NCBI GenBank assembly: GCA_022649305.1 | Contig: JALCNW010000001.1 | Span: forward strand, 1 to 64,000 | Direction: 5' to 3' | DNA length: 64,000 bases | Source of the DNA: Enterobacter sp. | GTDB lineage: Bacteria; Pseudomonadota; Gammaproteobacteria; Enterobacterales; Enterobacteriaceae | Part shown: in pieces, positions 1 to 64,000 of the stretch | Position numbering within the stretch: the stretch's first letter is position 1 | Layout: each line of letters starts with the position of its first letter | Notes under the pieces: generated by a model | Told to the model about the DNA's origin: nothing | The model's input: only the letters and a program-made list of their open reading frames with translations | Databases searched by the model: none | Translations under genes and position numbers: made by a program

Positions 1-1
1 G

Positions 2-250
2 AAACCGGGCAAGGATATCCTCACCGGCTCTATCGACGGCGTACCGGATATTTATAAAGCGATGATCGACGGCGAAGCCAACGCCAGCGTTGAACTGACG
101 CCGAATATGGCCGGCCCGGCGTTCGACGCGCTGGAAAAATTCAAGAAGGACGGCACCAAACCTGAACAGCTGACTATCACCAAATCGACGCTCTACCTGC
201 CGGATACGGCGAAAGAAGAGTTAGAGAAGAAGAAAAATATGGGCTACTGA
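2..250 (+). CDS. ytfQ: Galactofuranose ABC transporter substrate-binding protein, C-terminal part
   Basis: This is the tail of a periplasmic sugar-binding protein; the reading frame is open from base 2, so the start lies before the window. The last ~80 residues (ending KKKNMGY) match my memory of the E. coli YtfQ C-terminus, and the three genes that follow are the matching ATPase and permeases. YtfQ captures galactofuranose in the periplasm and delivers it to the YtfR/YtfT/YjfF importer. The gene is cut by the window edge, not broken. A pair of GC-rich repeats separates it from ytfR. Confidence 0.9.
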   Translation, partial: KPGKDILTGSIDGVPDIYKAMIDGEANASVELTPNMAGPAFDALEKFKKDGTKPEQLTITKSTLYLPDTAKEELEKKKNMGY

Positions 251-262
251 GGACTTCGCACC

Positions 263-300
263 CCCCTCACCCTGACCCTCTCCCCGGAGGGGAGAGGGGA
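263..300. repeat. GC-rich palindromic repeat, copy 1
   Basis: The arms CCCTCTCCCC and GGGGAGAGGG face each other across a tiny loop, preceded by a CCCTCACCC shoulder. It is the first of eight related elements in the window. Copy 2 follows 43 bases later in inverted orientation, so together they form a paired, BIME-like unit between ytfQ and ytfR. It may stabilise the upstream ytfQ message or reduce read-through; that role is inference. Confidence 0.8.
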
Positions 301-343
301 TTGATCGTGCCAATTGTTAAGTCCAGCGCCGCCCTGCCTTTCA

Positions 344-379
344 CCCTCTCCCCTATGGGGAGAGGGCCGGGGTGAGGGG
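344..379. repeat. GC-rich palindromic repeat, copy 2 (inverted partner)
   Basis: CCCTCTCCCC-TAT-GGGGAGAGGG followed by the shoulder CCGGGGTGAGGGG. This is the reverse orientation of copy 1 and ends just before the Shine-Dalgarno AAGGAGG of ytfR. Confidence 0.8.
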
Positions 380-391
380 TAAGGAGGAAAT

Positions 392-1894
392 ATGACCACT
401 GAACACCACCAGGAAATCCTCCGCACAGAGGGCTTAAGCAAATTCTTTCCCGGCGTAAAAGCGCTCGATAACGTCGATTTCAGCCTGCGGCGCGGCGAAA
501 TCATGGCGTTACTTGGCGAAAACGGCGCGGGAAAATCCACGTTGATCAAAGCCCTGACCGGGGTTTATCACGCCGATCGCGGCACCATCTGGCTCGAAGG
601 CAACGCCATATCACCGCGCAATACCGCCCACGCCCAACAACTGGGGATTGGGACGGTGTATCAGGAGGTGAACCTGCTGCCGAACATGTCGGTGGCGGAT
701 AATCTGTTTATTGGCCGCGAACCGCGTCGGTTTGGCCTGCTGCGCCGAAAAGAGATGGAAGCGCGGGCGACTAAGCTGATGGAGTCTTACGGTTTTTCTC
801 TCGACGTGCGTGAGCCGTTGAACCGCTTTTCCGTGGCGATGCAGCAGATCGTGGCTATCTGTCGGGCGATCGATCTCTCCGCTAAGGTGTTGATCCTCGA
901 CGAACCAACCGCCAGCCTCGACACGCAAGAGGTCGAAATGCTCTTTACCCTGATGCGCCAGCTGCGCGATCGGGGCGTGAGCTTAATTTTCGTCACCCAC
1001 TTCCTCGACCAGGTGTATGAAGTCAGCGATCGGATCACCGTACTGCGTAACGGCGGTTTTGTCGGCTGCCGCGAGACGCGCGAGCTGCCGAAGATCGAGC
1101 TGGTCAAAATGATGCTGGGCCGCGAGCTGGACACCAAAGCGCTCCAGCGTGCGGGTCGTACCTTGTTGAGCGACAAACCTGTCGCTGCGTTCAAAGATTT
1201 CGGCAAAAAAGGCACGATCACGCCGTTCAACCTTGAAGTTCGCCCCGGTGAAATCGTCGGCCTGGCGGGCCTGCTCGGCTCTGGCCGTACCGAAACCGCT
1301 GAAGTGATCTTCGGGATCAAACCGGCGGACAGCGGCACAGCGTTGATTAAGGGTAAGCCGCAAACCTTGCGATCCCCGCATCAGGCCTCTTGTCTGGGTA
1401 TTGGCTTCTGCCCGGAAGACCGCAAAACCGACGGCATCATTGCCGCCGCCTCGGTGCGCGAAAATATTATTCTGGCGCTACAGGCCCAGCGTGGCTGGCT
1501 GCGGCCCATTCCGCGTAAAGAGCAAAACGCCATTGCCGAGCGCTTTATCCGCCAGCTTGGCATTCGCACGCCGAGCGCTGAACAGCCGATTGAGTTTTTA
1601 TCGGGCGGCAATCAGCAAAAGGTTCTGCTGTCCCGCTGGCTGCTGACCAAGCCTCAGTTCTTGATCCTCGACGAACCCACGCGTGGTATCGACGTGGGCG
1701 CACATGCGGAAATTATCCGCCTTATCGAAACGCTGTGTGCCGATGGCCTGGCGCTACTGGTTATCTCCTCTGAGCTTGAAGAGCTGGTGGGGTATGCCGA
1801 TCGCGTCATCATCATGCGCGATCGCAAACAGGTGGCAGAGATCCCGCTGGATGAACTGTCCGTTCCGGCGATCATGAATGCTATCGCGGCATAA
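392..1894 (+). CDS. ytfR: Galactofuranose ABC transporter ATP-binding protein
   Basis: A cytoplasmic ATPase of 500 residues, the same length as E. coli YtfR, with two tandem nucleotide-binding domains as in the RbsA/MglA sugar importers. The first half carries the Walker A GENGAGKST and Walker B VLILDEPTAS. The second half has the signature LSGGNQQKV and LILDEPTRGID. The first half has a degenerate signature (FSVAMQQ), which is usual in this family. The start at 392 follows a strong AAGGAGG. The gene sits between ytfQ and ytfT in the order seen in E. coli and powers uptake of galactofuranose. Confidence 0.95.
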   Translation: MTTEHHQEILRTEGLSKFFPGVKALDNVDFSLRRGEIMALLGENGAGKSTLIKALTGVYHADRGTIWLEGNAISPRNTAHAQQLGIGTVYQEVNLLPNMSVADNLFIGREPRRFGLLRRKEMEARATKLMESYGFSLDVREPLNRFSVAMQQIVAICRAIDLSAKVLILDEPTASLDTQEVEMLFTLMRQLRDRGVSLIFVTHFLDQVYEVSDRITVLRNGGFVGCRETRELPKIELVKMMLGRELDTKALQRAGRTLLSDKPVAAFKDFGKKGTITPFNLEVRPGEIVGLAGLLGSGRTETAEVIFGIKPADSGTALIKGKPQTLRSPHQASCLGIGFCPEDRKTDGIIAAASVRENIILALQAQRGWLRPIPRKEQNAIAERFIRQLGIRTPSAEQPIEFLSGGNQQKVLLSRWLLTKPQFLILDEPTRGIDVGAHAEIIRLIETLCADGLALLVISSELEELVGYADRVIIMRDRKQVAEIPLDELSVPAIMNAIAA

Positions 1895-1904
1895 GGAGTC
1901 AATC

Positions 1905-2930
1905 GTGATGCCTCGTTCACTTTCTAAGGCTGCAGAATCTAAGCGTCGCTTTAGATGGCCTACCGGTACGCCACAAATTGTGGCGCTGCTGCTGGTGCTG
2001 GCGGTCGACAGCCTCGTTGCGCCGCATTTCCTGCAAATTGTTTTGCAGGATGGCCGCCTGTTCGGCAGCCCTATTGATATTTTAAACCGCGCGGCACCCG
2101 TTGCTTTGTTGGCGATTGGCATGACGCTGGTGATTGCCACGGGCGGCATTGACTTATCCGTGGGGGCCATCATGGCGATTGCGGGGGCGACGGCTGCCTC
2201 CATGACCGTGGCCGGGCACAGCCTGCCGGTCGTGCTGCTGGCGGCCCTTGGCACCGGCGTGCTGGCCGGACTGTGGAACGGTATTCTGGTATCGATTCTC
2301 AAAATCCAGCCGTTTGTCGCCACCTTGATTCTGATGGTGGCGGGGCGCGGCGTGGCGCAACTGATTACCTCCGGGCAGATCGTGACCTTTGATTCGCCTA
2401 ATCTGGCGTGGATCGGCAGCGGCAAGCTGTTGCTGTTTCCAACGCCAGTGATCATTGCCCTGCTCACGCTGATTGTGTTCTGGCTATTCACCCGCCGGAC
2501 CGCACTCGGCATGTTTATTGAAGCGGTGGGCATTAACATTCGCGCGGCCAAAAATGCCGGGGTGAATACGCGCCTCGTGGTGATGTTGGCCTACGTGCTC
2601 AGTGGTCTGTGTGCGGCGATTGCCGGGATAATTGTGGCGGCAGATATTCGCGGGGCCGATGCCAACAACGCCGGACTGTGGCTGGAGCTGGATGCGATTT
2701 TAGCCGTCGTTATCGGCGGCGGTTCGCTGATGGGCGGGCGCTTTAATCTGGTGCTTTCCGTTATCGGAGCGCTGATTATTCAGGGTATGAATACCGGCAT
2801 TTTGCTCTCCGGCTTCCAGCCTGAGCTTAACCAGGTGGTGAAAGCGGTGGTTGTCCTGTGCGTGCTGATCGTTCAGTCGTCGCGCTTTATCAGCATCATC
2901 AAGGGGATTCGCGGTCATGATAAAACGTAA
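1905..2930 (+). CDS. ytfT: Galactofuranose ABC transporter permease
   Basis: An inner-membrane permease of the RbsC type with many hydrophobic segments and the family motif GGIDLSVGA. The ORF track starts at 1878, but that ATG lies inside ytfR. A GTG at 1905 (or the next ATG at 1908) is preceded by AAGGAG and gives 341 residues, the E. coli length, so I use 1905. It forms the membrane channel with YjfF. Its end overlaps yjfF by 14 bases, which points to translational coupling. Confidence 0.93.
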   Translation: MMPRSLSKAAESKRRFRWPTGTPQIVALLLVLAVDSLVAPHFLQIVLQDGRLFGSPIDILNRAAPVALLAIGMTLVIATGGIDLSVGAIMAIAGATAASMTVAGHSLPVVLLAALGTGVLAGLWNGILVSILKIQPFVATLILMVAGRGVAQLITSGQIVTFDSPNLAWIGSGKLLLFPTPVIIALLTLIVFWLFTRRTALGMFIEAVGINIRAAKNAGVNTRLVVMLAYVLSGLCAAIAGIIVAADIRGADANNAGLWLELDAILAVVIGGGSLMGGRFNLVLSVIGALIIQGMNTGILLSGFQPELNQVVKAVVVLCVLIVQSSRFISIIKGIRGHDKT

Positions 2931-3921
2931 TTTACCGTTAATGATTACGCTCGGCGTCTTCGTGCTGGGCTACCTGTACTGCCTGACGCAATTTCCCGGT
3001 TTTGCCTCGACGCGCGTGATTTGCAACATCCTCACCGATAACGCCTTTTTGGGGATTATTGCGGTCGGCATGACCTTTGTGATCCTCTCCGGTGGTATCG
3101 ATCTGTCGGTGGGTTCGGTGATCGCTTTTACCGGCGTGTTCCTGGCGAAGGCGATTGGCTTCTGGGGATTGTCCCCGCTGGTGGCTTTCCCGCTGGTGCT
3201 GATCATGGGCTGCGCGTTCGGTGCGTTTATGGGATTACTGATCGACGCGTTAAAAATCCCGGCGTTTATCATCACCCTCGCCGGGATGTTCTTCCTGCGC
3301 GGCGTCAGCTATCTGGTCTCTGAAGAGTCAATCCCGATTAACCACCCGATCTACGACACGCTCTCAAGCCTGGCGTGGAAAATTCCCGGCGGTGGCCGCC
3401 TGAGCGCCATGGGATTATTGATGTTAGGCGTTGTGGTGATGGGGATGTTCCTTGCTCACCGCACCCGGTTCGGTAACGAAGTCTATGCCATCGGCGGCAG
3501 CGCCACGTCTGCCAATCTGATGGGCATTTCCACGCGCAGCACCACGATTCGTATTTATATGCTCTCTACCGGGCTGGCGACGCTGGCGGGTATTGTCTTC
3601 TCTGTTTACACCCAGGCGGGCTATGCGCTGGCGGGCGTGGGCGTTGAGCTGGATGCGATTGCCTCGGTGGTGATTGGCGGCACGCTGCTGAGCGGCGGGG
3701 TAGGCACTGTTTTAGGGACGCTATTTGGCGTAGCGATTCAGGGGTTGATTCAAACGTATATTAACTTCGACGGCACGTTGAGCTCGTGGTGGACCAAAAT
3801 CGCGATTGGCGTGTTGCTGTTCGTGTTTATCGCGTTGCAGCGTGGTCTGACGGTGCTCTGGGAGAACCGCCAAAGCTCGCCGGTCACTCGCGTCAGCCCG
3901 TCAGCCTCCACAACAAAGTGA
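2917..3921 (+). CDS. yjfF: Galactofuranose ABC transporter permease
   Basis: The second RbsC-type permease of the YtfQRT-YjfF importer, 334 residues, close to the E. coli protein (about 331). It is hydrophobic throughout, with the motif GGIDLSVGS near the N-terminus. The start lies inside the end of ytfT. It is the last gene of the transporter operon. I see no clear hairpin terminator between its stop and the next gene, which has its own sigma-28 promoter. Confidence 0.95.
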   Translation: MIKRNLPLMITLGVFVLGYLYCLTQFPGFASTRVICNILTDNAFLGIIAVGMTFVILSGGIDLSVGSVIAFTGVFLAKAIGFWGLSPLVAFPLVLIMGCAFGAFMGLLIDALKIPAFIITLAGMFFLRGVSYLVSEESIPINHPIYDTLSSLAWKIPGGGRLSAMGLLMLGVVVMGMFLAHRTRFGNEVYAIGGSATSANLMGISTRSTTIRIYMLSTGLATLAGIVFSVYTQAGYALAGVGVELDAIASVVIGGTLLSGGVGTVLGTLFGVAIQGLIQTYINFDGTLSSWWTKIAIGVLLFVFIALQRGLTVLWENRQSSPVTRVSPSASTTK

Positions 3922-3946
3922 TAACACACTGAATTTGCTTAAAGTC

Positions 3947-3973
3947 TAAACATTTTCCGGTAGCGGCCGATAA
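3947..3973 (+). promoter_or_regulatory. Sigma-28 (FliA) promoter of the chemoreceptor gene
   Basis: TAAA at 3947-3950, exactly 15 bases, then GCCGATAA at 3966-3973. The -10 element and spacing match the flagellar sigma-28 consensus (TAAA-N15-GCCGATAA). It lies about 45 bases upstream of the receptor start, so the receptor should be expressed with the late flagellar genes. Confidence 0.88.
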
Positions 3974-4017
3974 TCTTCTTTTCTGCCAAAAAATATCTCG
4001 CTACCGGAAATAACATC

Positions 4018-5586
4018 ATGCTGAAAACGCTATCGATTCGTACCGGCTTGCTTTCGTTACTGGCCGTTATGACCCTTCTGCTGCTGATTGTCAGCGGTAT
4101 TGGCATTTATGCCCTCACACAGAGTTCCTCTTCACTGCAACGTATTAATCACCTTCAGGGTGAGCAGATGGTGCAACTTAATGCGGGCTACACGCTGATT
4201 TTGCGCGCCCGTAATGAAGCGGGTCAGGCCGTTCGATTGATGGAAATTGGCATGATGGACGATGCCGCCAAATCCGTGCAGAACATTAATAAAGAAGTGA
4301 CTCAGGCGCAAAAAACGCTGAAAGCGGTCATTGACGGTGGCGTTTCAGATGAAAAAGGCCAGCAGCTACTGGATAAAGTGGCCGCCAGCCTGGCGGCGTA
4401 CAACGCCCAGGGGATCGGCCCGATGCTGACGGCGCTGAACCAGCAGAGCGCGGATGCTTACTACGATTTGCTGGAAAACAAGTTGATCCCCGTTTCGCAT
4501 CAGTTCGACAACGATATGCAGGCGTTCCAGACCTGGAGCGAATCGCGCGGCAAAACCGAAGTGAAGGCCGTACAGGCGAGCAAAAACCGCGTCATGCTGC
4601 TGATCGTCATTGCCGCCCTGCTGACTGCCGGGATTATCGTGCTGGCCTGGCTGGTGCTACGCCATATGCTGCTGAAGCCGCTTTCGGCCTCTATCGCCCA
4701 GCTTGAACACGTGGCGGCGGGCGATCTCACCCACAGTCTGAATCAGCCCGCCAGCCAGGAGTTTAATCGCCTGAATGCGGCAATCGAAGAGATGCGCCAG
4801 TCGCTGATGGGATCGGTGCTGCGCGTGCGCGACGCCAGTTCGCAAATCGATACCGGCAGTCGCGAGCTGACCGCAGGCAACATGCACCTTGCTCAGCGCA
4901 CCGAATTGACGGCCACGTCGCTCGAACAAACCGCAGCCAGCATGGAAGAGATCACCGCCACGGTGAAACAAAATGCCGACAACGCCGAGCAGGCGCACCA
5001 GATGGCGAAGACCGTATCTGACACCGCCGATCATGGCAGCGAAATGGTGTGCTATGTCATTGAAAAGATGCGCGATATCTCGGGCAGTTCGGCGCGCATT
5101 GCCGACATCCTGAGCGTTATCGACGGTATTGCCTTCCAGACCAATATTCTGGCGCTCAACGCCTCTGTAGAAGCGGCGCGCGCGGGCGAGCAGGGACGTG
5201 GTTTTGCGGTGGTGGCCGGAGAAGTGCGTAACCTCGCCAGCCGCAGCGCCGACGCGGCGAAAGAAATTCGCACGCTGATCAGCGATTCGCAGACGCACGT
5301 CAACGAAGGCAGCGACCTGGCGCAACAGGCTGGCGAAACGATGGATGAGATTGCCACCGAAGTGATGCGTATGACCCGGCTGATGCGGGAGATTGCCAAC
5401 GCTTCTCTTGAACAAAGTCGCGGCATTGAGCAGGTGAATATCGCGGTCAATCAGATGGACGAAACGGCGCAGCAAAATGCGGCGCTGGTGCAGCAGTCCT
5501 CCGCCGCGACTCGCTCTCTGGAAGAGCAGTCGCGCGAATTAATTGAAGCCATGGCATCATTTAAACTGACCGCACAAACGGCCTAA
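4018..5586 (+). CDS. Methyl-accepting chemotaxis protein
   Basis: A 522-residue transmembrane chemoreceptor. Residues ~8-32 are the first membrane segment, followed by a ~160-residue Tar-like periplasmic helical sensor, a second membrane segment (~192-217), a HAMP domain and the cytoplasmic signalling helix with the conserved tip GIAFQTNILALNASVEAARA. It relays ligand binding to CheW/CheA. The C-terminus ends FKLTAQTA and lacks the NWETF-type CheR/CheB tether, so adaptation probably relies on other receptors. A sigma-28 promoter precedes it. The ligand is unknown; the neighbouring galactofuranose importer makes a sugar possible but unproven. Confidence 0.93.
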   Translation: MLKTLSIRTGLLSLLAVMTLLLLIVSGIGIYALTQSSSSLQRINHLQGEQMVQLNAGYTLILRARNEAGQAVRLMEIGMMDDAAKSVQNINKEVTQAQKTLKAVIDGGVSDEKGQQLLDKVAASLAAYNAQGIGPMLTALNQQSADAYYDLLENKLIPVSHQFDNDMQAFQTWSESRGKTEVKAVQASKNRVMLLIVIAALLTAGIIVLAWLVLRHMLLKPLSASIAQLEHVAAGDLTHSLNQPASQEFNRLNAAIEEMRQSLMGSVLRVRDASSQIDTGSRELTAGNMHLAQRTELTATSLEQTAASMEEITATVKQNADNAEQAHQMAKTVSDTADHGSEMVCYVIEKMRDISGSSARIADILSVIDGIAFQTNILALNASVEAARAGEQGRGFAVVAGEVRNLASRSADAAKEIRTLISDSQTHVNEGSDLAQQAGETMDEIATEVMRMTRLMREIANASLEQSRGIEQVNIAVNQMDETAQQNAALVQQSSAATRSLEEQSRELIEAMASFKLTAQTA

Positions 5587-5595
5587 TATAAATTC

Positions 5596-5620
5596 CCCCG
5601 GTGTATTATGCGCCGGGGTT
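5596..5620. terminator. Terminator between chemoreceptor and LysR-like gene
   Basis: CCCCGGTG, a seven-base loop, then CGCCGGGG followed by TTTATA. It lies between two convergent genes and can serve both strands; the T-run is short. Confidence 0.65.
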
Positions 5621-5913
5621 TATACGGCCTCGGCGTTCACTGCGCCAATATTATCGTGAATATCGCCCATTAATTTTTCCAGTGAATGGGTTAACTGTAA
5701 TGCTTTCTCCGTTGGCTCCAGATATAACCCTTTACGCACAAAGAGCGGCTCGTCAAAAAGTTGATTAAAGCGCTTCAGCGCCAGGCTGACCGCCGGGCGG
5801 GACATCTCCAGGCGTACGGAAGCTTTTGCCATGCTGCCGCAACGAACAATTTCAATAAATACAGGTATAAGATTAAGATCAATGCCGGTATTGGCGCGAG
5901 AATAGTTTTGCAT
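5620..5913 (-). CDS. Stand-alone LysR-type DNA-binding domain protein
   Basis: Only 97 residues, containing the winged helix-turn-helix of LysR regulators (DLNLIPVFIEIVRCGSMAKA, then SRPAVSLALKRFNQLFDEPLF) and the start of the linker helix. The ~200-residue effector-binding domain is absent. It is not simply cut by a frameshift: the stop is followed at once by a terminator and the convergent receptor gene, with no remnant of the missing domain. It could bind DNA without a ligand or interfere with a full-length LysR protein such as a LeuO-like regulator. Target unknown. Confidence 0.7.
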   Translation of the reverse strand: MQNYSRANTGIDLNLIPVFIEIVRCGSMAKASVRLEMSRPAVSLALKRFNQLFDEPLFVRKGLYLEPTEKALQLTHSLEKLMGDIHDNIGAVNAEAV

Positions 5914-6019
5914 TGTGTTGATGACTCCCCTGAGTAATTTATAAACTGTTCAGAAATAATGCGGGAGCGAGCGGGAATATTAAAGCGTCATTTTTATATT
6001 CGTTTATACCGTAAAATAT

Positions 6020-6050
6020 ATAAATAAAAACGGGGAACACCGTTCCCCGT
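6020..6050 (-). terminator. fbp terminator
   Basis: Read on the minus strand, ACGGGGAAC-GGT-GTTCCCCGT is followed by TTTTATTTA, a classical intrinsic terminator 12 bases after the fbp stop. Confidence 0.88.
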
Positions 6051-6061
6051 TAATGAGTGTG

Positions 6062-7060
6062 TTAAGCGTCCGGGAATTGTTGGATCAGACGCTCGACATC
6101 TTCAACCATATGATCGTTGCCGACAAAGAACGAACGGCGCTGGTGAAGGCTATTTGGCATGATATCCAGAATACGATCTTTACCGTCGCTCGCCTTGCCG
6201 CCAGCCTGCTCGGCCAGGAACGCCATCGGGTTACATTCGTACAGCAGACGCAGTTTCCCTTCCGGGTGGCTGGCGGTGCTTGGGTAGAGATAAATACCGC
6301 CTTTCAGCAGGTTACGGTGGAAATCAGCCACCAGCGAGCCGATATAGCGAGAGGTGTACGGGCGCTGCGTCAACTTATCTTCTTCCTGGCAGAATTTAAT
6401 GTATTTCTTCACGCCGTTCGGGAATCGGATGTAGTTGCCTTCGTTTATGGAGTAGGTGCTGCCCTTTTGCGGATAACGCATACGTTCCTGGCTCAGGCAG
6501 AACACGCCCAGAGAAGGATCGTAGGTAAAGGCGTGAACGCCGCAGCCGGTGGTGTAAACCAGCATAGTAGAAGAGCCGTAAACGACGTATCCAGCGGCAA
6601 CCTGTTTGTTGCCCGGTTGCAGGAAATCCTCTTCCGTAACGGCGGTGCCAACAGGAGTGACGCGACGATAAATTGAGAAGATGGTTCCCACAGAGACGTT
6701 TACGTCGATGTTGGACGAACCGTCCAGCGGGTCCATCAGCACAACGTATTTGGCGTGTTCACACCCTTCAAAAACGACGATCTCATCTTCTTCTTCAGAG
6801 GCGATCCCCGCCACGATGTCACGCGCGCGCAGTGCAGCTTTTAGTTTTTCATTGGCGAACAGATCGAGTTTTTGCTGAACCTCGCCCTGAACGTTTTCGG
6901 CACCGCTGGCACCCAGGATATCGACCAGACCGGCCTTGTTGATATCACGGTGGATGATCTTAGCGCCCAGCTTTATTGCCGACAGCAAAGCAGTGAGCTC
7001 ACCGGTAGCATGAGAGAACTCGTGCTGCTTTTCGACAATAAATTCACCTAACGTTTTCAT
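6062..7060 (-). CDS. fbp: Fructose-1,6-bisphosphatase class I
   Basis: Hydrolyses fructose-1,6-bisphosphate to fructose-6-phosphate in gluconeogenesis. The start at 7060 ([12 protein letters not shown]) gives 332 residues, the E. coli length; the ORF track's extra 39 N-terminal residues are upstream read-through. The metal and phosphate site [10 protein letters not shown] is intact, as are acidic residues of the EEEDE segment. It is divergent from mpl, so the 199 bases between them hold both promoters. Confidence 0.97.
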
Positions 7061-7259
7061 AACACTTTCCCTGCATCGTATGTTGAGTAAAGCGATCGAA
7101 TGATGATTAAAGCGGTAAAACTCCAACAATCTTAACAAACATTCAAATATTAGCGCAGAGGTGAATCGCGCCAGCAAAATACGGATTTACCTGAAATGCG
7201 TTTCTCTGAGGCTGACATGTGAGTAAAATGTGCGCCACATAGAAGAGGGACGGTGACGT

Positions 7260-8633
7260 ATGCGCATTCATATTTTGGGGATTTGTGGCACTTTCATGGG
7301 CGGGCTGGCGCTGCTGGCACGTTCTCTGGGCCACGAAGTGACGGGTTCGGACGCCAACGTGTATCCGCCGATGAGCACGCTGCTTGAGAAGCAAGGTATC
7401 GATCTGATTCAGGGATACGACGCCAGCCAGCTTGAGTATGAACCGGATCTGGTCATTATCGGCAATGCCATGACCCGTGGTAACCCGTGTGTTGAAGCGG
7501 TGCTGGAACGCAATATTCCGTTCATGTCTGGCCCGCAGTGGCTGCATGATTTCGTCCTGCGCGATCGCTGGGTGCTGGCCGTTGCCGGTACGCACGGCAA
7601 GACCACCACCGCCGGTATGGCGACCTGGATCCTCGAAGCCTGTGGCTACAAGCCGGGTTTTGTGATCGGCGGCGTACCAGGCAATTTCGACGTCTCCGCG
7701 CGTCTGGGTGACAGCCCGTTCTTTGTTATCGAAGCCGACGAATACGACTGCGCGTTCTTCGACAAACGTTCTAAGTTTGTACACTACTGCCCGCGCACGC
7801 TGATCCTCAATAACCTTGAGTTCGATCATGCGGATATCTTTGACGATCTTAAAGCCATCCAGAAACAGTTCCACCACCTGGTGCGTATCGTGCCGGGACA
7901 GGGTCGTATTATCTATCCTGAGAACGACATCAACCTGAAGCAGACCATCGCGATGGGCTGCTGGAGCGAGCAGGAACTGGTGGGTGAGCAGGGTCACTGG
8001 CAGGCGAAAAAGCTGACCACCGATGCCTCTGAATGGGAAGTGTTGCTGGACGGTGAAAAGGTCGGTGAAGTGAAGTGGGCGCTGGTTGGCGAACACAACA
8101 TGCACAATGGCCTGATGGCGATCGCTGCCGCGCGTCACGTCGGCGTCACGCCTGCGGATGCCGCCGACGCGCTGGGCTCGTTCATCAACGCCCGTCGTCG
8201 CCTGGAACTGCGCGGCGAAGCCAACGGCGTGACCGTCTACGACGATTTTGCCCATCACCCAACGGCGATTCTGGCGACCCTTGCCGCGCTGCGCGGTAAA
8301 GTCGGCGGAACAGCGCGTATTCTGGCCGTGCTGGAGCCACGCTCTAACACCATGAAAATGGGACTGAGCAAAGACGACCTCGCACCGTCTTTAGGTCGTG
8401 CTGACGAAGTGTTCTTGCTGCAACCACAGCATATTCCGTGGCAGGTCGCTGAAGTGGCAGAAGCGTGCATTCAGCCTGCGCACTGGCATGCAGACGTAGA
8501 TACGTTAGCGGATATGGTGATTAAAACCGCGCAGCCGGGCGATCACATTCTGGTGATGAGCAACGGCGGTTTTGGTGGGATTCATCAGAAACTGCTGGAT
8601 GGTCTGGCGAAGAAAGCCGAAGCTGCGGTGTAA
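7260..8633 (+). CDS. mpl: UDP-MurNAc:L-Ala-gamma-D-Glu-meso-DAP ligase
   Basis: A 457-residue Mur-ligase family enzyme, the exact E. coli length. It joins the recycled murein tripeptide to UDP-N-acetylmuramate in the cytoplasm for peptidoglycan recycling. The ATP-binding loop AGTHGKTTTA is visible near residue 107, and the family motif DDFAHHPTAI lies in the C-terminal half. It starts at ATG 7260 after a GAGGGACGG ribosome-binding site and is monocistronic, ending in a long palindromic repeat shared with convergent yjgA. Confidence 0.97.
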   Translation: MRIHILGICGTFMGGLALLARSLGHEVTGSDANVYPPMSTLLEKQGIDLIQGYDASQLEYEPDLVIIGNAMTRGNPCVEAVLERNIPFMSGPQWLHDFVLRDRWVLAVAGTHGKTTTAGMATWILEACGYKPGFVIGGVPGNFDVSARLGDSPFFVIEADEYDCAFFDKRSKFVHYCPRTLILNNLEFDHADIFDDLKAIQKQFHHLVRIVPGQGRIIYPENDINLKQTIAMGCWSEQELVGEQGHWQAKKLTTDASEWEVLLDGEKVGEVKWALVGEHNMHNGLMAIAAARHVGVTPADAADALGSFINARRRLELRGEANGVTVYDDFAHHPTAILATLAALRGKVGGTARILAVLEPRSNTMKMGLSKDDLAPSLGRADEVFLLQPQHIPWQVAEVAEACIQPAHWHADVDTLADMVIKTAQPGDHILVMSNGGFGGIHQKLLDGLAKKAEAAV

Positions 8634-8635
8634 AC

Positions 8636-8698
8636 CCCTCACCCCAGCCCTCTCCCCAAAGGGGAGAGGGGACTGACCGGATAGGTCAGGGTGAGGGG
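8636..8698. repeat. GC-rich palindromic repeat, copy 3 (extended form)
   Basis: The largest copy: an outer pair CCCCTCACCC...GGGTGAGGGG encloses the inner pair CCCTCTCCCC-AAA-GGGGAGAGGG and a small second hairpin (CTGACC-GGATA-GGTCAG). It fills the gap between the convergent mpl and yjgA genes, so it probably also ends transcription on both strands. Confidence 0.85.
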
Positions 8699-8715
8699 AA
8701 CAATCGGTTCGAATC

Positions 8716-9267
8716 TTAACCTTCGTTCTCAGCCAGCTCGCGCAGATACTGGAAAATCAGACGCGCAGACTTCGGCGGCTTATTCCCTTCTTTCTCTTTC
8801 TTCGCGTTACGGATGAGTGAACGTAACTGCTGACGGTCAACGTCTGGCCACAGGTTCACGACTTCTTCGACAGCATCATCGCCCTGGTCGATCAGACGAT
8901 CGCGGATTTGCTCAAGCTTATGGAACAGCGCAACCTGCTGGTTGTGGCGGTTTTTCAGCTTGTCCAGCGCCTGGCGAATCGGTTCTACGTCACGCTGACG
9001 CAGCATTTTACCGATCAGTTGAAGCTGACGGCGACGGCCTTCTTTTTTGATTCGTTGGGCCAGTTCAATGGCGCTGCGCAGATCCGGGTCGAGCGAGAGT
9101 TTATCCAGCGCGTTTTTACCCAGCTCTACCATTTCCGCACCAAGTTGTTTTAACTCTTCGGCGTCACGTTTAATTTCACTTTTACTGACCCAGATGATTT
9201 CATCATCTTCGTCTTCGATGTCATCACCGGGAACGTCGTCGAGCCAGTCTTCGGGCTGCTTAGTCAT
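8716..9267 (-). CDS. yjgA: Ribosome-associated 50S assembly factor DarP
   Basis: Begins [15 protein letters not shown] and is 183 residues, as in E. coli YjgA/DarP, which binds late precursors of the large ribosomal subunit. The ORF track starts 16 codons earlier; the ATG at 9267 follows AAGGAGCC and matches the family start. The N-terminus is strongly acidic and the rest is rich in Lys/Arg/Glu helices, as expected for a small RNA-binding assembly factor. It is divergent from pmbA. Confidence 0.95.
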
Positions 9268-9361
9268 GTCAGGCTCCTTAAAAAAGAGGCTAATGTTACC
9301 AGTTAAGACGCGCACTGAAAAACGGTTCTCTGTTAGACTTCGTATAACTATCTCTTACAGT

Positions 9362-10714
9362 ATGGCATTTGCGATGAAAGTAACCTCACAAGTTGAAGCG
9401 CAGCGTAAGATTCTGGAAGAAGCGGTCTCCACAGCGCTTGAGTTAGCTTCAGGAAAATCAGACGGTGCAGAAGTCGCCGTCAGTAAGACGACGGGCATTG
9501 GTGTGAGTACCCGCTTCGGCGAAGTCGAAAACGTTGAATTTAACAGTGACGGCGCTCTGGGGATTACGGTTTATCACCAGAATCGCAAAGGCAGCGCGTC
9601 TTCCACCGACCTCAGTCCAGATGCCATCGCCCGTACCGTGCAGGCGGCGCTGGATATTGCGCGCTACACCTCGCCAGATCCTTATGCAGGCGTTGCGGAC
9701 AAAGAGCTGCTGGCATTTGATGCACCCGATTTGGATCTCTTCCACCCGGCAGATGTCTCGCCCGACGAGGCTATCGAGCTGGCGGCTCGCGCCGAGCAAG
9801 CGTCTCTGAAAGCTGACAAACGTATCACGAATACGGAAGGTGGCAGCTTCAACAGCCACTACGGTATCAAAGTGTTCGGCAACAGCCACGGCATGCTGCA
9901 AGGTTATTGCTCCACTCGCCACTCCCTTTCAAGCTGTGTTATCGCAGAAGAGAACGGCGAAATGGAGCGTGACTACGCTTACACCATTGGCCGCGCGATT
10001 GGCGATTTACAGACCCCTGAGTGGGTGGGTGAAGAGTGCGCCCGACGTACGCTTTCGCGTTTGTCACCGCGTAAACTATCGACCATGAAAGCGCCGGTGA
10101 TTTTTGCCAATGAAGTGGCGACGGGCCTGTTTGGTCATCTGGTAGGCGCGATCGCGGGCGGTTCGGTTTATCGTAAATCGACCTTCCTGCTCGACTCACT
10201 GGGTAAGCAGATCCTGCCAGAATGGCTGACCATCGAAGAACATCCGCACCTGCTGAAAGGGCTGGCATCAACGCCGTTCGATGGCGAAGGTGTGCGCACC
10301 GAACGTCGCGATATCATTAAAGATGGCGTACTGACCCAGTGGCTACTGACCAACTATTCTGCGCGTAAGCTGGGGCTGAAAAGCACCGGACATGCAGGCG
10401 GCATCCACAACTGGCGTATTGAAGGGCAGGGCCTGAGCTTTGAGCAAATGCTCAAGCAGATGGGCACCGGTCTGGTCGTCACCGAACTGATGGGCCAGGG
10501 CGTCAGCGGCATTACCGGCGACTACTCTCGTGGTGCGGCGGGCTTCTGGGTTGAAAACGGCGAAATTCAGTATCCGGTGAGCGAAATTACCATCGCCGGT
10601 AACTTAAAAGAGATGTGGCGCGATATCGTGACGATTGGTAACGATATTGAAACGCGTAGCAATATACAGTGTGGTTCAGTACTTCTGCCGGAAATGAAAA
10701 TCGCCGGTCAGTAA
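9362..10714 (+). CDS. pmbA: Metalloprotease subunit TldE/PmbA
   Basis: 450 residues from ATG 9362 ([16 protein letters not shown]), the E. coli length; the longer ORF in the track reads back through the promoter into yjgA. PmbA pairs with TldD to form a protease that matures microcin B17-type peptides and degrades the CcdA antitoxin. The PmbA partner lacks the catalytic HExxxH of TldD, and none is visible here. The glycine-rich C-terminal segment [20 protein letters not shown] is conserved. Confidence 0.96.
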
Positions 10715-10755
10715 TACCCGTGAAGGTGTATTTAATAATAAAAAGGAAGTGAGCA

Positions 10756-11142
10756 ATGCGTAAAAACCTGTTAGCGATTCTTGCTGTGTCGTCGTTAGTG
10801 TTAAGTTCTGCAACGTTTGCCGCCGATCTTGAAGATGATATGGACACCCTCAGTACCAACCTGAAGGTGGTGCAGAAAACGGATAATGCGACGGAAATGA
10901 AAGATGCATTAACCAAGATGCGTACCGCTGCGTTAGATGCGCAAAAAGCGACGCCGCCGAAGCTCGAAAACAAAGCGGCGGATAGCGCAGAGATGAAAGA
11001 CTATCGCCACGGTTTTGACGTGCTGGTCGGCCAAATCGACGGCGCGCTGAAGCTTGCCAACGAAGGTAAGGTGAAAGAAGCGCAGGCGGCAGCTGACGGA
11101 TTCGTCGCCACGCGCAACGAAAACCACAAAAAGTTCCGCTAG
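10756..11142 (+). CDS. cybC: Soluble cytochrome b562
   Basis: A 128-residue periplasmic haem protein. A signal peptide ends at ATFA, giving a 106-residue mature four-helix bundle starting ADLEDDM. Both haem ligands are present: Met7 and His102 of the mature protein. It is intact, whereas some E. coli K-12 annotations show a disrupted copy. Its physiological partner is not established. A strong ribosome-binding site (AAAAGGAAGTGA) precedes it, and the gene ends in a clear terminator. Confidence 0.96.
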
Positions 11143-11160
11143 CATCACCAAACCCGATCC

Positions 11161-11189
11161 ACGGGGGCGCAATGCCCCCGTTTTATTTT
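11161..11189 (+). terminator. cybC terminator
   Basis: ACGGGGGC-GCAAT-GCCCCCGT followed by TTTATTTT, about 20 bases after the cybC stop. Confidence 0.92.
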
Positions 11190-11285
11190 CCGCAGCGTAA
11201 TAAGAAAACCTTATCTGCATCACATTTCTGACTGACCGTTGGAAAACGTTTCCGCTCGCCTTCCGCTTTATTTGCCGCCGAATAG

Positions 11286-11301
11286 CGTGATATTCATCAC
11301 G
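11286..11301. promoter_or_regulatory. Candidate CRP site 1 of the EF_0829-type operon
   Basis: CGTGA-TATTCA-TCACG matches the CRP core TGTGA-N6-TCACA at 8 of 10 positions and is itself symmetric. It lies in the ~330-base gap before the operon, which otherwise holds only site 2 and the 20-base palindrome. Confidence 0.5.
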
Positions 11302-11336
11302 TAAAGCCAGTTGATAATACATATTCACCACAATTA

Positions 11337-11352
11337 TGTGGCACAGATCACT
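11337..11352. promoter_or_regulatory. Candidate CRP site 2 of the EF_0829-type operon
   Basis: TGTGG-CACAGA-TCACT matches the CRP core at 8 of 10 positions. It lies 51 bases from site 1, close to five helical turns, which would place both on the same DNA face. It suggests catabolite control of the downstream genes. Confidence 0.55.
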
Positions 11353-11365
11353 GGTGCCGCTTTCC

Positions 11366-11385
11366 TTTCCACTTCGAAGTGGAAA
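11366..11385. promoter_or_regulatory. Perfect 20-base palindrome upstream of the operon
   Basis: TTTCCACTTCGAAGTGGAAA is a perfect inverted repeat 86 bases before the first gene. It has no T-run after it, so it is more likely an operator than a terminator. The obvious candidate binder is the PRD regulator at the end of the same cluster. Confidence 0.55.
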
Positions 11386-11471
11386 ACAACTCGCTACAAA
11401 CCTTTAACCTGCCACGTTAGTTTTATCCCAGAGCCAATAACGGGGTAAGACGAGTGATTAACGGAGCGGTA

Positions 11472-11792
11472 ATGAACGACGTTGGGGACCAGGCTGCGCA
11501 AACTGAAACGCTCGCCGACAGCATGCTTGAGCAGGTCTATGCCCTGCTTGCCCGCCACAACATCATTCCCAATGACGTCCAGCAGCAAATGCTGACCTCG
11601 CACGTTCGCGCAATGGCGCATCGGTCAGTGACCGGCGAACCGCTGCCGGAGGTCGAAGCCGACCTGTTTGACGAAATTTCAGCAGATTCAATGCAACTGG
11701 CCCGAGAAGTGGTCGCGCAGTTCGGCAATCTTCCTGATGAAGAAGCCTGGCTGCTCTCCGTTCATTTCGAAGTCGCAAAAGACAACCTTTAA
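11472..11792 (+). CDS. PRD-domain protein, EF_0829/AHA_3910 family
   Basis: About 106 residues forming one PTS-regulation domain. The conserved segment HVRAMAHRS and the terminal WLLSVHFEVAK contain the two histidines typical of PRDs. It has no DNA-binding domain, so it may be a phosphorylation sensor acting on a partner protein. I prefer ATG 11472, which has CGGAG just upstream; a GTG at 11454 is possible. It is the first gene of a nine-gene cluster known from Enterococcus and Aeromonas, with no assigned function that I know of. Confidence 0.8.
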   Translation: MNDVGDQAAQTETLADSMLEQVYALLARHNIIPNDVQQQMLTSHVRAMAHRSVTGEPLPEVEADLFDEISADSMQLAREVVAQFGNLPDEEAWLLSVHFEVAKDNL

Positions 11793-11803
11793 GGAGCAAC
11801 ACC

Positions 11804-12166
11804 ATGGAACAAATTACCGTTGTGATCGGCGATCGCCTGGGCAAAGGCCAGAAAGTGGCAGCCGGTGTAGAAAAAGCGGGTGGCCGTGCGGTCGTCGTAC
11901 CAGGTGTGGCGGCGGATATGAAGCTGGGTGACGTGATGAAGGCGGAAAACGCCACCTTCGGGATCTCCTTCTGCGGCAGCGGCGGCGCGGGTGCTATCAC
12001 GGCGCAAACCAAACACGGTTACAAGGCTAAATACGGCATGCGCTCGGTAGAAGAGGGCGTCACCGCCATCAACGAAGGCAACAATGTGCTGGGCTTTGGT
12101 TTTATGGATAAAGAAGAGTTGGGCGAACGACTGGTGCAAGCCTGGCTGAAAAAGTACGGCGCATAA
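11804..12166 (+). CDS. SFCGS-motif glycine-rich protein, EF_0830 family
   Basis: A 120-residue soluble protein named for the conserved motif GISFCGSGGAGA (Cys57). The N-terminus ITVVIGDRLGKGQKVAAGVE resembles a small Rossmann-like or EIIB-like fold, but I see no PTS signature, so that is speculation. The single conserved Cys in a glycine-rich loop could be a catalytic or phosphoryl-carrying residue. It follows the PRD gene by 11 bases with AAGGAG before the start, and precedes DUF4312 by only a few bases. Confidence 0.85.
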   Translation: MEQITVVIGDRLGKGQKVAAGVEKAGGRAVVVPGVAADMKLGDVMKAENATFGISFCGSGGAGAITAQTKHGYKAKYGMRSVEEGVTAINEGNNVLGFGFMDKEELGERLVQAWLKKYGA

Positions 12167-12168
12167 GC

Positions 12169-12468
12169 ATGAAAGAGCAATTCACCACAACGGTGAGGGT
12201 AAAAGGCAAAGGCGACGCGAAAACCCGCGCCTTTGCCGACGCGCTGAACCACGTTCAGGCCGCGGTGATGAAGGCATCGCCGCACATCTTACTGCGTATT
12301 GAGCCACAGGACGTGCAGGTTGTTCAGGCGCAAGAAGCGGTGCGTAAAGAAGCTTTTCTGTTCTTCTTTTTGCGCCGGGAAAGACGCACCTACAGCGTGG
12401 AGCTGGACGTGACCGTCAACGTGACCGCCATCAATCTCGACCAGGTGGATTTCGTCACGCAACGCTGA
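12169..12468 (+). CDS. DUF4312 protein, EF_0831 family
   Basis: A 99-residue soluble protein with alternating beta-strand-like stretches and a hydrophobic run FLFFFLRRERR in the middle. No catalytic motif is recognisable. It begins two bases after the stop of the SFCGS gene, with no room for its own promoter. The same four small or membrane proteins travel together in this family, so it is probably a subunit of the membrane complex encoded next. Confidence 0.85.
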   Translation: MKEQFTTTVRVKGKGDAKTRAFADALNHVQAAVMKASPHILLRIEPQDVQVVQAQEAVRKEAFLFFFLRRERRTYSVELDVTVNVTAINLDQVDFVTQR

Positions 12469-12490
12469 TTCTCACTAATAGGGCAGACTA

Positions 12491-13267
12491 ATGTTCCTGA
12501 TAATTTTAATAAAATCGCTCATCATCGGCGGCCTGGTTGGCGTCGGCGTGGGCGCCGGGGCTGCACGCATGTTTCATGCGCCTACCACACAGGGTATGGG
12601 CGCGTTTCGTACGTTGGGGGAACTGAACTCCTGCGAAGGGGATCCGGCTTCTCACTTCTCCTTTGGTCTGGGCTTCTTCTTTAACGCCTGGGCATCGTCC
12701 GTCGCGGCGGGGGCTTTTACACAGGACGTTGACCATCGCATCATCCCTAACTGGGGCGCGGCGGCGTTAATGTTAAAAAACCGCAACGTCGGCGAGACGC
12801 TGCACGATCCACGCAAAATGGCGATTGCCTGCGGCGTGATCGGCATGATCGTGGTCACCTTCCTCAACCTCACCGCCTCCTCCGTTCCGGCGGCACTTCA
12901 GGTGACGGCCGTTAAGGTGTTGGTTCCGGCAGCTAACCTGCTGGTAAACACCGTCATGCCGGTGATCTTCTGGCTGGCAGCCATCGACGCGGGTAAAAAA
13001 TCGGGCTTCTGGGCCACCGTCTTCGGCGGCGCGGCGCAGCTGATTATGGGCAACGCCGTTCCGGGTCTGGTGCTCGGCATCCTGATTGGTAAAGGCGTGG
13101 AAGAGAGCGGCTGGAACCGCGTGACCAAAGTGATGATGGTGGCGATTGTGCTGCTGTTCGTCCTGAGCGGTTTCTTCCGCGGCTTCGACATGAAGATGAT
13201 CGAATCCTTCCATCTGACCGTGCCGAACTGGCTCGACATGATCCACAGCTCGCTCAGCGGCAAATAA
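12491..13267 (+). CDS. DUF4311 membrane protein, EF_0832 family
   Basis: A 258-residue inner-membrane protein with several hydrophobic segments (for example IILIKSLIIGGLVGVGVG at the N-terminus and VMMVAIVLLFVLSGFF near the C-terminus). A conserved polar stretch, GELNSCEGDPASHFSFG, lies between the first two segments. With DUF4310 it forms the only membrane pair of the cluster and is the likely permease for the unknown substrate. It does not resemble a known PTS EIIC or ABC permease that I recognise. Confidence 0.85.
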   Translation: MFLIILIKSLIIGGLVGVGVGAGAARMFHAPTTQGMGAFRTLGELNSCEGDPASHFSFGLGFFFNAWASSVAAGAFTQDVDHRIIPNWGAAALMLKNRNVGETLHDPRKMAIACGVIGMIVVTFLNLTASSVPAALQVTAVKVLVPAANLLVNTVMPVIFWLAAIDAGKKSGFWATVFGGAAQLIMGNAVPGLVLGILIGKGVEESGWNRVTKVMMVAIVLLFVLSGFFRGFDMKMIESFHLTVPNWLDMIHSSLSGK

Positions 13268-13280
13268 CAGGAGCCTCTAA

Positions 13281-13922
13281 ATGGAACAGAATAAAGGTTT
13301 TTGGTATGCCGACTGGTCGTTCCCGATCTTCGTTGGCCTACTCTCTTCCGGCGTGTTCGCCGGGACGCACATGTACTACCTCTACGGCATCGGCGCGTTT
13401 AACGAAGTGGCCTTTGTGGCCATGCTGAAAGCGGGCATCGACACCGGCGTATACGGCGCGGTCGCGGCATTTGGCGCAAGCTTCCTGTTTGCACGCATCA
13501 TCGAAGGCTCGCTGGTGGGGATTTTAGACATCGGCGGGGCCATTCAAACCGGCGTCGGCCTGGGGGTTCCGGCCCTGCTGCTGGGCGCGGGGATCATGTT
13601 TCCGGTGACCAACTTTCTCGCCTCGCTGGCGACCGGCCTGGTCATTGGTCTGGCGATTGGCTACCTGATTATCCTGGCGCGTAAGTTCACCATTAATCAG
13701 AGCAACTCCACCTACGGCGCAGACGTGATGATGGGCGCGGGTAATGCCTCCGGGCGCTTCCTTGGCCCGCTGATTATTCTCAGCGCTATGGCCGCGTCGA
13801 TCCCGATTGGTATTGGATCGCTGGTGGGCGCACTGCTGTTTTACATCTGGCAGAAGCCGATTACCGGCGGCGCTATCCTCGGTGCCATGATTTTAGGTTC
13901 GCTGTTCCCGGTGGCCCTTTAA
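13281..13922 (+). CDS. DUF4310 membrane protein, EF_0833 family
   Basis: A 213-residue, very hydrophobic protein with glycine-rich membrane helices (GVGLGVPALLLGAGIMFPV, SLATGLVIGLAIGYLIILA). It begins 13 bases after DUF4311 and probably pairs with it. Polar loop residues such as NQSNSTYGADVMMGAGNASG are candidates for substrate contact. A strong intercistronic hairpin follows, separating the transport half of the operon from the enzyme half. Confidence 0.85.
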   Translation: MEQNKGFWYADWSFPIFVGLLSSGVFAGTHMYYLYGIGAFNEVAFVAMLKAGIDTGVYGAVAAFGASFLFARIIEGSLVGILDIGGAIQTGVGLGVPALLLGAGIMFPVTNFLASLATGLVIGLAIGYLIILARKFTINQSNSTYGADVMMGAGNASGRFLGPLIILSAMAASIPIGIGSLVGALLFYIWQKPITGGAILGAMILGSLFPVAL

Positions 13923-13928
13923 CTCCCT

Positions 13929-13946
13929 CGGGCGCTTCGGCGCCCG
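13929..13946 (+). terminator. Intercistronic UUCG-capped hairpin
   Basis: CGGGCGC-TTCG-GCGCCCG is a seven-pair stem with the very stable UUCG tetraloop, followed only by TCTT. It is too weak in T-run to be a full terminator; partial termination or protection of the upstream message is more likely, giving different levels of membrane proteins and enzymes. Confidence 0.6.
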
Positions 13947-13964
13947 TCTTATCAGGAGACTGCT

Positions 13965-15098
13965 ATGTTCGATTTACTCCTGCGCCATGCGCGTCTGACT
14001 GACGATACCCTGACTGATATCGCCATTCACGACGGCAAAATCGCGGCGCTGGGCGAGATTTCCACTCCCGCACACAACACCATCGATCTTAACGGCGACG
14101 TATACGTCAGTGCGGGCTGGATTGACTCACACGTCCACTGCTACCCCAATTCCCCGATTTATCACGACGAGCCGGACAGCGTGGGCATCGCCACTGGCGT
14201 CACCACCGTGATAGATGCGGGCAGCACCGGCGCGGACGACGTGGACGATTTCTATAACATCACCCGCCAGGCTGCCACCGACGTTTATGCCCTGCTGAAT
14301 ATCTCTCGCGTCGGGCTGATTGCGCAGAACGAACTCGCGAACATGACCAACGTTGACGCCGACGCGGTGGCTCAGGCGGTCGCGCGCTACCCCGATTTTA
14401 TCGTTGGCCTGAAGGCTCGCATGAGCAGCAGCGTGGTGGGCGATAACGGCATTACGCCGCTGGAGCACGCAAAGGCGATGCAGAAGCAAAACGGCGATCT
14501 GCCGCTGATGGTGCACATCGGCAACAACCCGCCGAACCTTGACGAGATTGCCGAGCTGCTGAGTACCGGCGACATCATCACCCACTGCTACAACGGCAAG
14601 CCGAACCGCATCCTGACACCGTCGGGCGAGCTGCGCGCGTCGATTACCTCCGCGTTGAAACGCGGCGTGCGTCTGGATGTCGGCCACGGCACCGCGAGCT
14701 TTAGCTTTGAGGTGGCGAAACGCGCCATCGCGATGGGCATCTTGCCGCACACCATCAGCTCGGATATCTACTGCCGCAACCGAATCAATGGCCCGGTCGG
14801 CAGCCTGGCGAGCGTGATGTCCAAATTCCTCGCTATCGGCCTGTCACTGCCGCAGGTGGTGGAATGCGTCACCGCTAACGCCGCCGACGGCCTGCGCCTG
14901 GCGCACAAAGGCCGACTTAAGCCCGGCCTGGACGCCGACCTGACGCTGTTCACCGTGAAACGCCAGCCGACGCTGCTGACGGACGCTGAAAACGACAGCC
15001 TACAGGCTGAACACATTCTGGTGCCGCTTGCCGCGATCCGCGCGGGCAAGGGCTACATGACCGAACAAGGGAGCACGGAACATGCCTTCAATTTTTGA
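13965..15098 (+). CDS. Amidohydrolase, EF_0837/AHA_3915 family
   Basis: A 377-residue metal-dependent hydrolase of the amidohydrolase superfamily (COG3964-like). The metal-binding HxH is H56/H58 in DSHVHCYP. Further candidate ligands are Lys in VGLKARM, His in MVHIGNNPP and ITHCYNGK, and Asp in SSDIYCRN. It is sometimes annotated as a dihydroorotase, but its position between a permease pair and sugar-acid enzymes makes removal of an acyl or amide group from an imported compound more likely. It has AGGAG before the start and overlaps the next gene by 17 bases. Confidence 0.88.
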   Translation: MFDLLLRHARLTDDTLTDIAIHDGKIAALGEISTPAHNTIDLNGDVYVSAGWIDSHVHCYPNSPIYHDEPDSVGIATGVTTVIDAGSTGADDVDDFYNITRQAATDVYALLNISRVGLIAQNELANMTNVDADAVAQAVARYPDFIVGLKARMSSSVVGDNGITPLEHAKAMQKQNGDLPLMVHIGNNPPNLDEIAELLSTGDIITHCYNGKPNRILTPSGELRASITSALKRGVRLDVGHGTASFSFEVAKRAIAMGILPHTISSDIYCRNRINGPVGSLASVMSKFLAIGLSLPQVVECVTANAADGLRLAHKGRLKPGLDADLTLFTVKRQPTLLTDAENDSLQAEHILVPLAAIRAGKGYMTEQGSTEHAFNF

Positions 15099-16194
15099 GA
15101 AGTACAATCTAAAGCAGGTGATTAATACCTCCGGGCGCATGACCGCGCTGGGCGTCTCCACGCCGCGCCCGGAAGTGGTGCAGGCCGCGATGGACGGCAT
15201 GAACCAGTACTTCGAAATGAAGGATTTGGTCAATAAAACCGGGGAATACATTGCGAAACTGCTCGACGTGGAAGGCGCGACGGTCGTCTCCTGCGCCTCG
15301 GCAGGGATCGCCCAGTCGGTGGCGGCGGTGCTGGTCAAAGACAGCGACTGGCTGCTGGAAAACCTGCACGTGACGCCCATTGAGAACAACGAAATTGTGT
15401 TGCCGAAAGGCCATAACGTGAACTTTGGCGCACCGGTTGGCACCATGGTCGCCCTCGGTGGCGGCAAAATGGTCGAAGCGGGTTACGCCAACGAGTGCTC
15501 AGCCGATCAGTTGGCGGCGGCAATCACCCCGCGCACCGCGGCTATCCTCTATATTAAGTCTCACCACTGCGTGCAAAAAAGCATGTTGAGCGTCGAGCAG
15601 GCGGCGGTTGTCGCGCGCAAACACGATCTACCGCTGATCGTCGATGCGGCGGCGGAAGAAGATCTACACGCTTACTATCGCTCGGGCGCGGATCTGGTTA
15701 TCTACAGTGGCGCGAAGGCCATCGAAGGGCCGACCAGCGGACTGGTGATTGGCAAAACGCAGTACGTCGAATGGGTCAAACGCCAGACGGCGGGCATTGG
15801 CCGCGCCATGAAGGTCGGCAAAGAGGGCATTCTGGGCCTGACCTGCGCCATCGAACTTTATCTGACTGCCACCAAAGAGAGCGGTGCGGAGATGGTGGCG
15901 AAGATGACGCCGTTTATTGACGCGCTCAATACCTTAAACGGCGTCTCAGCTCGCGTGGTTTGGGACAGCGCCGGGCGTGATATCGCCCGCACTGAAATCA
16001 AATTCGATGAAGCGACGACCGGCATCGGGACTGGCGACGTGGTGGCGAAGCTGAAGCAGGGCGAATATGCCATTTACTTCCGTGGCTACAAGGCTAACGA
16101 AGGGATTATCGAAGCGGACATGCGCAGCGTGAACGCCGACCAGTTGAACATTGTGTATCGCCGCATTAGCGAAGTATTAGGACAGGAGAAATAA
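15082..16194 (+). CDS. PLP enzyme, D-glucosaminate-6-phosphate ammonia-lyase (DgaE) family
   Basis: A 370-residue fold-type I PLP enzyme of the SelA-like group. The cofactor lysine is K212 in YSGAKAIEGPTSG, and D188 in LIVDAAAEE is placed to hold the pyridine nitrogen. Salmonella DgaE removes ammonia from glucosaminate-6-phosphate to yield 2-keto-3-deoxygluconate-6-phosphate. The presence of a matching aldolase gene next door supports a similar reaction. The start overlaps the amidohydrolase gene. The actual substrate may differ, since no mannose-type PTS (as in the Salmonella dga operon) is present. Confidence 0.85.
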   Translation: MPSIFEKYNLKQVINTSGRMTALGVSTPRPEVVQAAMDGMNQYFEMKDLVNKTGEYIAKLLDVEGATVVSCASAGIAQSVAAVLVKDSDWLLENLHVTPIENNEIVLPKGHNVNFGAPVGTMVALGGGKMVEAGYANECSADQLAAAITPRTAAILYIKSHHCVQKSMLSVEQAAVVARKHDLPLIVDAAAEEDLHAYYRSGADLVIYSGAKAIEGPTSGLVIGKTQYVEWVKRQTAGIGRAMKVGKEGILGLTCAIELYLTATKESGAEMVAKMTPFIDALNTLNGVSARVVWDSAGRDIARTEIKFDEATTGIGTGDVVAKLKQGEYAIYFRGYKANEGIIEADMRSVNADQLNIVYRRISEVLGQEK

Positions 16195-16196
16195 GC

Positions 16197-16937
16197 ATGA
16201 AACTGACCCCAAATTTTTATCGTGACCGCGTCTGCCTGAACGTGCTGGCAGGCTCAAAAGCCAATGCCAGCGCGATTTACGAGGCGGCGGAAGGCCATGT
16301 ACTGGTCGGCGTGCTCTCCAAAAACTATCCTGATGTTGCCAGCGCGGTGGCCGATATGTATGAATACGCGCAGCTTATCGATAACGCGCTGTCCGTCGGG
16401 CTGGGTGCGGGCGACCCGAACCAGTCAGCGATGGTGAGTGAAATTTCCCGTCAGGTGCAACCGCAGCACGTTAACCAGGTATTTACCGGCGTCGCGACCA
16501 GCCGCGCGCTGCTGGGGCAAAACGACTCCGTCGTGAACGGCCTGGTATCCCCAACGGGTACCGTCGGGATGGTGAAAATATCCACCGGCCCGCTGAGCAG
16601 CGCGGCGCCTGACGGCATCGTACCGATTGAAACCGCGATTGCTCTGCTGAAAGACTTCGGCGGTAGCTCAATCAAATACTTCCCGATGGGGGGGCTGGCG
16701 TGTCGCGACGAATACAAAGCGGTGGCAGAAGCCTGTGCGAAGCATGATTTCTGGCTGGAGCCGACGGGCGGTATCGATCTGGAGAATTTCGAGGCGATCC
16801 TACAGATCGCCCTGGACGCGGGCGTAAGCAAAATTATCCCGCATATTTATAGCTCGATTATCGACAAAGCCAGCGGCGACACGCGCCCGGAAGACGTGCG
16901 AACGCTGCTGGAGATGACGAAGACGTTAGTTAAATAA
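16197..16937 (+). CDS. KDGP-aldolase-like protein (DgaF/EF_0839 family)
   Basis: A 246-residue TIM-barrel-like protein of the family containing Salmonella DgaF, which splits 2-keto-3-deoxygluconate-6-phosphate into pyruvate and glyceraldehyde-3-phosphate. Strand-like segments with charged ends (SSIKYFPMGGLACRDE, WLEPTGGIDLENF, KIIPHIYSSI) fit an aldolase barrel. It begins two bases after the PLP gene, so the two are surely co-translated. It would deliver the product of the pathway to glycolysis. Confidence 0.85.
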   Translation: MKLTPNFYRDRVCLNVLAGSKANASAIYEAAEGHVLVGVLSKNYPDVASAVADMYEYAQLIDNALSVGLGAGDPNQSAMVSEISRQVQPQHVNQVFTGVATSRALLGQNDSVVNGLVSPTGTVGMVKISTGPLSSAAPDGIVPIETAIALLKDFGGSSIKYFPMGGLACRDEYKAVAEACAKHDFWLEPTGGIDLENFEAILQIALDAGVSKIIPHIYSSIIDKASGDTRPEDVRTLLEMTKTLVK

Positions 16938-16961
16938 AGTGAGCCGTAAGAGGATATAAAC

Positions 16962-18872
16962 GTGCGATTTCCGAACCAACGTTTAGCGCAACTGTTTGAT
17001 CTGTTGCAAAACGAGACGCTGCCGCAGGACGAGCTGGCGCAGCGGCTTTCGGTATCCACACGTACCGTTCGCGCTGATATCACCGCCCTTAATGCGCTGC
17101 TGGCGAGCCACGGCGCGCAGTTTATCCTGAGTCGCGGCAACGGCTATCAGCTAAAAATTGACGATGCAGCACGTTATCACTCCTTACAGAATTCCCGCCC
17201 GCGTGCGCTGCGTGTTCCGCGTACCGGGCAGGAACGCGTGCATTATCTGGTGGTGCGCTTTCTCACGTCGGCGTTTTCCTTAAAGCTGGAAGATTTAGCG
17301 GATGAATGGTTCGTTAGCCGCGCCACGCTGCAAAGCGATATGGCTGAAGTGCGCGAGTGGTTTAACCGCTACAGCCTGACGCTGGAAACTCGCCCGCGTC
17401 ACGGCATGAAGCTGTTTGGCAGCGAGATGTCGGTGCGCGCATGCCTGACCGATTTACTGTGGGAACTGGCGCAGCAGGACAGCCTCAATCCGCTGGTGAC
17501 CGAAATTGCCTTAAACGCGGGCGTTCCGGATCAGCTGATCGCCGTCCTGCACGACACCCTGACGCGCCATCACATTCGCCTCACCGATGAAGGCGAGCTG
17601 TTTGTACGCCTGTACTGTGCGGTGTCAGTGCGCCGCATCAGCGAAGGCTACCCGCTGTCAGAATTTAACGCCGAGGACGTAGAAGAGAACGTGCGCGACG
17701 CCGCGCGGGATATCGCCACCGCCCTTTCACAGCTTGCCGATAAAGCGCTTTCGCCCTCTGAGGAAAACTGGCTGTGCGTGCACATTGCTGCGCGCCAGAT
17801 TCAGGAGATTGCCCCAAGCGCCATCAACGCCGACGATGAAGAAGCGCTGGCGAACTACATTCTGCGCTACATCAATACGCACTATAACTACAACCTGCTC
17901 AACGACGCGCAGCTGCACGCGGACCTGCTGACGCACATCAAAACCATGATCACCCGCGTGCGCTACCAAATCATGATCCCCAATCCGCTGCTGGATAATA
18001 TCAAGCAGCACTACCCAATGGCGTGGGACATGACGCTGGCGGCGGTCTCCGGCTGGGGGAAATACACCCCGTATGCGATCAGCGAAAACGAGATTGGTTT
18101 TTTGGTGCTGCATATCGGCGTCGGGCTGGAGCGCCACTATAACGTGGGTTATCAGCGCCAGCCGCGCGTGCTTTTGGTGTGTGATGCTGGCAACGCCATG
18201 GCGCGAATGATCGAGGCGGTATTACAGCGTAAATACCCGCAAATTGAAGTGACCCGCACCGTGACGCTGCGCGAGTACGAGCTGACGGAAAACATCAGCG
18301 AAGATTTTGTTATCTCCACCGCCCGCATTAGCGAAAAGGCCAAGCCGGTGGTGATGATCGCGCCGTTCCCGACAGATTATCAGTTAGAGCAAATTGGCAA
18401 GCTGGTGCTGGTGGACCGCACGCGTCCGTGGATGCTGGAAAAGTACTTCGACGCTGCCCATTTCCGTATTATCGACACCCCTGTCGACAGGCAAACGTTG
18501 TTCCAGGAACTCTGTTCGCAGCTGCAAGCCGAAGGGTTTGTGGGCGCAGAGTTCCTTGATTCGGTCGTGGAGCGTGAAGCCATTGTTAGCACCATGCTCG
18601 GCGATGGCATCGCGTTGCCGCACTCCCTGGGATTGCTGGCGCAAAAAACGGTGGTCTACACCGTGCTCGCGCCCAATGGCATCCAGTGGGGCGACGAAAC
18701 CGCGCACGTCATCTTCCTGCTGGCAATCAGTAAAAGCGAATACGAAGAGGCGATGGCCATCTACGATATTTTTGTCACTTTCCTGCGTGAACGCGCCATG
18801 GCGCGGCTGTGCGGGTGTCACGATTTCGAAGAGTTTAAAACGGTGGCGGTAGAGAGCTTGAGTCGATTTTGA
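16962..18872 (+). CDS. BglG/MtlR-type PRD regulator with EIIB- and EIIA-like domains
   Basis: A 636-residue regulator starting at a GTG. In order: an HTH_11 winged helix (1-65), a second HTH/Mga-like region (~85-150), PRD1 (~185-290, with LCVHIAARQ), PRD2 (~300-400, with FLVLHIGVGLERH), an EIIB-Gat-like domain (~405-490, Cys in LLVCDAGNAM) and an EIIA-like domain (~500-636, His in GIALPHSLG). This layout is that of DNA-binding activators such as MtlR/LicR rather than RNA-binding antiterminators. It is the cluster's own regulator, placed 24 bases after the aldolase gene, and its candidate operator is the palindrome at 11366. Confidence 0.92.
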   Translation: MRFPNQRLAQLFDLLQNETLPQDELAQRLSVSTRTVRADITALNALLASHGAQFILSRGNGYQLKIDDAARYHSLQNSRPRALRVPRTGQERVHYLVVRFLTSAFSLKLEDLADEWFVSRATLQSDMAEVREWFNRYSLTLETRPRHGMKLFGSEMSVRACLTDLLWELAQQDSLNPLVTEIALNAGVPDQLIAVLHDTLTRHHIRLTDEGELFVRLYCAVSVRRISEGYPLSEFNAEDVEENVRDAARDIATALSQLADKALSPSEENWLCVHIAARQIQEIAPSAINADDEEALANYILRYINTHYNYNLLNDAQLHADLLTHIKTMITRVRYQIMIPNPLLDNIKQHYPMAWDMTLAAVSGWGKYTPYAISENEIGFLVLHIGVGLERHYNVGYQRQPRVLLVCDAGNAMARMIEAVLQRKYPQIEVTRTVTLREYELTENISEDFVISTARISEKAKPVVMIAPFPTDYQLEQIGKLVLVDRTRPWMLEKYFDAAHFRIIDTPVDRQTLFQELCSQLQAEGFVGAEFLDSVVEREAIVSTMLGDGIALPHSLGLLAQKTVVYTVLAPNGIQWGDETAHVIFLLAISKSEYEEAMAIYDIFVTFLRERAMARLCGCHDFEEFKTVAVESLSRF

Positions 18873-18893
18873 GAGGCGTTATCCAGAATTCGA

Positions 18894-18926
18894 TGTAATG
18901 CGAATGTAATGCTAAACTGCATTACA
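18894..18926. promoter_or_regulatory. relBE operator
   Basis: TGTAATGC occurs at 18894 and 18905, and its reverse complement GCATTACA at 18919; the last two form a perfect inverted repeat with a six-base spacer. It overlaps the promoter region just upstream of relB, as expected for autorepression by the RelB-RelE complex. Confidence 0.8.
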
Positions 18927-18949
18927 CATTTGTATTTACTGGAGGCATA

Positions 18950-19192
18950 ATGGCAACGCTCAACGTCCGCCTGGACGATAAACTCAAAAATGAGGCCTAC
19001 GCCGTGCTGCAAAAACTCAACCTTACACCGACGGAAGCCGTTCGCCTGCTGTTTCAATACGTCGCGGAAAATGGTCGTATGCCGGTAAAAACCGTCGCCA
19101 TTAGCGACAGCGAAGAGGCTTTAATACAAGTCGTACGTGAACGGCTGGCGCATCCTGAAAAGGGAATAAAGGTTAGTCTGGATGACCTATGA
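18950..19192 (+). CDS. relB: RelB-family antitoxin
   Basis: An 80-residue antitoxin. Residues 1-45 form the ribbon-helix-helix DNA-binding domain (ATLNVRLDDKLKNEAYAVL, TPTEAVRLLFQYV); the acidic C-terminus wraps the toxin. It resembles E. coli K-12 RelB along its whole length. GGAGG lies six bases before the ATG. The gene overlaps the toxin by 11 bases, the classical coupling that keeps antitoxin in excess. It could also be called DinJ-like. Confidence 0.92.
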   Translation: MATLNVRLDDKLKNEAYAVLQKLNLTPTEAVRLLFQYVAENGRMPVKTVAISDSEEALIQVVRERLAHPEKGIKVSLDDL

Positions 19193-19466
19193 GCTGGCGT
19201 TTGATCCGCGCGCGCTGAAAGAATGGCATAAGCTGGGTGATACGGTGAAAATCCAGTTCAAGAAGAAACTTGCTGAGGTGCTTTCAAGCCCGAGGATCGA
19301 ATCGGCCAGACTGCACGATTTGCCTGATTGCTATAAAATTAAGTTGAGATCGTCCGGATACAGGATGGTCTATCAGGTTCGGGAAGAGAGGGTGACGGTG
19401 TTTGTGGTAGCCGTTGGCAAGCGCGAAAGAATGGCCGTTTATCAAGATGCCAATAAACGGCTTTGA
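19182..19466 (+). CDS. relE: RelE-family mRNA interferase toxin
   Basis: A 94-residue ribosome-dependent mRNA endonuclease that cleaves codons in the A-site. The residues known to matter in E. coli RelE are all present at the same positions: K52, K54, R61, R81 and Y87 (in KIKLRSSGYR and GKRERMAVY). The toxin therefore looks active. The pair lies between the metabolic cluster and nrdG and is absent from this place in E. coli, so it is probably acquired. Confidence 0.93.
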   Translation: MTYELAFDPRALKEWHKLGDTVKIQFKKKLAEVLSSPRIESARLHDLPDCYKIKLRSSGYRMVYQVREERVTVFVVAVGKRERMAVYQDANKRL

Positions 19467-19469
19467 GAC

Positions 19470-19934
19470 TCAACGCAGATGATGCACCACCTGATTACTG
19501 CTACCGCGCCAGATAAGCGCCGGGTCTTTTAAATCCTGCACGAATTTTCCGTCGATCAGCACGTTTATCAGACTCACCACTTCCCTCTGCGCGGCGTTCA
19601 GCTCGTCGAGCTTATAGCCGGTCCACACCCAGATATCCTTGCCTTCACACTCCTGGCGAATGCGTTTTACCAGCTTGAGAATATCCGCCACGTTCTGCGG
19701 ATGGAGCGGGTCGCCGCCGGAGAGAGTGATCCCTTGACGGTGAATGCGCGTGTCGTTCAGATCGTTGATGATCTTGTCTTCCATCTCAGCGGTAAACGGC
19801 TCGCCGGAGTTTACTCGCCAGGTGCTTTTGTTGTAACAGCCGGGGCATTCGTGAACGCAGCCAGAGACAAACAGAGTGCAGCGGGTGCCGGGACCGTTGA
19901 CGATGTCGACGGGGTAATACTGGTGAAAATTCAT
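19470..19934 (-). CDS. nrdG: Anaerobic ribonucleotide reductase activating protein
   Basis: A 154-residue radical-SAM activase, the E. coli length, from the ATG at 19934 (MNFHQYYPVDIVNGPG). The iron-sulfur cluster motif CVHECPGC (CxxxCxxC) and the SAM-binding GGDPL are intact. It installs the glycyl radical on NrdD under anaerobic conditions. The ORF track's longer start runs back into the intergenic repeat. It is cotranscribed after nrdD. Confidence 0.97.
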   Translation of the reverse strand: MNFHQYYPVDIVNGPGTRCTLFVSGCVHECPGCYNKSTWRVNSGEPFTAEMEDKIINDLNDTRIHRQGITLSGGDPLHPQNVADILKLVKRIRQECEGKDIWVWTGYKLDELNAAQREVVSLINVLIDGKFVQDLKDPALIWRGSSNQVVHHLR

Positions 19935-20012
19935 TTTCGCTTCCCAATTGACGCCATGACTGCGTTGGCTGCACTCGCTCACCCTAACCAACTGCTCGGT
20001 GCGGTCTTTTCT

Positions 20013-20048
20013 CCCTCGCCCCTTTGGGGAGAGGGCCGGGGTGAGGGG
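20013..20048. repeat. GC-rich palindromic repeat, copy 4
   Basis: CCCTCGCCCCTTTGGGGAGAGGG followed by the shoulder CCGGGGTGAGGGG. It lies between nrdD and nrdG, inside the operon, so it may modulate nrdG expression relative to nrdD. (The element is quoted here only in part of its full 36 bases.). Confidence 0.8.
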
Positions 20049-22187
20049 TTAGCCGATCTGCCCATTCCCCAAATGCTTCACGCGGCGCTTCACTTCTTCC
20101 TGCTTGCCGGCGTTGAACGGACGCGCATCCGGGCTGCCAAGATAACCGCATACGCGGCGAGTCACGGAGACGCGCGCGGCGTCGTGGTTACCGCATTTCG
20201 GGCAGGTGAAGCCTTTGCTGGTGCACTCAAACTCGCCGGTAAAGCCACACTCGTAGCACTCGTCAATCGGGGTGTTGGTTCCGTAATACGGCACGTGCTG
20301 ATAGCTATAATCCCACACGTCTTCCAGCGCCTTCAGGTTGTGCTGGATGTTCGGGTACTCGCCGTAACAGATGAAGCCGCCGCTTGCGACCGGCGGATAG
20401 GCCGCTTCAAAGTCGATCTTGTCGTACGGATTCACCTTTTTCTCGACGTCGAGGTGGAAGCTGTTGGTGTAATACCCTTTGTCAGTTACGCCGTTCACTA
20501 CGCCAAACTCGGCGGTATCCAGACGGCAGAAGCGGTCGCACAGGTTTTCGCTTGGCGTGCTGTACAGGCTAAAGCCGTAGCCGGTTTCGTCTTTCCACAG
20601 ATCGACCGCATCGCGCAGACGCTGAACAATAGCCACGCCTTTTGCGCGCAGCGCTTCGCTGTCGTACACGTGCTGGTCGCCGAACAGTGCATTAATGGTT
20701 TCGTGGATGCCGATATAGCCCAGCGAAATGGACGCGCGGCCATTTTTAAAGATTTCCGAAACGTCATCGTCCGCTTTCAGACGTACGCCGCAGGCCCCTT
20801 CCATATACAGGATCGGTGCCACGCGCGCTTTCACACCTTCCAGACGCGCGATGCGGGTCATCAGCGCTTTACGCGCCAGTAACAGGCGCTCGTCCAGCAG
20901 CGTCCAGAACGCGGCTTCATCGCCTTTCGCTTCTAGCGCGATGCGCGGCAGGTTAAGGCTGATCACGCCCAGGTTGTTACGCCCGTCGTGGATTTGCTCG
21001 CCGTTTTCATCTTCATACACGCCAAGGAAGCTGCGGCAGCCCATCGGGGTTTTGAACGAACCGGTGACTTTCACCACCTGGTCATAGTTCAGAATGTCCG
21101 GATACATGCGCTTGCTCGCGCATTCCAGCGCCAGCTGCTTGATGTCGTAGTTCGCGTCGCCTGACTTGTGGTTCAGCCCGTCGCGGATGGCAAATACCAG
21201 TTTCGGGAACACGGCGGTTTTGCGGTTTTTGCCCAGACCGGAAATGCGGTTACGCAGAATAGACTGCTGAATCAGACGCGATTCCCAACTGGTGCCCAGA
21301 CCAAAACCAAAGGTCACAAACGGCGTTTGACCGTTGGCGGTGTGCAGCGTGTTCACTTCATATTCCAGTGACTGGAAGGCGTCGTAGCACTCTTTTTCGG
21401 TGCGGGAACGGGCGTACTCGTCCGCATTTGGGATCTGCCACTCTTGCGCCACCTTACGATGCTTGTTGAAGCTCTCGGTCACGAACGGGGCCAGCACTTC
21501 GTCGATGCGGTTGATGGTGGTGCCACCGTAAATATGGCTGGCGACCTGCGCAATAATTTGCGCGGTCACCGCCGTGGCGGTGGAGATGGATTTCGGCGGT
21601 TCAATCTCGGCGTTACCCATTTTAAAGCCGTGGGTCAGCATGCCCTTCAGGTCGATCAGCATGCAGTTGAACATAGGGAAGAACGGCGAATAGTCGAGAT
21701 CGTGATAGTGGATCTCACCCCGTTCGTGCGCCTGTACCACGTCGCGCGGCAGCAGGTGCTGACGGGCATAGTGTTTCGCCACAATACCGGCCAGCAGGTC
21801 GCGCTGGGTAGGGATCACCTTACTGTCTTTGTTAGCGTTTTCGTTTAGCAACGCTGAGTTAGTTTGCTCGACCAGACCGCGAATTTCCTGGTTCAGGCGG
21901 CCGCGTTTTTCACGCTGGATGTCACGGTCGTGACGATACTCAATGTAGGCACGCGCCAGCTGCTTGTACGGCCCGGACATCAGCTGGTTTTCGACCGCAG
22001 TCTGGATATCGTTAATATCCACCTGACCACGCTCGTTCATCTGGTTACAGACGATTTCTGCGACGGTGGCGCAGTAATCTGCGTCATCGACTCCCGCTGC
22101 TTTAGCTGCACGCAAAATAGCTTCTTTGATGCGCTCTGACTTAAATGGCACTTTGCAGCCATCTCGTTTCATCACATGCGGTGTCAT
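20049..22187 (-). CDS. nrdD: Anaerobic ribonucleoside-triphosphate reductase
   Basis: A class III reductase of 712 residues from MTPHVMKRDGCKVPF, as in E. coli. It makes deoxyribonucleoside triphosphates without oxygen. The N-terminal ATP-cone (~1-95), the glycyl-radical site RVCGYLGSPDARPFN near the C-terminus and the zinc-binding cysteine pairs CYECG/CPKCG are all visible. The two extra N-terminal residues in the ORF track are not used. The upstream region has FNR, NrdR and DnaA sites. Confidence 0.97.
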   Translation of the reverse strand: MTPHVMKRDGCKVPFKSERIKEAILRAAKAAGVDDADYCATVAEIVCNQMNERGQVDINDIQTAVENQLMSGPYKQLARAYIEYRHDRDIQREKRGRLNQEIRGLVEQTNSALLNENANKDSKVIPTQRDLLAGIVAKHYARQHLLPRDVVQAHERGEIHYHDLDYSPFFPMFNCMLIDLKGMLTHGFKMGNAEIEPPKSISTATAVTAQIIAQVASHIYGGTTINRIDEVLAPFVTESFNKHRKVAQEWQIPNADEYARSRTEKECYDAFQSLEYEVNTLHTANGQTPFVTFGFGLGTSWESRLIQQSILRNRISGLGKNRKTAVFPKLVFAIRDGLNHKSGDANYDIKQLALECASKRMYPDILNYDQVVKVTGSFKTPMGCRSFLGVYEDENGEQIHDGRNNLGVISLNLPRIALEAKGDEAAFWTLLDERLLLARKALMTRIARLEGVKARVAPILYMEGACGVRLKADDDVSEIFKNGRASISLGYIGIHETINALFGDQHVYDSEALRAKGVAIVQRLRDAVDLWKDETGYGFSLYSTPSENLCDRFCRLDTAEFGVVNGVTDKGYYTNSFHLDVEKKVNPYDKIDFEAAYPPVASGGFICYGEYPNIQHNLKALEDVWDYSYQHVPYYGTNTPIDECYECGFTGEFECTSKGFTCPKCGNHDAARVSVTRRVCGYLGSPDARPFNAGKQEEVKRRVKHLGNGQIG

Positions 22188-22208
22188 GATCACTCCATTA
22201 AAAACAGG

Positions 22209-22217
22209 TTATCCACA
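22209..22217 (+). promoter_or_regulatory. DnaA box in the nrdD leader (1)
   Basis: TTATCCACA, a perfect high-affinity DnaA box, 22 bases upstream of the nrdD start codon. Confidence 0.6.
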
Positions 22218-22285
22218 GAGGCGAGGAAACATGCACTGTGCAGATTTGCAGACAGCCCAGTCACTTCCCTCATTTTCGACCCTTG

Positions 22286-22294
22286 TTATCCACA
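22286..22294 (+). promoter_or_regulatory. DnaA box in the nrdD leader (2)
   Basis: A second perfect TTATCCACA in the same orientation, 77 bases from the first. Both lie between the likely promoter and the start codon. Confidence 0.6.
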
Positions 22295-22346
22295 ATTCCG
22301 GCCAGCGTCAACGCCGTTGTCTTGTTGGAATAGTAGACGATAAATA

Positions 22347-22400
22347 CAACATGTAGGGTCGGCGTGCATTTTAAGTTCTATATGTAGTGATTTGCATCAA
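22347..22400 (-). promoter_or_regulatory. nrdDG control region: paired NrdR boxes and FNR site
   Basis: Two NrdR-box cores, CAACATGTAG (22347-22356) and CTATATGTAG (22378-22387), start 31 bases apart, about three helical turns, which is the usual NrdR arrangement. The FNR-like GTGAT-TTGC-ATCAA (22387-22400) matches TTGAT-N4-ATCAA with one mismatch and abuts the second box. This fits anaerobic activation by FNR and repression by NrdR when dNTPs are plentiful. Confidence 0.75.
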
Positions 22401-22511
22401 ACATGTTTACGCTTTTCTTGATTCAGAACAAAGTAAAAGGACGAGAGTACAAACGGCGGGCATTACAGCGTTTGTAAAAAATAGCGGGAAAAATCTGATT
22501 AATTATTCAAC

Positions 22512-22549
22512 AAAAACAGGCGCTCAGCACCGTGCATGCTGAGCGCCTG
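22512..22549 (-). terminator. Terminator of the PTS-mannosidase operon
   Basis: On the minus strand a 13-pair stem CAGGCGCTCAGCA/TGCTGAGCGCCTG is followed by TTTTTG. It insulates nrdDG from the operon upstream. Confidence 0.92.
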
Positions 22550-22553
22550 ACCC

Positions 22554-23126
22554 TTAACTCACCCCGCAGGCCCAGCTTAGCCCGGCCTGGAGAAAGGCGA
22601 CAGCTGCAACAATGCCCAGCACAGCGGGAATCAACACGGAGCGAGCGGGCTCAGCATCCTTTTTCGGCGGTTCTTCATGGCGCAGTGCAGACATTGCCTC
22701 GTCGTAGCTGCGCGCGGCCAGAAGCTGATTACGCACACGATCGTCAGTGAGTGAACTGGTGAGCTGCGTCAGCAACTGCATATGCGTACTACCTGCCTCC
22801 GCAGGTGGAATAGCGAGCAGGAAAACCATCCTGACCGGTTCGTCTCCTTCCAGCCCTGGCCAGAGAATCGGATCGTCAAAAAGTGCCATGCAAAACGCCG
22901 CCTGAAGTACCGCCTCTGTTTTACCGTGCGGGACGGCCAGCGCTTCGCCAAGTGCGGTAGGACCTTCAGTTTCGCGTTGTAAAACGCTCTGGATAAACGC
23001 GTCTTTATCGTTAACGATGTTTCGCCTGACAAGCGGTTCGGATAGCCACCGGATCAGCGCTTCAGGAGAACGGCAGGGTGGATTGATAAATACCAGGTCG
23101 GGATGCGTGAGTGCGAGTAGGTTCAT
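22554..23126 (-). CDS. PTS EIIA component, fructose/mannitol type, with a C-terminal hydrophobic tail
   Basis: About 190 residues. The EIIA domain (~1-150) has the phosphorylatable histidine in GEALAVPHGKT. The last ~30 residues (VLIPAVLGIVAAVAFLQAG) are a likely membrane anchor, unusual for an EIIA. It supplies phosphate to the EIIBC two genes upstream. I use the ATG at 23126, which has GAGG upstream and sits one base after the mannosidase stop; the ORF track's TTG at 23138 would overlap that gene. In E. coli MngA the A, B and C domains are fused; here A is separate. Confidence 0.87.
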   Translation of the reverse strand: MNLLALTHPDLVFINPPCRSPEALIRWLSEPLVRRNIVNDKDAFIQSVLQRETEGPTALGEALAVPHGKTEAVLQAAFCMALFDDPILWPGLEGDEPVRMVFLLAIPPAEAGSTHMQLLTQLTSSLTDDRVRNQLLAARSYDEAMSALRHEEPPKKDAEPARSVLIPAVLGIVAAVAFLQAGLSWACGVS

Positions 23127-23127
23127 C

Positions 23128-25725
23128 TTAAGCCTCAATCAAAAAATCGCAGGTCGCGGAAGGGGCGATCATCGTCACTGACGGCACGCGCGCTTCCAGA
23201 TAATTAATCTGGGGAAGACCTGCCAGGTTTGCCGGGACGGGAGCTGGCTGCATTCCGGCGTTAAACACACGAGCGATAGTGCCCGACGAGAGTTGAGCAT
23301 GGGGCAGGGCAGAAAGGACGAGCGGTTCGGGTAAAGCGAATAACGAGAATTCAGTCGGGAGCGTGCGGTCGGAAAGGGGTAATGAAAAACGCTCAAGACG
23401 ATGATCGAGGGTATGCAGCGTCTGCCGCTGATAGGTGAAAGGTTGTCCTGTAGCCTGATTTTCCAGCTGGCGTAGCGTCAGAGGGTCCGCATTGTTAGCC
23501 AGTGCGACGGTGAATGAAAAGTGCAGTGGCTTTAGCAACTGTGCATCCGGTGTGTGGACTACCGTATTGTTAATGCCAGATGCCCGGCCCGGTCGCCAGG
23601 CCAGGTCGCTGCGTCCCAACACGCCCGTCGATTTAAATAACGTTAAGGCAATGGCTGCCGGTTCGCTCCCCACAATCTGAAACTCTTTCATCCCACGGCT
23701 ATTCACCACCAGCGCTTTGCCCGATTCCGCAATGGCAATAATCCCCTCGCTGGTTTCAATGTCCACGGGCATCTCGCGATAGCGTTCCTGCCAGTTTTGC
23801 TCCTCATACCCCGTCTGGCGATGGATGATCGAGAAGGGCTGTGAGGCGATGGAGCGATCGGTGCAAATATCACTGTTGATCAGTAAACGTAGCCGGTGAT
23901 CGCAGTGGCTATTTTCCAGCGCGCTATCCACGTACAGGTTTGGATCGTCTGAACGCAACTCGCATACCAGACGGATCAAGAGTGGTTTGCGAGTCTTATT
24001 CCTGCGTCCAGAGAGATCCTGCGGCAGAGACATGACCGCCTCAATTGTCATCGTCTGACAAAGCGGTGTTTTCTGACACTCGATGAGAGTGAAATGTGCG
24101 CAGCGCGTCGGTTCATCGCCCGCGAGCGGCGAGAAATCATAGCTGTCGCCAGCATCTGCGCAGTCTTCGAGGCTAAATAAAGACGTGATGCGCCTGCTGC
24201 TGCATTTGTCTTCAAGAACAAGCGCACCGGCCTCCAGCGTCAGTCGAAAAGCAGAATTCTCTATCCCTTGCCCCTTCACGCCCTCTCTCTGTTCGATTGG
24301 GGCGGCGCTTTCTTCAACCTTAACGGTGATATAGCCGACCGACGGCACAACGGGCGTCTGCAACGCCACCTGCCAACGAAAATAAGGCGGAAGGCGCGTT
24401 TCACATTCTCCCTCAGAGGTCAGGGATATAGCCGTTCCACCGGGTAATATCTCTTTATCCAGTACGTCGAAAGGTATCGGCTGTCCACGATGTGTCAGGG
24501 AGATATTTTCAGTGCGGCTATACAAGGTGGCTTTCACCACGCGGCAGGTCGGGATCGCCAGCGGATTGAAAATCAGCAGCTCGCCCTCCTGACAGCAGGC
24601 GGTAGACAGGGTTTTCACCACCAGATTCCACAGGCTGTGACACAGTTGCTCGGTTTGTTCCAGACGATGAAGAATGTCACGATTAGTGGCATCGCTGTTG
24701 CAGCCGCCTATGGAGTCGTGGGCATGGCTTCGCAGCAGCTTCTTCCAGAGGGTATCGACCAGAGACAGGTTGACCGCAATGCCCTGATGGCGCGCCATTG
24801 CGATAGTGGGTTCCAACTGCCGCAGGATGAATTGCTCAATGTCGTAATTTTTCTTTTTAATGTCGTAGCGTACTGAGCCGATCGTTTTGTGAATTCGGGT
24901 GTATCGCGGTGATTTCAGCTCGCCCTCAAATAATTCAAATTGTTCATGCTTAGCGCGCAGGATGCTGACGTAGTGCTCAAGCGAGCTTATGACGTAGTTA
25001 TCCTGCGTAGGGGAATGCATGCTGGCGACCTTCAGGATGTCTGGCAGCGTAGGGTCGATGCTGACCTGATCGCCACCGCAGGGCAGGAGCAGGTCATCGA
25101 TACCCGCCCGGGAACGCAGTAGATCCACCATCGGGAAGATTTTACCGTGCAGATGGCTGGCTTCTGAACGGATGTTTTTGGCCGCGCCATAGCCCAGCGC
25201 CATTGCACAGGCGATGATGGTTGCCCCTGACGGCGCGCGCCAGCGGAACTGGCTCTGTTTAGCCTGTCGGTCGTGGTCGATGCCGCGCCAGAAAACGATG
25301 TTGTCGATATTACAGCCCTGCAAAATCGTGGGCATCTGCGCGTTGTGGCCGAAAGTATCCGGCAGATAGCCGACCTGCATGGCATGTCCAAGCGTTCGGG
25401 CCGCGAAGATACCGTACTTGAGGTTGCGGATAATCGATTCGCCGTGAACGTTGTAGGTATCCGTCTGGGTATACCACGGCCCGACAAACACCCTTTTCTC
25501 GCGCACCAGTTTTTCCAACCGCGAGCGGTAACCGGGATTAATGGCGAGAAAGTCATCCACTACCGCCATCTGTCCGTCAAGGTGATAGCAATGCCAGATC
25601 GGGTCCTGCTCCAGCGTGTCGATGACGTTCGCAAAGTTATATGACGCCAGCACCATGCTGTCCTGGCGGGTGAAATACCACTCCTGATCCCAATGCGTAT
25701 GGGCGATAACGTGGATCTGACTCAT
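23128..25725 (-). CDS. GH38 alpha-mannosidase, MngB-like
   Basis: An 865-residue cytoplasmic glycoside hydrolase family 38 enzyme. The zinc-binding N-terminal motif AHTHWDQEWYFT and the nucleophile segment GYLPDTFGHNAQMP are intact, as is RSHAHDSIGGCNSD. E. coli MngB cleaves phosphorylated mannosylglycerate imported by the PTS; this one sits in an analogous PTS operon and probably cleaves a phosphorylated mannoside, though the exact sugar is unknown. The start at 25725 follows GAGGG; the ORF track's 12 extra residues overlap the EIIBC gene. Confidence 0.88.
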   Translation of the reverse strand: MSQIHVIAHTHWDQEWYFTRQDSMVLASYNFANVIDTLEQDPIWHCYHLDGQMAVVDDFLAINPGYRSRLEKLVREKRVFVGPWYTQTDTYNVHGESIIRNLKYGIFAARTLGHAMQVGYLPDTFGHNAQMPTILQGCNIDNIVFWRGIDHDRQAKQSQFRWRAPSGATIIACAMALGYGAAKNIRSEASHLHGKIFPMVDLLRSRAGIDDLLLPCGGDQVSIDPTLPDILKVASMHSPTQDNYVISSLEHYVSILRAKHEQFELFEGELKSPRYTRIHKTIGSVRYDIKKKNYDIEQFILRQLEPTIAMARHQGIAVNLSLVDTLWKKLLRSHAHDSIGGCNSDATNRDILHRLEQTEQLCHSLWNLVVKTLSTACCQEGELLIFNPLAIPTCRVVKATLYSRTENISLTHRGQPIPFDVLDKEILPGGTAISLTSEGECETRLPPYFRWQVALQTPVVPSVGYITVKVEESAAPIEQREGVKGQGIENSAFRLTLEAGALVLEDKCSSRRITSLFSLEDCADAGDSYDFSPLAGDEPTRCAHFTLIECQKTPLCQTMTIEAVMSLPQDLSGRRNKTRKPLLIRLVCELRSDDPNLYVDSALENSHCDHRLRLLINSDICTDRSIASQPFSIIHRQTGYEEQNWQERYREMPVDIETSEGIIAIAESGKALVVNSRGMKEFQIVGSEPAAIALTLFKSTGVLGRSDLAWRPGRASGINNTVVHTPDAQLLKPLHFSFTVALANNADPLTLRQLENQATGQPFTYQRQTLHTLDHRLERFSLPLSDRTLPTEFSLFALPEPLVLSALPHAQLSSGTIARVFNAGMQPAPVPANLAGLPQINYLEARVPSVTMIAPSATCDFLIEA

Positions 25726-25735
25726 GGTACGTCCC

Positions 25736-27133
25736 TCACAGATTGTTCTTTGGACTGACATAGAGAACGCCTAGTGCGCAAATCAGGGCACCAATAAAGA
25801 CGCTCAGCATGTACCCCGTCACGTTGGTTGCCAGCGGCCAGCCCCAGATGGCCGGCAGGGGGAGCGTCTGCTTCACGCCGAGGGCAATGGCGACCAGCGC
25901 ACCGGAGACCGCACCTGTCATGAAAACGGGGATCAGACGTGGGTTTTTCAGGATGAAGGGGATTGCGCCCTCTGAAATACCGATAAAACCCAGCAGTAAC
26001 GAGGTACTGCCAACGGTTTTCTCTTCCTGGCTGAACACATCCGGTAGACCAAAGCGACCGTTGAGGAACGCGGCGAGGCCGACACCAACAGAAGGGATGA
26101 CGATAGATAATTCTCGGGCGGTTAAATCAAACGTCTCGCTCATGCCATTCAGCCCAAGCGCAACCGACCCTGCTGCCTTGTTGACGGGGCCGCCCAGGTC
26201 GAATGCGGTGCCCGCAGCGATCATTGCCGAATAGAATCCCCGTCCGGTGTCACCCGCCGAGGTGAAAAAGACCACCATCAGCTGGTTAAGTGAGCCAAAA
26301 ATAGGGTTAATCAGATATTCCATCACCATCACCAATGTAATGCCGGTGATCAGCGGAACGACCAGCATGGTCTTGATGGTGGTGAGCTGCTGGCGGACGT
26401 GAATCGAATCATTCAGCCAGCGCACCAGGTAGCCGACAAAAAAGCCAATCCCAATCGCGCCGAAAAAGCCGGAGGGCATAAAGCTTTCGATATCAAAGAA
26501 GCGTTTGTAGACCTCGTCTGACATGATCCCGCCGATAAGTCCAGGGATCAGCGCCGGTTTTCCGGCAATGGAAAAGGCCAGGTACATGGCGAAGACGGGA
26601 TACATGAACTTTATGGTCATAAAGCCCACTTTATCCAGCACGCTGAACGGCGAATGCTCAATGTTAATAAACTGCCCGGTGATTTTGGCCGTCGCCATCA
26701 TCAGCCCGCCCATGACCACGACCGGTAACATATAGCTGATTGCCGCCATGATGTGGCCAATAAAAGTGTGGTAAGCCGAGCGCGGGATCTCTTCTTCGTC
26801 TGCTATCGAGGTGACGTTTTTTTCCATTGCCAGCGCCTGACGCAGGTAGCGATCGGTATTTTTGATAAGCTCCTGAGTGCGAATCTTAAGGTGGGGAAGG
26901 TTATCGAAACGCTCCGCGTCCTGAATGGGAACGTCGGTCGCAAGGATAATCGCCGTAGCAGAGGCGATATCCTGCCGGGTTAACCGGTTTTTAACGCCGT
27001 CGCTTCCCTGCGTTTCGACTTTTACCTCAATATTATGCTCTTCAGCCCATGCGATAATTTTACTCGCCGCCATAAATGTGTGTGCAATTCCTGTTGGACA
27101 GGCCGTTACAGCGATAATTTTTTGTTTCATCAT
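25736..27133 (-). CDS. PTS EIIBC component, fructose family
   Basis: 465 residues. The EIIB domain (~1-105) has the phosphorylated Cys in TACPTGIAHTFMA. The EIIC domain (~125-460) has about eight to ten hydrophobic segments and the typical GGPVNKAA and EGAIPF motifs of fructose-type permeases. It transports and phosphorylates the sugar that the following mannosidase splits. It is the first gene of the operon EIIBC-mannosidase-EIIA and is divergent from the RpiR regulator. Overlapping ATG codons at 27133 and 27130 make the start uncertain by one residue. Confidence 0.92.
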   Translation of the reverse strand: MMKQKIIAVTACPTGIAHTFMAASKIIAWAEEHNIEVKVETQGSDGVKNRLTRQDIASATAIILATDVPIQDAERFDNLPHLKIRTQELIKNTDRYLRQALAMEKNVTSIADEEEIPRSAYHTFIGHIMAAISYMLPVVVMGGLMMATAKITGQFINIEHSPFSVLDKVGFMTIKFMYPVFAMYLAFSIAGKPALIPGLIGGIMSDEVYKRFFDIESFMPSGFFGAIGIGFFVGYLVRWLNDSIHVRQQLTTIKTMLVVPLITGITLVMVMEYLINPIFGSLNQLMVVFFTSAGDTGRGFYSAMIAAGTAFDLGGPVNKAAGSVALGLNGMSETFDLTARELSIVIPSVGVGLAAFLNGRFGLPDVFSQEEKTVGSTSLLLGFIGISEGAIPFILKNPRLIPVFMTGAVSGALVAIALGVKQTLPLPAIWGWPLATNVTGYMLSVFIGALICALGVLYVSPKNNL

Positions 27134-27214
27134 TGTAATATTTCCCTGGGTGTGCGAATGCCGGAAGTATAATGGGAACCAAAGGCCATTTTTAATGTTT
27201 GCTAATACTAATTA

Positions 27215-27228
27215 CGTATCGTGATACG
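27215..27228. promoter_or_regulatory. Candidate RpiR operator between regulator and PTS operon
   Basis: CGTATC-GT-GATACG is a perfect inverted repeat in the 179-base divergent promoter region. A close relative (11 of 14 positions) lies upstream of the porin gene. Confidence 0.6.
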
Positions 27229-27312
27229 CCATGTTGCAATATGTGAAGCGTCTTCCAGAGACTATTTCTCTGTTCTGTTAATATTGCGCTGTGTTTTAAC
27301 AGGGCGTAAAAG

Positions 27313-27972
27313 ATGAATTCATTTCAGGGAAGTGAACGTTTGATATTTGAATACATTCAGTATCATGCTCATAATATTTCTAATATATCGGCAAAAGAGA
27401 TTGCGCGAGATACCTTTACGACCACGACATCCGTTAATCGTGTTTGTAAAAAGATGGGCTATAACAGCTATACCGAACTTCGTTATCGATTTTTGCGCGA
27501 TCATTTTACGCCTGTTCCTACTGAACCTGGCGTTGGACCGCAGGCGGACGACATCATGACTGATGTGTCCAGGTTACTTATCCAATCGAGCCATATCTAT
27601 CTGTATGCACGCGGCGCGTCGCTCACCAGCCTGAACTACCTGTCGCGTTTTTTATCACTGGCGAGCCTGCCACATCTTATTCTGAATGATATGCATCAGC
27701 TGACCCGGGTCTCGAAAGGGACTCTCGTGCTAATCAGTAAATCCGGCGAGACGCAGTCACTCATTGAAATGGCGCGTAACGCCCTGCGTAAGGGGCTCAA
27801 GATTATTGCGATTACGCGTCAGGGGTCGACGCTGGCCGCACTGTCTACCCTGTGTTGGCCGTTGTCGATTGATATCAACGCGGTATCGTTATATCAGCGA
27901 GAGGGGCAACTGGAGCTATTAAGCGCCGTAGATCGTATCGGCTGCAGGCTTCTGCAGCACGATACGGAGTAG
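27313..27972 (+). CDS. RpiR/MurR-family transcriptional regulator
   Basis: 219 residues: an N-terminal helix-turn-helix (~1-75, ISAKEIARDTFTTTTSVNRV) and a C-terminal SIS phosphosugar-binding domain (~95-200, with LVLISKSGETQSLIEMA). It should sense the phosphorylated sugar or its breakdown product. It is divergent from the PTS-mannosidase operon and convergent with the porin gene. It is shorter than the usual ~280 residues because the linker is brief. The region around the start is AT-rich. Confidence 0.88.
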   Translation: MNSFQGSERLIFEYIQYHAHNISNISAKEIARDTFTTTTSVNRVCKKMGYNSYTELRYRFLRDHFTPVPTEPGVGPQADDIMTDVSRLLIQSSHIYLYARGASLTSLNYLSRFLSLASLPHLILNDMHQLTRVSKGTLVLISKSGETQSLIEMARNALRKGLKIIAITRQGSTLAALSTLCWPLSIDINAVSLYQREGQLELLSAVDRIGCRLLQHDTE

Positions 27973-27980
27973 GTCAACGG

Positions 27981-28727
27981 TCAGAGTTGCTTCACAATGC
28001 CCAGACGTACGGCGTAATCATTTTCATGATTACCATCCTGAGTGATATACGTTTTATCCAGTGAAACCAGTTCGACGTATGGCGTCCAGCCGTCGTCGAG
28101 CTTGTAGTTAAACGCGAGGGTGTGCTCCCAGTAGGTATCATCTCCGGTGCCCTGATCGACATTATCCTGCCAGCGGAAGCGCGGGTTATAGGACATGCCG
28201 AATTTCCCTATGTTATAAGCCAGCCACAGGTCGAACTGATGTGACTCCCGCCGGGTGTAACCGTTGCCGTCTAACATTCTGTCGCTATGCTCATCGTTAA
28301 CGGTGTTATAGCGATAGCGGGCGGACATATTCAGCCCATTATCGAACGCTTTCCAACCCTGAATGAAGGGGCGGTAATGGGTATTGCTGGCCGTAAAGAC
28401 GGTCACCATCCCTGGTGCAACGGCGAAACCGTCTCCGAGATCAAAGCGCCAGCGCGTTTCGATTTCCTGCGCCGCCTCCGTTAATCCTTTTTCGTCGGGG
28501 TTATATCTGTCGGTATCACCAAAAAAAGTGTCGTTATGGTTTTGCGCCGCTTCGACGGAGAAGTAAAAACCGTTATTAGCCTGATGCATCATCTTAATAC
28601 GAGAGTCATTAACATCCGAGCGCGTATTATGACCAAAGCGCAGGTCGACGGATGTACTTCCGCACCATCCCTGCGCGCTTAATAATAATGTGCTAATACA
28701 TGTTGCTTTAATAATTGTGATTTTCAT
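27981..28727 (-). CDS. KdgM-family outer-membrane porin
   Basis: A 248-residue protein with a signal peptide (cleavage near QGWCGS) and alternating amphipathic strands ending ...YAVRLGIVKQL, typical of the monomeric 12-strand porins KdgM, NanC and YshA. These admit anionic or oligomeric sugars through the outer membrane. Its stop lies eight bases from the RpiR gene, and its promoter carries a sequence like the RpiR operator. It is therefore likely to serve the mannoside PTS. Confidence 0.85.
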   Translation of the reverse strand: MKITIIKATCISTLLLSAQGWCGSTSVDLRFGHNTRSDVNDSRIKMMHQANNGFYFSVEAAQNHNDTFFGDTDRYNPDEKGLTEAAQEIETRWRFDLGDGFAVAPGMVTVFTASNTHYRPFIQGWKAFDNGLNMSARYRYNTVNDEHSDRMLDGNGYTRRESHQFDLWLAYNIGKFGMSYNPRFRWQDNVDQGTGDDTYWEHTLAFNYKLDDGWTPYVELVSLDKTYITQDGNHENDYAVRLGIVKQL

Positions 28728-28810
28728 AATGTCCTGCCGAGGTTATTTAAAGGGCAGGGCTATTCTTATTTTGGCACGTCACGATGTAAAAGTTATCGTC
28801 GTACATTTTG

Positions 28811-28824
28811 CGTATCGCTAAACG
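28811..28824. promoter_or_regulatory. Candidate RpiR operator upstream of the porin gene
   Basis: CGTATCGCTAAACG agrees with the inverted repeat at 27215 (CGTATCGTGATACG) at 11 of 14 bases, about 84 bases upstream of the porin start. Confidence 0.5.
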
Positions 28825-28825
28825 T

Positions 28826-28856
28826 AAAAAAAAAGAGATACAGCATGCTGTATCTC
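28826..28856 (-). terminator. treBC terminator
   Basis: On the minus strand GAGATACAGCA/TGCTGTATCTC (22-base perfect palindrome) is followed by nine T residues, seven bases after the treC stop. Confidence 0.95.
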
Positions 28857-28863
28857 CTGAAGT

Positions 28864-30519
28864 TTATTCCTGTACCCACCATACGGCTTCAAAAGGGCGT
28901 AATAGCATTTTATCTGGTCGGGGGACGGCATTCTCGTAGTTGCTCAGTGCAATTCGCCATTCACCCTGAACCGGGGCAGGCAGCCACTGCTGAGGCTCAT
29001 GGCTCAGATTCGCCACGACAATCAGGGTTTGCCCCCGCCACTGGCGGCGGTAGCACCACAGCGACGGATCTTCAGGCAACAAGTCTTGATAATCCCCCCA
29101 CGTCAGCACTGGCAGGGTCTTGCGCAGACGGATCAGGGTTTGGTAGGTATAAAATACAGAATCCGGGTCCTCCAGCGCCGCACGGGCATTAATTGTCTCG
29201 TAGTTTTCGCAGACGCCAATCCACGGCTCTCCTTCACTAAACCCTGCGCTGTGCGAGGCATCCCACTGCATTGGCGTGCGGCCATTATCGCGCGATTTAC
29301 AAGCCAGAATCGCCAGTAACTCCTCCGCTTCGCGACCGTTCGCCCGCAGTTCGGCGAACATGTTGTGGCTTTCGACATCGCGGTAATCGGTAATGCGGGC
29401 GAAGTGCGGGTTGGTCATGCCAATTTCTTCGCCCTGGTAAATGTACGGTGTGCCCTGCATTCCGTGCAGAACCATGCCGAGCATTTTGGCCGCCGGGACG
29501 CGATACTCGCCTTCGTCGCCAAAGCGCGACACGATGCGCGGCTGATCGTGGTTACACCAGAACAGCGCATTCCACGCTTTGTTATGCATGCCCTGCTGCC
29601 AGTGGGTAAACAGGGCTTTCAGCGCGACAAAATCGGGTTTCGCCTTTATCCACTTTTCACCGTTCGGATAGTCGACCTTAAGGTGGTGGAAGTTAAAGGT
29701 CATCGACAGCTCACGCCCGTCGAGCGCGGCGTACTGCTGGCAGTTTTCCAGCGACGTCGAGGACATTTCGCCCACGGTCATCAGGTTACGCGGGGTAAAG
29801 ACGTCGCGGCTCATCTCCTGCAAATAGTCATGCACGCGCGGTCCGTCGGTGTAAAAGCGACGACCGTCGCCAATCTCGTCGTTCGGGAAGTCCTGATCCT
29901 TGGAGATCAGGTTAATCACGTCGAGACGCAGACCGTCCACGCCGCGATCGGCCCAGAACTCGCACACTTTTTTCAGCTCGGAGCGGACCTCTGGGTTCTC
30001 CCAGTTGAGGTCCGCCTGCTCTGGCGCAAAAAGGTGCAGGTAATACTGCTCGCTTTCGGCGTGCCAGCGCCAGGCGTTGCCGCCAAACTTGGAGCGCCAG
30101 TTATTCGGTAGCGCGTCCGGCGTACCGTCGCGCCAGATATAGAACTGCCGATACGGACTCTCTTTATTCAGCGATTCACGGAACCAGGCGTGCTGCGTGG
30201 AGGTGTGGTTGAGCACCATATCCAGCACGATGCGGATCCCACGGGTGTGCGCCTGAGTCACCAGCTCGTCAAAATCATCCAGCGTGCCGTAGGCCGGATC
30301 GATGGCGGTATAGTTCGCCACGTCGTATCCGTTATCGACCTGCGGAGAGATGTAGAACGGCGTCAGCCAGATGGCGTCGATGCCGAGGGTGTGAAGATAA
30401 TCGAGACGCTGCGTAACGCCGCGTAAATCACCGGTGCCGCGCCCGGTGGTGTCCTGGAAACTCTTTGGGTAAATCTGATAGATGACGCCGTTTTGCCACC
30501 AGTGGGGAAGGGTATTCAT
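28864..30519 (-). CDS. treC: Trehalose-6-phosphate hydrolase
   Basis: A 551-residue GH13 enzyme, the E. coli length, that splits trehalose-6-phosphate into glucose and glucose-6-phosphate. GH13 regions are visible: DMVLNHTS, GLRLDVINL (nucleophile Asp), the acid/base Glu in TVGEMSS, and WCNHDQPR. The start MNTLPHWWQNGVIYQ at 30519 is preceded by AGGAACGAA; the ORF track adds five residues. It is the second gene of treBC. Confidence 0.97.
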   Translation of the reverse strand: MNTLPHWWQNGVIYQIYPKSFQDTTGRGTGDLRGVTQRLDYLHTLGIDAIWLTPFYISPQVDNGYDVANYTAIDPAYGTLDDFDELVTQAHTRGIRIVLDMVLNHTSTQHAWFRESLNKESPYRQFYIWRDGTPDALPNNWRSKFGGNAWRWHAESEQYYLHLFAPEQADLNWENPEVRSELKKVCEFWADRGVDGLRLDVINLISKDQDFPNDEIGDGRRFYTDGPRVHDYLQEMSRDVFTPRNLMTVGEMSSTSLENCQQYAALDGRELSMTFNFHHLKVDYPNGEKWIKAKPDFVALKALFTHWQQGMHNKAWNALFWCNHDQPRIVSRFGDEGEYRVPAAKMLGMVLHGMQGTPYIYQGEEIGMTNPHFARITDYRDVESHNMFAELRANGREAEELLAILACKSRDNGRTPMQWDASHSAGFSEGEPWIGVCENYETINARAALEDPDSVFYTYQTLIRLRKTLPVLTWGDYQDLLPEDPSLWCYRRQWRGQTLIVVANLSHEPQQWLPAPVQGEWRIALSNYENAVPRPDKMLLRPFEAVWWVQE

Positions 30520-30570
30520 ATTTCGTTCCTGCAAATGCGAAGGGGCGCAAGTGCGCCCCGAAAGAAGGAT

Positions 30571-31992
30571 TTAAACAATCTGTAGCGTGCCCTGACGGAA
30601 CTTACGCTGATAAACCACGGTGGTGAGCGTCATCGGGACGATAACGGCTATCGCCGTTGCCAGCGCAAACACCTGCCAGTACGCGGGCTGAATGGAGAGA
30701 ATGCCCGGCAAGCCGCCGACGCCGATCCCGTTCGCCATCACACCGTTCAAACCGCACAGCAGCGCTGCCAGACCGGAGCCAATCATGGCGCACAGCATTG
30801 GGAAGCGGTATTTCAGGTTGATGCCGTACATCGCCGGTTCGGTCACGCCGAGGTAGGCGGAGATAGCCGCCGGAACCGAGATTTCACGCTCGTTGTGCTT
30901 GCGACTGACGATGATAATGCCGGTAACCGCAGAGGCCTGCGCAATGTTAGACAGCGCAATCAGCGGCCAGACGGGCGTACCGCCCAGGCTCTGAATCATC
31001 TGCATATCAATCGCTAACGTGGTCTGGTGTACGCCGGTAATCACCAGCGGGGCGTACAAGAAGCCAAACAGCGCGGCACCAATCGGCGCGAAGCTACCGG
31101 TCATCAGGTGACGCACCGCGAAGGCCACGCCGTCGCCAATCATGCGGCCAAACGGCCCAATAAACGCGTGTGCCAGGAATACCGCCAGAATCAGCGAACA
31201 GACCGGCACCACCACCAGATAAAGGTAATCCGGCACCAGGCGTTTTAAGCGGGTTTCAATAAAGCCGAGCGTCAGACCTGCCAGCAAGGCCGGTATAACC
31301 TGCGCCTGATAGCCGACTTTGGCGATGGTGAACAGGCCGAAATTCCACACGTCCGGCACCTGCTGACCCAGTAAGTAAGCGTTCATTAACTGCGGAGAAA
31401 CCAACGTGACGCCCAGCACGATACCGAGAATCGGGGTGCCGCCCATCTTGCGCACCGCCGACCAGCAAATCCCGACCGGCAGATAGAAGAAGATCGCTTC
31501 GCCAATCAGCCACAGGAAGTCATAGATGCTTTGCAGCGCGGGGTACATCTGCGCCAGCGTTTTGCCATCGCTCATCGGCACGTCGCCGATCACGTTACGA
31601 AAGCCCAGAATCAAGCCCCCGCTAATCAGCGCTGGCAGCAGTGGGAAGAAGATTTCCGCAAAGTGGGAAATCAACTGCTCATGCCATTTCATATTCTGGC
31701 GCGCGGCTTTTTTGGCCTGCTCTTTATCCGCAGACGAATGGCCGGTAGTCGCCAGTAGCGCCTGATAGTAATCGCCCACTTCGGTACCGATAACCACCTG
31801 GAACTGCCCGGCGTTGGTGAAGCAGCCCTTGACCATCGAAAGGTCTTCGATGGCTTTCGGGTTGGCTTTGGCCGGATCGTTCAGCACAAAGCGCAGGCGG
31901 GTGATGCAGTGGCTGACGGTCGCGATATTCTCGCGTCCTCCAACCAATACGATCAGTTGGTCGATGTCTGTTTGTTTGACTTTGCTCATCAT
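30571..31992 (-). CDS. treB: Trehalose-specific PTS EIIBC
   Basis: 473 residues, as in E. coli. The EIIB domain (~1-90) holds the phospho-Cys in ATVSHCITRLRF. EIIC (~110-470) has the hydrophobic segments of the glucose/sucrose family and the motif GVTEPAMYGINLKYRFP. It imports trehalose as trehalose-6-phosphate and uses the EIIA of the glucose system, since none is encoded here. It is cotranscribed with treC and repressed by TreR. Confidence 0.97.
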   Translation of the reverse strand: MMSKVKQTDIDQLIVLVGGRENIATVSHCITRLRFVLNDPAKANPKAIEDLSMVKGCFTNAGQFQVVIGTEVGDYYQALLATTGHSSADKEQAKKAARQNMKWHEQLISHFAEIFFPLLPALISGGLILGFRNVIGDVPMSDGKTLAQMYPALQSIYDFLWLIGEAIFFYLPVGICWSAVRKMGGTPILGIVLGVTLVSPQLMNAYLLGQQVPDVWNFGLFTIAKVGYQAQVIPALLAGLTLGFIETRLKRLVPDYLYLVVVPVCSLILAVFLAHAFIGPFGRMIGDGVAFAVRHLMTGSFAPIGAALFGFLYAPLVITGVHQTTLAIDMQMIQSLGGTPVWPLIALSNIAQASAVTGIIIVSRKHNEREISVPAAISAYLGVTEPAMYGINLKYRFPMLCAMIGSGLAALLCGLNGVMANGIGVGGLPGILSIQPAYWQVFALATAIAVIVPMTLTTVVYQRKFRQGTLQIV

Positions 31993-32062
31993 GAAACCTC
32001 ATGACAGATGGAAGGGTAATGACCTGGACGCAAGCCTACTCTTTAAGCGTAACGGCGAAAAT

Positions 32063-32074
32063 GGGAACGTTCCC
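32063..32074. promoter_or_regulatory. Candidate TreR operator
   Basis: GGGAACGTTCCC is a perfect palindrome of the LacI-family type, about 70 bases upstream of treB. A CRP-like half site (TGTGATC on the minus strand, ~32090-32096) lies just upstream, fitting catabolite activation. Confidence 0.7.
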
Positions 32075-32114
32075 GAAATCAGGCAAAGATCACAATAATC
32101 CGTTTCAAGGGGGT

Positions 32115-33062
32115 TCAGGAAAGGTGAGCTGGGATGACGATTTGTCGTGGTTCGCTGCGTCCGTTGATCTGCTCGATCAGCTGCGATGCCGCCTGACGAC
32201 CAGCTTCGGCGTAGCCGGGATCGACGGTGACAATTTCCGGGTGCAAGAATTTCATCAGCGGCGTACTGCCCACGCTTGCCAGCTGGACGCTCTCAATGCG
32301 TTGCTCTTGTAAATACTTGCTCGCACCGAGCGCGAGGGTATCGGTCGCGCACACCAGCGCAGTGGTCTGCGCGGTCAACACGCTGGCAACCTGATCGTAG
32401 CCTTGCTTCATGGCCAGGCCGGGCAGGGAAGCGACCGCAGGCAGGTTATGTTTTTTACAGAACGCCAGGTACGCTTCATGGCGGCGTTTACCGGTGGTCA
32501 CGTCGCTGTGCGGCACGCCCAGGTAGCTGATATGACGATGGCCCTGCTCGTAAAGGCGCTGCATCAGGGTACGAATCGCCCCTTCATCGTCATAACAAAC
32601 GGAGGCAAAGCCATGCGCATCGCGCGCCAGCATCACCAGCGAAGCCTGCCACGGTTTGAGCATTTCATCCTGAATGCCGGTAAAACCAAACAGCACTACG
32701 CCGTCGATATTGCGACGTTGCAGCATGCCGAGATGCTCTTCCACCATGTGCGTTGAAAACTGGCTTTCCATCATGATCGGATCGTAGCCCTGCTCGTAAA
32801 AGGCGGGCAGCATGGTTTGTACGGCGAGGTTTTCAGACAAGGAATCAAGACGAGAAACAATAATCGCCACCACTTTGTCGCTCTGCCCACGCATGGCGCG
32901 CGCGGAGCGGGAAGGAGAAAAACCATGCTGATTCATCACCGCTTCGACGCGTTCACGCGTACGCTGGCTGACACCGCTTTCGTTGTTCAGCACGCGCGAC
33001 ACGGTGGATTTCCCCACGCCGCTTAATCGGGCAATGTCTTTAATGGTCAGGCGGTTCTGCAT
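32115..33062 (-). CDS. treR: Trehalose operon repressor
   Basis: A 315-residue LacI-family repressor, the E. coli length. The N-terminal helix-turn-helix reads TIKDIARLSGVGKSTVSRVL, followed by a periplasmic-binding-protein-like sensor domain (~65-315). In E. coli it responds to trehalose-6-phosphate. It lies upstream of treB in the same orientation, with its own promoter facing mgtA. Confidence 0.96.
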   Translation of the reverse strand: MQNRLTIKDIARLSGVGKSTVSRVLNNESGVSQRTRERVEAVMNQHGFSPSRSARAMRGQSDKVVAIIVSRLDSLSENLAVQTMLPAFYEQGYDPIMMESQFSTHMVEEHLGMLQRRNIDGVVLFGFTGIQDEMLKPWQASLVMLARDAHGFASVCYDDEGAIRTLMQRLYEQGHRHISYLGVPHSDVTTGKRRHEAYLAFCKKHNLPAVASLPGLAMKQGYDQVASVLTAQTTALVCATDTLALGASKYLQEQRIESVQLASVGSTPLMKFLHPEIVTVDPGYAEAGRQAASQLIEQINGRSEPRQIVIPAHLS

Positions 33063-33139
33063 CCTTTATTCCCTGTAACAGCGACAAAGTAGTCAATTGA
33101 GCCTAATGCGACAGCACATTTTCGCAATGGGCAAAGTCT

Positions 33140-33174
33140 GGTTTACGTCTGGTTTAGTTCTGAAGGGGTATCAT
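33140..33174 (+). promoter_or_regulatory. PhoP-dependent mgtA promoter
   Basis: A PhoP box GGTTTA-CGTCT-GGTTTA (33140-33156) is followed after exactly 12 bases by the -10 TATCAT (33169-33174). This is the textbook layout for PhoP activation at low magnesium; no -35 is visible. Confidence 0.93.
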
Positions 33175-33451
33175 ACCGCCCGAATCGTCACAAACGGTAT
33201 GGTTAAATCCGTATACTGCGCGGCGTTATTATACTTTTACTTACCGGAGGCTGTATGGATCCCGATCCCACCCCTCTCTCGAAATGGAGAGACCTTTCTT
33301 TCCGGTAAGCCAGCTTTTGCTGCCTCGCCGGTGATGTGAGGCAGTAACGCCCTAAAACGTTCCTGCTTAAAAATTCTGAGTGCCATTCAGGTACGGCTTT
33401 GCCACGCCTGAAGGAAATACTGCGTCCGTCTACGGATGCGGGGGACTGCTT
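33175..33451 (+). ncRNA. mgtA 5' leader (magnesium-responsive)
   Basis: The long transcribed leader between the PhoP promoter and mgtA. It contains the mgtL leader ORF and further inverted repeats (for example CTCTC...GAGAG around 33274-33291). In E. coli and Salmonella the leader controls transcription into mgtA according to Mg2+ and to ribosome stalling on mgtL; conservation of mgtL supports the same here. Confidence 0.75.
33255..33308 (+). CDS. mgtL: MgtL leader peptide
   Basis: A 17-codon ORF, MDPDPTPLSKWRDLSFR, after the strong site CCGGAGG. E. coli MgtL is also 17 residues and begins MEPDPTP. The acidic/proline start is the part that makes ribosomes stall or fall off at low Mg2+, and it is retained with a Glu-to-Asp change. 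The rest has diverged. It is too short for the ORF track. Confidence 0.9.
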   Translation: MDPDPTPLSKWRDLSFR

Positions 33452-36160
33452 ATGCTGAAAAATATCACCCGCCAGCTGCTTGCTCAGCTGCATCGCCATC
33501 TACCGCGTCGCCTTGTGCAACGCGATCCGCTGCCAAACGCCAAAAATATGGCTGGCGCGACGATTCCACACACGCTTACCGCACAGTGCCTGAACGCCGC
33601 CGCCATGGACGAGAACGAAGTCTGGCGCGCATATGGCGGACATCCCGAAGGGCTGAACGCCGCTGAAGTCGAAAAAACGCGCGCCGAGCACGGGGACAAC
33701 ACCATCCCGGCGCAAAAGCCGTCACCGTGGTGGGTGCATCTGTGGCTGTGCTATCGCAACCCGTTTAACCTGCTGCTCACCGTCCTGGCGATTGTCTCCT
33801 ACGCCACGGAAGACCTGTTTGCCGCTGGCGTCATCGCACTGATGGTATGTATCTCGACGCTGCTGAACTTCATCCAGGAATCGCGTTCCACCCGTGCGGC
33901 GGATGCGTTGAAAGCGATGGTCAGCAACACCGCCACGGTGTCGCGCGTGATCAATGATAAAGGGGAAAACGCGTGGGTCGAGCTGCCTATCGACCAGTTG
34001 GTGCGGGGCGACATTATTAAGCTGGCGGCAGGGGACATGATCCCGGCGGACCTGCGCATTGTTCAGGCGCGCGATCTGTTTGTTGCGCAGTCTTCGCTGA
34101 CCGGCGAATCTTTACCGGTAGAGAAAGTAGCGCGCAGCCGTGACCCAGAGCAAACCAACCCGCTTGAGTGCGATACCCTGTGCTTTATGGGTACCACGGT
34201 GGTGAGCGGCACGGCGCAGGCTATCGTGATCGCCACGGGCGGCAACACCTGGTTCGGCCAGCTTGCCGGGCGCGTTAGCGAGCAGGAAAGCGAGCCGAAC
34301 GCCTTCCAGAAAGGCATTGGCCGCGTCAGCATGTTGCTGATCCGCTTTATGATGGTGATGACGCCAATTGTGTTGCTGATCAATGGCTACACCAAAGGCG
34401 ACTGGTGGGAAGCGGCGCTGTTTTCGCTCTCCGTCGCGGTAGGCTTAACCCCGGAAATGCTGCCGATGATCGTCACCTCCACGCTGGCGCGCGGGGCGGT
34501 TAAACTCTCTAAGCAAAAAGTCATTGTTAAACACCTCGACGCCATCCAGAACTTTGGCGCGATGGATATCCTGTGTACCGACAAAACCGGCACGCTGACC
34601 CAGGATAAAATCGTGCTGGAAAACCACACCGATATTTCTGGCAAAGTCAGCGAGCGCGTCCTGCACACCGCGTGGCTGAACAGCCATTACCAGACCGGCC
34701 TGAAAAACCTGCTGGATGTGGCGGTGCTGGAAGGTGTCGATGAGGAGTCTGCACGCGCGCTCTCTACGCGCTGGCAGAAAGTGGACGAAATCCCGTTCGA
34801 TTTTGAACGTCGCCGGATGTCGGTGGTGGTCAACGAGCAGGCCGATGCGCATCAGTTGATCTGCAAAGGCGCGTTGCAGGAGATACTCAATGTCTCTACT
34901 CAGGTGCGTCATAACGGCGAGATTGTGCCGCTGGACGACACCATGCTGCGCCGCATCAAACGCGTGACCGATAATCTCAACCGTCAGGGGCTGCGCGTGG
35001 TGGCGGTGGCCAGCAAATTCCTGCCTGCCCGTGAAGGTGACTACCAGCGTATCGACGAATCCGATTTGATCCTCGAAGGTTATATCGCATTCCTCGATCC
35101 GCCGAAGGAGACCACGGCTCCGGCGCTGAAGGCGCTTAAAGCCAGCGGCATCACCGTGAAAATTCTGACAGGTGACAGCGAGCTGGTAGCGGCCAAAGTG
35201 TGTCGTGAAGTGGGGCTGGAGACAGGCGAGGTGGTGACGGGCAGCGATATCGAAACGCTCTCTGACGACCAGTTGGCCGAGCTTGCGAAACACACTACGC
35301 TGTTTGCACGCCTGACGCCGATGCACAAAGAACGCATTGTGACCCTGCTGCGTCGCGAAGGCCACGTTGTGGGCTTTATGGGCGATGGCATCAACGATGC
35401 GCCTGCGCTGCGTGCGGCGGATATCGGGATTTCCGTTGACGGTGCGGTAGATATCGCCCGTGAGGCGGCCGATATTATCCTGCTGGAAAAAAGCCTGATG
35501 GTGCTGGAGCAGGGCGTGATTGAAGGGCGTCGTACCTTCGCCAATATGCTCAAATACATCAAAATGACCGCCAGCTCCAACTTCGGTAACGTCTTCAGCG
35601 TGCTGGTGGCGAGCGCCTTCCTGCCGTTCCTGCCGATGCTGCCGCTGCACCTGCTGGTTCAGAACCTGATGTACGACGTATCGCAGGTGGCGATCCCGTT
35701 TGATAACGTTGATGACGAGCAGATCCAAAAGCCGCAGCGCTGGAACCCGTCCGATCTTGGGCGCTTTATGCTGTTCTTTGGACCGATCAGCTCGATCTTT
35801 GACATCCTGACCTTCTGCCTGATGTGGTTTGTGTTCCACGCCAACACGCCGGAACATCAAACGCTGTTCCAGTCCGGCTGGTTCGTGGTCGGCCTGCTGT
35901 CGCAAACGCTAATTGTGCATATGATCCGCACGCGCCGTATTCCGTTCATCCAGAGCCGTGCCGCCTGGCCACTGATGCTGATGACGGTGCTGGTGATGGT
36001 GATGGGTATCGCGTTGCCGTTCTCGCCGCTGGCGAGCTATCTGCACCTGCAGGCGCTGCCGTTGAGCTACTTCCCATGGCTGGTGGCGATTCTGGCAGGC
36101 TACATGGTGCTGACGCAGATGGTGAAAGGGATCTACGCCCGTCGATATGGGTGGCAGTAA
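33452..36160 (+). CDS. mgtA: Magnesium-importing P-type ATPase
   Basis: 902 residues from ATG 33452 (E. coli has 898). P3-type ATPase that brings Mg2+ into the cytoplasm. Features in order: the actuator motif TGES, the phosphorylation site DKTGTLT, the KGA nucleotide-binding lysine, the hinge MGDGINDAPALR, and membrane helices at ~100-150, 290-350 and the C-terminal third. The ORF track's 24 extra residues read through the leader. The N-terminus is the least conserved part. Confidence 0.97.
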   Translation: MLKNITRQLLAQLHRHLPRRLVQRDPLPNAKNMAGATIPHTLTAQCLNAAAMDENEVWRAYGGHPEGLNAAEVEKTRAEHGDNTIPAQKPSPWWVHLWLCYRNPFNLLLTVLAIVSYATEDLFAAGVIALMVCISTLLNFIQESRSTRAADALKAMVSNTATVSRVINDKGENAWVELPIDQLVRGDIIKLAAGDMIPADLRIVQARDLFVAQSSLTGESLPVEKVARSRDPEQTNPLECDTLCFMGTTVVSGTAQAIVIATGGNTWFGQLAGRVSEQESEPNAFQKGIGRVSMLLIRFMMVMTPIVLLINGYTKGDWWEAALFSLSVAVGLTPEMLPMIVTSTLARGAVKLSKQKVIVKHLDAIQNFGAMDILCTDKTGTLTQDKIVLENHTDISGKVSERVLHTAWLNSHYQTGLKNLLDVAVLEGVDEESARALSTRWQKVDEIPFDFERRRMSVVVNEQADAHQLICKGALQEILNVSTQVRHNGEIVPLDDTMLRRIKRVTDNLNRQGLRVVAVASKFLPAREGDYQRIDESDLILEGYIAFLDPPKETTAPALKALKASGITVKILTGDSELVAAKVCREVGLETGEVVTGSDIETLSDDQLAELAKHTTLFARLTPMHKERIVTLLRREGHVVGFMGDGINDAPALRAADIGISVDGAVDIAREAADIILLEKSLMVLEQGVIEGRRTFANMLKYIKMTASSNFGNVFSVLVASAFLPFLPMLPLHLLVQNLMYDVSQVAIPFDNVDDEQIQKPQRWNPSDLGRFMLFFGPISSIFDILTFCLMWFVFHANTPEHQTLFQSGWFVVGLLSQTLIVHMIRTRRIPFIQSRAAWPLMLMTVLVMVMGIALPFSPLASYLHLQALPLSYFPWLVAILAGYMVLTQMVKGIYARRYGWQ

Positions 36161-36169
36161 GTCACCACA

Positions 36170-36205
36170 CCCTCGCCCCTTTGGGGAGAGGGTCGGGGTG
36201 AGGGG
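36170..36205. repeat. GC-rich palindromic repeat, copy 5
   Basis: CCCTCGCCCC-TTT-GGGGAGAGGG then TCGGGGTGAGGGG, nine bases after the mgtA stop. It is nearly identical to copy 4 and may end or trim the mgtA message. Confidence 0.8.
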
Positions 36206-36332
36206 CTACGTTTTCTCCCAAATTCAACAACCTGTGATCTCCGTCGCCTGCTTCGCTTGACGACTATTTAAGCGCATGTTAACAAAATGTTTTGCCTTTA
36301 TTTGGCCCGTCAGATTCAGATAAGGAACATTC

Positions 36333-38717
36333 ATGTTGCGCTATGGTCTTCTTACCGCCGGGCTTTTGCTCGGCGCTTCTGCGCTTGCCGCGCCGGCAGG
36401 CGATCTCCCCCTGATGCCTTGGCCTGCCAAAGTCGAACGTCCTGGCACGCAGGGCGTGCTGGTGCTTAACGATAAAATTTCTGTCAGCGTCACCGGGGAC
36501 GATCTCGGTGATGCCGTGAATCGCCTGCGCCAGCGCATCGCGCTGCAAACGGGCTGGACGTTACAACCACAGGCCGACAAGCCTGATAATCCCACCATTC
36601 GTATCGCGATGGCTAAAAAGGTGAAGCCACAGCCGCTGCCCGACAGCGATGAAAGCTACACGCTCACCGTGGATGCTAACGGCGTAAACATCTCTGCCAA
36701 TACCCGCTTTGGCGCGCTGCGGGCGATGGAAACCCTGCTCCAGCTTATTCAAAACGGCGCGGAAAATACCTCGCTGCCGTGGGTGAGTATCGAGGATGCC
36801 CCGCGCTTCCCATGGCGCGGTTTGCTGCTGGACTCGGCTCGACACTTCATTCCGCTTGAGGATATCAAACGCCAGATCGATGGCATGGCGGCGGCGAAGC
36901 TGAACGTTCTGCACTGGCATTTGACCGACGATCAGGGCTGGCGCTTTACCTCAAAACGTTATCCAAAACTGACGGCGCTCGCCAGCGACGGACTGTTCTA
37001 CACGCCGGAGCAAATGCGTGAAGTCGTGCGCTATGCCACCGCGCGCGGCATTCGCGTGGTGCCGGAGATAGACATGCCGGGGCACGCCTCGGCGATTGCC
37101 GTGGCCTATCCCGAGCTGATGAGCGCGCCAGGCCCGTATGAAATGGAACGCCACTGGGGCGTGCTAAAGCCGGTCCTGGATCCTACAAAAGAGGCAACCT
37201 ATACGTTTGCTGAGGCGATAATCAGCGAACTGGCGGCGATTTTCCCCGATCCGTATCTGCACATTGGCGGCGACGAGGTGGACGACACCCATTGGAAGGA
37301 AAGCGCCGCCATCCAGCAGTTTATGCGCACCAACAAATTAGCCGACAGCCACGCGCTACAGGCGTACTTCAACCGCAAGCTGGAAACGATCCTCGAAAAA
37401 AACCATCGTCAGATGGTGGGCTGGGATGAGATCTACCATCCCGATCTGCCAAAAAACATCCTGATCCAGTCGTGGCAGGGGCAGGACGCGCTGGGTGAAG
37501 TGGCGAAGCACGGCTACAAGGGCATTCTCTCCACCGGTTTCTATCTCGATCAGCCCCAGAGCACCGCGTATCACTATCGCAATGAGATCGTGCCGCAGGG
37601 CCTTAACGGCGTGGATACCCTTACCGATAACGACAGCGCGCAGAGCTGGTCCTTCACCATGCCGCGTCTGAAAGGTAAGCCGGTCGAGGGCAGCTTTACG
37701 CTGGTGAAAGGGGATACCGGCTGGCGTGGATTTATTGATTTCAGCGGCAAATCCCGCCGGGCAGTTAATGACATTGAATGGCGTGATGACAACCAGGTGA
37801 CCTTCACGGTCGATACCTGGATGGGCGAAACACGGCCTGTGGTGAACGTGACGGACGACAAGCTCAGCGGCTACTTCCTGGTGGGCAACGCCCGCTATCC
37901 CATAACGGGCGCACGTCTTGATGACGTGCCGAAAGGGACTCAGCCTGTGGTGCCGGATGCGGGTCAGCAGGCTAACCTGATGGGCGGTGAAGCCGCGCTA
38001 TGGGCGGAAAACGTGGTCGCGCCGGTGCTGGATATTAAGCTCTGGCCACGTGCGTTTGCGGTCGCAGAGCGGTTGTGGTCGGCGCAGGATGTGAATGATA
38101 TCGACAACATGTACACCCGTTTGCAGGCGATGGACAGCTGGACCACGGTATCGGTGGGTTTACAGCAGCACAGCCAGCAGCTGGCGTACTTTACCCGTCT
38201 GGGTAACAGTGCCGACACATTAGCGCTGCAAATCCTTGCGCAGGCCGTTGAGCCTGCGCAGTATTACACGCGTCAGCATCTTAAATTCCAGGCGGGAAAT
38301 TACCATCAGTTTGAGCCGCTCAACCGTTATGCCGATGCGTTAAGCGCGGAAAGCAACACGGTGCGTCAGATGAACAAGTGGGCCGAGCGATTGATCAGCG
38401 ATGCGGAAGATACGGAAAGCGCAGAAGCGCTGCGTCACGTTTTTAATCGCTGGCAGAGCAACACCAGCGACGCGCTGGCAGTAAGCGAAAACAACTACCA
38501 GTTGAAGGCGTTGAAACCGGTGATTCAGGAGGTGGATAAGCTGTCATCGATTGGACTGAGGTTGACGGATTTGGTGGCACGTCAGGGAACGCTGGATGAC
38601 AAAGAGATTGCGTCGATCCAGAGCGAGCTGGATAACGCAGCGAAAATACAGGATGAAGTGGTGATTGCGGCGGTTTATCCGCTGGAAACATTACTACGCG
38701 CAACGCGGAATCCGTAG
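36333..38717 (+). CDS. Secreted/periplasmic beta-N-acetylhexosaminidase (GH20)
   Basis: 794 residues. A signal peptide (LLTAGLLLGASALAAPA) leads into the GH20b domain (~25-145) and the GH20 catalytic barrel (~150-600), with the catalytic Asp-Glu pair in HIGGDEVDDTHW and substrate-binding HWHLTDDQGWR. It removes terminal GlcNAc from chitin oligosaccharides. It is convergent with an LPMO gene, the two forming a chitin-breakdown pair inserted between mgtA and ridA. The gene is not at this place in E. coli. Confidence 0.92.
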   Translation: MLRYGLLTAGLLLGASALAAPAGDLPLMPWPAKVERPGTQGVLVLNDKISVSVTGDDLGDAVNRLRQRIALQTGWTLQPQADKPDNPTIRIAMAKKVKPQPLPDSDESYTLTVDANGVNISANTRFGALRAMETLLQLIQNGAENTSLPWVSIEDAPRFPWRGLLLDSARHFIPLEDIKRQIDGMAAAKLNVLHWHLTDDQGWRFTSKRYPKLTALASDGLFYTPEQMREVVRYATARGIRVVPEIDMPGHASAIAVAYPELMSAPGPYEMERHWGVLKPVLDPTKEATYTFAEAIISELAAIFPDPYLHIGGDEVDDTHWKESAAIQQFMRTNKLADSHALQAYFNRKLETILEKNHRQMVGWDEIYHPDLPKNILIQSWQGQDALGEVAKHGYKGILSTGFYLDQPQSTAYHYRNEIVPQGLNGVDTLTDNDSAQSWSFTMPRLKGKPVEGSFTLVKGDTGWRGFIDFSGKSRRAVNDIEWRDDNQVTFTVDTWMGETRPVVNVTDDKLSGYFLVGNARYPITGARLDDVPKGTQPVVPDAGQQANLMGGEAALWAENVVAPVLDIKLWPRAFAVAERLWSAQDVNDIDNMYTRLQAMDSWTTVSVGLQQHSQQLAYFTRLGNSADTLALQILAQAVEPAQYYTRQHLKFQAGNYHQFEPLNRYADALSAESNTVRQMNKWAERLISDAEDTESAEALRHVFNRWQSNTSDALAVSENNYQLKALKPVIQEVDKLSSIGLRLTDLVARQGTLDDKEIASIQSELDNAAKIQDEVVIAAVYPLETLLRATRNP

Positions 38718-38723
38718 TCAATA

Positions 38724-38746
38724 CCCCTCACCCATAGGGTGAGGGG
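38724..38746. repeat. GC-rich palindromic repeat, copy 6 (minimal form)
   Basis: CCCCTCACCC-ATA-GGGTGAGGGG: only the outer arms, without the CTCTCCCC core. It fills the gap between the convergent hexosaminidase and LPMO genes, so it probably acts as a bidirectional terminator. Confidence 0.8.
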
Positions 38747-38755
38747 TCAGTCAAC

Positions 38756-40207
38756 TCAGTTCTTAACAACCCACGCTTCTTTCCAGTGCGTACCTACGCC
38801 TGGGGAATACTGCGTTGATGTCTCGCTGTATTGCTTACAGAAACCGCTGTACGGGAAAGGCTTACATTGGTAGGTCTTACCGTTTTTTGGCTGCAATACA
38901 ATGGTTCCGGCTTTATAAGACGAGATCCCATCCGGGAACGAGAATTCATAGTTTCCGGTGTTGCCCGTTGCAGAATTACCTTCCAGCATCATATCCACTA
39001 CGTCCTGCGCAAACAGCGTACCGTCTTTGTTGGTGGCGTAGTATTTCAGCATATGATGACCGGCGGCAACGTCAGTCAGGGTCATGGTGACATCCTGATT
39101 GGCATTGTTCATGGCCTGCTTCAAATAACCTTTTTCAGCGCCGTTGTGGTTCATGACCTGCGCTTCAAAATTCACATCGCCCGTGGTGTTAATGTGGTAG
39201 CTCACCGTGGCCTGGCCATTTTCAACTTTGCTGTACTGGACGTTAGAGACAGTGACGGCTTCGTTGACAACGGCTTTCTGTTCTTCATAAGAGATGGCTA
39301 CGGATTTCAGGGTGCTGCCATTTTTCACAAAGACGCTGTTTGCGCCGTGAATCGGGCTCACTTCACCGCTTTCATCTTTTACGCCCACGCGAACGTCGCT
39401 CTGAGTGGCGTTGATTTTCTTCGCCAGATCGTAAGACCACTGATTTACGTCGCCTTGAGCCGCAGACGAAACGGTTAGCTCGGTGCGCATCGAATCGACT
39501 TCGCCATTGGCATCAAAGAAGCGAGCAATCACTTTGTCGCCAGCGTTAATGTTGTTCCCTGAAATCTGACCGCTTAACGTTTTGAACCATTCAGAAGCTG
39601 CCGCTGGCGTTTCATCGGGCGTTGTGCCGCCGCTATTTCCGAAATCAACGTCAACAGCCTGATAGAAGCTATTAGCGGTATCGGCAATTTCCCATACGCC
39701 GTAAATCACCTGATAGCCGGTACGTTCAGGTACGTTACATTTCATGGACTGGGTCATGGCTGGCGCTTGTCCATTTCCATTAATGGTGCAGAACGGGTTT
39801 AAATCGAATTGATCGCGGGACAGTGGTTTATTGGGGTCCCAGTTTTGTTTGGTAATGTAATAGCGCCAGTTAGCGGTTTTGTGCGGCGCGGTGTGATGCC
39901 AGACGAACTCATGCGTGCCTGCCGTCATGGGGGTTTTGGTCCACGCGTTCAGGCTCTGCTTATCCAGCTGGGAGTAGTTAGCTATCCCAGCGCTGGCAAG
40001 CTGACCGTCTGGCGGCAGGCTATTGGTAGGGAACCCCGACGCACGCTCAACGCTTTGTGGTTCATAGGTCACCAGACCACAATCGATATTCTGGCCCAGC
40101 TTACACATTTCAGCGCGGCTGGCCGGGGACTGGATATAGCCATGCGCAAAGGCAGAGGTTGCCGTGGCGACGGTAACCATTACCAGCATAATTTTTGACA
40201 GTTTCAT
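38756..40207 (-). CDS. gbpA: Chitin-binding lytic polysaccharide monooxygenase (AA10), GbpA-like
   Basis: 483 residues. After the signal peptide (cleaved at SAFA) the mature protein begins with His (HGYIQSP), the first copper ligand; the second His is in EFVWHHTAPH. The AA10 domain (~22-205) is followed by GbpA-like domains 2 and 3 and a C-terminal chitin-binding module (~430-483, KTYQCKPFPYSGFCKQY). It cuts crystalline chitin oxidatively and can act as an adhesin in Vibrio. It is exported by type II secretion in other species; no such genes are in this window. Confidence 0.92.
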   Translation of the reverse strand: MKLSKIMLVMVTVATATSAFAHGYIQSPASRAEMCKLGQNIDCGLVTYEPQSVERASGFPTNSLPPDGQLASAGIANYSQLDKQSLNAWTKTPMTAGTHEFVWHHTAPHKTANWRYYITKQNWDPNKPLSRDQFDLNPFCTINGNGQAPAMTQSMKCNVPERTGYQVIYGVWEIADTANSFYQAVDVDFGNSGGTTPDETPAAASEWFKTLSGQISGNNINAGDKVIARFFDANGEVDSMRTELTVSSAAQGDVNQWSYDLAKKINATQSDVRVGVKDESGEVSPIHGANSVFVKNGSTLKSVAISYEEQKAVVNEAVTVSNVQYSKVENGQATVSYHINTTGDVNFEAQVMNHNGAEKGYLKQAMNNANQDVTMTLTDVAAGHHMLKYYATNKDGTLFAQDVVDMMLEGNSATGNTGNYEFSFPDGISSYKAGTIVLQPKNGKTYQCKPFPYSGFCKQYSETSTQYSPGVGTHWKEAWVVKN

Positions 40208-40304
40208 TTAACGTCCGTAATGGGGAATGATTGGGCAACAGTCTAATTACGGAGCGGAGAGAATCACTTTTTAACGCGGAGAAAATGAACCTCATTACAA
40301 GGCG

Positions 40305-40335
40305 AAAAATAAAAAAGGCAGCTCACGCTGCCTTT
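40305..40335 (-). terminator. ridA terminator
   Basis: On the minus strand AAAGGCAGC-GTGA-GCTGCCTTT is followed by TTTATTTTT. It lies 17 bases after the ridA stop. Confidence 0.92.
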
Positions 40336-40351
40336 AATGTATTGAAAAGAA

Positions 40352-40738
40352 TTAACGACGAACGGCAATCGCTTCAATTTCAATTTTCACGTCTTTAGGC
40401 AGACGGGCTACTTCGACGCAGGAGCGCGCCGGGAAGGTGGCGTTATGCTCGTTGAAGAACGCTTCGTAGGTGGCGTTCACGGTCGCGAAATCGTTCAGAT
40501 CTTTCACAAACACGGTGGTTTTCACGATATCGCCCACTTTCAGGCCAGCGGATTCAACGATCGCCTGAACGTTTTCCAGAGACTGGCGCGCCTGAGCGGC
40601 AACGTCTTCTGGGACTTCACCGGTTTTTGGGTTTACCGGGATTTGACCGGAAGTGATGATCATGCTGCCAAGGTCAACGCCCTGAACGTATGGGCCGATA
40701 GCGGCTGGTGCATTTTCCGTCGCGAGTACTTTGGTCAT
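40352..40738 (-). CDS. ridA: Reactive enamine/imine deaminase RidA
   Basis: 128 residues, the E. coli length. It hydrolyses the 2-aminoacrylate released by PLP enzymes such as threonine dehydratase and so protects other PLP enzymes. The conserved Arg in ARSCVEVARLP and the C-terminal EIEAIAV are present. It lies downstream of pyrBI as in E. coli, and a standard AGGAG precedes the start. Confidence 0.97.
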   Translation of the reverse strand: MTKVLATENAPAAIGPYVQGVDLGSMIITSGQIPVNPKTGEVPEDVAAQARQSLENVQAIVESAGLKVGDIVKTTVFVKDLNDFATVNATYEAFFNEHNATFPARSCVEVARLPKDVKIEIEAIAVRR

Positions 40739-40812
40739 GTTTTCTCCTGAATAACAGCAGTTAAAATGTTCACGGCCATTATAGGGAGGCCGGGATCCAT
40801 TACCAACCTCGA

Positions 40813-41274
40813 TTAGTTGGCCAGCACCACATAATGAGAAAACTCTTTTTCACAGTATTTGCATTTGAGCGCGATGTCTTTCTCGCGTTTTTTCACTGCA
40901 AAACTGGAAGATACCGGCTCGGCATGACTAATACAGTTACTGTTCGGGCAGACCAGAACGGTATCGATGCGTTCCGGTAAGTTCGGGCGTGATTTACCCA
41001 CCACGTCGTAATCGTCGATGCGGTTCACCGTGGCATGCGGCGCGTACAGCGCCAGCTGGTTAACCTGCTCGTCGGTCAGGAAGGTATTCTCGATTTTGAT
41101 CAGGTCCTTGCGGCCCATTTCGCCGGACGGCAGGTTCAGACCAATGGTGATGCGCTGGTCGGTTTCGGTCAGCTTGAACAGGGTCAGCAGCTTAAAGCCG
41201 ATTTGCGCAGGGATGTGGTCGATCACCGTGCCACGCTTGATGGCTTCTACCTGGAGTTTATTATCGTGTGTCAT
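40813..41274 (-). CDS. pyrI: Aspartate carbamoyltransferase regulatory subunit
   Basis: 153 residues from [15 protein letters not shown]. The ORF track adds Met-Thr, but AAGGGGA is correctly spaced only for the ATG at 41274. The N-terminal half binds CTP and ATP; the C-terminal zinc site has CPNSNC and CKYC. It assembles with PyrB into the allosteric ATCase of pyrimidine synthesis. The gap to pyrB is 11 bases. Confidence 0.97.
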
Positions 41275-41285
41275 GGTCATTCCCC

Positions 41286-42218
41286 TTACAGAGCTAAGTC
41301 GCGATTCAGAACCAGTGCCAGCAATGCCTGGCGAGCGAAAATACCGTTACCCGCCTGCTGGAAGTACCAGGCGTGCGGCGTCTTATCCACATCGGTGGCG
41401 ATCTCGTCGATGCGTGGCAGCGGATGCAGCACTTTCATATTTTGACGTGCGCCTTCGAGGTCGCTGGCGCGCAGGACAAACTGTGCCTTCACGTTGGCGT
41501 ACTCGGACGGGTCCAGACGCTCTTTTTGCACGCGAGTCATATACAGAATGTCCACTTCACCCATCACCTCTTCAATGCTGGCGTGCTGGCTCCACGCGAT
41601 GCCTTTCTCATCGAGCATATCGAGGATGTACTGCGGCATGGCGAGCGCTGGTGGTGCGATAAAGTAGAAGCGATTACCGTTGAATTTCGCCAGCGCCTGC
41701 GCCAGCGAGTGTACGGTGCGGCCATATTTCAGGTCACCGACCATGGCGATGTGCAAGTTTTCCAGGCGGCCCTGAGTCTCCTTAATGGTGAACAGATCCA
41801 GCAGGGTTTGGGTGGGATGCTGGTTAGCCCCGTCACCGGCATTCAGGATAGGGATCCCACCCGAGAATTCGGTCGCCAGGCGCGATGCACCTTCCTGCGG
41901 ATGACGCATCACAATCGCATCCACGTAGGTGCTGATCACTGAAATGGTGTCGGCCAGCGTCTCGCCTTTTTTGCCCAGCGACGTGTTGCTGCTGTCAGAG
42001 AAGCCGACCACGCTCGCGCCCAGGCGGTGCATCGAGGTTTCAAACGACAGGCGTGTGCGGGTCGATGCTTCGAAGAAACAGCTGGCGATCACTTTATGCT
42101 TCAGCAGCTCGGGCTGCGGGTTGGCCTTCAGTTTTGCCGCGGTATCCAGAACCAGCTCCAGCTCTTCGCGGCTAAGGTCGTTAATGGAAATGATGTGTTT
42201 TTGATAAAGCGGGTTCAT
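41286..42218 (-). CDS. pyrB: Aspartate carbamoyltransferase catalytic subunit
   Basis: 310 residues. It makes carbamoyl-aspartate, the first committed step of pyrimidine synthesis. The carbamoyl-phosphate loop [12 protein letters not shown], the 80s-loop segment [10 protein letters not shown] and HPLPRIDEI are intact. The N-terminus lacks the Ala after Met found in E. coli (MANPLYQK), a single-codon difference. Its expression is controlled by the pyrL leader upstream. Confidence 0.97.
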
Positions 42219-42239
42219 GTTTATCTCCTGACGCCGGGC

Positions 42240-42266
42240 AAAAAAAAGCCCCTCATATGAGGGGCT
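42240..42266 (-). terminator. pyrBI attenuator
   Basis: On the minus strand AGCCCCTCATATGAGGGGCT is followed by eight T residues, between the pyrL coding region and pyrB. At high UTP RNA polymerase runs ahead of the ribosome and stops here; at low UTP it pauses in the T-rich stretch and the ribosome blocks the hairpin. Confidence 0.95.
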
Positions 42267-42357
42267 CTGGGAATAGGGTTATCAACGGGAAGAAAAACGG
42301 CAGGCCAGCGTCTGTTTTCAGACGCGGTATGACTGTATGTCGTACACGCTTGACCAT
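42253..42357 (-). CDS. pyrL: PyrL leader peptide
   Basis: A 34-codon leader ORF beginning [14 protein letters not shown], related to E. coli PyrL (44 codons, MVQCVRHFVLPRLK). The LPFFFPLIT stretch is conserved and its U-rich codons are where polymerase pauses at low UTP. The stop TGA lies inside the attenuator stem, so a translating ribosome would directly disrupt the terminator. It is shorter than in E. coli. It is not in the ORF track. Confidence 0.9.
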
Positions 42358-42457
42358 GACTTCCTCCCGGCAAATTGTCGGCGATTATACTCAGCTCCAT
42401 TTTCGGATCAAGCGATTAATGCACACTTTACTCAATGCAAACGGTTCTTTATGAATA

Positions 42458-42949
42458 TTAATGCGTTCTGAGTAAATAATTAATTTGCTTATGCACCAGC
42501 GCCGTGCGCTTCACCACGCGCGGCGCGACCCAGACAATACTGCTTCCCGCCACCACGCCTAAGATTTCGGGCAGTTGGTGATAATCCAGAATCCGCGCCA
42601 CCGCGCGACCATATCCGGCGGCCGTATGGATAAGGATAAACTCGCTATTGTGCTCCACGCTGACCACCATTTCGGAGATGGAACGGGCGGCATCCGGAGC
42701 GGGGCGTAACTGCGGATTCATCGAATAAATCTTTTGGCCTTTGGCATTTCTAATTTTTATGACGCCAAGCAATTTGAGCAACCGCGACACCGTGGACTGA
42801 CTGATGCTGTCGAAGCCCCGGTCCTGCAAATCGCGACGTATTTCTTCCTGGGAGAGATAACTTTTTTCAGCAATCAGGCTCTGGCATACCGTCAGTTGTA
42901 ATTGTTCTTTCGGGGAGTAATCTCCGTATTCCATCATCGTTTTTCCCAT
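42458..42949 (-). CDS. ArgR-family regulator of the arginine deiminase cluster
   Basis: About 163 residues. The N-terminal winged helix (~10-75, SQEEIRRDLQDRGFDSISQSTVSRLL) binds DNA, and the C-terminal domain (~90-160) has the arginine-binding and hexamer region (FILIHTAAGYGRAVARIL, LGVVAGSSIVWV). It is a paralogue of the housekeeping ArgR and corresponds to the regulator beside the Salmonella arc genes. The start is uncertain: ATG 42949 is chosen, but an ATG at 42937 has a better-placed GGGA. Confidence 0.85.
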   Translation of the reverse strand: MGKTMMEYGDYSPKEQLQLTVCQSLIAEKSYLSQEEIRRDLQDRGFDSISQSTVSRLLKLLGVIKIRNAKGQKIYSMNPQLRPAPDAARSISEMVVSVEHNSEFILIHTAAGYGRAVARILDYHQLPEILGVVAGSSIVWVAPRVVKRTALVHKQINYLLRTH

Positions 42950-42992
42950 ATTCAATTGCCGAAATTATCGGTAGCACTGCACCGATCCGTAA

Positions 42993-43019
42993 GCCGGGGT
43001 AAGCGCAGCGCCACCCGGC
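42993..43019. repeat. REP element
   Basis: GCCGGGGTAAGCGCAGCGCC-ACCCGGC, a typical enterobacterial repetitive extragenic palindrome, between the arc transporter gene and its regulator gene. It is a different family from the CTCTCCCC repeats. Confidence 0.75.
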
Positions 43020-43022
43020 ACG

Positions 43023-44426
43023 TTACATAAGTGCTCCGAGGCTTAACGCCGCCATGATCACCACCGTCAGAATCCCCAACAGCGGTGCCACCCATTTCAG
43101 ATAGCGCACGTAAGGCACGCGAGCGATAGCTAACCCGCCCATCACCACGGCAGAAGTTGGCGTAACCAGATTCACGATCCCGGATGCCGACTGATACGCG
43201 GTCACGACCAGGTCGCGGTTGACGTTAGCGAAATCCGCGAGCGGTGCCATGATCGGCATCGTCAGAACGGCCAGGCCGGACGAAGATGGCACAAGAAATG
43301 ACAGCACCACTTCCAGCCAGTACATCACGTTAATAAACGCCACCGAAGACAGCCCGGTCACCAGACCTTCCGCACTATGTAAAATCGTGTGCGTAATCAT
43401 GCCCTTATCCATAATGACTACGATACCGCGCGCGATGCCGATAATCAGCGCAACGCCCAGCAAATCTCGCGCGCCGTTGATAAAGGTTGAGGTCAGCTCC
43501 TCTTCACTCATCCGCGCAATCAGGCCAACGATAATGGCGCTGGCAAGAAAGACGGCGGATATTTCAGCCATCCACCATCCAAGGACCGCCACGCCGTAGA
43601 TCATCACCGCGAAGGCGAGGGCGAAAATCACCAGAATGATTTTGCGCACTGGCGTAAATTCCAGCGACTGCTCGCCTTTGCTGCCGAGGAAATGGGCGAG
43701 GTTTTCTTCTTGCTTGTCCGCCACGATCGACAGGGAAGGATCCCGGCGCACTTTGCGAGCGTAGCGCATCACCCATACCACGCAGATGACCCAACCAATC
43801 GCCAGCAGGGCCACGCGCAGGGCGATCCCATTGGTAAACGGAATGCCCGCTGCGTTGGCGGCGATAACCGTAGCGAAGGGGTTAATGGTCGATCCGAGTG
43901 TGCCGATCCCTGCACCGAGCAGCACCGTGGAGGCGGCGACGACCGGATCGAAGCGGGCGGCGAGCATTACCGGCACCAGCAGCGTATAAAACGGCAGCGA
44001 CTCTTCTGCCATACCATAAATCGTACCGCCTGCGGCAAACAGCGCCATCAGGATCGGGATCATCCACTCTTCTCGACCACGCAGCCGCGTGGTGACGCGC
44101 TCGATCCCGGCATCAATCGCACCGGTTTTGGTGACGATCCCCAGAAATCCGCCGATGATCAGAATAAATAGCGCCACGTCGATCGCGCCGGCTTGCCCCG
44201 ACACCGGATCGTACAGCCCGGCGATCGGCGCCATCAACACCGACACGATCCCCTGCGGATGTGCGGCAACGTGTGCGTAAGTTCCGGCAATAGGGACTTC
44301 TTTGCCGAGCGTTTCATTCATCACCATCTGGTACTGACCGGCCGGAACAACCCAGCTCAGCGCGGCAACCACGGCAATCAGAAAAAAGAGGATGGTATAA
44401 GCGGAAGGAAACTTGAATTTGCCCAT
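43023..44426 (-). CDS. YfcC/ArcD-like basic amino-acid antiporter
   Basis: A 467-residue inner-membrane protein of the YfcC/C4-dicarboxylate-carrier superfamily with about 12 hydrophobic segments; conserved patches include AEESLPFYTLLVPV and SSSGLAVLTMPIMAPLAD. In this operon its natural role is exchange of arginine and ornithine. This is inferred from the context and from the similar Salmonella cluster. It lies downstream of the carbamoyltransferase gene with an intercistronic hairpin between them. Confidence 0.85.
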   Translation of the reverse strand: MGKFKFPSAYTILFFLIAVVAALSWVVPAGQYQMVMNETLGKEVPIAGTYAHVAAHPQGIVSVLMAPIAGLYDPVSGQAGAIDVALFILIIGGFLGIVTKTGAIDAGIERVTTRLRGREEWMIPILMALFAAGGTIYGMAEESLPFYTLLVPVMLAARFDPVVAASTVLLGAGIGTLGSTINPFATVIAANAAGIPFTNGIALRVALLAIGWVICVVWVMRYARKVRRDPSLSIVADKQEENLAHFLGSKGEQSLEFTPVRKIILVIFALAFAVMIYGVAVLGWWMAEISAVFLASAIIVGLIARMSEEELTSTFINGARDLLGVALIIGIARGIVVIMDKGMITHTILHSAEGLVTGLSSVAFINVMYWLEVVLSFLVPSSSGLAVLTMPIMAPLADFANVNRDLVVTAYQSASGIVNLVTPTSAVVMGGLAIARVPYVRYLKWVAPLLGILTVVIMAALSLGALM

Positions 44427-44441
44427 GATGTTCTCCTGAAC

Positions 44442-44468
44442 CCCGGCGCAGCCTCAGGCCGCGCCGGG
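44442..44468 (-). repeat. Intercistronic hairpin in the arc operon
   Basis: CCCGGCGC and GCGCCGGG pair across an 11-base loop, without a T-run. Located between the carbamoyltransferase and antiporter genes; likely an mRNA-stabilising structure. Confidence 0.6.
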
Positions 44469-44474
44469 CGGTGA

Positions 44475-45479
44475 TTAGTCGCCGAGTGTCGCCACCATGA
44501 CCGCTTTAATGGTGTGCATGCGGTTTTCTGCTTCGTCAAAGACGATAGAGTTCGGTGATTCGAAGACCTCTTCCGTCACTTCCAGCCCTTTCAGGCCGTA
44601 GGCCATTTCGATTTCACGGCCCACTTTGGTGTGCTCGTTATGGAATGCTGGCAGGCAGTGCATGAACTTCACGTTCGGATTGCCGGTGGCTTTCATTACT
44701 CCGGCGTTGATCTGATATGGCGTCATCAGGCTCACGCGCTCGGCCCACGCCTCTTTCGGCTCGCCCATCGACACCCAGACGTCGGTGTAGAGGAAGTCAG
44801 TGCCATGCACGCCTTCGTTCACGTCATCGGTTAAGGTGATGCGCGCACCGGTCTCTTTGGCGATGGCGCGGCACTGTTCAACCAGCCCGGCCTCAGGCCA
44901 GAAGGATTTGGGTGCCACCAGGCGAATATCCATGCCCATTTTTGCCGCGCCAACCATCAGCGAGTTGCCCATGTTGTTCCGCGCGTCGCCCAGATAGGCG
45001 AAGCTCAGCTCCGGCAAGGTTTTGCCTGGCGCGTGTTCCAGCATGGTCATCAGATCTGCGAGGATTTGCGTAGGATGGAATTCGTTGGTCAGCCCGTTCC
45101 AGACGGGAACGCCTGCGAACTCGCCCAGTTCTTCGACGATCTCCTGACCGTAACCGCGATACTCGATGCCGTCATACATGCGGCCCAGCACGCGGGCGGT
45201 GTCTTTCATCGACTCTTTATGGCCAATCTGCGATCCGCTTGGACCGAGGTAGGTCACCTGTGCGCCCTGGTCAAACGCGCCCACTTCAAACGCGCAGCGG
45301 GTGCGGGTGGAGGTTTTTTCGAAGATCAGCGCGATGTTTTTGCCGACCAGAGTTTGCTTTTCGCGCCCGGCTTTTTTAGCGGCTTTGAGTTCGATAGCGA
45401 GGTCGATCAGGTACTGAATTTCTGTTGGGGTGTAGTCCAGCAGTTTAAGGAAGTTGCGGTTTTTTAGGTTGATGGTCAT
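44475..45479 (-). CDS. arcB: Catabolic ornithine carbamoyltransferase
   Basis: 334 residues. In this operon it works backwards, turning citrulline plus phosphate into ornithine and carbamoyl phosphate. The carbamoyl-phosphate motif [12 protein letters not shown], the ornithine-binding HCLPAFHN and the SMG loop ([10 protein letters not shown]) are present. A second, biosynthetic-type copy (argI) lies 11.7 kb away with the same length. The assignment to the catabolic role rests on the operon, not on diagnostic residues. Confidence 0.93.
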
Positions 45480-45515
45480 GTGGGAAATCCTTTTAAATTA
45501 GTGTCTAAAACCTTA

Positions 45516-45552
45516 CCCCTCTCCCCTATGGGGAGAGGGCAGGGGTGAGGGG
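45516..45552. repeat. GC-rich palindromic repeat, copy 7
   Basis: CCCCTCTCCCC-TAT-GGGGAGAGGG then CAGGGGTGAGGGGG, between arcC and arcB inside the operon. It is the only copy in the arc cluster and is closest to copy 2. Confidence 0.8.
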
Positions 45553-45553
45553 G

Positions 45554-46465
45554 TTAGTTACGAATCAGCGTGCCTTTCTCCCCGGCCAGAATCTCTGCCC
45601 CGTCTTCCAGCGCGCCGATCCCGGCGATGCCGTTGCACGCTTCGACAAATTCACGGCAGGCAGCCACTTTCGGCCCCATTGAACCGGCGTCAAACTTCAT
45701 GCCTTTCAGCAGTTCCGGCGTTACCTGCGCCAGCGGACGCTGGGTCGGTTTGCCCCAGTCGAGGTACACCGCGTCGGCATCGGTCAGGATCAGCAGGGCG
45801 TCGGCCTCGATCTGTCGGGCCAGCAGCGCGGCGGAAAGATCTTTGTCGATAACCGCTTCAATGCCGCGATAGCCGTTGGCGTTTTCCACCACCGGTACGC
45901 CGCCACCACCGTTGCAGATCACCAGATGATCGCGCTCAATCAGGGCGGTAATGGCATCGCGCTCGACGATGCGTTTTGGCTGCGGCGACGGCACTACGCG
46001 GCGGACATATTTGCCGTCGGCCTTGAACGCCCAGCCTTTTTCCGCACGCAGCACACTGGCCTGTTCCGCGCTATACACCGGGCCGATGTATTTGGTCGGG
46101 TTGCTGAAGGCTGGATCGGCCGGGTCCACTTCCACCTGAGTGAGCAGCACGCTCACCTCGCGTTGAGGCAGGTTGTTTTTCAGCGCTTGCTGGAGCATGT
46201 AGCCGATCATTCCCTGGCTCTCGGCACCAAGAACGTCAAGCGGATAGGGCGTAACTTTGTCGTAGGCACTGTTTTGTAGCGCCAGCAGTCCGACCTGCGG
46301 CCCGTTGCCATGCACCAGCACCACGCGCCATTGTTCGGTCAGCCCGGCGATGGTGTGGGCTGCCAGCTCAATATTCTGACGCTGGATATCCGCTTCCAGC
46401 GGTTCGCCGCGTTTGAGCAGCGCATTGCCGCCGAGGGCGACGACCAGAGTGGGTTTTCTTTCCAT
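45554..46465 (-). CDS. arcC: Carbamate kinase
   Basis: 303 residues. It uses carbamoyl phosphate to make ATP, the energy-yielding step of the arginine deiminase pathway. The N-terminal ALGGNALLKRGEP and the VICNGGGGVPVV loop of the amino-acid-kinase fold are intact, as is the K-rich KYVRRVVPSPQPKRI segment. It lies 10 bases after arcA. Confidence 0.96.
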   Translation of the reverse strand: MERKPTLVVALGGNALLKRGEPLEADIQRQNIELAAHTIAGLTEQWRVVLVHGNGPQVGLLALQNSAYDKVTPYPLDVLGAESQGMIGYMLQQALKNNLPQREVSVLLTQVEVDPADPAFSNPTKYIGPVYSAEQASVLRAEKGWAFKADGKYVRRVVPSPQPKRIVERDAITALIERDHLVICNGGGGVPVVENANGYRGIEAVIDKDLSAALLARQIEADALLILTDADAVYLDWGKPTQRPLAQVTPELLKGMKFDAGSMGPKVAACREFVEACNGIAGIGALEDGAEILAGEKGTLIRN

Positions 46466-46475
46466 GATGGCTCCT

Positions 46476-47696
46476 TTAAATTCCGTCGCGTTCCAGTGGG
46501 CAGCTCATGCAGCGTGCGCCGCCGCGACCGCGTCCCAGCTCGTCGCCCGGAATCGGTAGCACGGTGATCCCCGCTTTGTCGTATTTCTCGTTAGTCCAGA
46601 TGTTGCGCTCATAGCCAATCACCACGCCGGGGCGAATGGTCAGCACGTTGTTGGCGTCGTTCCACTGTTCACGCTCGGCTTCGAAGGCATCGCCGCCAGT
46701 GGTGATCAGGCGCACCTGATTAATGCCGAGTGCTTTCTCAATGGCGTGCAGCAGGTCTGTTTCCTGGGTGCGCAGCAGGCCGCCGCGTCCGTCCGGGGTC
46801 AGCGTCCAGCACTGGGCGTCCTTGCGCACCACTTCCGGGTAGACCGAGAAGGTATCGACGTCGATGTGGGTCATGACGGTATCGAGATGCATACAGGAGC
46901 GATGTTTAGGCAGCTCAACGGCAATCACGCGCTCGGCCTGACGATGCTTAAACAGGCTGTTGGCGAGGAACTCCACGCCTTGTGGCGTCGTGCGTTCTGA
47001 CATGCCAATTAATACCGCACCGCGACCAATCACTAATACGTCACCGCCTTCTAATGTGGCGTGATCGTAATTAATATTCTCATCGCCGAAATACTTAATA
47101 AAATCACCGTCGGCAAACGCCGGGTGCCAGCGATATATGGCGCGGAGGTTATTTGTTTCGCGCTGACGGGCCGCTTTGGCCATCGGGTTAATCGACACGC
47201 CGTTATAAATCCAGCAGGAGGTGTCACGCGTAAATAAATGGTTGGGCAACGGCTTCATAATAAAATCATTCGCCGTGTGGGTATCGACAACCATATTTTT
47301 AATAAACGCAGGGATTTCGCCGTAGGTTAATCCACCACTCAAACGCCGCGCCAGTTCACGATGCGGCATATCTGCCAGCCAGCCGCGCACGTCGTTGGCG
47401 AACGCAGGCCCGAGGCGATAGTCGGAGATTTGTGTTTCCAGTAACCAGGCTTTGGCGTCTGCAATATCAAGGGTTTGTGTGAGTAAGTCGGTCAACAGCA
47501 GGACTTCCACACCCTGCTCGCGCAGCGTGTTTGCGAAAATGTCATGCTCTTCACCCGCGCGCTCTACCGATAACACATCATCGAATAACAACTCCTGACA
47601 GTTCGACGGTGTTAAACGTTTTAGACTTAAATTTGGGCGATGCAGCATAACGCTACGCAATTGACCAATTTCAGAACCGACGTAATGCTTTTCCAT
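46476..47696 (-). CDS. arcA: Arginine deiminase
   Basis: 406 residues. It converts arginine to citrulline and ammonia and is the first gene of the arc operon. Guanidino-modifying-enzyme landmarks are visible: the catalytic Cys in [12 protein letters not shown] near the C-terminus, [12 protein letters not shown] with the catalytic His, and [10 protein letters not shown]. It helps anaerobic ATP formation and acid resistance. It should not be confused with the ArcA response regulator. Confidence 0.96.
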
Positions 47697-47741
47697 AATT
47701 ATTCCTTTAACTGTTTTTTCAGAATAAAAAGGGCTGTGCTA

Positions 47742-47755
47742 TGAATCGGGATTTA
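47742..47755. promoter_or_regulatory. ARG box upstream of arcA
   Basis: TGAAT-CGGG-ATTTA matches the ARG-box core TGAAT-N4-ATTCA at 9 of 10 positions, 46 bases before arcA. It lies within a larger inverted repeat GCTATGAA...TTCATAGC (47738-47764). It is a probable site for the cluster's ArgR-type protein. Confidence 0.65.
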
Positions 47756-47818
47756 TTTCATAGCCCTCTAAGCTCAATTGATTTCAGGGCTCATAGTAGG
47801 CGGCTTAAAATTTGATAA

Positions 47819-47834
47819 TGTGATATTGCTCACG
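47819..47834. promoter_or_regulatory. CRP site upstream of arcA
   Basis: TGTGA-TATTGC-TCACG matches the CRP consensus at 9 of 10 core positions. Confidence 0.75.
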
Positions 47835-48337
47835 CCGGATCGGCTATTAGCAGGTTTGTTTTCTATTGCATGACTCGCATCAGATAATGATTAATTAGTC
47901 ATTATTGCAGTATGAATGACTAAGCATATTTGGCTGGGTATATTTGTAGTTGTTATTGATTTGTTGATTGTAATAGGCTGATACATATAAATAACATTAT
48001 GAATTATATGAATAATTTAAATTGATAAGCATGAATATGCATAAATCAGAATTAACTATTGTTGCTCAAAGCTAAATTAAAAAATAACTATCCAGAATAA
48101 ATGAAAATAACCGAGATGATAAAGTGTGACGGGGGCGCGGGTTTTTTATTAATATTAGTTTTATCAGTGCATTAAAAAAAGACGCTTACCTTGTCAAACC
48201 CGCTTTATGCATAACCGTTGCATAAATGCCGGAGCGCTATTAACAGGCAATTAACACATTTCCCGATAATCATGCGCTGACGCAAGTCTTGCTCAAAAAA
48301 GAGTGGTATGGCAGTAGAAATCCTCGTATAAAAGATA

Positions 48338-48824
<487 letters not shown>

Positions 48825-48830
48825 TTTTTT

Positions 48831-48857
48831 GGCCCGGCGTGCTATGACCGCCGGGCC
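48831..48857 (+). terminator. Hairpin after tabA
   Basis: GGCCCGGCG and CGCCGGGCC pair over a nine-base loop. There is no T-run downstream, so it may be only a stabilising hairpin. Confidence 0.5.
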
Positions 48858-48981
48858 TGGAACGTTACCGCGTTGTTACATCATTTCGTGATCCAGTCTA
48901 AAATTTCACCTCTTCCTGCACTTTCCCGGTTTACCTCTTCCTTTATCACGTCATAGTATGAGAGTTAAATTAATGAACGCT

Positions 48982-48998
48982 GTTCTATAATGTAGAAC
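48982..48998. promoter_or_regulatory. XynR (YagI)-type operator at the yagE promoter
   Basis: GTTCTA-TAATG-TAGAAC is a perfect inverted repeat that contains a TATAAT -10 element, 25 bases before yagE. Binding of the IclR-family repressor encoded at the end of the module would cover the promoter directly. Confidence 0.7.
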
Positions 48999-49022
48999 AA
49001 AATGATTCAGCAAGGAGATCTC

Positions 49023-49931
49023 ATGCAGCAGAACGTGCAGTTTTCGGGGATTATTCCGCCTGTCTCCACCATCTTCTCTGCCGATGGGCAGTTTGATAAA
49101 CAGGGTACCGCCGCGCTTATAGACGACATGATTGGCGCAGGCGTAGATGGCCTGTTCTTTTTAGGCAGCGGGGGAGAGTTCTCGCAGCTAAACGCCGAAG
49201 AGCGTAAAGCGATCGCCCGTTTTGCTATTGATCACGTGGATCGTCGTGTGCCGGTATTGATTGGCACTGGCGGCACCAACGCCCGGGAAACCATCGAACT
49301 CAGCCAGCATGCCCAGCAAGCCGGGGCGGACGGGATCGTTGTCATTAACCCGTACTACTGGAAAGTGTCCGAACAAAACCTGATTCACTATTTCCAGCAG
49401 GTGGCCGACAGCGTGACGCTGCCGGTGATCCTGTATAACTTCCCCGCACTTACCGGCCAGGACCTGACGCCGACGCTGGTGAAGACGCTGGCGGATTCTC
49501 GCCGCAATATCGTGGGTATCAAAGACACCATCGATTCCGTAGCCCATCTGCGCAGTATGATCCTGACGGTGAAATCAGCACATCCGCACTTCACCGTGCT
49601 GTGCGGTTACGACGATCATCTGTTTAATACTTTGCTGTTAGGGGGCGATGGCGCGATTTCAGCCAGCGGCAATTTTGCCCCGCAGGTATCGGTAAAATTG
49701 CGCCAGGCGTTTCGCGATGGCGACTTGGCTCAGGCTGCACATTATCACCAGACCCTGCTGCAAATCCCGCAGATGTATCAACTGGACACGCCGTTTGTGA
49801 ACGTCATTAAAGAAGCGATTGTGCTGTGCGGACGACCGATTTCCACGCATGTGTTGCCGCCTGCCGGGCCGCTGGATGAGGCTCGCAAAACGCAGCTTAA
49901 ATCGCTGTTACAACAGCTCAAGCTCTGCTGA
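49023..49931 (+). CDS. yagE: 2-keto-3-deoxy sugar-acid aldolase YagE
   Basis: 302 residues from ATG 49023, with AAGGAG upstream; the ORF track's seven extra residues precede that site. A DapA-family TIM barrel: the Schiff-base lysine is in [10 protein letters not shown], and the conserved Tyr in [11 protein letters not shown]. coli YagE cleaves 2-keto-3-deoxygluconate or the xylonate-derived analogue to pyruvate and an aldehyde. It is the first gene of yagEF. Confidence 0.94.
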
Positions 49932-49945
49932 GGCGCACGAATACG

Positions 49946-51913
49946 ATGCCAATAGAAACGATTTTTACGCCGCAGAGCGATGCTTTTTATTCCGTCACCA
50001 CCCATGCGGCCGGGCCACAGGGCGCGCTGCCGCTGACCCCGCAAATGCTGATGGAGTCGCCAAGCGGCAATCTGTTTGGCATGACGCAAAACGCAGGTAT
50101 GGGCTGGGATGCGAATAAACTCACCGGGAAAGAGGTGCTGATTATTGGCACTCAGGGTGGGATCCGCGCAGGAGATGGCCGCCCGATCGCGCTGGGCTAC
50201 CACACGGGACACTGGGAGATTGGCCTGCAAATGCAGGCGGCGGCGAAAGAGATTACTCGCCACGGTGGGATCCCGTTTGCCGCGTTTGTCAGCGATCCCT
50301 GCGATGGTCGTTCTCAGGGAACGCACGGAATGTTTGATTCCCTGCCGTATCGCAACGATGCGGCTATTGTGTTTCGACGTCTTATTCGTTCCCTGCCGAC
50401 ACGCCGCGCTGTGATTGGCGTTGCCACCTGCGACAAAGGCCTGCCAGCTACCATGATCGCGCTGGCATCCATGCATCATTTGCCGACGATTCTGGTACCG
50501 GGTGGTGCCACGCTGCCACCCACTTTTGGTGAAGATGCCGGAAAAGTGCAAACCATCGGGGTGCGCTATGCCAATGACGAGCTTTCTTTGCAAGAGGCCG
50601 CCGAGCTGGGTTGTCGCGCCTGCGCCTCGCCGGGTGGTGGCTGCCAGTTCCTGGGAACGGCGGGAACGGCGCAGGTGGTGGCAGAGGCGCTAGGTCTGGC
50701 GCTGCCGCATTCGGCGCTGGCTCCGTCAGGGCAGGATGTCTGGCTGGAGATCTCGCGGCAATCTGCGCGGGCGGTCATCGAACTGGATAACCGCGGCATT
50801 ACCACGCGCGATATCCTGACGGACAAAGCCATTGAAAACGCGATGGTGATCCACGCCGCGTTTGGTGGTTCCACCAATTTACTGCTGCATATTCCGGCTA
50901 TCGCGCATGCAGCGGGCTGCACGTTGCCTGACGTTGAGCACTGGACGCGTATCAATCGTAAGGTGCCACGGCTGGTCAGCGTGTTGCCAAACGGACCGGA
51001 TTATCACCCGACGGTGCGCGCCTTCCTGGCGGGCGGTGTGCCAGAGGTGATGCTCCATCTGCGCGCGCTCGGTCTGCTGCATGAAGATGCCATGACCGTC
51101 ACCGGGCAGACGGTGGGGGAAAATCTTGACTGGTGGCAGGCATCGGAGCGTCGTGCGCGATTCCGCCAGTGCCTGCGCGATCAGGACGGTGTCGATCCGG
51201 ATGATGTGATCCTGCCGCCGGAGCGTGCCAAAGCCAGAGGGTTAACCTCGACGGTGGCTTTCCCGGTTGGCAATATCGCGCCAGAAGGCTCGGTGATCAA
51301 AGCCACGGCAATCGATCCGTCGGTGGTCAGTGAGGATGGTGTGTATCGGCATACTGGCCGGGCACGGGTGTTTGTTTCTGAAGCCCGCGCGATTAAGGCA
51401 ATCAAAAACGGTGAGATTGAACAGGGCGACATTATGGTGGTGATCGGTGGCGGGCCGTCTGGTACCGGCATGGAAGAGACCTATCAGCTGACGTCGGCCT
51501 TAAAGCATGTGTCGTGGGGAAAATCAGTATCGCTCATCACTGACGCGCGTTTCTCCGGCGTGTCTACCGGCGCATGTTTCGGCCACGTAGCGCCAGAAGC
51601 GCTGGCCGGAGGGCCGATTGGCAAGCTTCGCGATGATGACATCATCGAGATTGTTGTTGATCGTCTCTCCCTGACCGGCAGCGTGAACTTTATCGGCACG
51701 CGACATGCGCCGCTGACGCCTGACGAGGGCGCGGCGGAACTGGCGCTTCGTCAGCCGCATCCGGAACTGCACGCTCATGTTTTTTTGCCCGACGACACCC
51801 GCCTGTGGGCGGCATTACAGTCGGTGAGTGGAGGCACCTGGAAAGGGTGTATTTACGACACGGATAAAATTATCGAGGTTATTAACGCCGGTAAAAAAGC
51901 GCTCGGATTGTAA
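49946..51913 (+). CDS. yagF: D-xylonate dehydratase YagF
   Basis: 655 residues, the E. coli length, of the IlvD/Edd family. It dehydrates xylonate to 2-keto-3-deoxyxylonate, the substrate of YagE. Iron-sulfur ligand cysteines are in [19 protein letters not shown] and [14 protein letters not shown]. It follows yagE by 14 bases and ends in a clear terminator, so yagEF forms one unit and yagGH another. Confidence 0.94.
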
Positions 51914-51929
51914 TTATTAAAATATTAAC

Positions 51930-51962
51930 TCGTCTGCGGAAGTTATTTCGCGGACGATTTTT
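51930..51962 (+). terminator. yagEF terminator
   Basis: TCGTCTGCG and CGCGGACGA pair (one G-T) and are followed by TTTTT, 17 bases after the yagF stop. Confidence 0.88.
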
Positions 51963-52266
51963 CTACGCCCGTAATATAGCGATTGACGGAAATTATTATT
52001 TTCATAACTCATTGAAATAAAACACAAAACTATTTTTCATTTTCATCTTTATAACGATATTTATCACAAAAGCAAAATATCATAATTCATAAACAAGAAA
52101 TGACCATTGCCGATAAAACGATCATCTCATTACACTTTATTAACACGAAAATGTGAAATCAGCACACGAAAAAAGGGTGTATTCCTGACGATGCACCAGG
52201 TGAAGTATTGGCCTGGACCAGGTCCCTGACGTTTGCACTGTTCCACTCTCTGCGTTGGGGGTCAAA
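51963..52266 (+). promoter_or_regulatory. yagGH promoter region
   Basis: A ~300-base AT-rich gap without a gene. Near its end lies GGACC-A-GGTCC (52215-52225), a perfect inverted repeat about 40 bases before yagG and a candidate operator. The XynR-like palindrome seen at yagE is not repeated here. Confidence 0.5.
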
Positions 52267-53646
52267 ATGCAATTAACCATGAAAGATAAGATTGGCTACG
52301 GGCTGGGTGATACCGCCTGCGGCTTCGTCTGGCAGGCGACGATGTTCCTGCTCGCCTATTTCTATACCGATGTCTTTGGCTTATCCGCAGGCATCATGGG
52401 CACGCTGTTCCTGGTGTCGCGCGTGTTGGATGCGGTCACCGATCCGTTAATGGGGCTGTTAGTCGACCGCACCCGCACGCGTCACGGACAATTCCGCCCG
52501 TTCCTGCTGTGGGGGGCTATTCCATTTGGCATCGTGTGTATGCTCACCTTCTACACGCCGGATTTCTCTGCGCAGGGCAAAATCATCTACGCCTGCGTGA
52601 CCTACATTCTACTGACGCTGGTCTACACCTTCGTTAACGTGCCCTATTGCGCCATGCCAGGTGTGATCACCGCCGATCCTAAAGAGCGTCATGCCCTTCA
52701 GTCCTGGCGCTTTTTCCTGGCAGCGGCAGGATCGCTGGCAATAAGCGGAGTGGCTCTGCCGCTGGTGGGTATCATTGGTAAAGGTAACGAACAGTTGGGC
52801 TACTTTGGCGCGATGTGCGTGCTGGGGGTGAGTGGCGTGGTGCTGCTGTATGTTTGTTTCTTTACGACCAAAGAGCGCTATACCTTTGAGGTTCAGCCGG
52901 GTTCATCGGTATCGAAAGATCTCAAGCTGCTGTTCGGTAATACCCAATGGCGCATCATGTGCGCGTTCAAAATGATGGCGACTTGTTCCAACGTGGTGCG
53001 CGGTGGGGCCACGCTCTATTTCGTTAAATACGTGATGGATCATCCTGAAATGGCGACGCAGTTCCTGCTCTACGGCAGCATTGCCACCATGTTTGGATCG
53101 CTTTGCTCCTCCCGACTGTTGGGCCGCTTTGACCGCGTGAAGGCGTTTAAGTGGATTATCGTGGCTTATTCGCTGATTAGCCTGCTGATTTTCTTCACCC
53201 CGGCCGAAAATATCGCCCTGATTTTTGCCCTCAACATCGTGTTCCTCTTCGTCTTTAACACCACCACGCCGCTGCAATGGCTGATGGCCTCCGACGTGGT
53301 CGACTACGAAGAGAGTCGCAGTGGACGCCGCCTGGACGGGCTGGTGTTTTCGACCTATCTCTTCAGCCTGAAAATTGGCCTGGCGATTGGTGGCGCGGTG
53401 GTGGGCTGGATTCTGGCATGGGTGAACTACTCTGCCAGCAGTAGCGTGCAGCCGGTTGAAGTCTTAAGCATCATCAAGATTCTGTTCTGTGTGGTGCCGG
53501 TGGTGCTCTATGTCGGCATGTTCATCATGCTCTCACTGTATAAGCTGTCCGATGCGCGCGTGGAAGCGATAAGCCAGCAGTTGATCAAGCATCGCGCGGC
53601 GCAGGGCGAGGATATTCCCGCTGCGGCGACGGCGGCATCTCATTAA
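52267..53646 (+). CDS. yagG: Xyloside/pentoside GPH-family sugar transporter YagG
   Basis: About 459 residues with 12 expected membrane segments, of the glycoside-pentoside-hexuronide:cation symporter family (like MelB and XynB-associated carriers). The N-terminal KIGYGLGDTACGFVWQ and DPLMGLLVDRTRTRHGQFRP are family hallmarks. ATG 52267 is chosen because GGGGG precedes it; a TTG at 52255 would add four residues. It imports xylo-oligosides for YagH. Confidence 0.93.
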   Translation: MQLTMKDKIGYGLGDTACGFVWQATMFLLAYFYTDVFGLSAGIMGTLFLVSRVLDAVTDPLMGLLVDRTRTRHGQFRPFLLWGAIPFGIVCMLTFYTPDFSAQGKIIYACVTYILLTLVYTFVNVPYCAMPGVITADPKERHALQSWRFFLAAAGSLAISGVALPLVGIIGKGNEQLGYFGAMCVLGVSGVVLLYVCFFTTKERYTFEVQPGSSVSKDLKLLFGNTQWRIMCAFKMMATCSNVVRGGATLYFVKYVMDHPEMATQFLLYGSIATMFGSLCSSRLLGRFDRVKAFKWIIVAYSLISLLIFFTPAENIALIFALNIVFLFVFNTTTPLQWLMASDVVDYEESRSGRRLDGLVFSTYLFSLKIGLAIGGAVVGWILAWVNYSASSSVQPVEVLSIIKILFCVVPVVLYVGMFIMLSLYKLSDARVEAISQQLIKHRAAQGEDIPAAATAASH

Positions 53647-53658
53647 GAAGGAGGCAAT

Positions 53659-55278
53659 ATGTACACTCTGAACAACCCGATTCTGACCGGATTTAACCCG
53701 GACCCTTCGATGTGCCGTCAGGGCGAAGATTACTACATCGCTACGTCCACCTTTGAGTGGTTTCCGGGCGTGCGCATTTATCACTCCCGCGATTTGAAAA
53801 ACTGGTCGCTGGTGAGTACGCCGCTGGATCGGGTATCGATGTTGGATATGAAAGGCAATCCGGACTCTGGCGGTATCTGGGCACCGTGCCTGAGCTTCGC
53901 TGACGGGCAGTTCTGGCTGCTCTACACCGACGTCAAAATTGTCGATTCGCCGTGGAAAAATGGCCGCAACTTTTTAGTGACCGCACCGTCAATTGAAGGC
54001 CCGTGGAGCGAGCCGATTCCGATGGGCAATGGCGGGTTCGATCCGTCGCTGTTCCACGACGATGATGGCCGCAAATATTATATTTATCGTCCGTGGGGAC
54101 CGCGGCACCACAGCAATCCGCACAATACCATCGTCATGCAGGAGTACTTCCCGCAGACGCAGCGGCTCTCGCCGGAACGTAAAACCCTCTTTACCGGTAC
54201 GCCGCTGTGCTACACCGAAGGGGCGCATATTTATCGCAAAGACGGCTGGTACTATATGCTGGTGGCGGAGGGCGGCACCAGCTATGAACACGCTGTGGTC
54301 GTGCTGCGGGCAAAAACGCTGGAAGGCCCATATGAACTGCACCCTGACGTGACGATGATGACCAGCTGGCATCTGCCTGAAAATCCACTGCAAAAGAGCG
54401 GGCATGGGTCATTGCTGGAAACGCACACCGGCGAATGGTACATGGCGTATCTCACCAGCCGCCCGCAGCGTTTGCCCGGTATTCCACTACTTGCCTCCGG
54501 CGGGCGTGGCTACTGCTCGTTAGGACGCGAAACCGGCATTGCGCGCATCATCTGGCGCGACGGATGGCCCTATGTTGAAGGCGGCAAGCATGCGCAGTTG
54601 ACCGTACCGTGCCCGCAAATGACGCAGAGTCTTACCGTCCCGCAACCCAACTGGCGTGACGACTTTAACGCCGACACGCTCGACCCTGAACTCCAGACGT
54701 TGCGCATTCCTTTTTACAGCACTCTCGGCTCCCTGAGCGCGCGGCCCGGTTTTTTGCGCCTGCACGGCAACGATTCGCTCAACTCGACGTTTACGCAGTC
54801 TACCGTGGCGCGGCGCTGGCAACATTTTGCCTTCCGCGCGGAGACGCGTATGGAGTTTGCTCCGCAACACTTCCAGCAGAGCGCGGGGATAACCTGCTAC
54901 TACAACACTAAAAACTGGAGTTACTGTTTTGTTGATTACGAGGAAGGACAGGGGCGAACGCTAAAGGTGATCCAGCTAGACCATAACGTTCCGTCGTGGC
55001 CGCTTCACGAGCAGCCCATTCCCGTTCCGGATGATGCACAAAGCGTGTGGCTTCGCGTGGATGTCGATCGACTGGCCTATCGCTACAGCTACTCGTTTGA
55101 TGGTGAGCACTGGCAAACTGTGCCTGTCACTTACGAGGCGTGGAAATTGTCAGATGATTATATTGGCGGGCGCGGGTTCTTTACCGGGGCGTTTGTGGGC
55201 CTTCACTGCGAGGACATCAGCGGTGACGGCTGCTACGCTGATTTTGATTACTTCAGCTACGAGCCGGTAGAAGAGTAA
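53659..55278 (+). CDS. yagH: GH43 beta-xylosidase YagH
   Basis: 539 residues (E. coli YagH about 536). The GH43 five-blade propeller (~1-310) shows the catalytic base Asp in TGFNPDPSM, the central Asp region GGFDPSLF and the acid Glu in CYTEGAHIY; a C-terminal beta-sandwich (~330-539) completes it. It releases xylose from imported xylosides in the cytoplasm. The gene is coupled to yagG (12-base gap) and convergent with yagI. Confidence 0.94.
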   Translation: MYTLNNPILTGFNPDPSMCRQGEDYYIATSTFEWFPGVRIYHSRDLKNWSLVSTPLDRVSMLDMKGNPDSGGIWAPCLSFADGQFWLLYTDVKIVDSPWKNGRNFLVTAPSIEGPWSEPIPMGNGGFDPSLFHDDDGRKYYIYRPWGPRHHSNPHNTIVMQEYFPQTQRLSPERKTLFTGTPLCYTEGAHIYRKDGWYYMLVAEGGTSYEHAVVVLRAKTLEGPYELHPDVTMMTSWHLPENPLQKSGHGSLLETHTGEWYMAYLTSRPQRLPGIPLLASGGRGYCSLGRETGIARIIWRDGWPYVEGGKHAQLTVPCPQMTQSLTVPQPNWRDDFNADTLDPELQTLRIPFYSTLGSLSARPGFLRLHGNDSLNSTFTQSTVARRWQHFAFRAETRMEFAPQHFQQSAGITCYYNTKNWSYCFVDYEEGQGRTLKVIQLDHNVPSWPLHEQPIPVPDDAQSVWLRVDVDRLAYRYSYSFDGEHWQTVPVTYEAWKLSDDYIGGRGFFTGAFVGLHCEDISGDGCYADFDYFSYEPVEE

Positions 55279-55282
55279 CGCC

Positions 55283-56041
55283 TCAGGCCGGGTAGCCCAG
55301 CGCTCTTGAGAGCTGAAGCCCGGCCTCTTCCAGTTGTAGCCGAAAACGAGTCAGTTCGTCATCGTCCACACGGGAGGTGAGCGTTGACAGGCTTAGGGCG
55401 GCAATGACACGAGATTCATGATTCCACACCGGCACTGACACGCAGCGCACGCCTTGCTCGTTCTCTTCGCTATCTAGCGCGTACCCTTGCGCGCGCGTTT
55501 GCGTCAGCGCAGCCAGCAGATCCTGGCGTGAGGTAATGGTCGCGGGAGTGAACGTGGTGTACTGATACCCCTCAAGCAGCGGGTTTAATTCTGCGTCATC
55601 CAGCCAGGCGATCAGCACCTTACCGATGGCGGTAGCATGCACCGGCAGACGGCGGCCAATGCGTGAATAGGCAATCGCGGCGAGCTTCCCTTCGATCTTC
55701 TCGATGTAAACGCCTTCCCGTCCGTCAAGAATACCCAGATGGGTGGTTTGCCCGGTATCGCGGGATAGCGCGGTCAGCCAGCTTTTGGCCTTCTGGCGAA
55801 TGTCTATCGAGCCCACCACAAAATGGCCGCGTTCGACCAGCTTCATGCCGAGGCGATATTTGCCGTTTTCTGGGTTCTGATCGATATAGCCGTGAAGCTG
55901 TAGCGTTTTGAGGAGTGAATGGAGGGTACTTTTACTCAGCCCCATCAGTTTGCTGATGTCGGTGATCTTAAGCTCCGTGGCCTGCTCGTTAAACAGGTCC
56001 AGGATCTGCAATGCACGTTCAACAGACTGAATGATAGGCAT
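55283..56041 (-). CDS. yagI: IclR-family repressor YagI (XynR)
   Basis: 252 residues: N-terminal winged helix (LKITDISKLMGLSKSTLHSLLKTL) and C-terminal effector domain (~75-250). E. coli XynR represses the xylonate genes and responds to xylonate. Its likely operator is at 48982. It is transcribed toward yagH with only four bases between the stops, and its own start lies close to the repeat downstream of argI. Confidence 0.93.
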   Translation of the reverse strand: MPIIQSVERALQILDLFNEQATELKITDISKLMGLSKSTLHSLLKTLQLHGYIDQNPENGKYRLGMKLVERGHFVVGSIDIRQKAKSWLTALSRDTGQTTHLGILDGREGVYIEKIEGKLAAIAYSRIGRRLPVHATAIGKVLIAWLDDAELNPLLEGYQYTTFTPATITSRQDLLAALTQTRAQGYALDSEENEQGVRCVSVPVWNHESRVIAALSLSTLTSRVDDDELTRFRLQLEEAGLQLSRALGYPA

Positions 56042-56115
56042 AATGGCGGTTTGTCCACGCTGAAGTTAAGGCGAAAACGTACCCTTTTTACGCTGAAAAA
56101 TCAATCGACTGCTTC

Positions 56116-56150
56116 GCCCTCTCTGTGTAAGAGAGGGCCGAGGTGAGGGC
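56116..56150. repeat. GC-rich palindromic repeat, copy 8 (divergent)
   Basis: GCCCTCTC-TGTGTAA-GAGAGGGC then CGAGGTGAGGGC, directly after the argI stop. The core is shorter and more diverged than other copies. It may terminate argI before yagI. Confidence 0.7.
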
Positions 56151-56154
56151 AGAT

Positions 56155-57159
56155 TTACTCCCCGAGCGTCGCCACCATGACCGCTTTAATCGTATGCATC
56201 CGGTTTTCTGCCTGGTCAAACACAATGCTCGCCGCGGACTCAAACACCTTATCCGTCACTTCCATTCCACCGTGCAGGCCGAATGCTTTCGCCATTTGCT
56301 TGCTGAGCGCGGTTTGATCGTCGTGGAACGCGGGCAGACAGTGCAGGAACTTCACGTCCGGATTGCCGGTCAGCGCCATCATCTGGCCGTTGACCTGATA
56401 ATCGCGCAGCAGCGCAATACGCTCCTCCCATTTCTCCTTTGGCTCGCCCATCGACACCCACACGTCGGTATAGATGAAGTCCGCGCCTTTCACGCCCGCT
56501 GCGATATCTTCGGTCAGGGTGATCTTCCCGCCGTTCTGAAGCGCCAGCGCGCTGCACTCCGCGACCAGACTCTCCTCCGGCCAGCAGGCTTTTGGAGCCA
56601 CCAGACGCAGATCTAACCCGACCAGCGCCGCCGCTTCGAGCATGGAGTTGCCCATGTTATTACGCGCATCGCCTGCATAGACCAGCGTCATCTCTGTAAA
56701 CGATTTGCCCGGCAGATGTTCCTGCATGGTCAGCAGATCCGCCAGCAGTTGAGTCGGGTGGAACTCGTTAGTCAGCCCGTTCCAGACCGGCACGCCCGCG
56801 TATTCCGCCAGCGTTTCGACCACTTCCTGACCGTGGCCACGATACTGAATGCCGTCGTACATGCGCCCGAGCACGCGCGCGGTGTCCTTAATTGACTCTT
56901 TATGCCCAATCTGGCTGCCGCTTGGCCCGAGATAAGTGACGCGAGCGCCCTGGTCAAATGCGGCAACTTCGAAAGAGCATCGTGTACGGGTCGAGTCTTT
57001 TTCGAAGATGAGCGCGATATTTTTGCCAGTAAGCGTTTGTACTTCCTTACCATTTTTCTTATCCGCTTTGAGTTTGGCGGCAAGGGACAGCAGAGCGTTG
57101 ACTTGTGCAGGGGTAAAGTCGAGCAGTTTCAGGAAGTGTTTTTTATACAGTTCAGACAT
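56155..57159 (-). CDS. argI: Ornithine carbamoyltransferase (biosynthetic)
   Basis: 334 residues from [16 protein letters not shown], preceded by GAGGA. It makes citrulline from ornithine and carbamoyl phosphate. Motifs [23 protein letters not shown] and [10 protein letters not shown] are intact. Two perfectly placed ARG boxes and its position beside rraB mark it as the anabolic enzyme, in contrast to arcB. The six extra residues in the ORF track lie upstream of the ribosome-binding site. Confidence 0.96.
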
Positions 57160-57186
57160 TTTATCCTCACATGGCAAAGGCCACTT

Positions 57187-57225
57187 ATTGAATTAAAATT
57201 CACTTTATATGTATGAATATTCATT
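57187..57225 (-). promoter_or_regulatory. Tandem ARG boxes of argI
   Basis: Box 1 has the perfect core TGAAT-TAAA-ATTCA (57189-57202); box 2 has TGTAT-GAAT-ATTCA (57210-57223). The 18-base boxes are separated by 3 bases, the standard spacing for an ArgR hexamer. Confidence 0.92.
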
Positions 57226-57324
57226 TGCAACCCTGTTTCATAAATCTTTCTTACATTAGGTGGAGGCAAACACATCCGTGTGTGAAAATAGAAGTATCTG
57301 CCGAACTTTAAAGAGGAACGAGCC

Positions 57325-57750
57325 ATGGCAAACCCAGAACTGCTGGAAGAGCAACGCGAAGAGACGCGCCTGATCATTGAAGAGCTGCTGGATGACGGTA
57401 GCGATCCTGACGCGCTGTACACCATCGAGCACCATTTCTCTGCGGATGACTTTGAATCGCTGGAAAAGCTGGCGGTAGAAGCGTTCAAGATGGGTTACGA
57501 AGTGACCGAGCCGGAAGAGCTGGAAGTGGAAGAGGGCGAAACCGTCATCTGCTGCGACATCCTGAGCGAAGGCGCGCTGAAGGCTGAGCTTATCGACACG
57601 CAGGTTGAACAGCTGATGGATCTGGCCGAGAAGTTTGAAGTGGAATACGACGGTTGGGGCACCTACTTCGAAGATCCGAACGGTGAAGACGGCGACGACG
57701 AAGAAGATGAAGATATCGTCGACGAAGATGACGACGGCGTGCGTCACTAA
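57325..57750 (+). CDS. rraB: RNase E activity regulator RraB
   Basis: 141 residues (E. coli YjgD, 138). A small acidic protein that binds the C-terminal half of RNase E and changes which messages it degrades. The C-terminus is almost entirely Asp/Glu ([15 protein letters not shown]). The start follows AGAGGAACGAGCC. It is divergent from argI, as in E. coli. Confidence 0.96.
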
Positions 57751-57759
57751 GCGTTTCAG

Positions 57760-57784
57760 GCGGTGGCGCTTGCCACCGCTTTTT
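57760..57784 (+). terminator. rraB terminator
   Basis: GCGGTGGC-GCTT-GCCACCGC followed by TTTTT, ten bases after the stop and just before miaE. Confidence 0.93.
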
Positions 57785-57796
57785 CAAGGCTGAAAA

Positions 57797-58555
57797 ATGG
57801 ACTACCCGCAGATACTCGCCCCTGTTCTTTCCTTCCTCCAGTGTCCGACCCCGCAAGCGTGGATTGATAAAGCCCGAGATCCGGCAAACCTGCCGCTATT
57901 GCTCACCGACCACATGGTGTGCGAGCTCAAGGCTGCACAGACCGCGCTGCTGCTGGTGCGTAAATACGTCGCCGATAAACGCGGTGCCGACGCGCTGCTC
58001 GAATGGCTAAAACCTTACGAGTCTTTCACCTTCCGTGACGGCCCGGAACCTGATTTCGTCGCCCTGCACCGACAAATTGGCAAAAGCGTGATGCCAAAAA
58101 CCGACGATCCGTGGGGCCAGGCGCTTATCGACAGCATGGTGATGCTGATTAAAGAAGAGCTGCACCATTTCTGGCAGGTGCGTGAGGTCATGCTGACGCG
58201 CCAGATCCCGTACGTCAAAATCACCGCCAGCCGCTACGCCAAAGGCATGTTGAAAGAAGTGCGTACCCACGAACCGCTGACGCTTATCGACAAGCTGATT
58301 TGCGGCGCGTATATCGAAGCCCGCTCCTGCGAGCGTTTCGCCGCGCTGGCCCCGTTCCTCGACGATGATTTGCAGAAATTCTATCTCTCGCTGTTACGCT
58401 CGGAAGCGCGGCATTATCAGGACTATCTGACACTTGCCCAACAGGTAAGCGACAACGATATCTCTTCCCGTATACAGCTTTTTGGCGAAATTGAAGCCAC
58501 ACTTATCTCAACGCCGGATAACGAGTTTCGCTTTCATAGCGGCGTGCCGATGTAA
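57797..58555 (+). CDS. miaE: tRNA-(ms2io6A37) hydroxylase
   Basis: 252 residues. A diiron oxygenase that hydroxylates the isopentenyl side chain of ms2i6A at tRNA position 37. Ferritin-like iron ligands appear in EELHHFWQV and SEARHYQDY, with further Glu in EARSCERF. It is present in Salmonella and many Enterobacter but absent from E. coli. The rraB terminator directly precedes its start (ATG 57797), so its promoter must lie in or upstream of that short gap. Confidence 0.94.
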   Translation: MDYPQILAPVLSFLQCPTPQAWIDKARDPANLPLLLTDHMVCELKAAQTALLLVRKYVADKRGADALLEWLKPYESFTFRDGPEPDFVALHRQIGKSVMPKTDDPWGQALIDSMVMLIKEELHHFWQVREVMLTRQIPYVKITASRYAKGMLKEVRTHEPLTLIDKLICGAYIEARSCERFAALAPFLDDDLQKFYLSLLRSEARHYQDYLTLAQQVSDNDISSRIQLFGEIEATLISTPDNEFRFHSGVPM

Positions 58556-58582
58556 CCTGTGATTGCAAAAGGATGCGAGACG

Positions 58583-59314
58583 ATGAAAAGAGCCTGGAAA
58601 CCGATTGTTATTGTTGCCGTACTGGCCGCCGCCGTAGCGTGCTGGGTCTATTACGACAAACAAAGAATGCAGCAGACGCCTGAACATCAGCTCGACACCA
58701 CGCTCAACAGCATGCCGGCCTGGCAGGTGTTGAAAGAGCAAGACCCCGCATTTCAACAACGTATCCGCGCCCAGATCCTCGACATGCAGAAAGAGGGTAA
58801 TTCCGAACAGCAGATTATCGACGTGATCCAGCCGCAGATTTTGCATCTACAGATGTCGCGCCTGCAAACCGCGCCAGATGCGAACGTGGTGGATTATATG
58901 CGCGCCAACATGGAGCAGACCGCCGCCATCCAGAAGGTGAGCGACGACGCCTGTTTTCGCTTTCTGTATCCTGACGTAAGGGGCGGCATCAACCCGATGC
59001 GCGTGCTGGATAAGACGATGATGCAGCGCCGGATGCAGGCCGACGCCGACATGATGCGCGCCGCCTACGGCAATAACAAACACACCGTGACGGCGCAGGA
59101 GCGCGAGAATGCCATCGCCGACGTGCGCCCGATTATGAAGGAGTTGGCTGCGAAGTATGGCGATGACATCCAGTTGCTACAGGCCCCCAACAAGGCAGCA
59201 GGCAAAGAGAAGGTGTCGTGCGATATGGTGCAGGCGATGTGGGCCAAGGTGCTGACGCTACCCGAACAACGCGCCGCCGGGGTGATTCGGCTCGCGGTTT
59301 CTGAGCTGGAATAG
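58583..59314 (+). CDS. Membrane-anchored protein of unknown function
   Basis: 243 residues from ATG 58583 (the ORF track's GTG at 58559 nearly touches the miaE stop). One N-terminal membrane helix (PIVIVAVLAAAVACWVYY) is followed by a helix-rich periplasmic part with a lone Cys near MEQTAAIQKVSDDACF and a second at EKVSCDMVQ, which may form a disulfide. I do not recognise the family. It shares a transcription unit with miaE by position, and is the last gene before leuX. Confidence 0.7.
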   Translation: MKRAWKPIVIVAVLAAAVACWVYYDKQRMQQTPEHQLDTTLNSMPAWQVLKEQDPAFQQRIRAQILDMQKEGNSEQQIIDVIQPQILHLQMSRLQTAPDANVVDYMRANMEQTAAIQKVSDDACFRFLYPDVRGGINPMRVLDKTMMQRRMQADADMMRAAYGNNKHTVTAQERENAIADVRPIMKELAAKYGDDIQLLQAPNKAAGKEKVSCDMVQAMWAKVLTLPEQRAAGVIRLAVSELE

Positions 59315-59420
59315 CCATAGCGCTGATTTTTTCGACACTTAGCACAGGTTTAACGCGCTGCCCCTTGCAAGGCGGCGCGCGACAGGTATAATTCACAACG
59401 TTTTCCGCATACCCTTCAGT

Positions 59421-59505
59421 GCCGAAGTGGCGAAATCGGTAGACGCAGTTGATTCAAAATCAACCGTAGAAATACGTGCCGGTTCGAGTCCGGCCTTCGG
59501 CACCA
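59421..59505 (+). tRNA. leuX: tRNA-Leu(CAA)
   Basis: An 85-base class II tRNA. The anticodon stem GTTGA/TCAAC encloses TTCAAAA, giving CAA; the long variable arm, the TTCGAGTC T-loop and encoded CCA are present. The sequence appears identical to E. coli leuX. Its 3' end is a favoured integration site for P4-like elements, and an integrase gene follows here. Confidence 0.98.
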
Positions 59506-59518
59506 TAAGTATGTAAAT

Positions 59519-59542
59519 AGACCTCAACTGAGGTCTTTTTTT
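59519..59542 (+). terminator. leuX terminator
   Basis: AGACCTCA-AC-TGAGGTCT followed by seven T residues, 13 bases after the tRNA. It lies on the island side of the junction. Confidence 0.92.
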
Positions 59543-59691
59543 ATGTCTAAAATCCAGCATTTACCTACCTTTCTCGCTATATTAACTCTCTCAAGGTCAA
59601 CCGACTTCAACGTACATCTACCAACACATGTTGGTACAGATGATGGTATTTCCGGTTCGATAATGCTTGTACCAACAGGGAGGGGATAAGC

Positions 59692-60957
59692 ATGGCTCTA
59701 ACAGATATCAAAGTCAGAACAGCCAAGCCAACGGATAAGCAATACAAGCTGACCGATGGCAACGGTATGCATCTTCTCGTCCACCCAAATGGTTCAAGAT
59801 ATTGGCGTCTGCAGTACCGCTTTGGAGGAAAGCAAAAGATGCTGGCTTTAGGTGTTTATCCTGAAGTGTCTCTTGCAGATGCCAGAGCTCGTCGTGATGA
59901 TGCTCGTAAGCTTTTGGCAAATGGCATCGATCCGGGAGACAAAAAGAAAAATGATAAGGTTGAACAGGAAGAAGCGCGCACTTTTGAGGAGCTTGCTGTT
60001 GAGTGGCACGCCACAAATAAAAAGTGGTCGGAAGAACATAGCCGACGAGTGTTAAAAAGCCTAGAGGACAACCTCTTTCCAGCCATAGGTAAGCGTAATA
60101 TTGCCGAACTAAAAACGCGGGATCTTTTAGTACCCATCAAAGCTGTTGAGCTATCTGGGCGACTTGAAGTGGCTTCTAGGCTACAACAGCGCACCACGGC
60201 AATAATGCGTTATGCCGTCCAGAGCGGTTTGCTTGACTACAATCCCGCACAGGAAATGGTTGGTGCTGTTGCTTCAAGTAACAGGCAGCATAGAGCAGCT
60301 CTTGAACTGAAACGTATCCCCGAGCTTCTTCAACGCATTGGCAGCTATTCCGGTAGGCCTTTAACTCGCCTTGCCGTCGAGCTAACCCTCCTCGTCTTTA
60401 TTCGTTCCAGTGAACTGCGTTTTGCTCGTTGGTCCGAGATCGATTTTGAAACTTCTATGTGGACGATTCCAGCCGAGCGAGAAGCTATCGAAGGAGTAAA
60501 GCACTCGCAGCGTGGCTCGAAAATGCGTACGCCTCATTTGGTACCGCTTTCCCGACAGGCATTAAATATCTTGGAGCAGATAAAGACGTTCAGTGGAGAT
60601 CATGAACTGATATTTATTGGCGATCATAATCCTCGCAAACCGATGAGTGAAAACACGGTGAACAAATCTTTGCGAGTGATGGGATATGACACACAGGTTG
60701 AAGTGTGCGGTCACGGTTTCAGGACCATGGCGTGTAGTTCGTTGATTGAGTCAGGGTTATGGTCGCGGGATGCGGTAGAACGACAGATGAGCCATATGGA
60801 GCGTAACTCTGTGCGTGCGGCGTATATTCATAAAGCCGAGCATCTGGATGAGCGCAGGCTAATGCTGCAGTGGTGGGCAGATTATCTGGATGCTAATCGG
60901 GAGAAGGTAATCTCGCCTTTTGAATATGCAAAGATTAAAAACCCCTTACCATCATGA
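59692..60957 (+). CDS. P4-family tyrosine recombinase (integrase)
   Basis: 421 residues. An N-terminal DUF4102/arm-binding domain (ALTDIKVRTAKPTDKQYKL) is followed by the catalytic domain, with the first Arg in IRSSELRFARW, the HxxR motif in GHGFRTMACSS and the nucleophile Tyr in AAYIHKAEH. All catalytic residues are there, so it should be active. It lies 187 bases from leuX in the same direction, the usual arrangement for an island inserted in the tRNA 3' end. The other attachment site is outside the window. Confidence 0.96.
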   Translation: MALTDIKVRTAKPTDKQYKLTDGNGMHLLVHPNGSRYWRLQYRFGGKQKMLALGVYPEVSLADARARRDDARKLLANGIDPGDKKKNDKVEQEEARTFEELAVEWHATNKKWSEEHSRRVLKSLEDNLFPAIGKRNIAELKTRDLLVPIKAVELSGRLEVASRLQQRTTAIMRYAVQSGLLDYNPAQEMVGAVASSNRQHRAALELKRIPELLQRIGSYSGRPLTRLAVELTLLVFIRSSELRFARWSEIDFETSMWTIPAEREAIEGVKHSQRGSKMRTPHLVPLSRQALNILEQIKTFSGDHELIFIGDHNPRKPMSENTVNKSLRVMGYDTQVEVCGHGFRTMACSSLIESGLWSRDAVERQMSHMERNSVRAAYIHKAEHLDERRLMLQWWADYLDANREKVISPFEYAKIKNPLPS

Positions 60958-61000
60958 ATGGTAGTAATTATAAGGTTATTTCACAAACATATAAAACAAT

Positions 61001-61027
61001 GGAGACCTGAGTTAATATCAGGTCTCC
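61001..61027. terminator. Bidirectional terminator between integrase and zorE
   Basis: GGAGACCTGA-GTTAATA-TCAGGTCTCC, a ten-pair stem between two convergent genes, with GTTTTTAT beyond on the plus side and TTGTTTTATA on the minus side. Confidence 0.8.
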
Positions 61028-61043
61028 GACATGTTTTTATCAG

Positions 61044-62135
61044 CTAAAATATAACCCCTGATTGTATCTCTTTTACTAGTTCACCAACGGTGAATATTTC
61101 CCAACCTTCTACTTGTACTTCAGTTAAGTTAATTGCAATTTTTAATGTTGGCCATGCTGCTTCAACGGTTGCAATAATCTCATGCGCGGAGTTCTGCAAA
61201 TCCAATCCTGGTACCGGAGGTTGGTATCCTTTGTGCTGCATAATATGAATGTCACCGTGAACAGATGGGTCAGTGAGTTCATAAATGTCTTTCCAGGAGT
61301 CAGCCTTTAGTAATCCCTGTTGAGAACGCAAGCGTTGAATAATTGCCATCTCAGCTTGAGTGACAAATATTCCTTCATGAAAAGGTTGTTTACGATGGCA
61401 ATCTTTACAAAGAACATGGAGGTTTTCTGCTGAGTTATCGTATTTAACACCATTTCTATGATGAACATCGCAGAGATGGCGTGAGGAGCTTAAATCAACA
61501 CAGCAATCATTACATTTATAACTTGCTTGTTCACGAACAGATCGAGAAATATCTTTCCAATTATCTACATAGCCACTATTTGCTTTATCATGAATACCTT
61601 TTGGCATATGACGGAAGCAGGTACTGTAGTGGGAGAAAAAATTATTTAAGGAGAACGATTTAAATATTACTCTCTTTTGTATCTTATCAATACTACCTTT
61701 ATAATTGAGTCGTTCAAGGCAATTCATGCAAACTCTCAAGTCAGCATCTTGACTGCGGCCTAAACCATCGTCAATTTCAAATAAACCATCAACACGGTTT
61801 GTTGCATGGTAGCGTTCAAAACGATTTTTCTGTCGCATCTCGTCAAGAGTTCGACACCATGCGATGTGAAATCTCTTCCCTTTTTCACCATCCTCAATGG
61901 CCGCATCATAGCGTCCCGTGTGATCTCTGATATATAAAAGGACTTGACGTCCCTGGTAGGAAATTAAGCCACTACCAGGATCAAGATCGGCAATACTAAC
62001 TTCTTTACCAGCAGATAATTCAATATCAATAGGGTCGAAGACGACAGGTGCTTCAGCAAGGGAGAATTTAGCACCAGAAGGAAGCATTTTGTTTCCTAGC
62101 GCAATTAACTCAGAAAAATCAATGGTTAACTTCAT
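61044..62135 (-). CDS. zorE: Zorya type II effector ZorE (HNH endonuclease)
   Basis: 363 residues. An HNH nuclease core is visible at ~215-265: CNDCCVDL, HLCDVHHRNG, NLHVLCKDCHRKQPF, with two zinc-holding CxxC pairs. The N-terminal ~200 residues are unfamiliar and likely contact the motor complex or DNA. In type II Zorya, ZorE is the DNA-damaging effector driven by ZorAB. It begins five bases after zorB. Codons are AT-richer than in the backbone. Confidence 0.87.
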   Translation of the reverse strand: MKLTIDFSELIALGNKMLPSGAKFSLAEAPVVFDPIDIELSAGKEVSIADLDPGSGLISYQGRQVLLYIRDHTGRYDAAIEDGEKGKRFHIAWCRTLDEMRQKNRFERYHATNRVDGLFEIDDGLGRSQDADLRVCMNCLERLNYKGSIDKIQKRVIFKSFSLNNFFSHYSTCFRHMPKGIHDKANSGYVDNWKDISRSVREQASYKCNDCCVDLSSSRHLCDVHHRNGVKYDNSAENLHVLCKDCHRKQPFHEGIFVTQAEMAIIQRLRSQQGLLKADSWKDIYELTDPSVHGDIHIMQHKGYQPPVPGLDLQNSAHEIIATVEAAWPTLKIAINLTEVQVEGWEIFTVGELVKEIQSGVIF

Positions 62136-62140
62136 TATGA

Positions 62141-62848
62141 CTATTCCTGAATAATACGGCGAATTTGCAACTCTGCATTTGTAATAACTTTAAATGTAAC
62201 CCGTCGTGAGCGGTTTGGATCTTCTTTTCCCGCAGGACTAAGAATAGGATGCGAAGATGAGTATCCCACCGCAGCAAATTTACTTTTGACCCATTTTTGG
62301 TGAGTTTCTGATTCTTTTAAACTGTATACGTATTGTAAGACTGCACGAGTTCTTCCTTGAGATAATTCCATATTATTAAAATAGGCCACATCTTGGTTAG
62401 CAGCGCCCGTCCAGTCAGTACTGGTATGCCCTTCTATACGGACTTCAGTGATATGTTGCTTATACTGGTCTAACACCCTCAAATAACGAGGAAAAAAATC
62501 GTTAAGAATTTCCTTAAACTTTGGTTTTAATTCTGAACTACCCAATCCAAAAAGAACATCCGGCGATTTAAATCTTACCTCAAGGGTTTGCTTATCTATT
62601 TCAGCATCCCAGGATGATAGATCTTTAGAAAACTCAATTTCCAAAGCATTATAAAGTTGTTGCTGAGCTTGCTCATAGGCAACAGCAACTTCTTTTATTT
62701 TTTCTTTTTCAATACGCACATAATGCATGTAAGCAATAGAAATAAACATAAATACCATCATCAGACCTGCCATCAGGTCTGACATGGAAACCCAGTGTTC
62801 GTTGTCCTGGGTGCTTTTTGGGGCTTGTTTACCAATAATCTTATCCAT
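62141..62848 (-). CDS. zorB: Zorya motor subunit ZorB (MotB/OmpA-like)
   Basis: 235 residues. One N-terminal membrane helix (SMSDLMAGLMMVFMFISIAY) carries the conserved Asp24, the ion-coupling residue of MotB-type stators. The C-terminal OmpA-like domain has the peptidoglycan-binding signature VRIEGHTSTDW and LSQGRTRAVL...NRSRRVTF. ZorB dimers anchor the ZorA pentamer to the cell wall. It lies between zorA and zorE with 5-6-base gaps. Confidence 0.92.
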   Translation of the reverse strand: MDKIIGKQAPKSTQDNEHWVSMSDLMAGLMMVFMFISIAYMHYVRIEKEKIKEVAVAYEQAQQQLYNALEIEFSKDLSSWDAEIDKQTLEVRFKSPDVLFGLGSSELKPKFKEILNDFFPRYLRVLDQYKQHITEVRIEGHTSTDWTGAANQDVAYFNNMELSQGRTRAVLQYVYSLKESETHQKWVKSKFAAVGYSSSHPILSPAGKEDPNRSRRVTFKVITNAELQIRRIIQE

Positions 62849-62854
62849 TAACTG

Positions 62855-64000
62855 TTACCCGCGATTTTGTCTGGAGTTAATTAATGGTTGTAATTGGCCA
62901 AGAACACTTTGATATTCTTTTATCAATTGATCATAATTTTTGACAAATCCTTGGCTAATTGCCAGTAATGCATTACCTAGCGATTGCATTTCCCTGTTCA
63001 TTTCACGCTCAGTTGCTTGTTCAAAAGCGTGTAGTTGTTCATTGATGGAACTACCAAAGCGCTCAACAGATTCTTTGACCTGTGAATTCAAACCAGCGCT
63101 TGCTTTGTCAAAGGTTGACTGCATGGTTCCAAACATACTGTCTGCATTATTGGATAATTGCTGATTAAATTTATCGCCTGTTTTACTAAAGAGATCAATC
63201 ACACTGATTGTATTTTGCTCCATATTACGGTGAAGTTCTTTAGAATGTGATTCAAGAGACTTCAAGAATTCATCACCACTTTGTTTCATTTCAGTAATGG
63301 TATCGCCCAGTGTTGATGTTAAAGTCTCAGAGGAGTTGCTCACATCATGTGCCATTGATGCAAATGCTTGTTGAGTCTGAGTGACAGACTGTCTGAACCC
63401 ATCAGAGCCTTCATCCAGAGCAATTCGCATCGCATTCGCATTGGCGATTAGCTCAGTCCCAGTTTGTCCCAGGGATGAGCTGACACTCAATGCGCCAGCT
63501 TTCAGCAGCTCACCCACTTCATCGAGTTTTTCGTGGATAGCCGGAACCGCATCGGTTGCTTTATCACGTAACAAAACAAAAGCATCAAGGTGTCGAGATA
63601 ACTCGCTTATTTGATGTTGGTTAACCTGCAAAACATCACGTAATTCAGCCATTGCAAGTGGGATCTCCTTGCACTCCTCCCAGATACCAGCAACTGCACC
63701 ACGAGTTTCAACTAATGATTCGACGCTTTGTTGGTACTGCGCGCCCATAAGTTCGACTTGAGTTTTATAGTTCTCCTGCCAATCGACAAGTTTTTTTACC
63801 GAAGCATCAAGTGCCTTAAAGTTATCACCGAATTGCTCAGTTAAATTATTATTAAAATCAATAATAACTTGTCTCAATGCATCAATTATTTGTTCAGTTG
63901 CACCTTTTGCCATTAAGTCCGCAAATTGTTGTAATTGTTCCCATAGCTTGTTACTAAACTCGGCATGATTTGTAATTTGTGCACGGGAGGAATCATTAAT
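62855..64000 (-). CDS. zorA: Zorya motor subunit ZorA (MotA-like), C-terminal part
   Basis: The frame is open to the window edge; the ATG at 63913 in the ORF track is internal, since codons continue upstream without a stop. The visible ~380 residues are a long, Gln/Ser/Glu-rich helical and coiled-coil tail with repeated Met/Leu heptads, as in the ZorA tail that senses invading phage. The MotA-like membrane part must lie beyond base 64000. Assignment rests on the tail plus zorB and zorE next to it. Confidence 0.85.
   Translation of the reverse strand: MNDSSRAQITNHAEFSNKLWEQLQQFADLMAKGATEQIIDALRQVIIDFNNNLTEQFGDNFKALDASVKKLVDWQENYKTQVELMGAQYQQSVESLVETRGAVAGIWEECKEIPLAMAELRDVLQVNQHQISELSRHLDAFVLLRDKATDAVPAIHEKLDEVGELLKAGALSVSSSLGQTGTELIANANAMRIALDEGSDGFRQSVTQTQQAFASMAHDVSNSSETLTSTLGDTITEMKQSGDEFLKSLESHSKELHRNMEQNTISVIDLFSKTGDKFNQQLSNNADSMFGTMQSTFDKASAGLNSQVKESVERFGSSINEQLHAFEQATEREMNREMQSLGNALLAISQGFVKNYDQLIKEYQSVLGQLQPLINSRQNRG

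Follow-up and report, generated by a model that had tools for sequence, protein, structure and literature searches.

A complete type II Zorya operon within a Zorya II-Druantia III-ARMADA II array on a leuX element of Enterobacter sp., and homology between the C-terminal domains of ZorE and ArmC

In type II Zorya, an anti-phage system already described in detail, ZorA and ZorB assemble into an ion-driven motor of 5:2 stoichiometry that has a long tail in the cytoplasm, and upon infection ZorAB brings the nickase ZorE to the membrane (PMC11890865). Zorya II cooperates with Druantia III in a phage-specific manner, via shared DNA intermediates and RecBCD (PMC13192584), and E. coli orthologues are reported to act against phages (PMC11890865, PMC13192584). 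E. coli is also reported to carry Zorya II, Druantia III and ARMADA II as an array at tRNA-Leu (PMC12458937, Fig. 5B), and the same work describes elements at tRNA-Leu that carry an integrase, AlpA, a rolling-circle replication protein and repeats of 16-20 nt.

The DNA analyzed here (the window) comprises positions 1-64,000 of contig JALCNW010000001.1 of Enterobacter sp. (GCA_022649305.1), a contig that runs on to 185,621 bases. Three adjacent reading frames at the end of the window, transcribed in the order zorA-zorB-zorE, matched type II Zorya profiles:

61044..62135, reverse strand: zorE, encoding the predicted HNH nickase effector of 363 aa (PADLOC ZorE2 PDLC00645, 9.4e-171, residues 1-361)
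62141..62848, reverse strand: zorB, encoding a MotB-like protein of 235 aa (PADLOC ZorB2 PDLC00641, 1.1e-105; Pfam OmpA)
62855..64000, reverse strand: in-window part of zorA, 381 aa (residues 170-550, part of the cytoplasmic tail), open at the window edge

The remainder of zorA lies at contig positions 64001-64507, and the whole gene (contig 62855-64507) encodes a protein of 550 aa that matches PADLOC ZorA2 PDLC00638 over residues 1-549 (1e-287). The PADLOC profiles span all three proteins end to end, and none of the three frames is interrupted or truncated. The operon is flanked by an integrase gene next to zorE and by the gene for DruH next to zorA; ZorE replaces ZorC and ZorD, and neither zorC nor zorD was found among the genes adjacent to the operon. 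Judged by these profile matches and gene order, the locus is a complete, ordinary type II Zorya operon. An earlier sequence-only reading of the window had reported the same frame positions and gene order behind an integrase at leuX, and the full-length profiles, the tRNA-Leu and the integrase bear out its assignment of the locus to type II Zorya and of the island to leuX.

That reading had also called for extension past position 64,000 to complete zorA, and had named a lack of MotA-like membrane helices in the upstream part of the gene as grounds for giving up its proposal. The completed ZorA presents hydrophobic segments by hydropathy and a Pfam MotA_ExbB domain (24.3 bits, cut-off 22.9). Although only distantly related, the solved type II ZorAB complex of Sulfuricurvum kujiense (PDB 8vvi; PMC11890865) is homologous to the Enterobacter proteins over most of their length (ZorA, 8.7e-39; ZorB against 8vvi_A, 1.7e-53), with the motor aspartate of the solved chain, D21, aligned to D24 of the Enterobacter ZorB. 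This residue lies in the N-terminal membrane helix of ZorB, which also carries an OmpA-type peptidoglycan-binding domain (Pfam OmpA, 2.3e-9). The amphipathic-helical tail of ZorA is longer in the Enterobacter locus than in S. kujiense; its earlier description as low in complexity was rejected, since its mean 45-residue entropy of 3.74 bits is close to the values for ZorB (3.85) and ZorE (3.86).

Directly past zorA, and divergent from it, lie genes encoding full-length DruH3 (2125 bits) and DruE3 (2164 bits) by PADLOC, the adjacent DruH-DruE pair that identifies Druantia III. These are followed, in this order, by ArmA-, ArmB-, ArmC- and ArmD-like proteins, whose best PADLOC matches are DrmD/BrxHII, a type IIG methyltransferase/DrmMI, a DruE-like helicase and GajB, respectively, no ARMADA-named model having matched. 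The set corresponds to the BrxHII-like ArmA, PglX-like ArmB, YprA-like ArmC and GajB-like ArmD of ARMADA II (ArmD by its GajB part), and E. coli LR-28 is annotated with a matching order and matching product types for ArmA-D. Both systems lie beyond the window, out of reach of the sequence-only reading, which overlooked the C-terminal domain of ZorE. The genes directly after ARMADA II form a candidate defense cluster, PDC-M27A/B/C (L004:12068-18010), composed of a PLD protein, an SNF2 helicase and one unnamed protein. The same island holds a PDC-M09-like membrane-protein cluster with a WYL-domain regulator (L005:1719-4927 and L004:18160-19959) and, by eye, a sulfatase-fold, phosphoethanolamine-transferase-like membrane protein (L005:5099-6865).

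The proximal border of the island falls within the window:

59421..59505, forward strand: tRNA-Leu (CAA), leuX, detected with ARAGORN; integration site of the island
59482..59499, forward strand: 18-nt direct repeat GTTCGAGTCCGGCCTTCG, within the 3' portion of leuX; presumed att site
59692..60957, forward strand: P4-type tyrosine integrase of 421 aa (Pfam Arm-DNA-bind_3, Phage_int_M and Phage_integrase)

A second copy of GTTCGAGTCCGGCCTTCG at contig positions 112431-112448 forms an exact 18-nt run, compared to a maximum of 14 in 200 shuffles, and because this piece of leuX recurs there the element is estimated at ~53 kb. An AlpA gene scoring over the cut-off (contig 105611-105757) adjoins a rolling-circle (HUH) replication-like gene (L005:7894-8508) that by eye resembles the 'inovirus Gp2' type of another island. 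On the basis of its tRNA integrase, AlpA, replication-like gene and repeat, we classify the leuX element as a satellite-like defense element of the SPIDER type.

The E. coli array (PMC12458937; LR-28) has the same arrangement at tRNA-Leu, zorE-zorB-zorA / DruH-DruE-ArmA-ArmB-ArmC-ArmD, and shares the integrase, AlpA, replication-like gene and direct repeats. The Enterobacter array differs from it in the PDC-M27ABC and PDC-M09 clusters after ARMADA, in its intact integrase directly beside zorE, and in its host, whose argF-rraB region is ~80% identical to that of E. coli. Among 5,426 complete E. coli genomes, 585 match the operon, 525 of them carrying 80% or more of it, the annotation among the matches listed being zorA2, zorB2 and zorE. 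The E. coli operons (ATCC 8739, ECOR19; RefSeq zorA2/zorB2/zorE) present the same gene order, catalytic residue numbering and C-terminal domain, with near-identical protein lengths (367 aa for LR-28 ZorE), but only 75-77% DNA identity to the Enterobacter operon. Closer relatives were found in Serratia sp. PL17 (L007) and Yersinia proxima (L010), whose ZorE proteins are 96% and 95% identical to that of Enterobacter and which have the same integrase type and adjacent DruH and DruE; the stretches compared are limited to the flanks and do not reach ARMADA. Close relatives with the same neighbors in these two genera suggest, from sequence, movement between genera. Druantia III likewise adjoins Zorya in Escherichia E1V33. 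The Zorya-integrase unit also occurs alone, as in E. coli ET350 (L006), where Zorya II and an integrase of this type are flanked by IS5 and capsule genes and no Druantia or ARMADA genes are adjacent.

Islands of this kind are often immobilized (PMC12458937) and remnants do occur, such as that in one genome (G229) where nothing but the beginning of zorA and the final part of zorE is left, so the Enterobacter operon could be conceived of as a decaying, inactive remnant. With three full-length open frames, the essential residues present and closest relatives 95-96% identical in other genera, we consider such decay highly improbable. That zorA-zorB-zorE is instead part of a Zorya II-Druantia III-ARMADA II array on a satellite-like leuX element, presumably operating by the mechanism of its orthologues, is very likely in our assessment.

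The ZorE protein can be divided into three segments:

61536..62135, reverse strand: ZorE N-terminal region, residues 1-200, with invariant H90, C94, C136 and C139
61377..61571, reverse strand: ZorE HNH core, residues 189-253, with Y189, C208/C211, H226, K231, N234, N238, C243/C246, H247 and H253
61047..61331, reverse strand: ZorE C-terminal domain, residues 269-363, homologous to the ArmC C-terminus; probable inactivated Vsr-like (PD-(D/E)xK) domain

The roles of residues in the HNH core are taken from PMC13192584 (a 2026 preprint), where the N-terminal region is named DUF8245, a name that the Pfam scan of ZorE did not return. Mutation of H90, Y189, H226, K231, N234, N238, L239, H247 and H253, singly or in pairs, abolishes or alters defense (PMC13192584), and all nine residues are present at identical numbers in the Enterobacter ZorE. 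Five of them (H90, Y189, H226, N234 and N238) are invariant across 20-21 ZorE sequences from several genera. Residue 235 is S in Enterobacter and H in E. coli, including the tested strain, where it was mutated as part of N234A/H235A (PMC13192584); it varies within the family. A fold search with the whole-ZorE model, for which pTM was only 0.55, gave no significant match. The sequence-only reading had singled out a 363-residue ZorE with an unfamiliar N-terminal region of ~200 residues. Neither trait sets the protein apart: the E. coli orthologues are of nearly equal length and have the same layout, the profiles match end to end, and the supposedly unusual N-terminus is conserved throughout the family.

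The last ~95 residues of ZorE could not be assigned to any nuclease family in PMC13192584. When the neighboring genes were scanned, the ZorE2 profile matched the ArmC-like helicase over its final ~80 residues (E 1.9e-6). Profile-profile alignment of the two C-termini with hhalign gave a probability of 98.6% and an E-value of 1.2e-15 for this single comparison, at 30% identity; reciprocal HMM searches ranged from 5e-11 to 7.5e-9, with 0 matches among 2,000 shuffled sequences. In genome searches the ZorE-side query recovers ArmC, and the ArmC-side query recovers ZorE. By these profile comparisons, the C-terminal ~95 residues of ZorE (~269-363) and the C-terminus of ARMADA II ArmC belong to one domain family; the domain stands behind helicase and active Vsr-type portions in ArmC and behind the HNH nuclease in ZorE. 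Pfam, PHROGs and PDB sequence searches returned no name for it.

In ARMADA II helicases, the active Vsr domain is followed by additional C-terminal domains that have been described as inactivated nucleases, including Vsr; the main text leaves unsaid which of them comes very last (PMC12458937). Because the ZorE tail is homologous to the ArmC end, which that work assigns in this way, it is probably an inactivated Vsr-like nuclease domain. The model of the domain (pLDDT 88, pTM 0.74) presented its best PDB fold matches to AbaSI and PvuRTs1I, at non-significant E-values of 0.32-0.82. The nuclease domains of AbaSI and PvuRTs1I are Vsr-like. The domain alignment retains E/D at position 325 and mostly K/R at 332, while position 336 carries no acidic residue in any of the 16 aligned domains (N, A, V, F, L, I, C or M). 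The catalytic residues of Vsr/PD-(D/E)xK nucleases are therefore incomplete, since no aligned domain has the acidic residue that should follow the conserved lysine.

The largely kept E325 and K332, together with a described pocket of conserved acidic and basic residues (PMC13192584), could be taken as signs of an active second PD-(D/E)xK nuclease, making ZorE a two-nuclease effector. We deem this unlikely, because position 336 is never acidic, in contrast with a Vsr-like phage protein (L084) that has the glutamate of AVEVEG at the matching position (alignment by eye), because the matching ArmC end has been described among inactivated domains (PMC12458937), and because HNH mutations alone abolish standalone defense (PMC13192584). 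As a probable inactivated Vsr-like domain, the C-terminus of ZorE would more likely hold DNA or partner proteins than cut.

A search of 369 gammaproteobacterial genomes with a combined profile gave matches in ten, mostly to ArmC-like proteins followed by ArmD, or to ZorE. The domain also occurs in a sacsin/NO VEIN-domain protein encoded next to an ArmD-like helicase, in a UvrD helicase, in a short Vsr-like protein (named from its motifs, by eye) and, from order-level searches, in a NERD-ATPase. The first of these, a 1623-aa protein ending in the domain and followed by an ArmD-like UvrD helicase (L081:4455-11513), may represent a related defense system. In another gammaproteobacterium (L076), zorA-zorB-zorE-armA-armB-armC-armD are contiguous and co-directional, as if forming one operon. 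A 237-aa protein carrying the domain lies beside a Zorya operon in a further genome (G044; L037:8632-9342), 1.4 kb upstream of its zorA gene. An apparent stand-alone copy in G229 (L036:6623-7289) was rejected as a deletion remnant joining the start of zorA to the end of zorE. One ZorE-like protein (L050:6192-7530) ends in tandem repeats (ISTQSQAHKDTETKDHEAASK...) instead of the domain. The Enterobacter genome itself encodes a second complete type II Zorya beside smpB and tmRNA (L035, contig C49, 9137-12121), with a ZorA of 482 aa, a ZorB of 226 aa and a ZorE of 283 aa that has no C-terminal domain.

The C-terminal domain is present in 53 of 59 Druantia-associated ZorE leaves (PMC13192584), and Druantia III is adjacent to Zorya here as well as in Serratia PL17, Escherichia E1V33 and Yersinia proxima, which would fit a domain that marks Druantia III-partnered ZorE and arose for that partnership. 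Among 11 divergent ZorE proteins with the domain, however, one has DruE and one has ARMADA genes nearby, and nine have neither (within ~10 kb, E 1e-8, with queries from the Enterobacter locus). The domain was thus rejected as a strict Druantia/ARMADA marker, and its origin in the partnership is possible but doubtful.

Taken together, identity, completeness, catalytic residues, neighborhood, island borders and the ZorE/ArmC homology are read from sequence, and the mechanism is drawn from the literature; expression, protection and mechanism in Enterobacter are assumed from the orthologues, and nothing in the locus argues against that mechanism. Five ZorA and two ZorB subunits would build an inner-membrane motor that is driven by ions and fixed to peptidoglycan, with the long ZorA tail in the cytoplasm. 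On phage attack, ZorAB would attract the HNH nickase ZorE, which would then nick DNA at the membrane. Druantia III, with DruH as probable sensor and DruE as helicase-nuclease, would together with RecBCD make substrates for ZorE, leading to phage-specific synergy.

With this locus, a further host joins those of a well-studied system, and the published three-system array is seen outside E. coli. Its only unusual part is the C-terminal domain of ZorE, whose link to ArmC may be its one new point: a search of the main texts of published papers found no earlier statement connecting ZorE to Vsr, and no test of cooperation between Zorya II and ARMADA II. Through this link, the segment of ZorE left unassigned by PMC13192584 gains a probable family, and Zorya II is tied to ARMADA II. 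More speculatively, and with low probability in our view, the degenerate Vsr-like domain of ZorE and ArmC, effectors of two co-traveling defense systems, might be shared on account of an identical function, namely attachment to a DNA intermediate or a partner that both use. If so, the domain would physically underlie cooperation between members of the Zorya-Druantia-ARMADA array.
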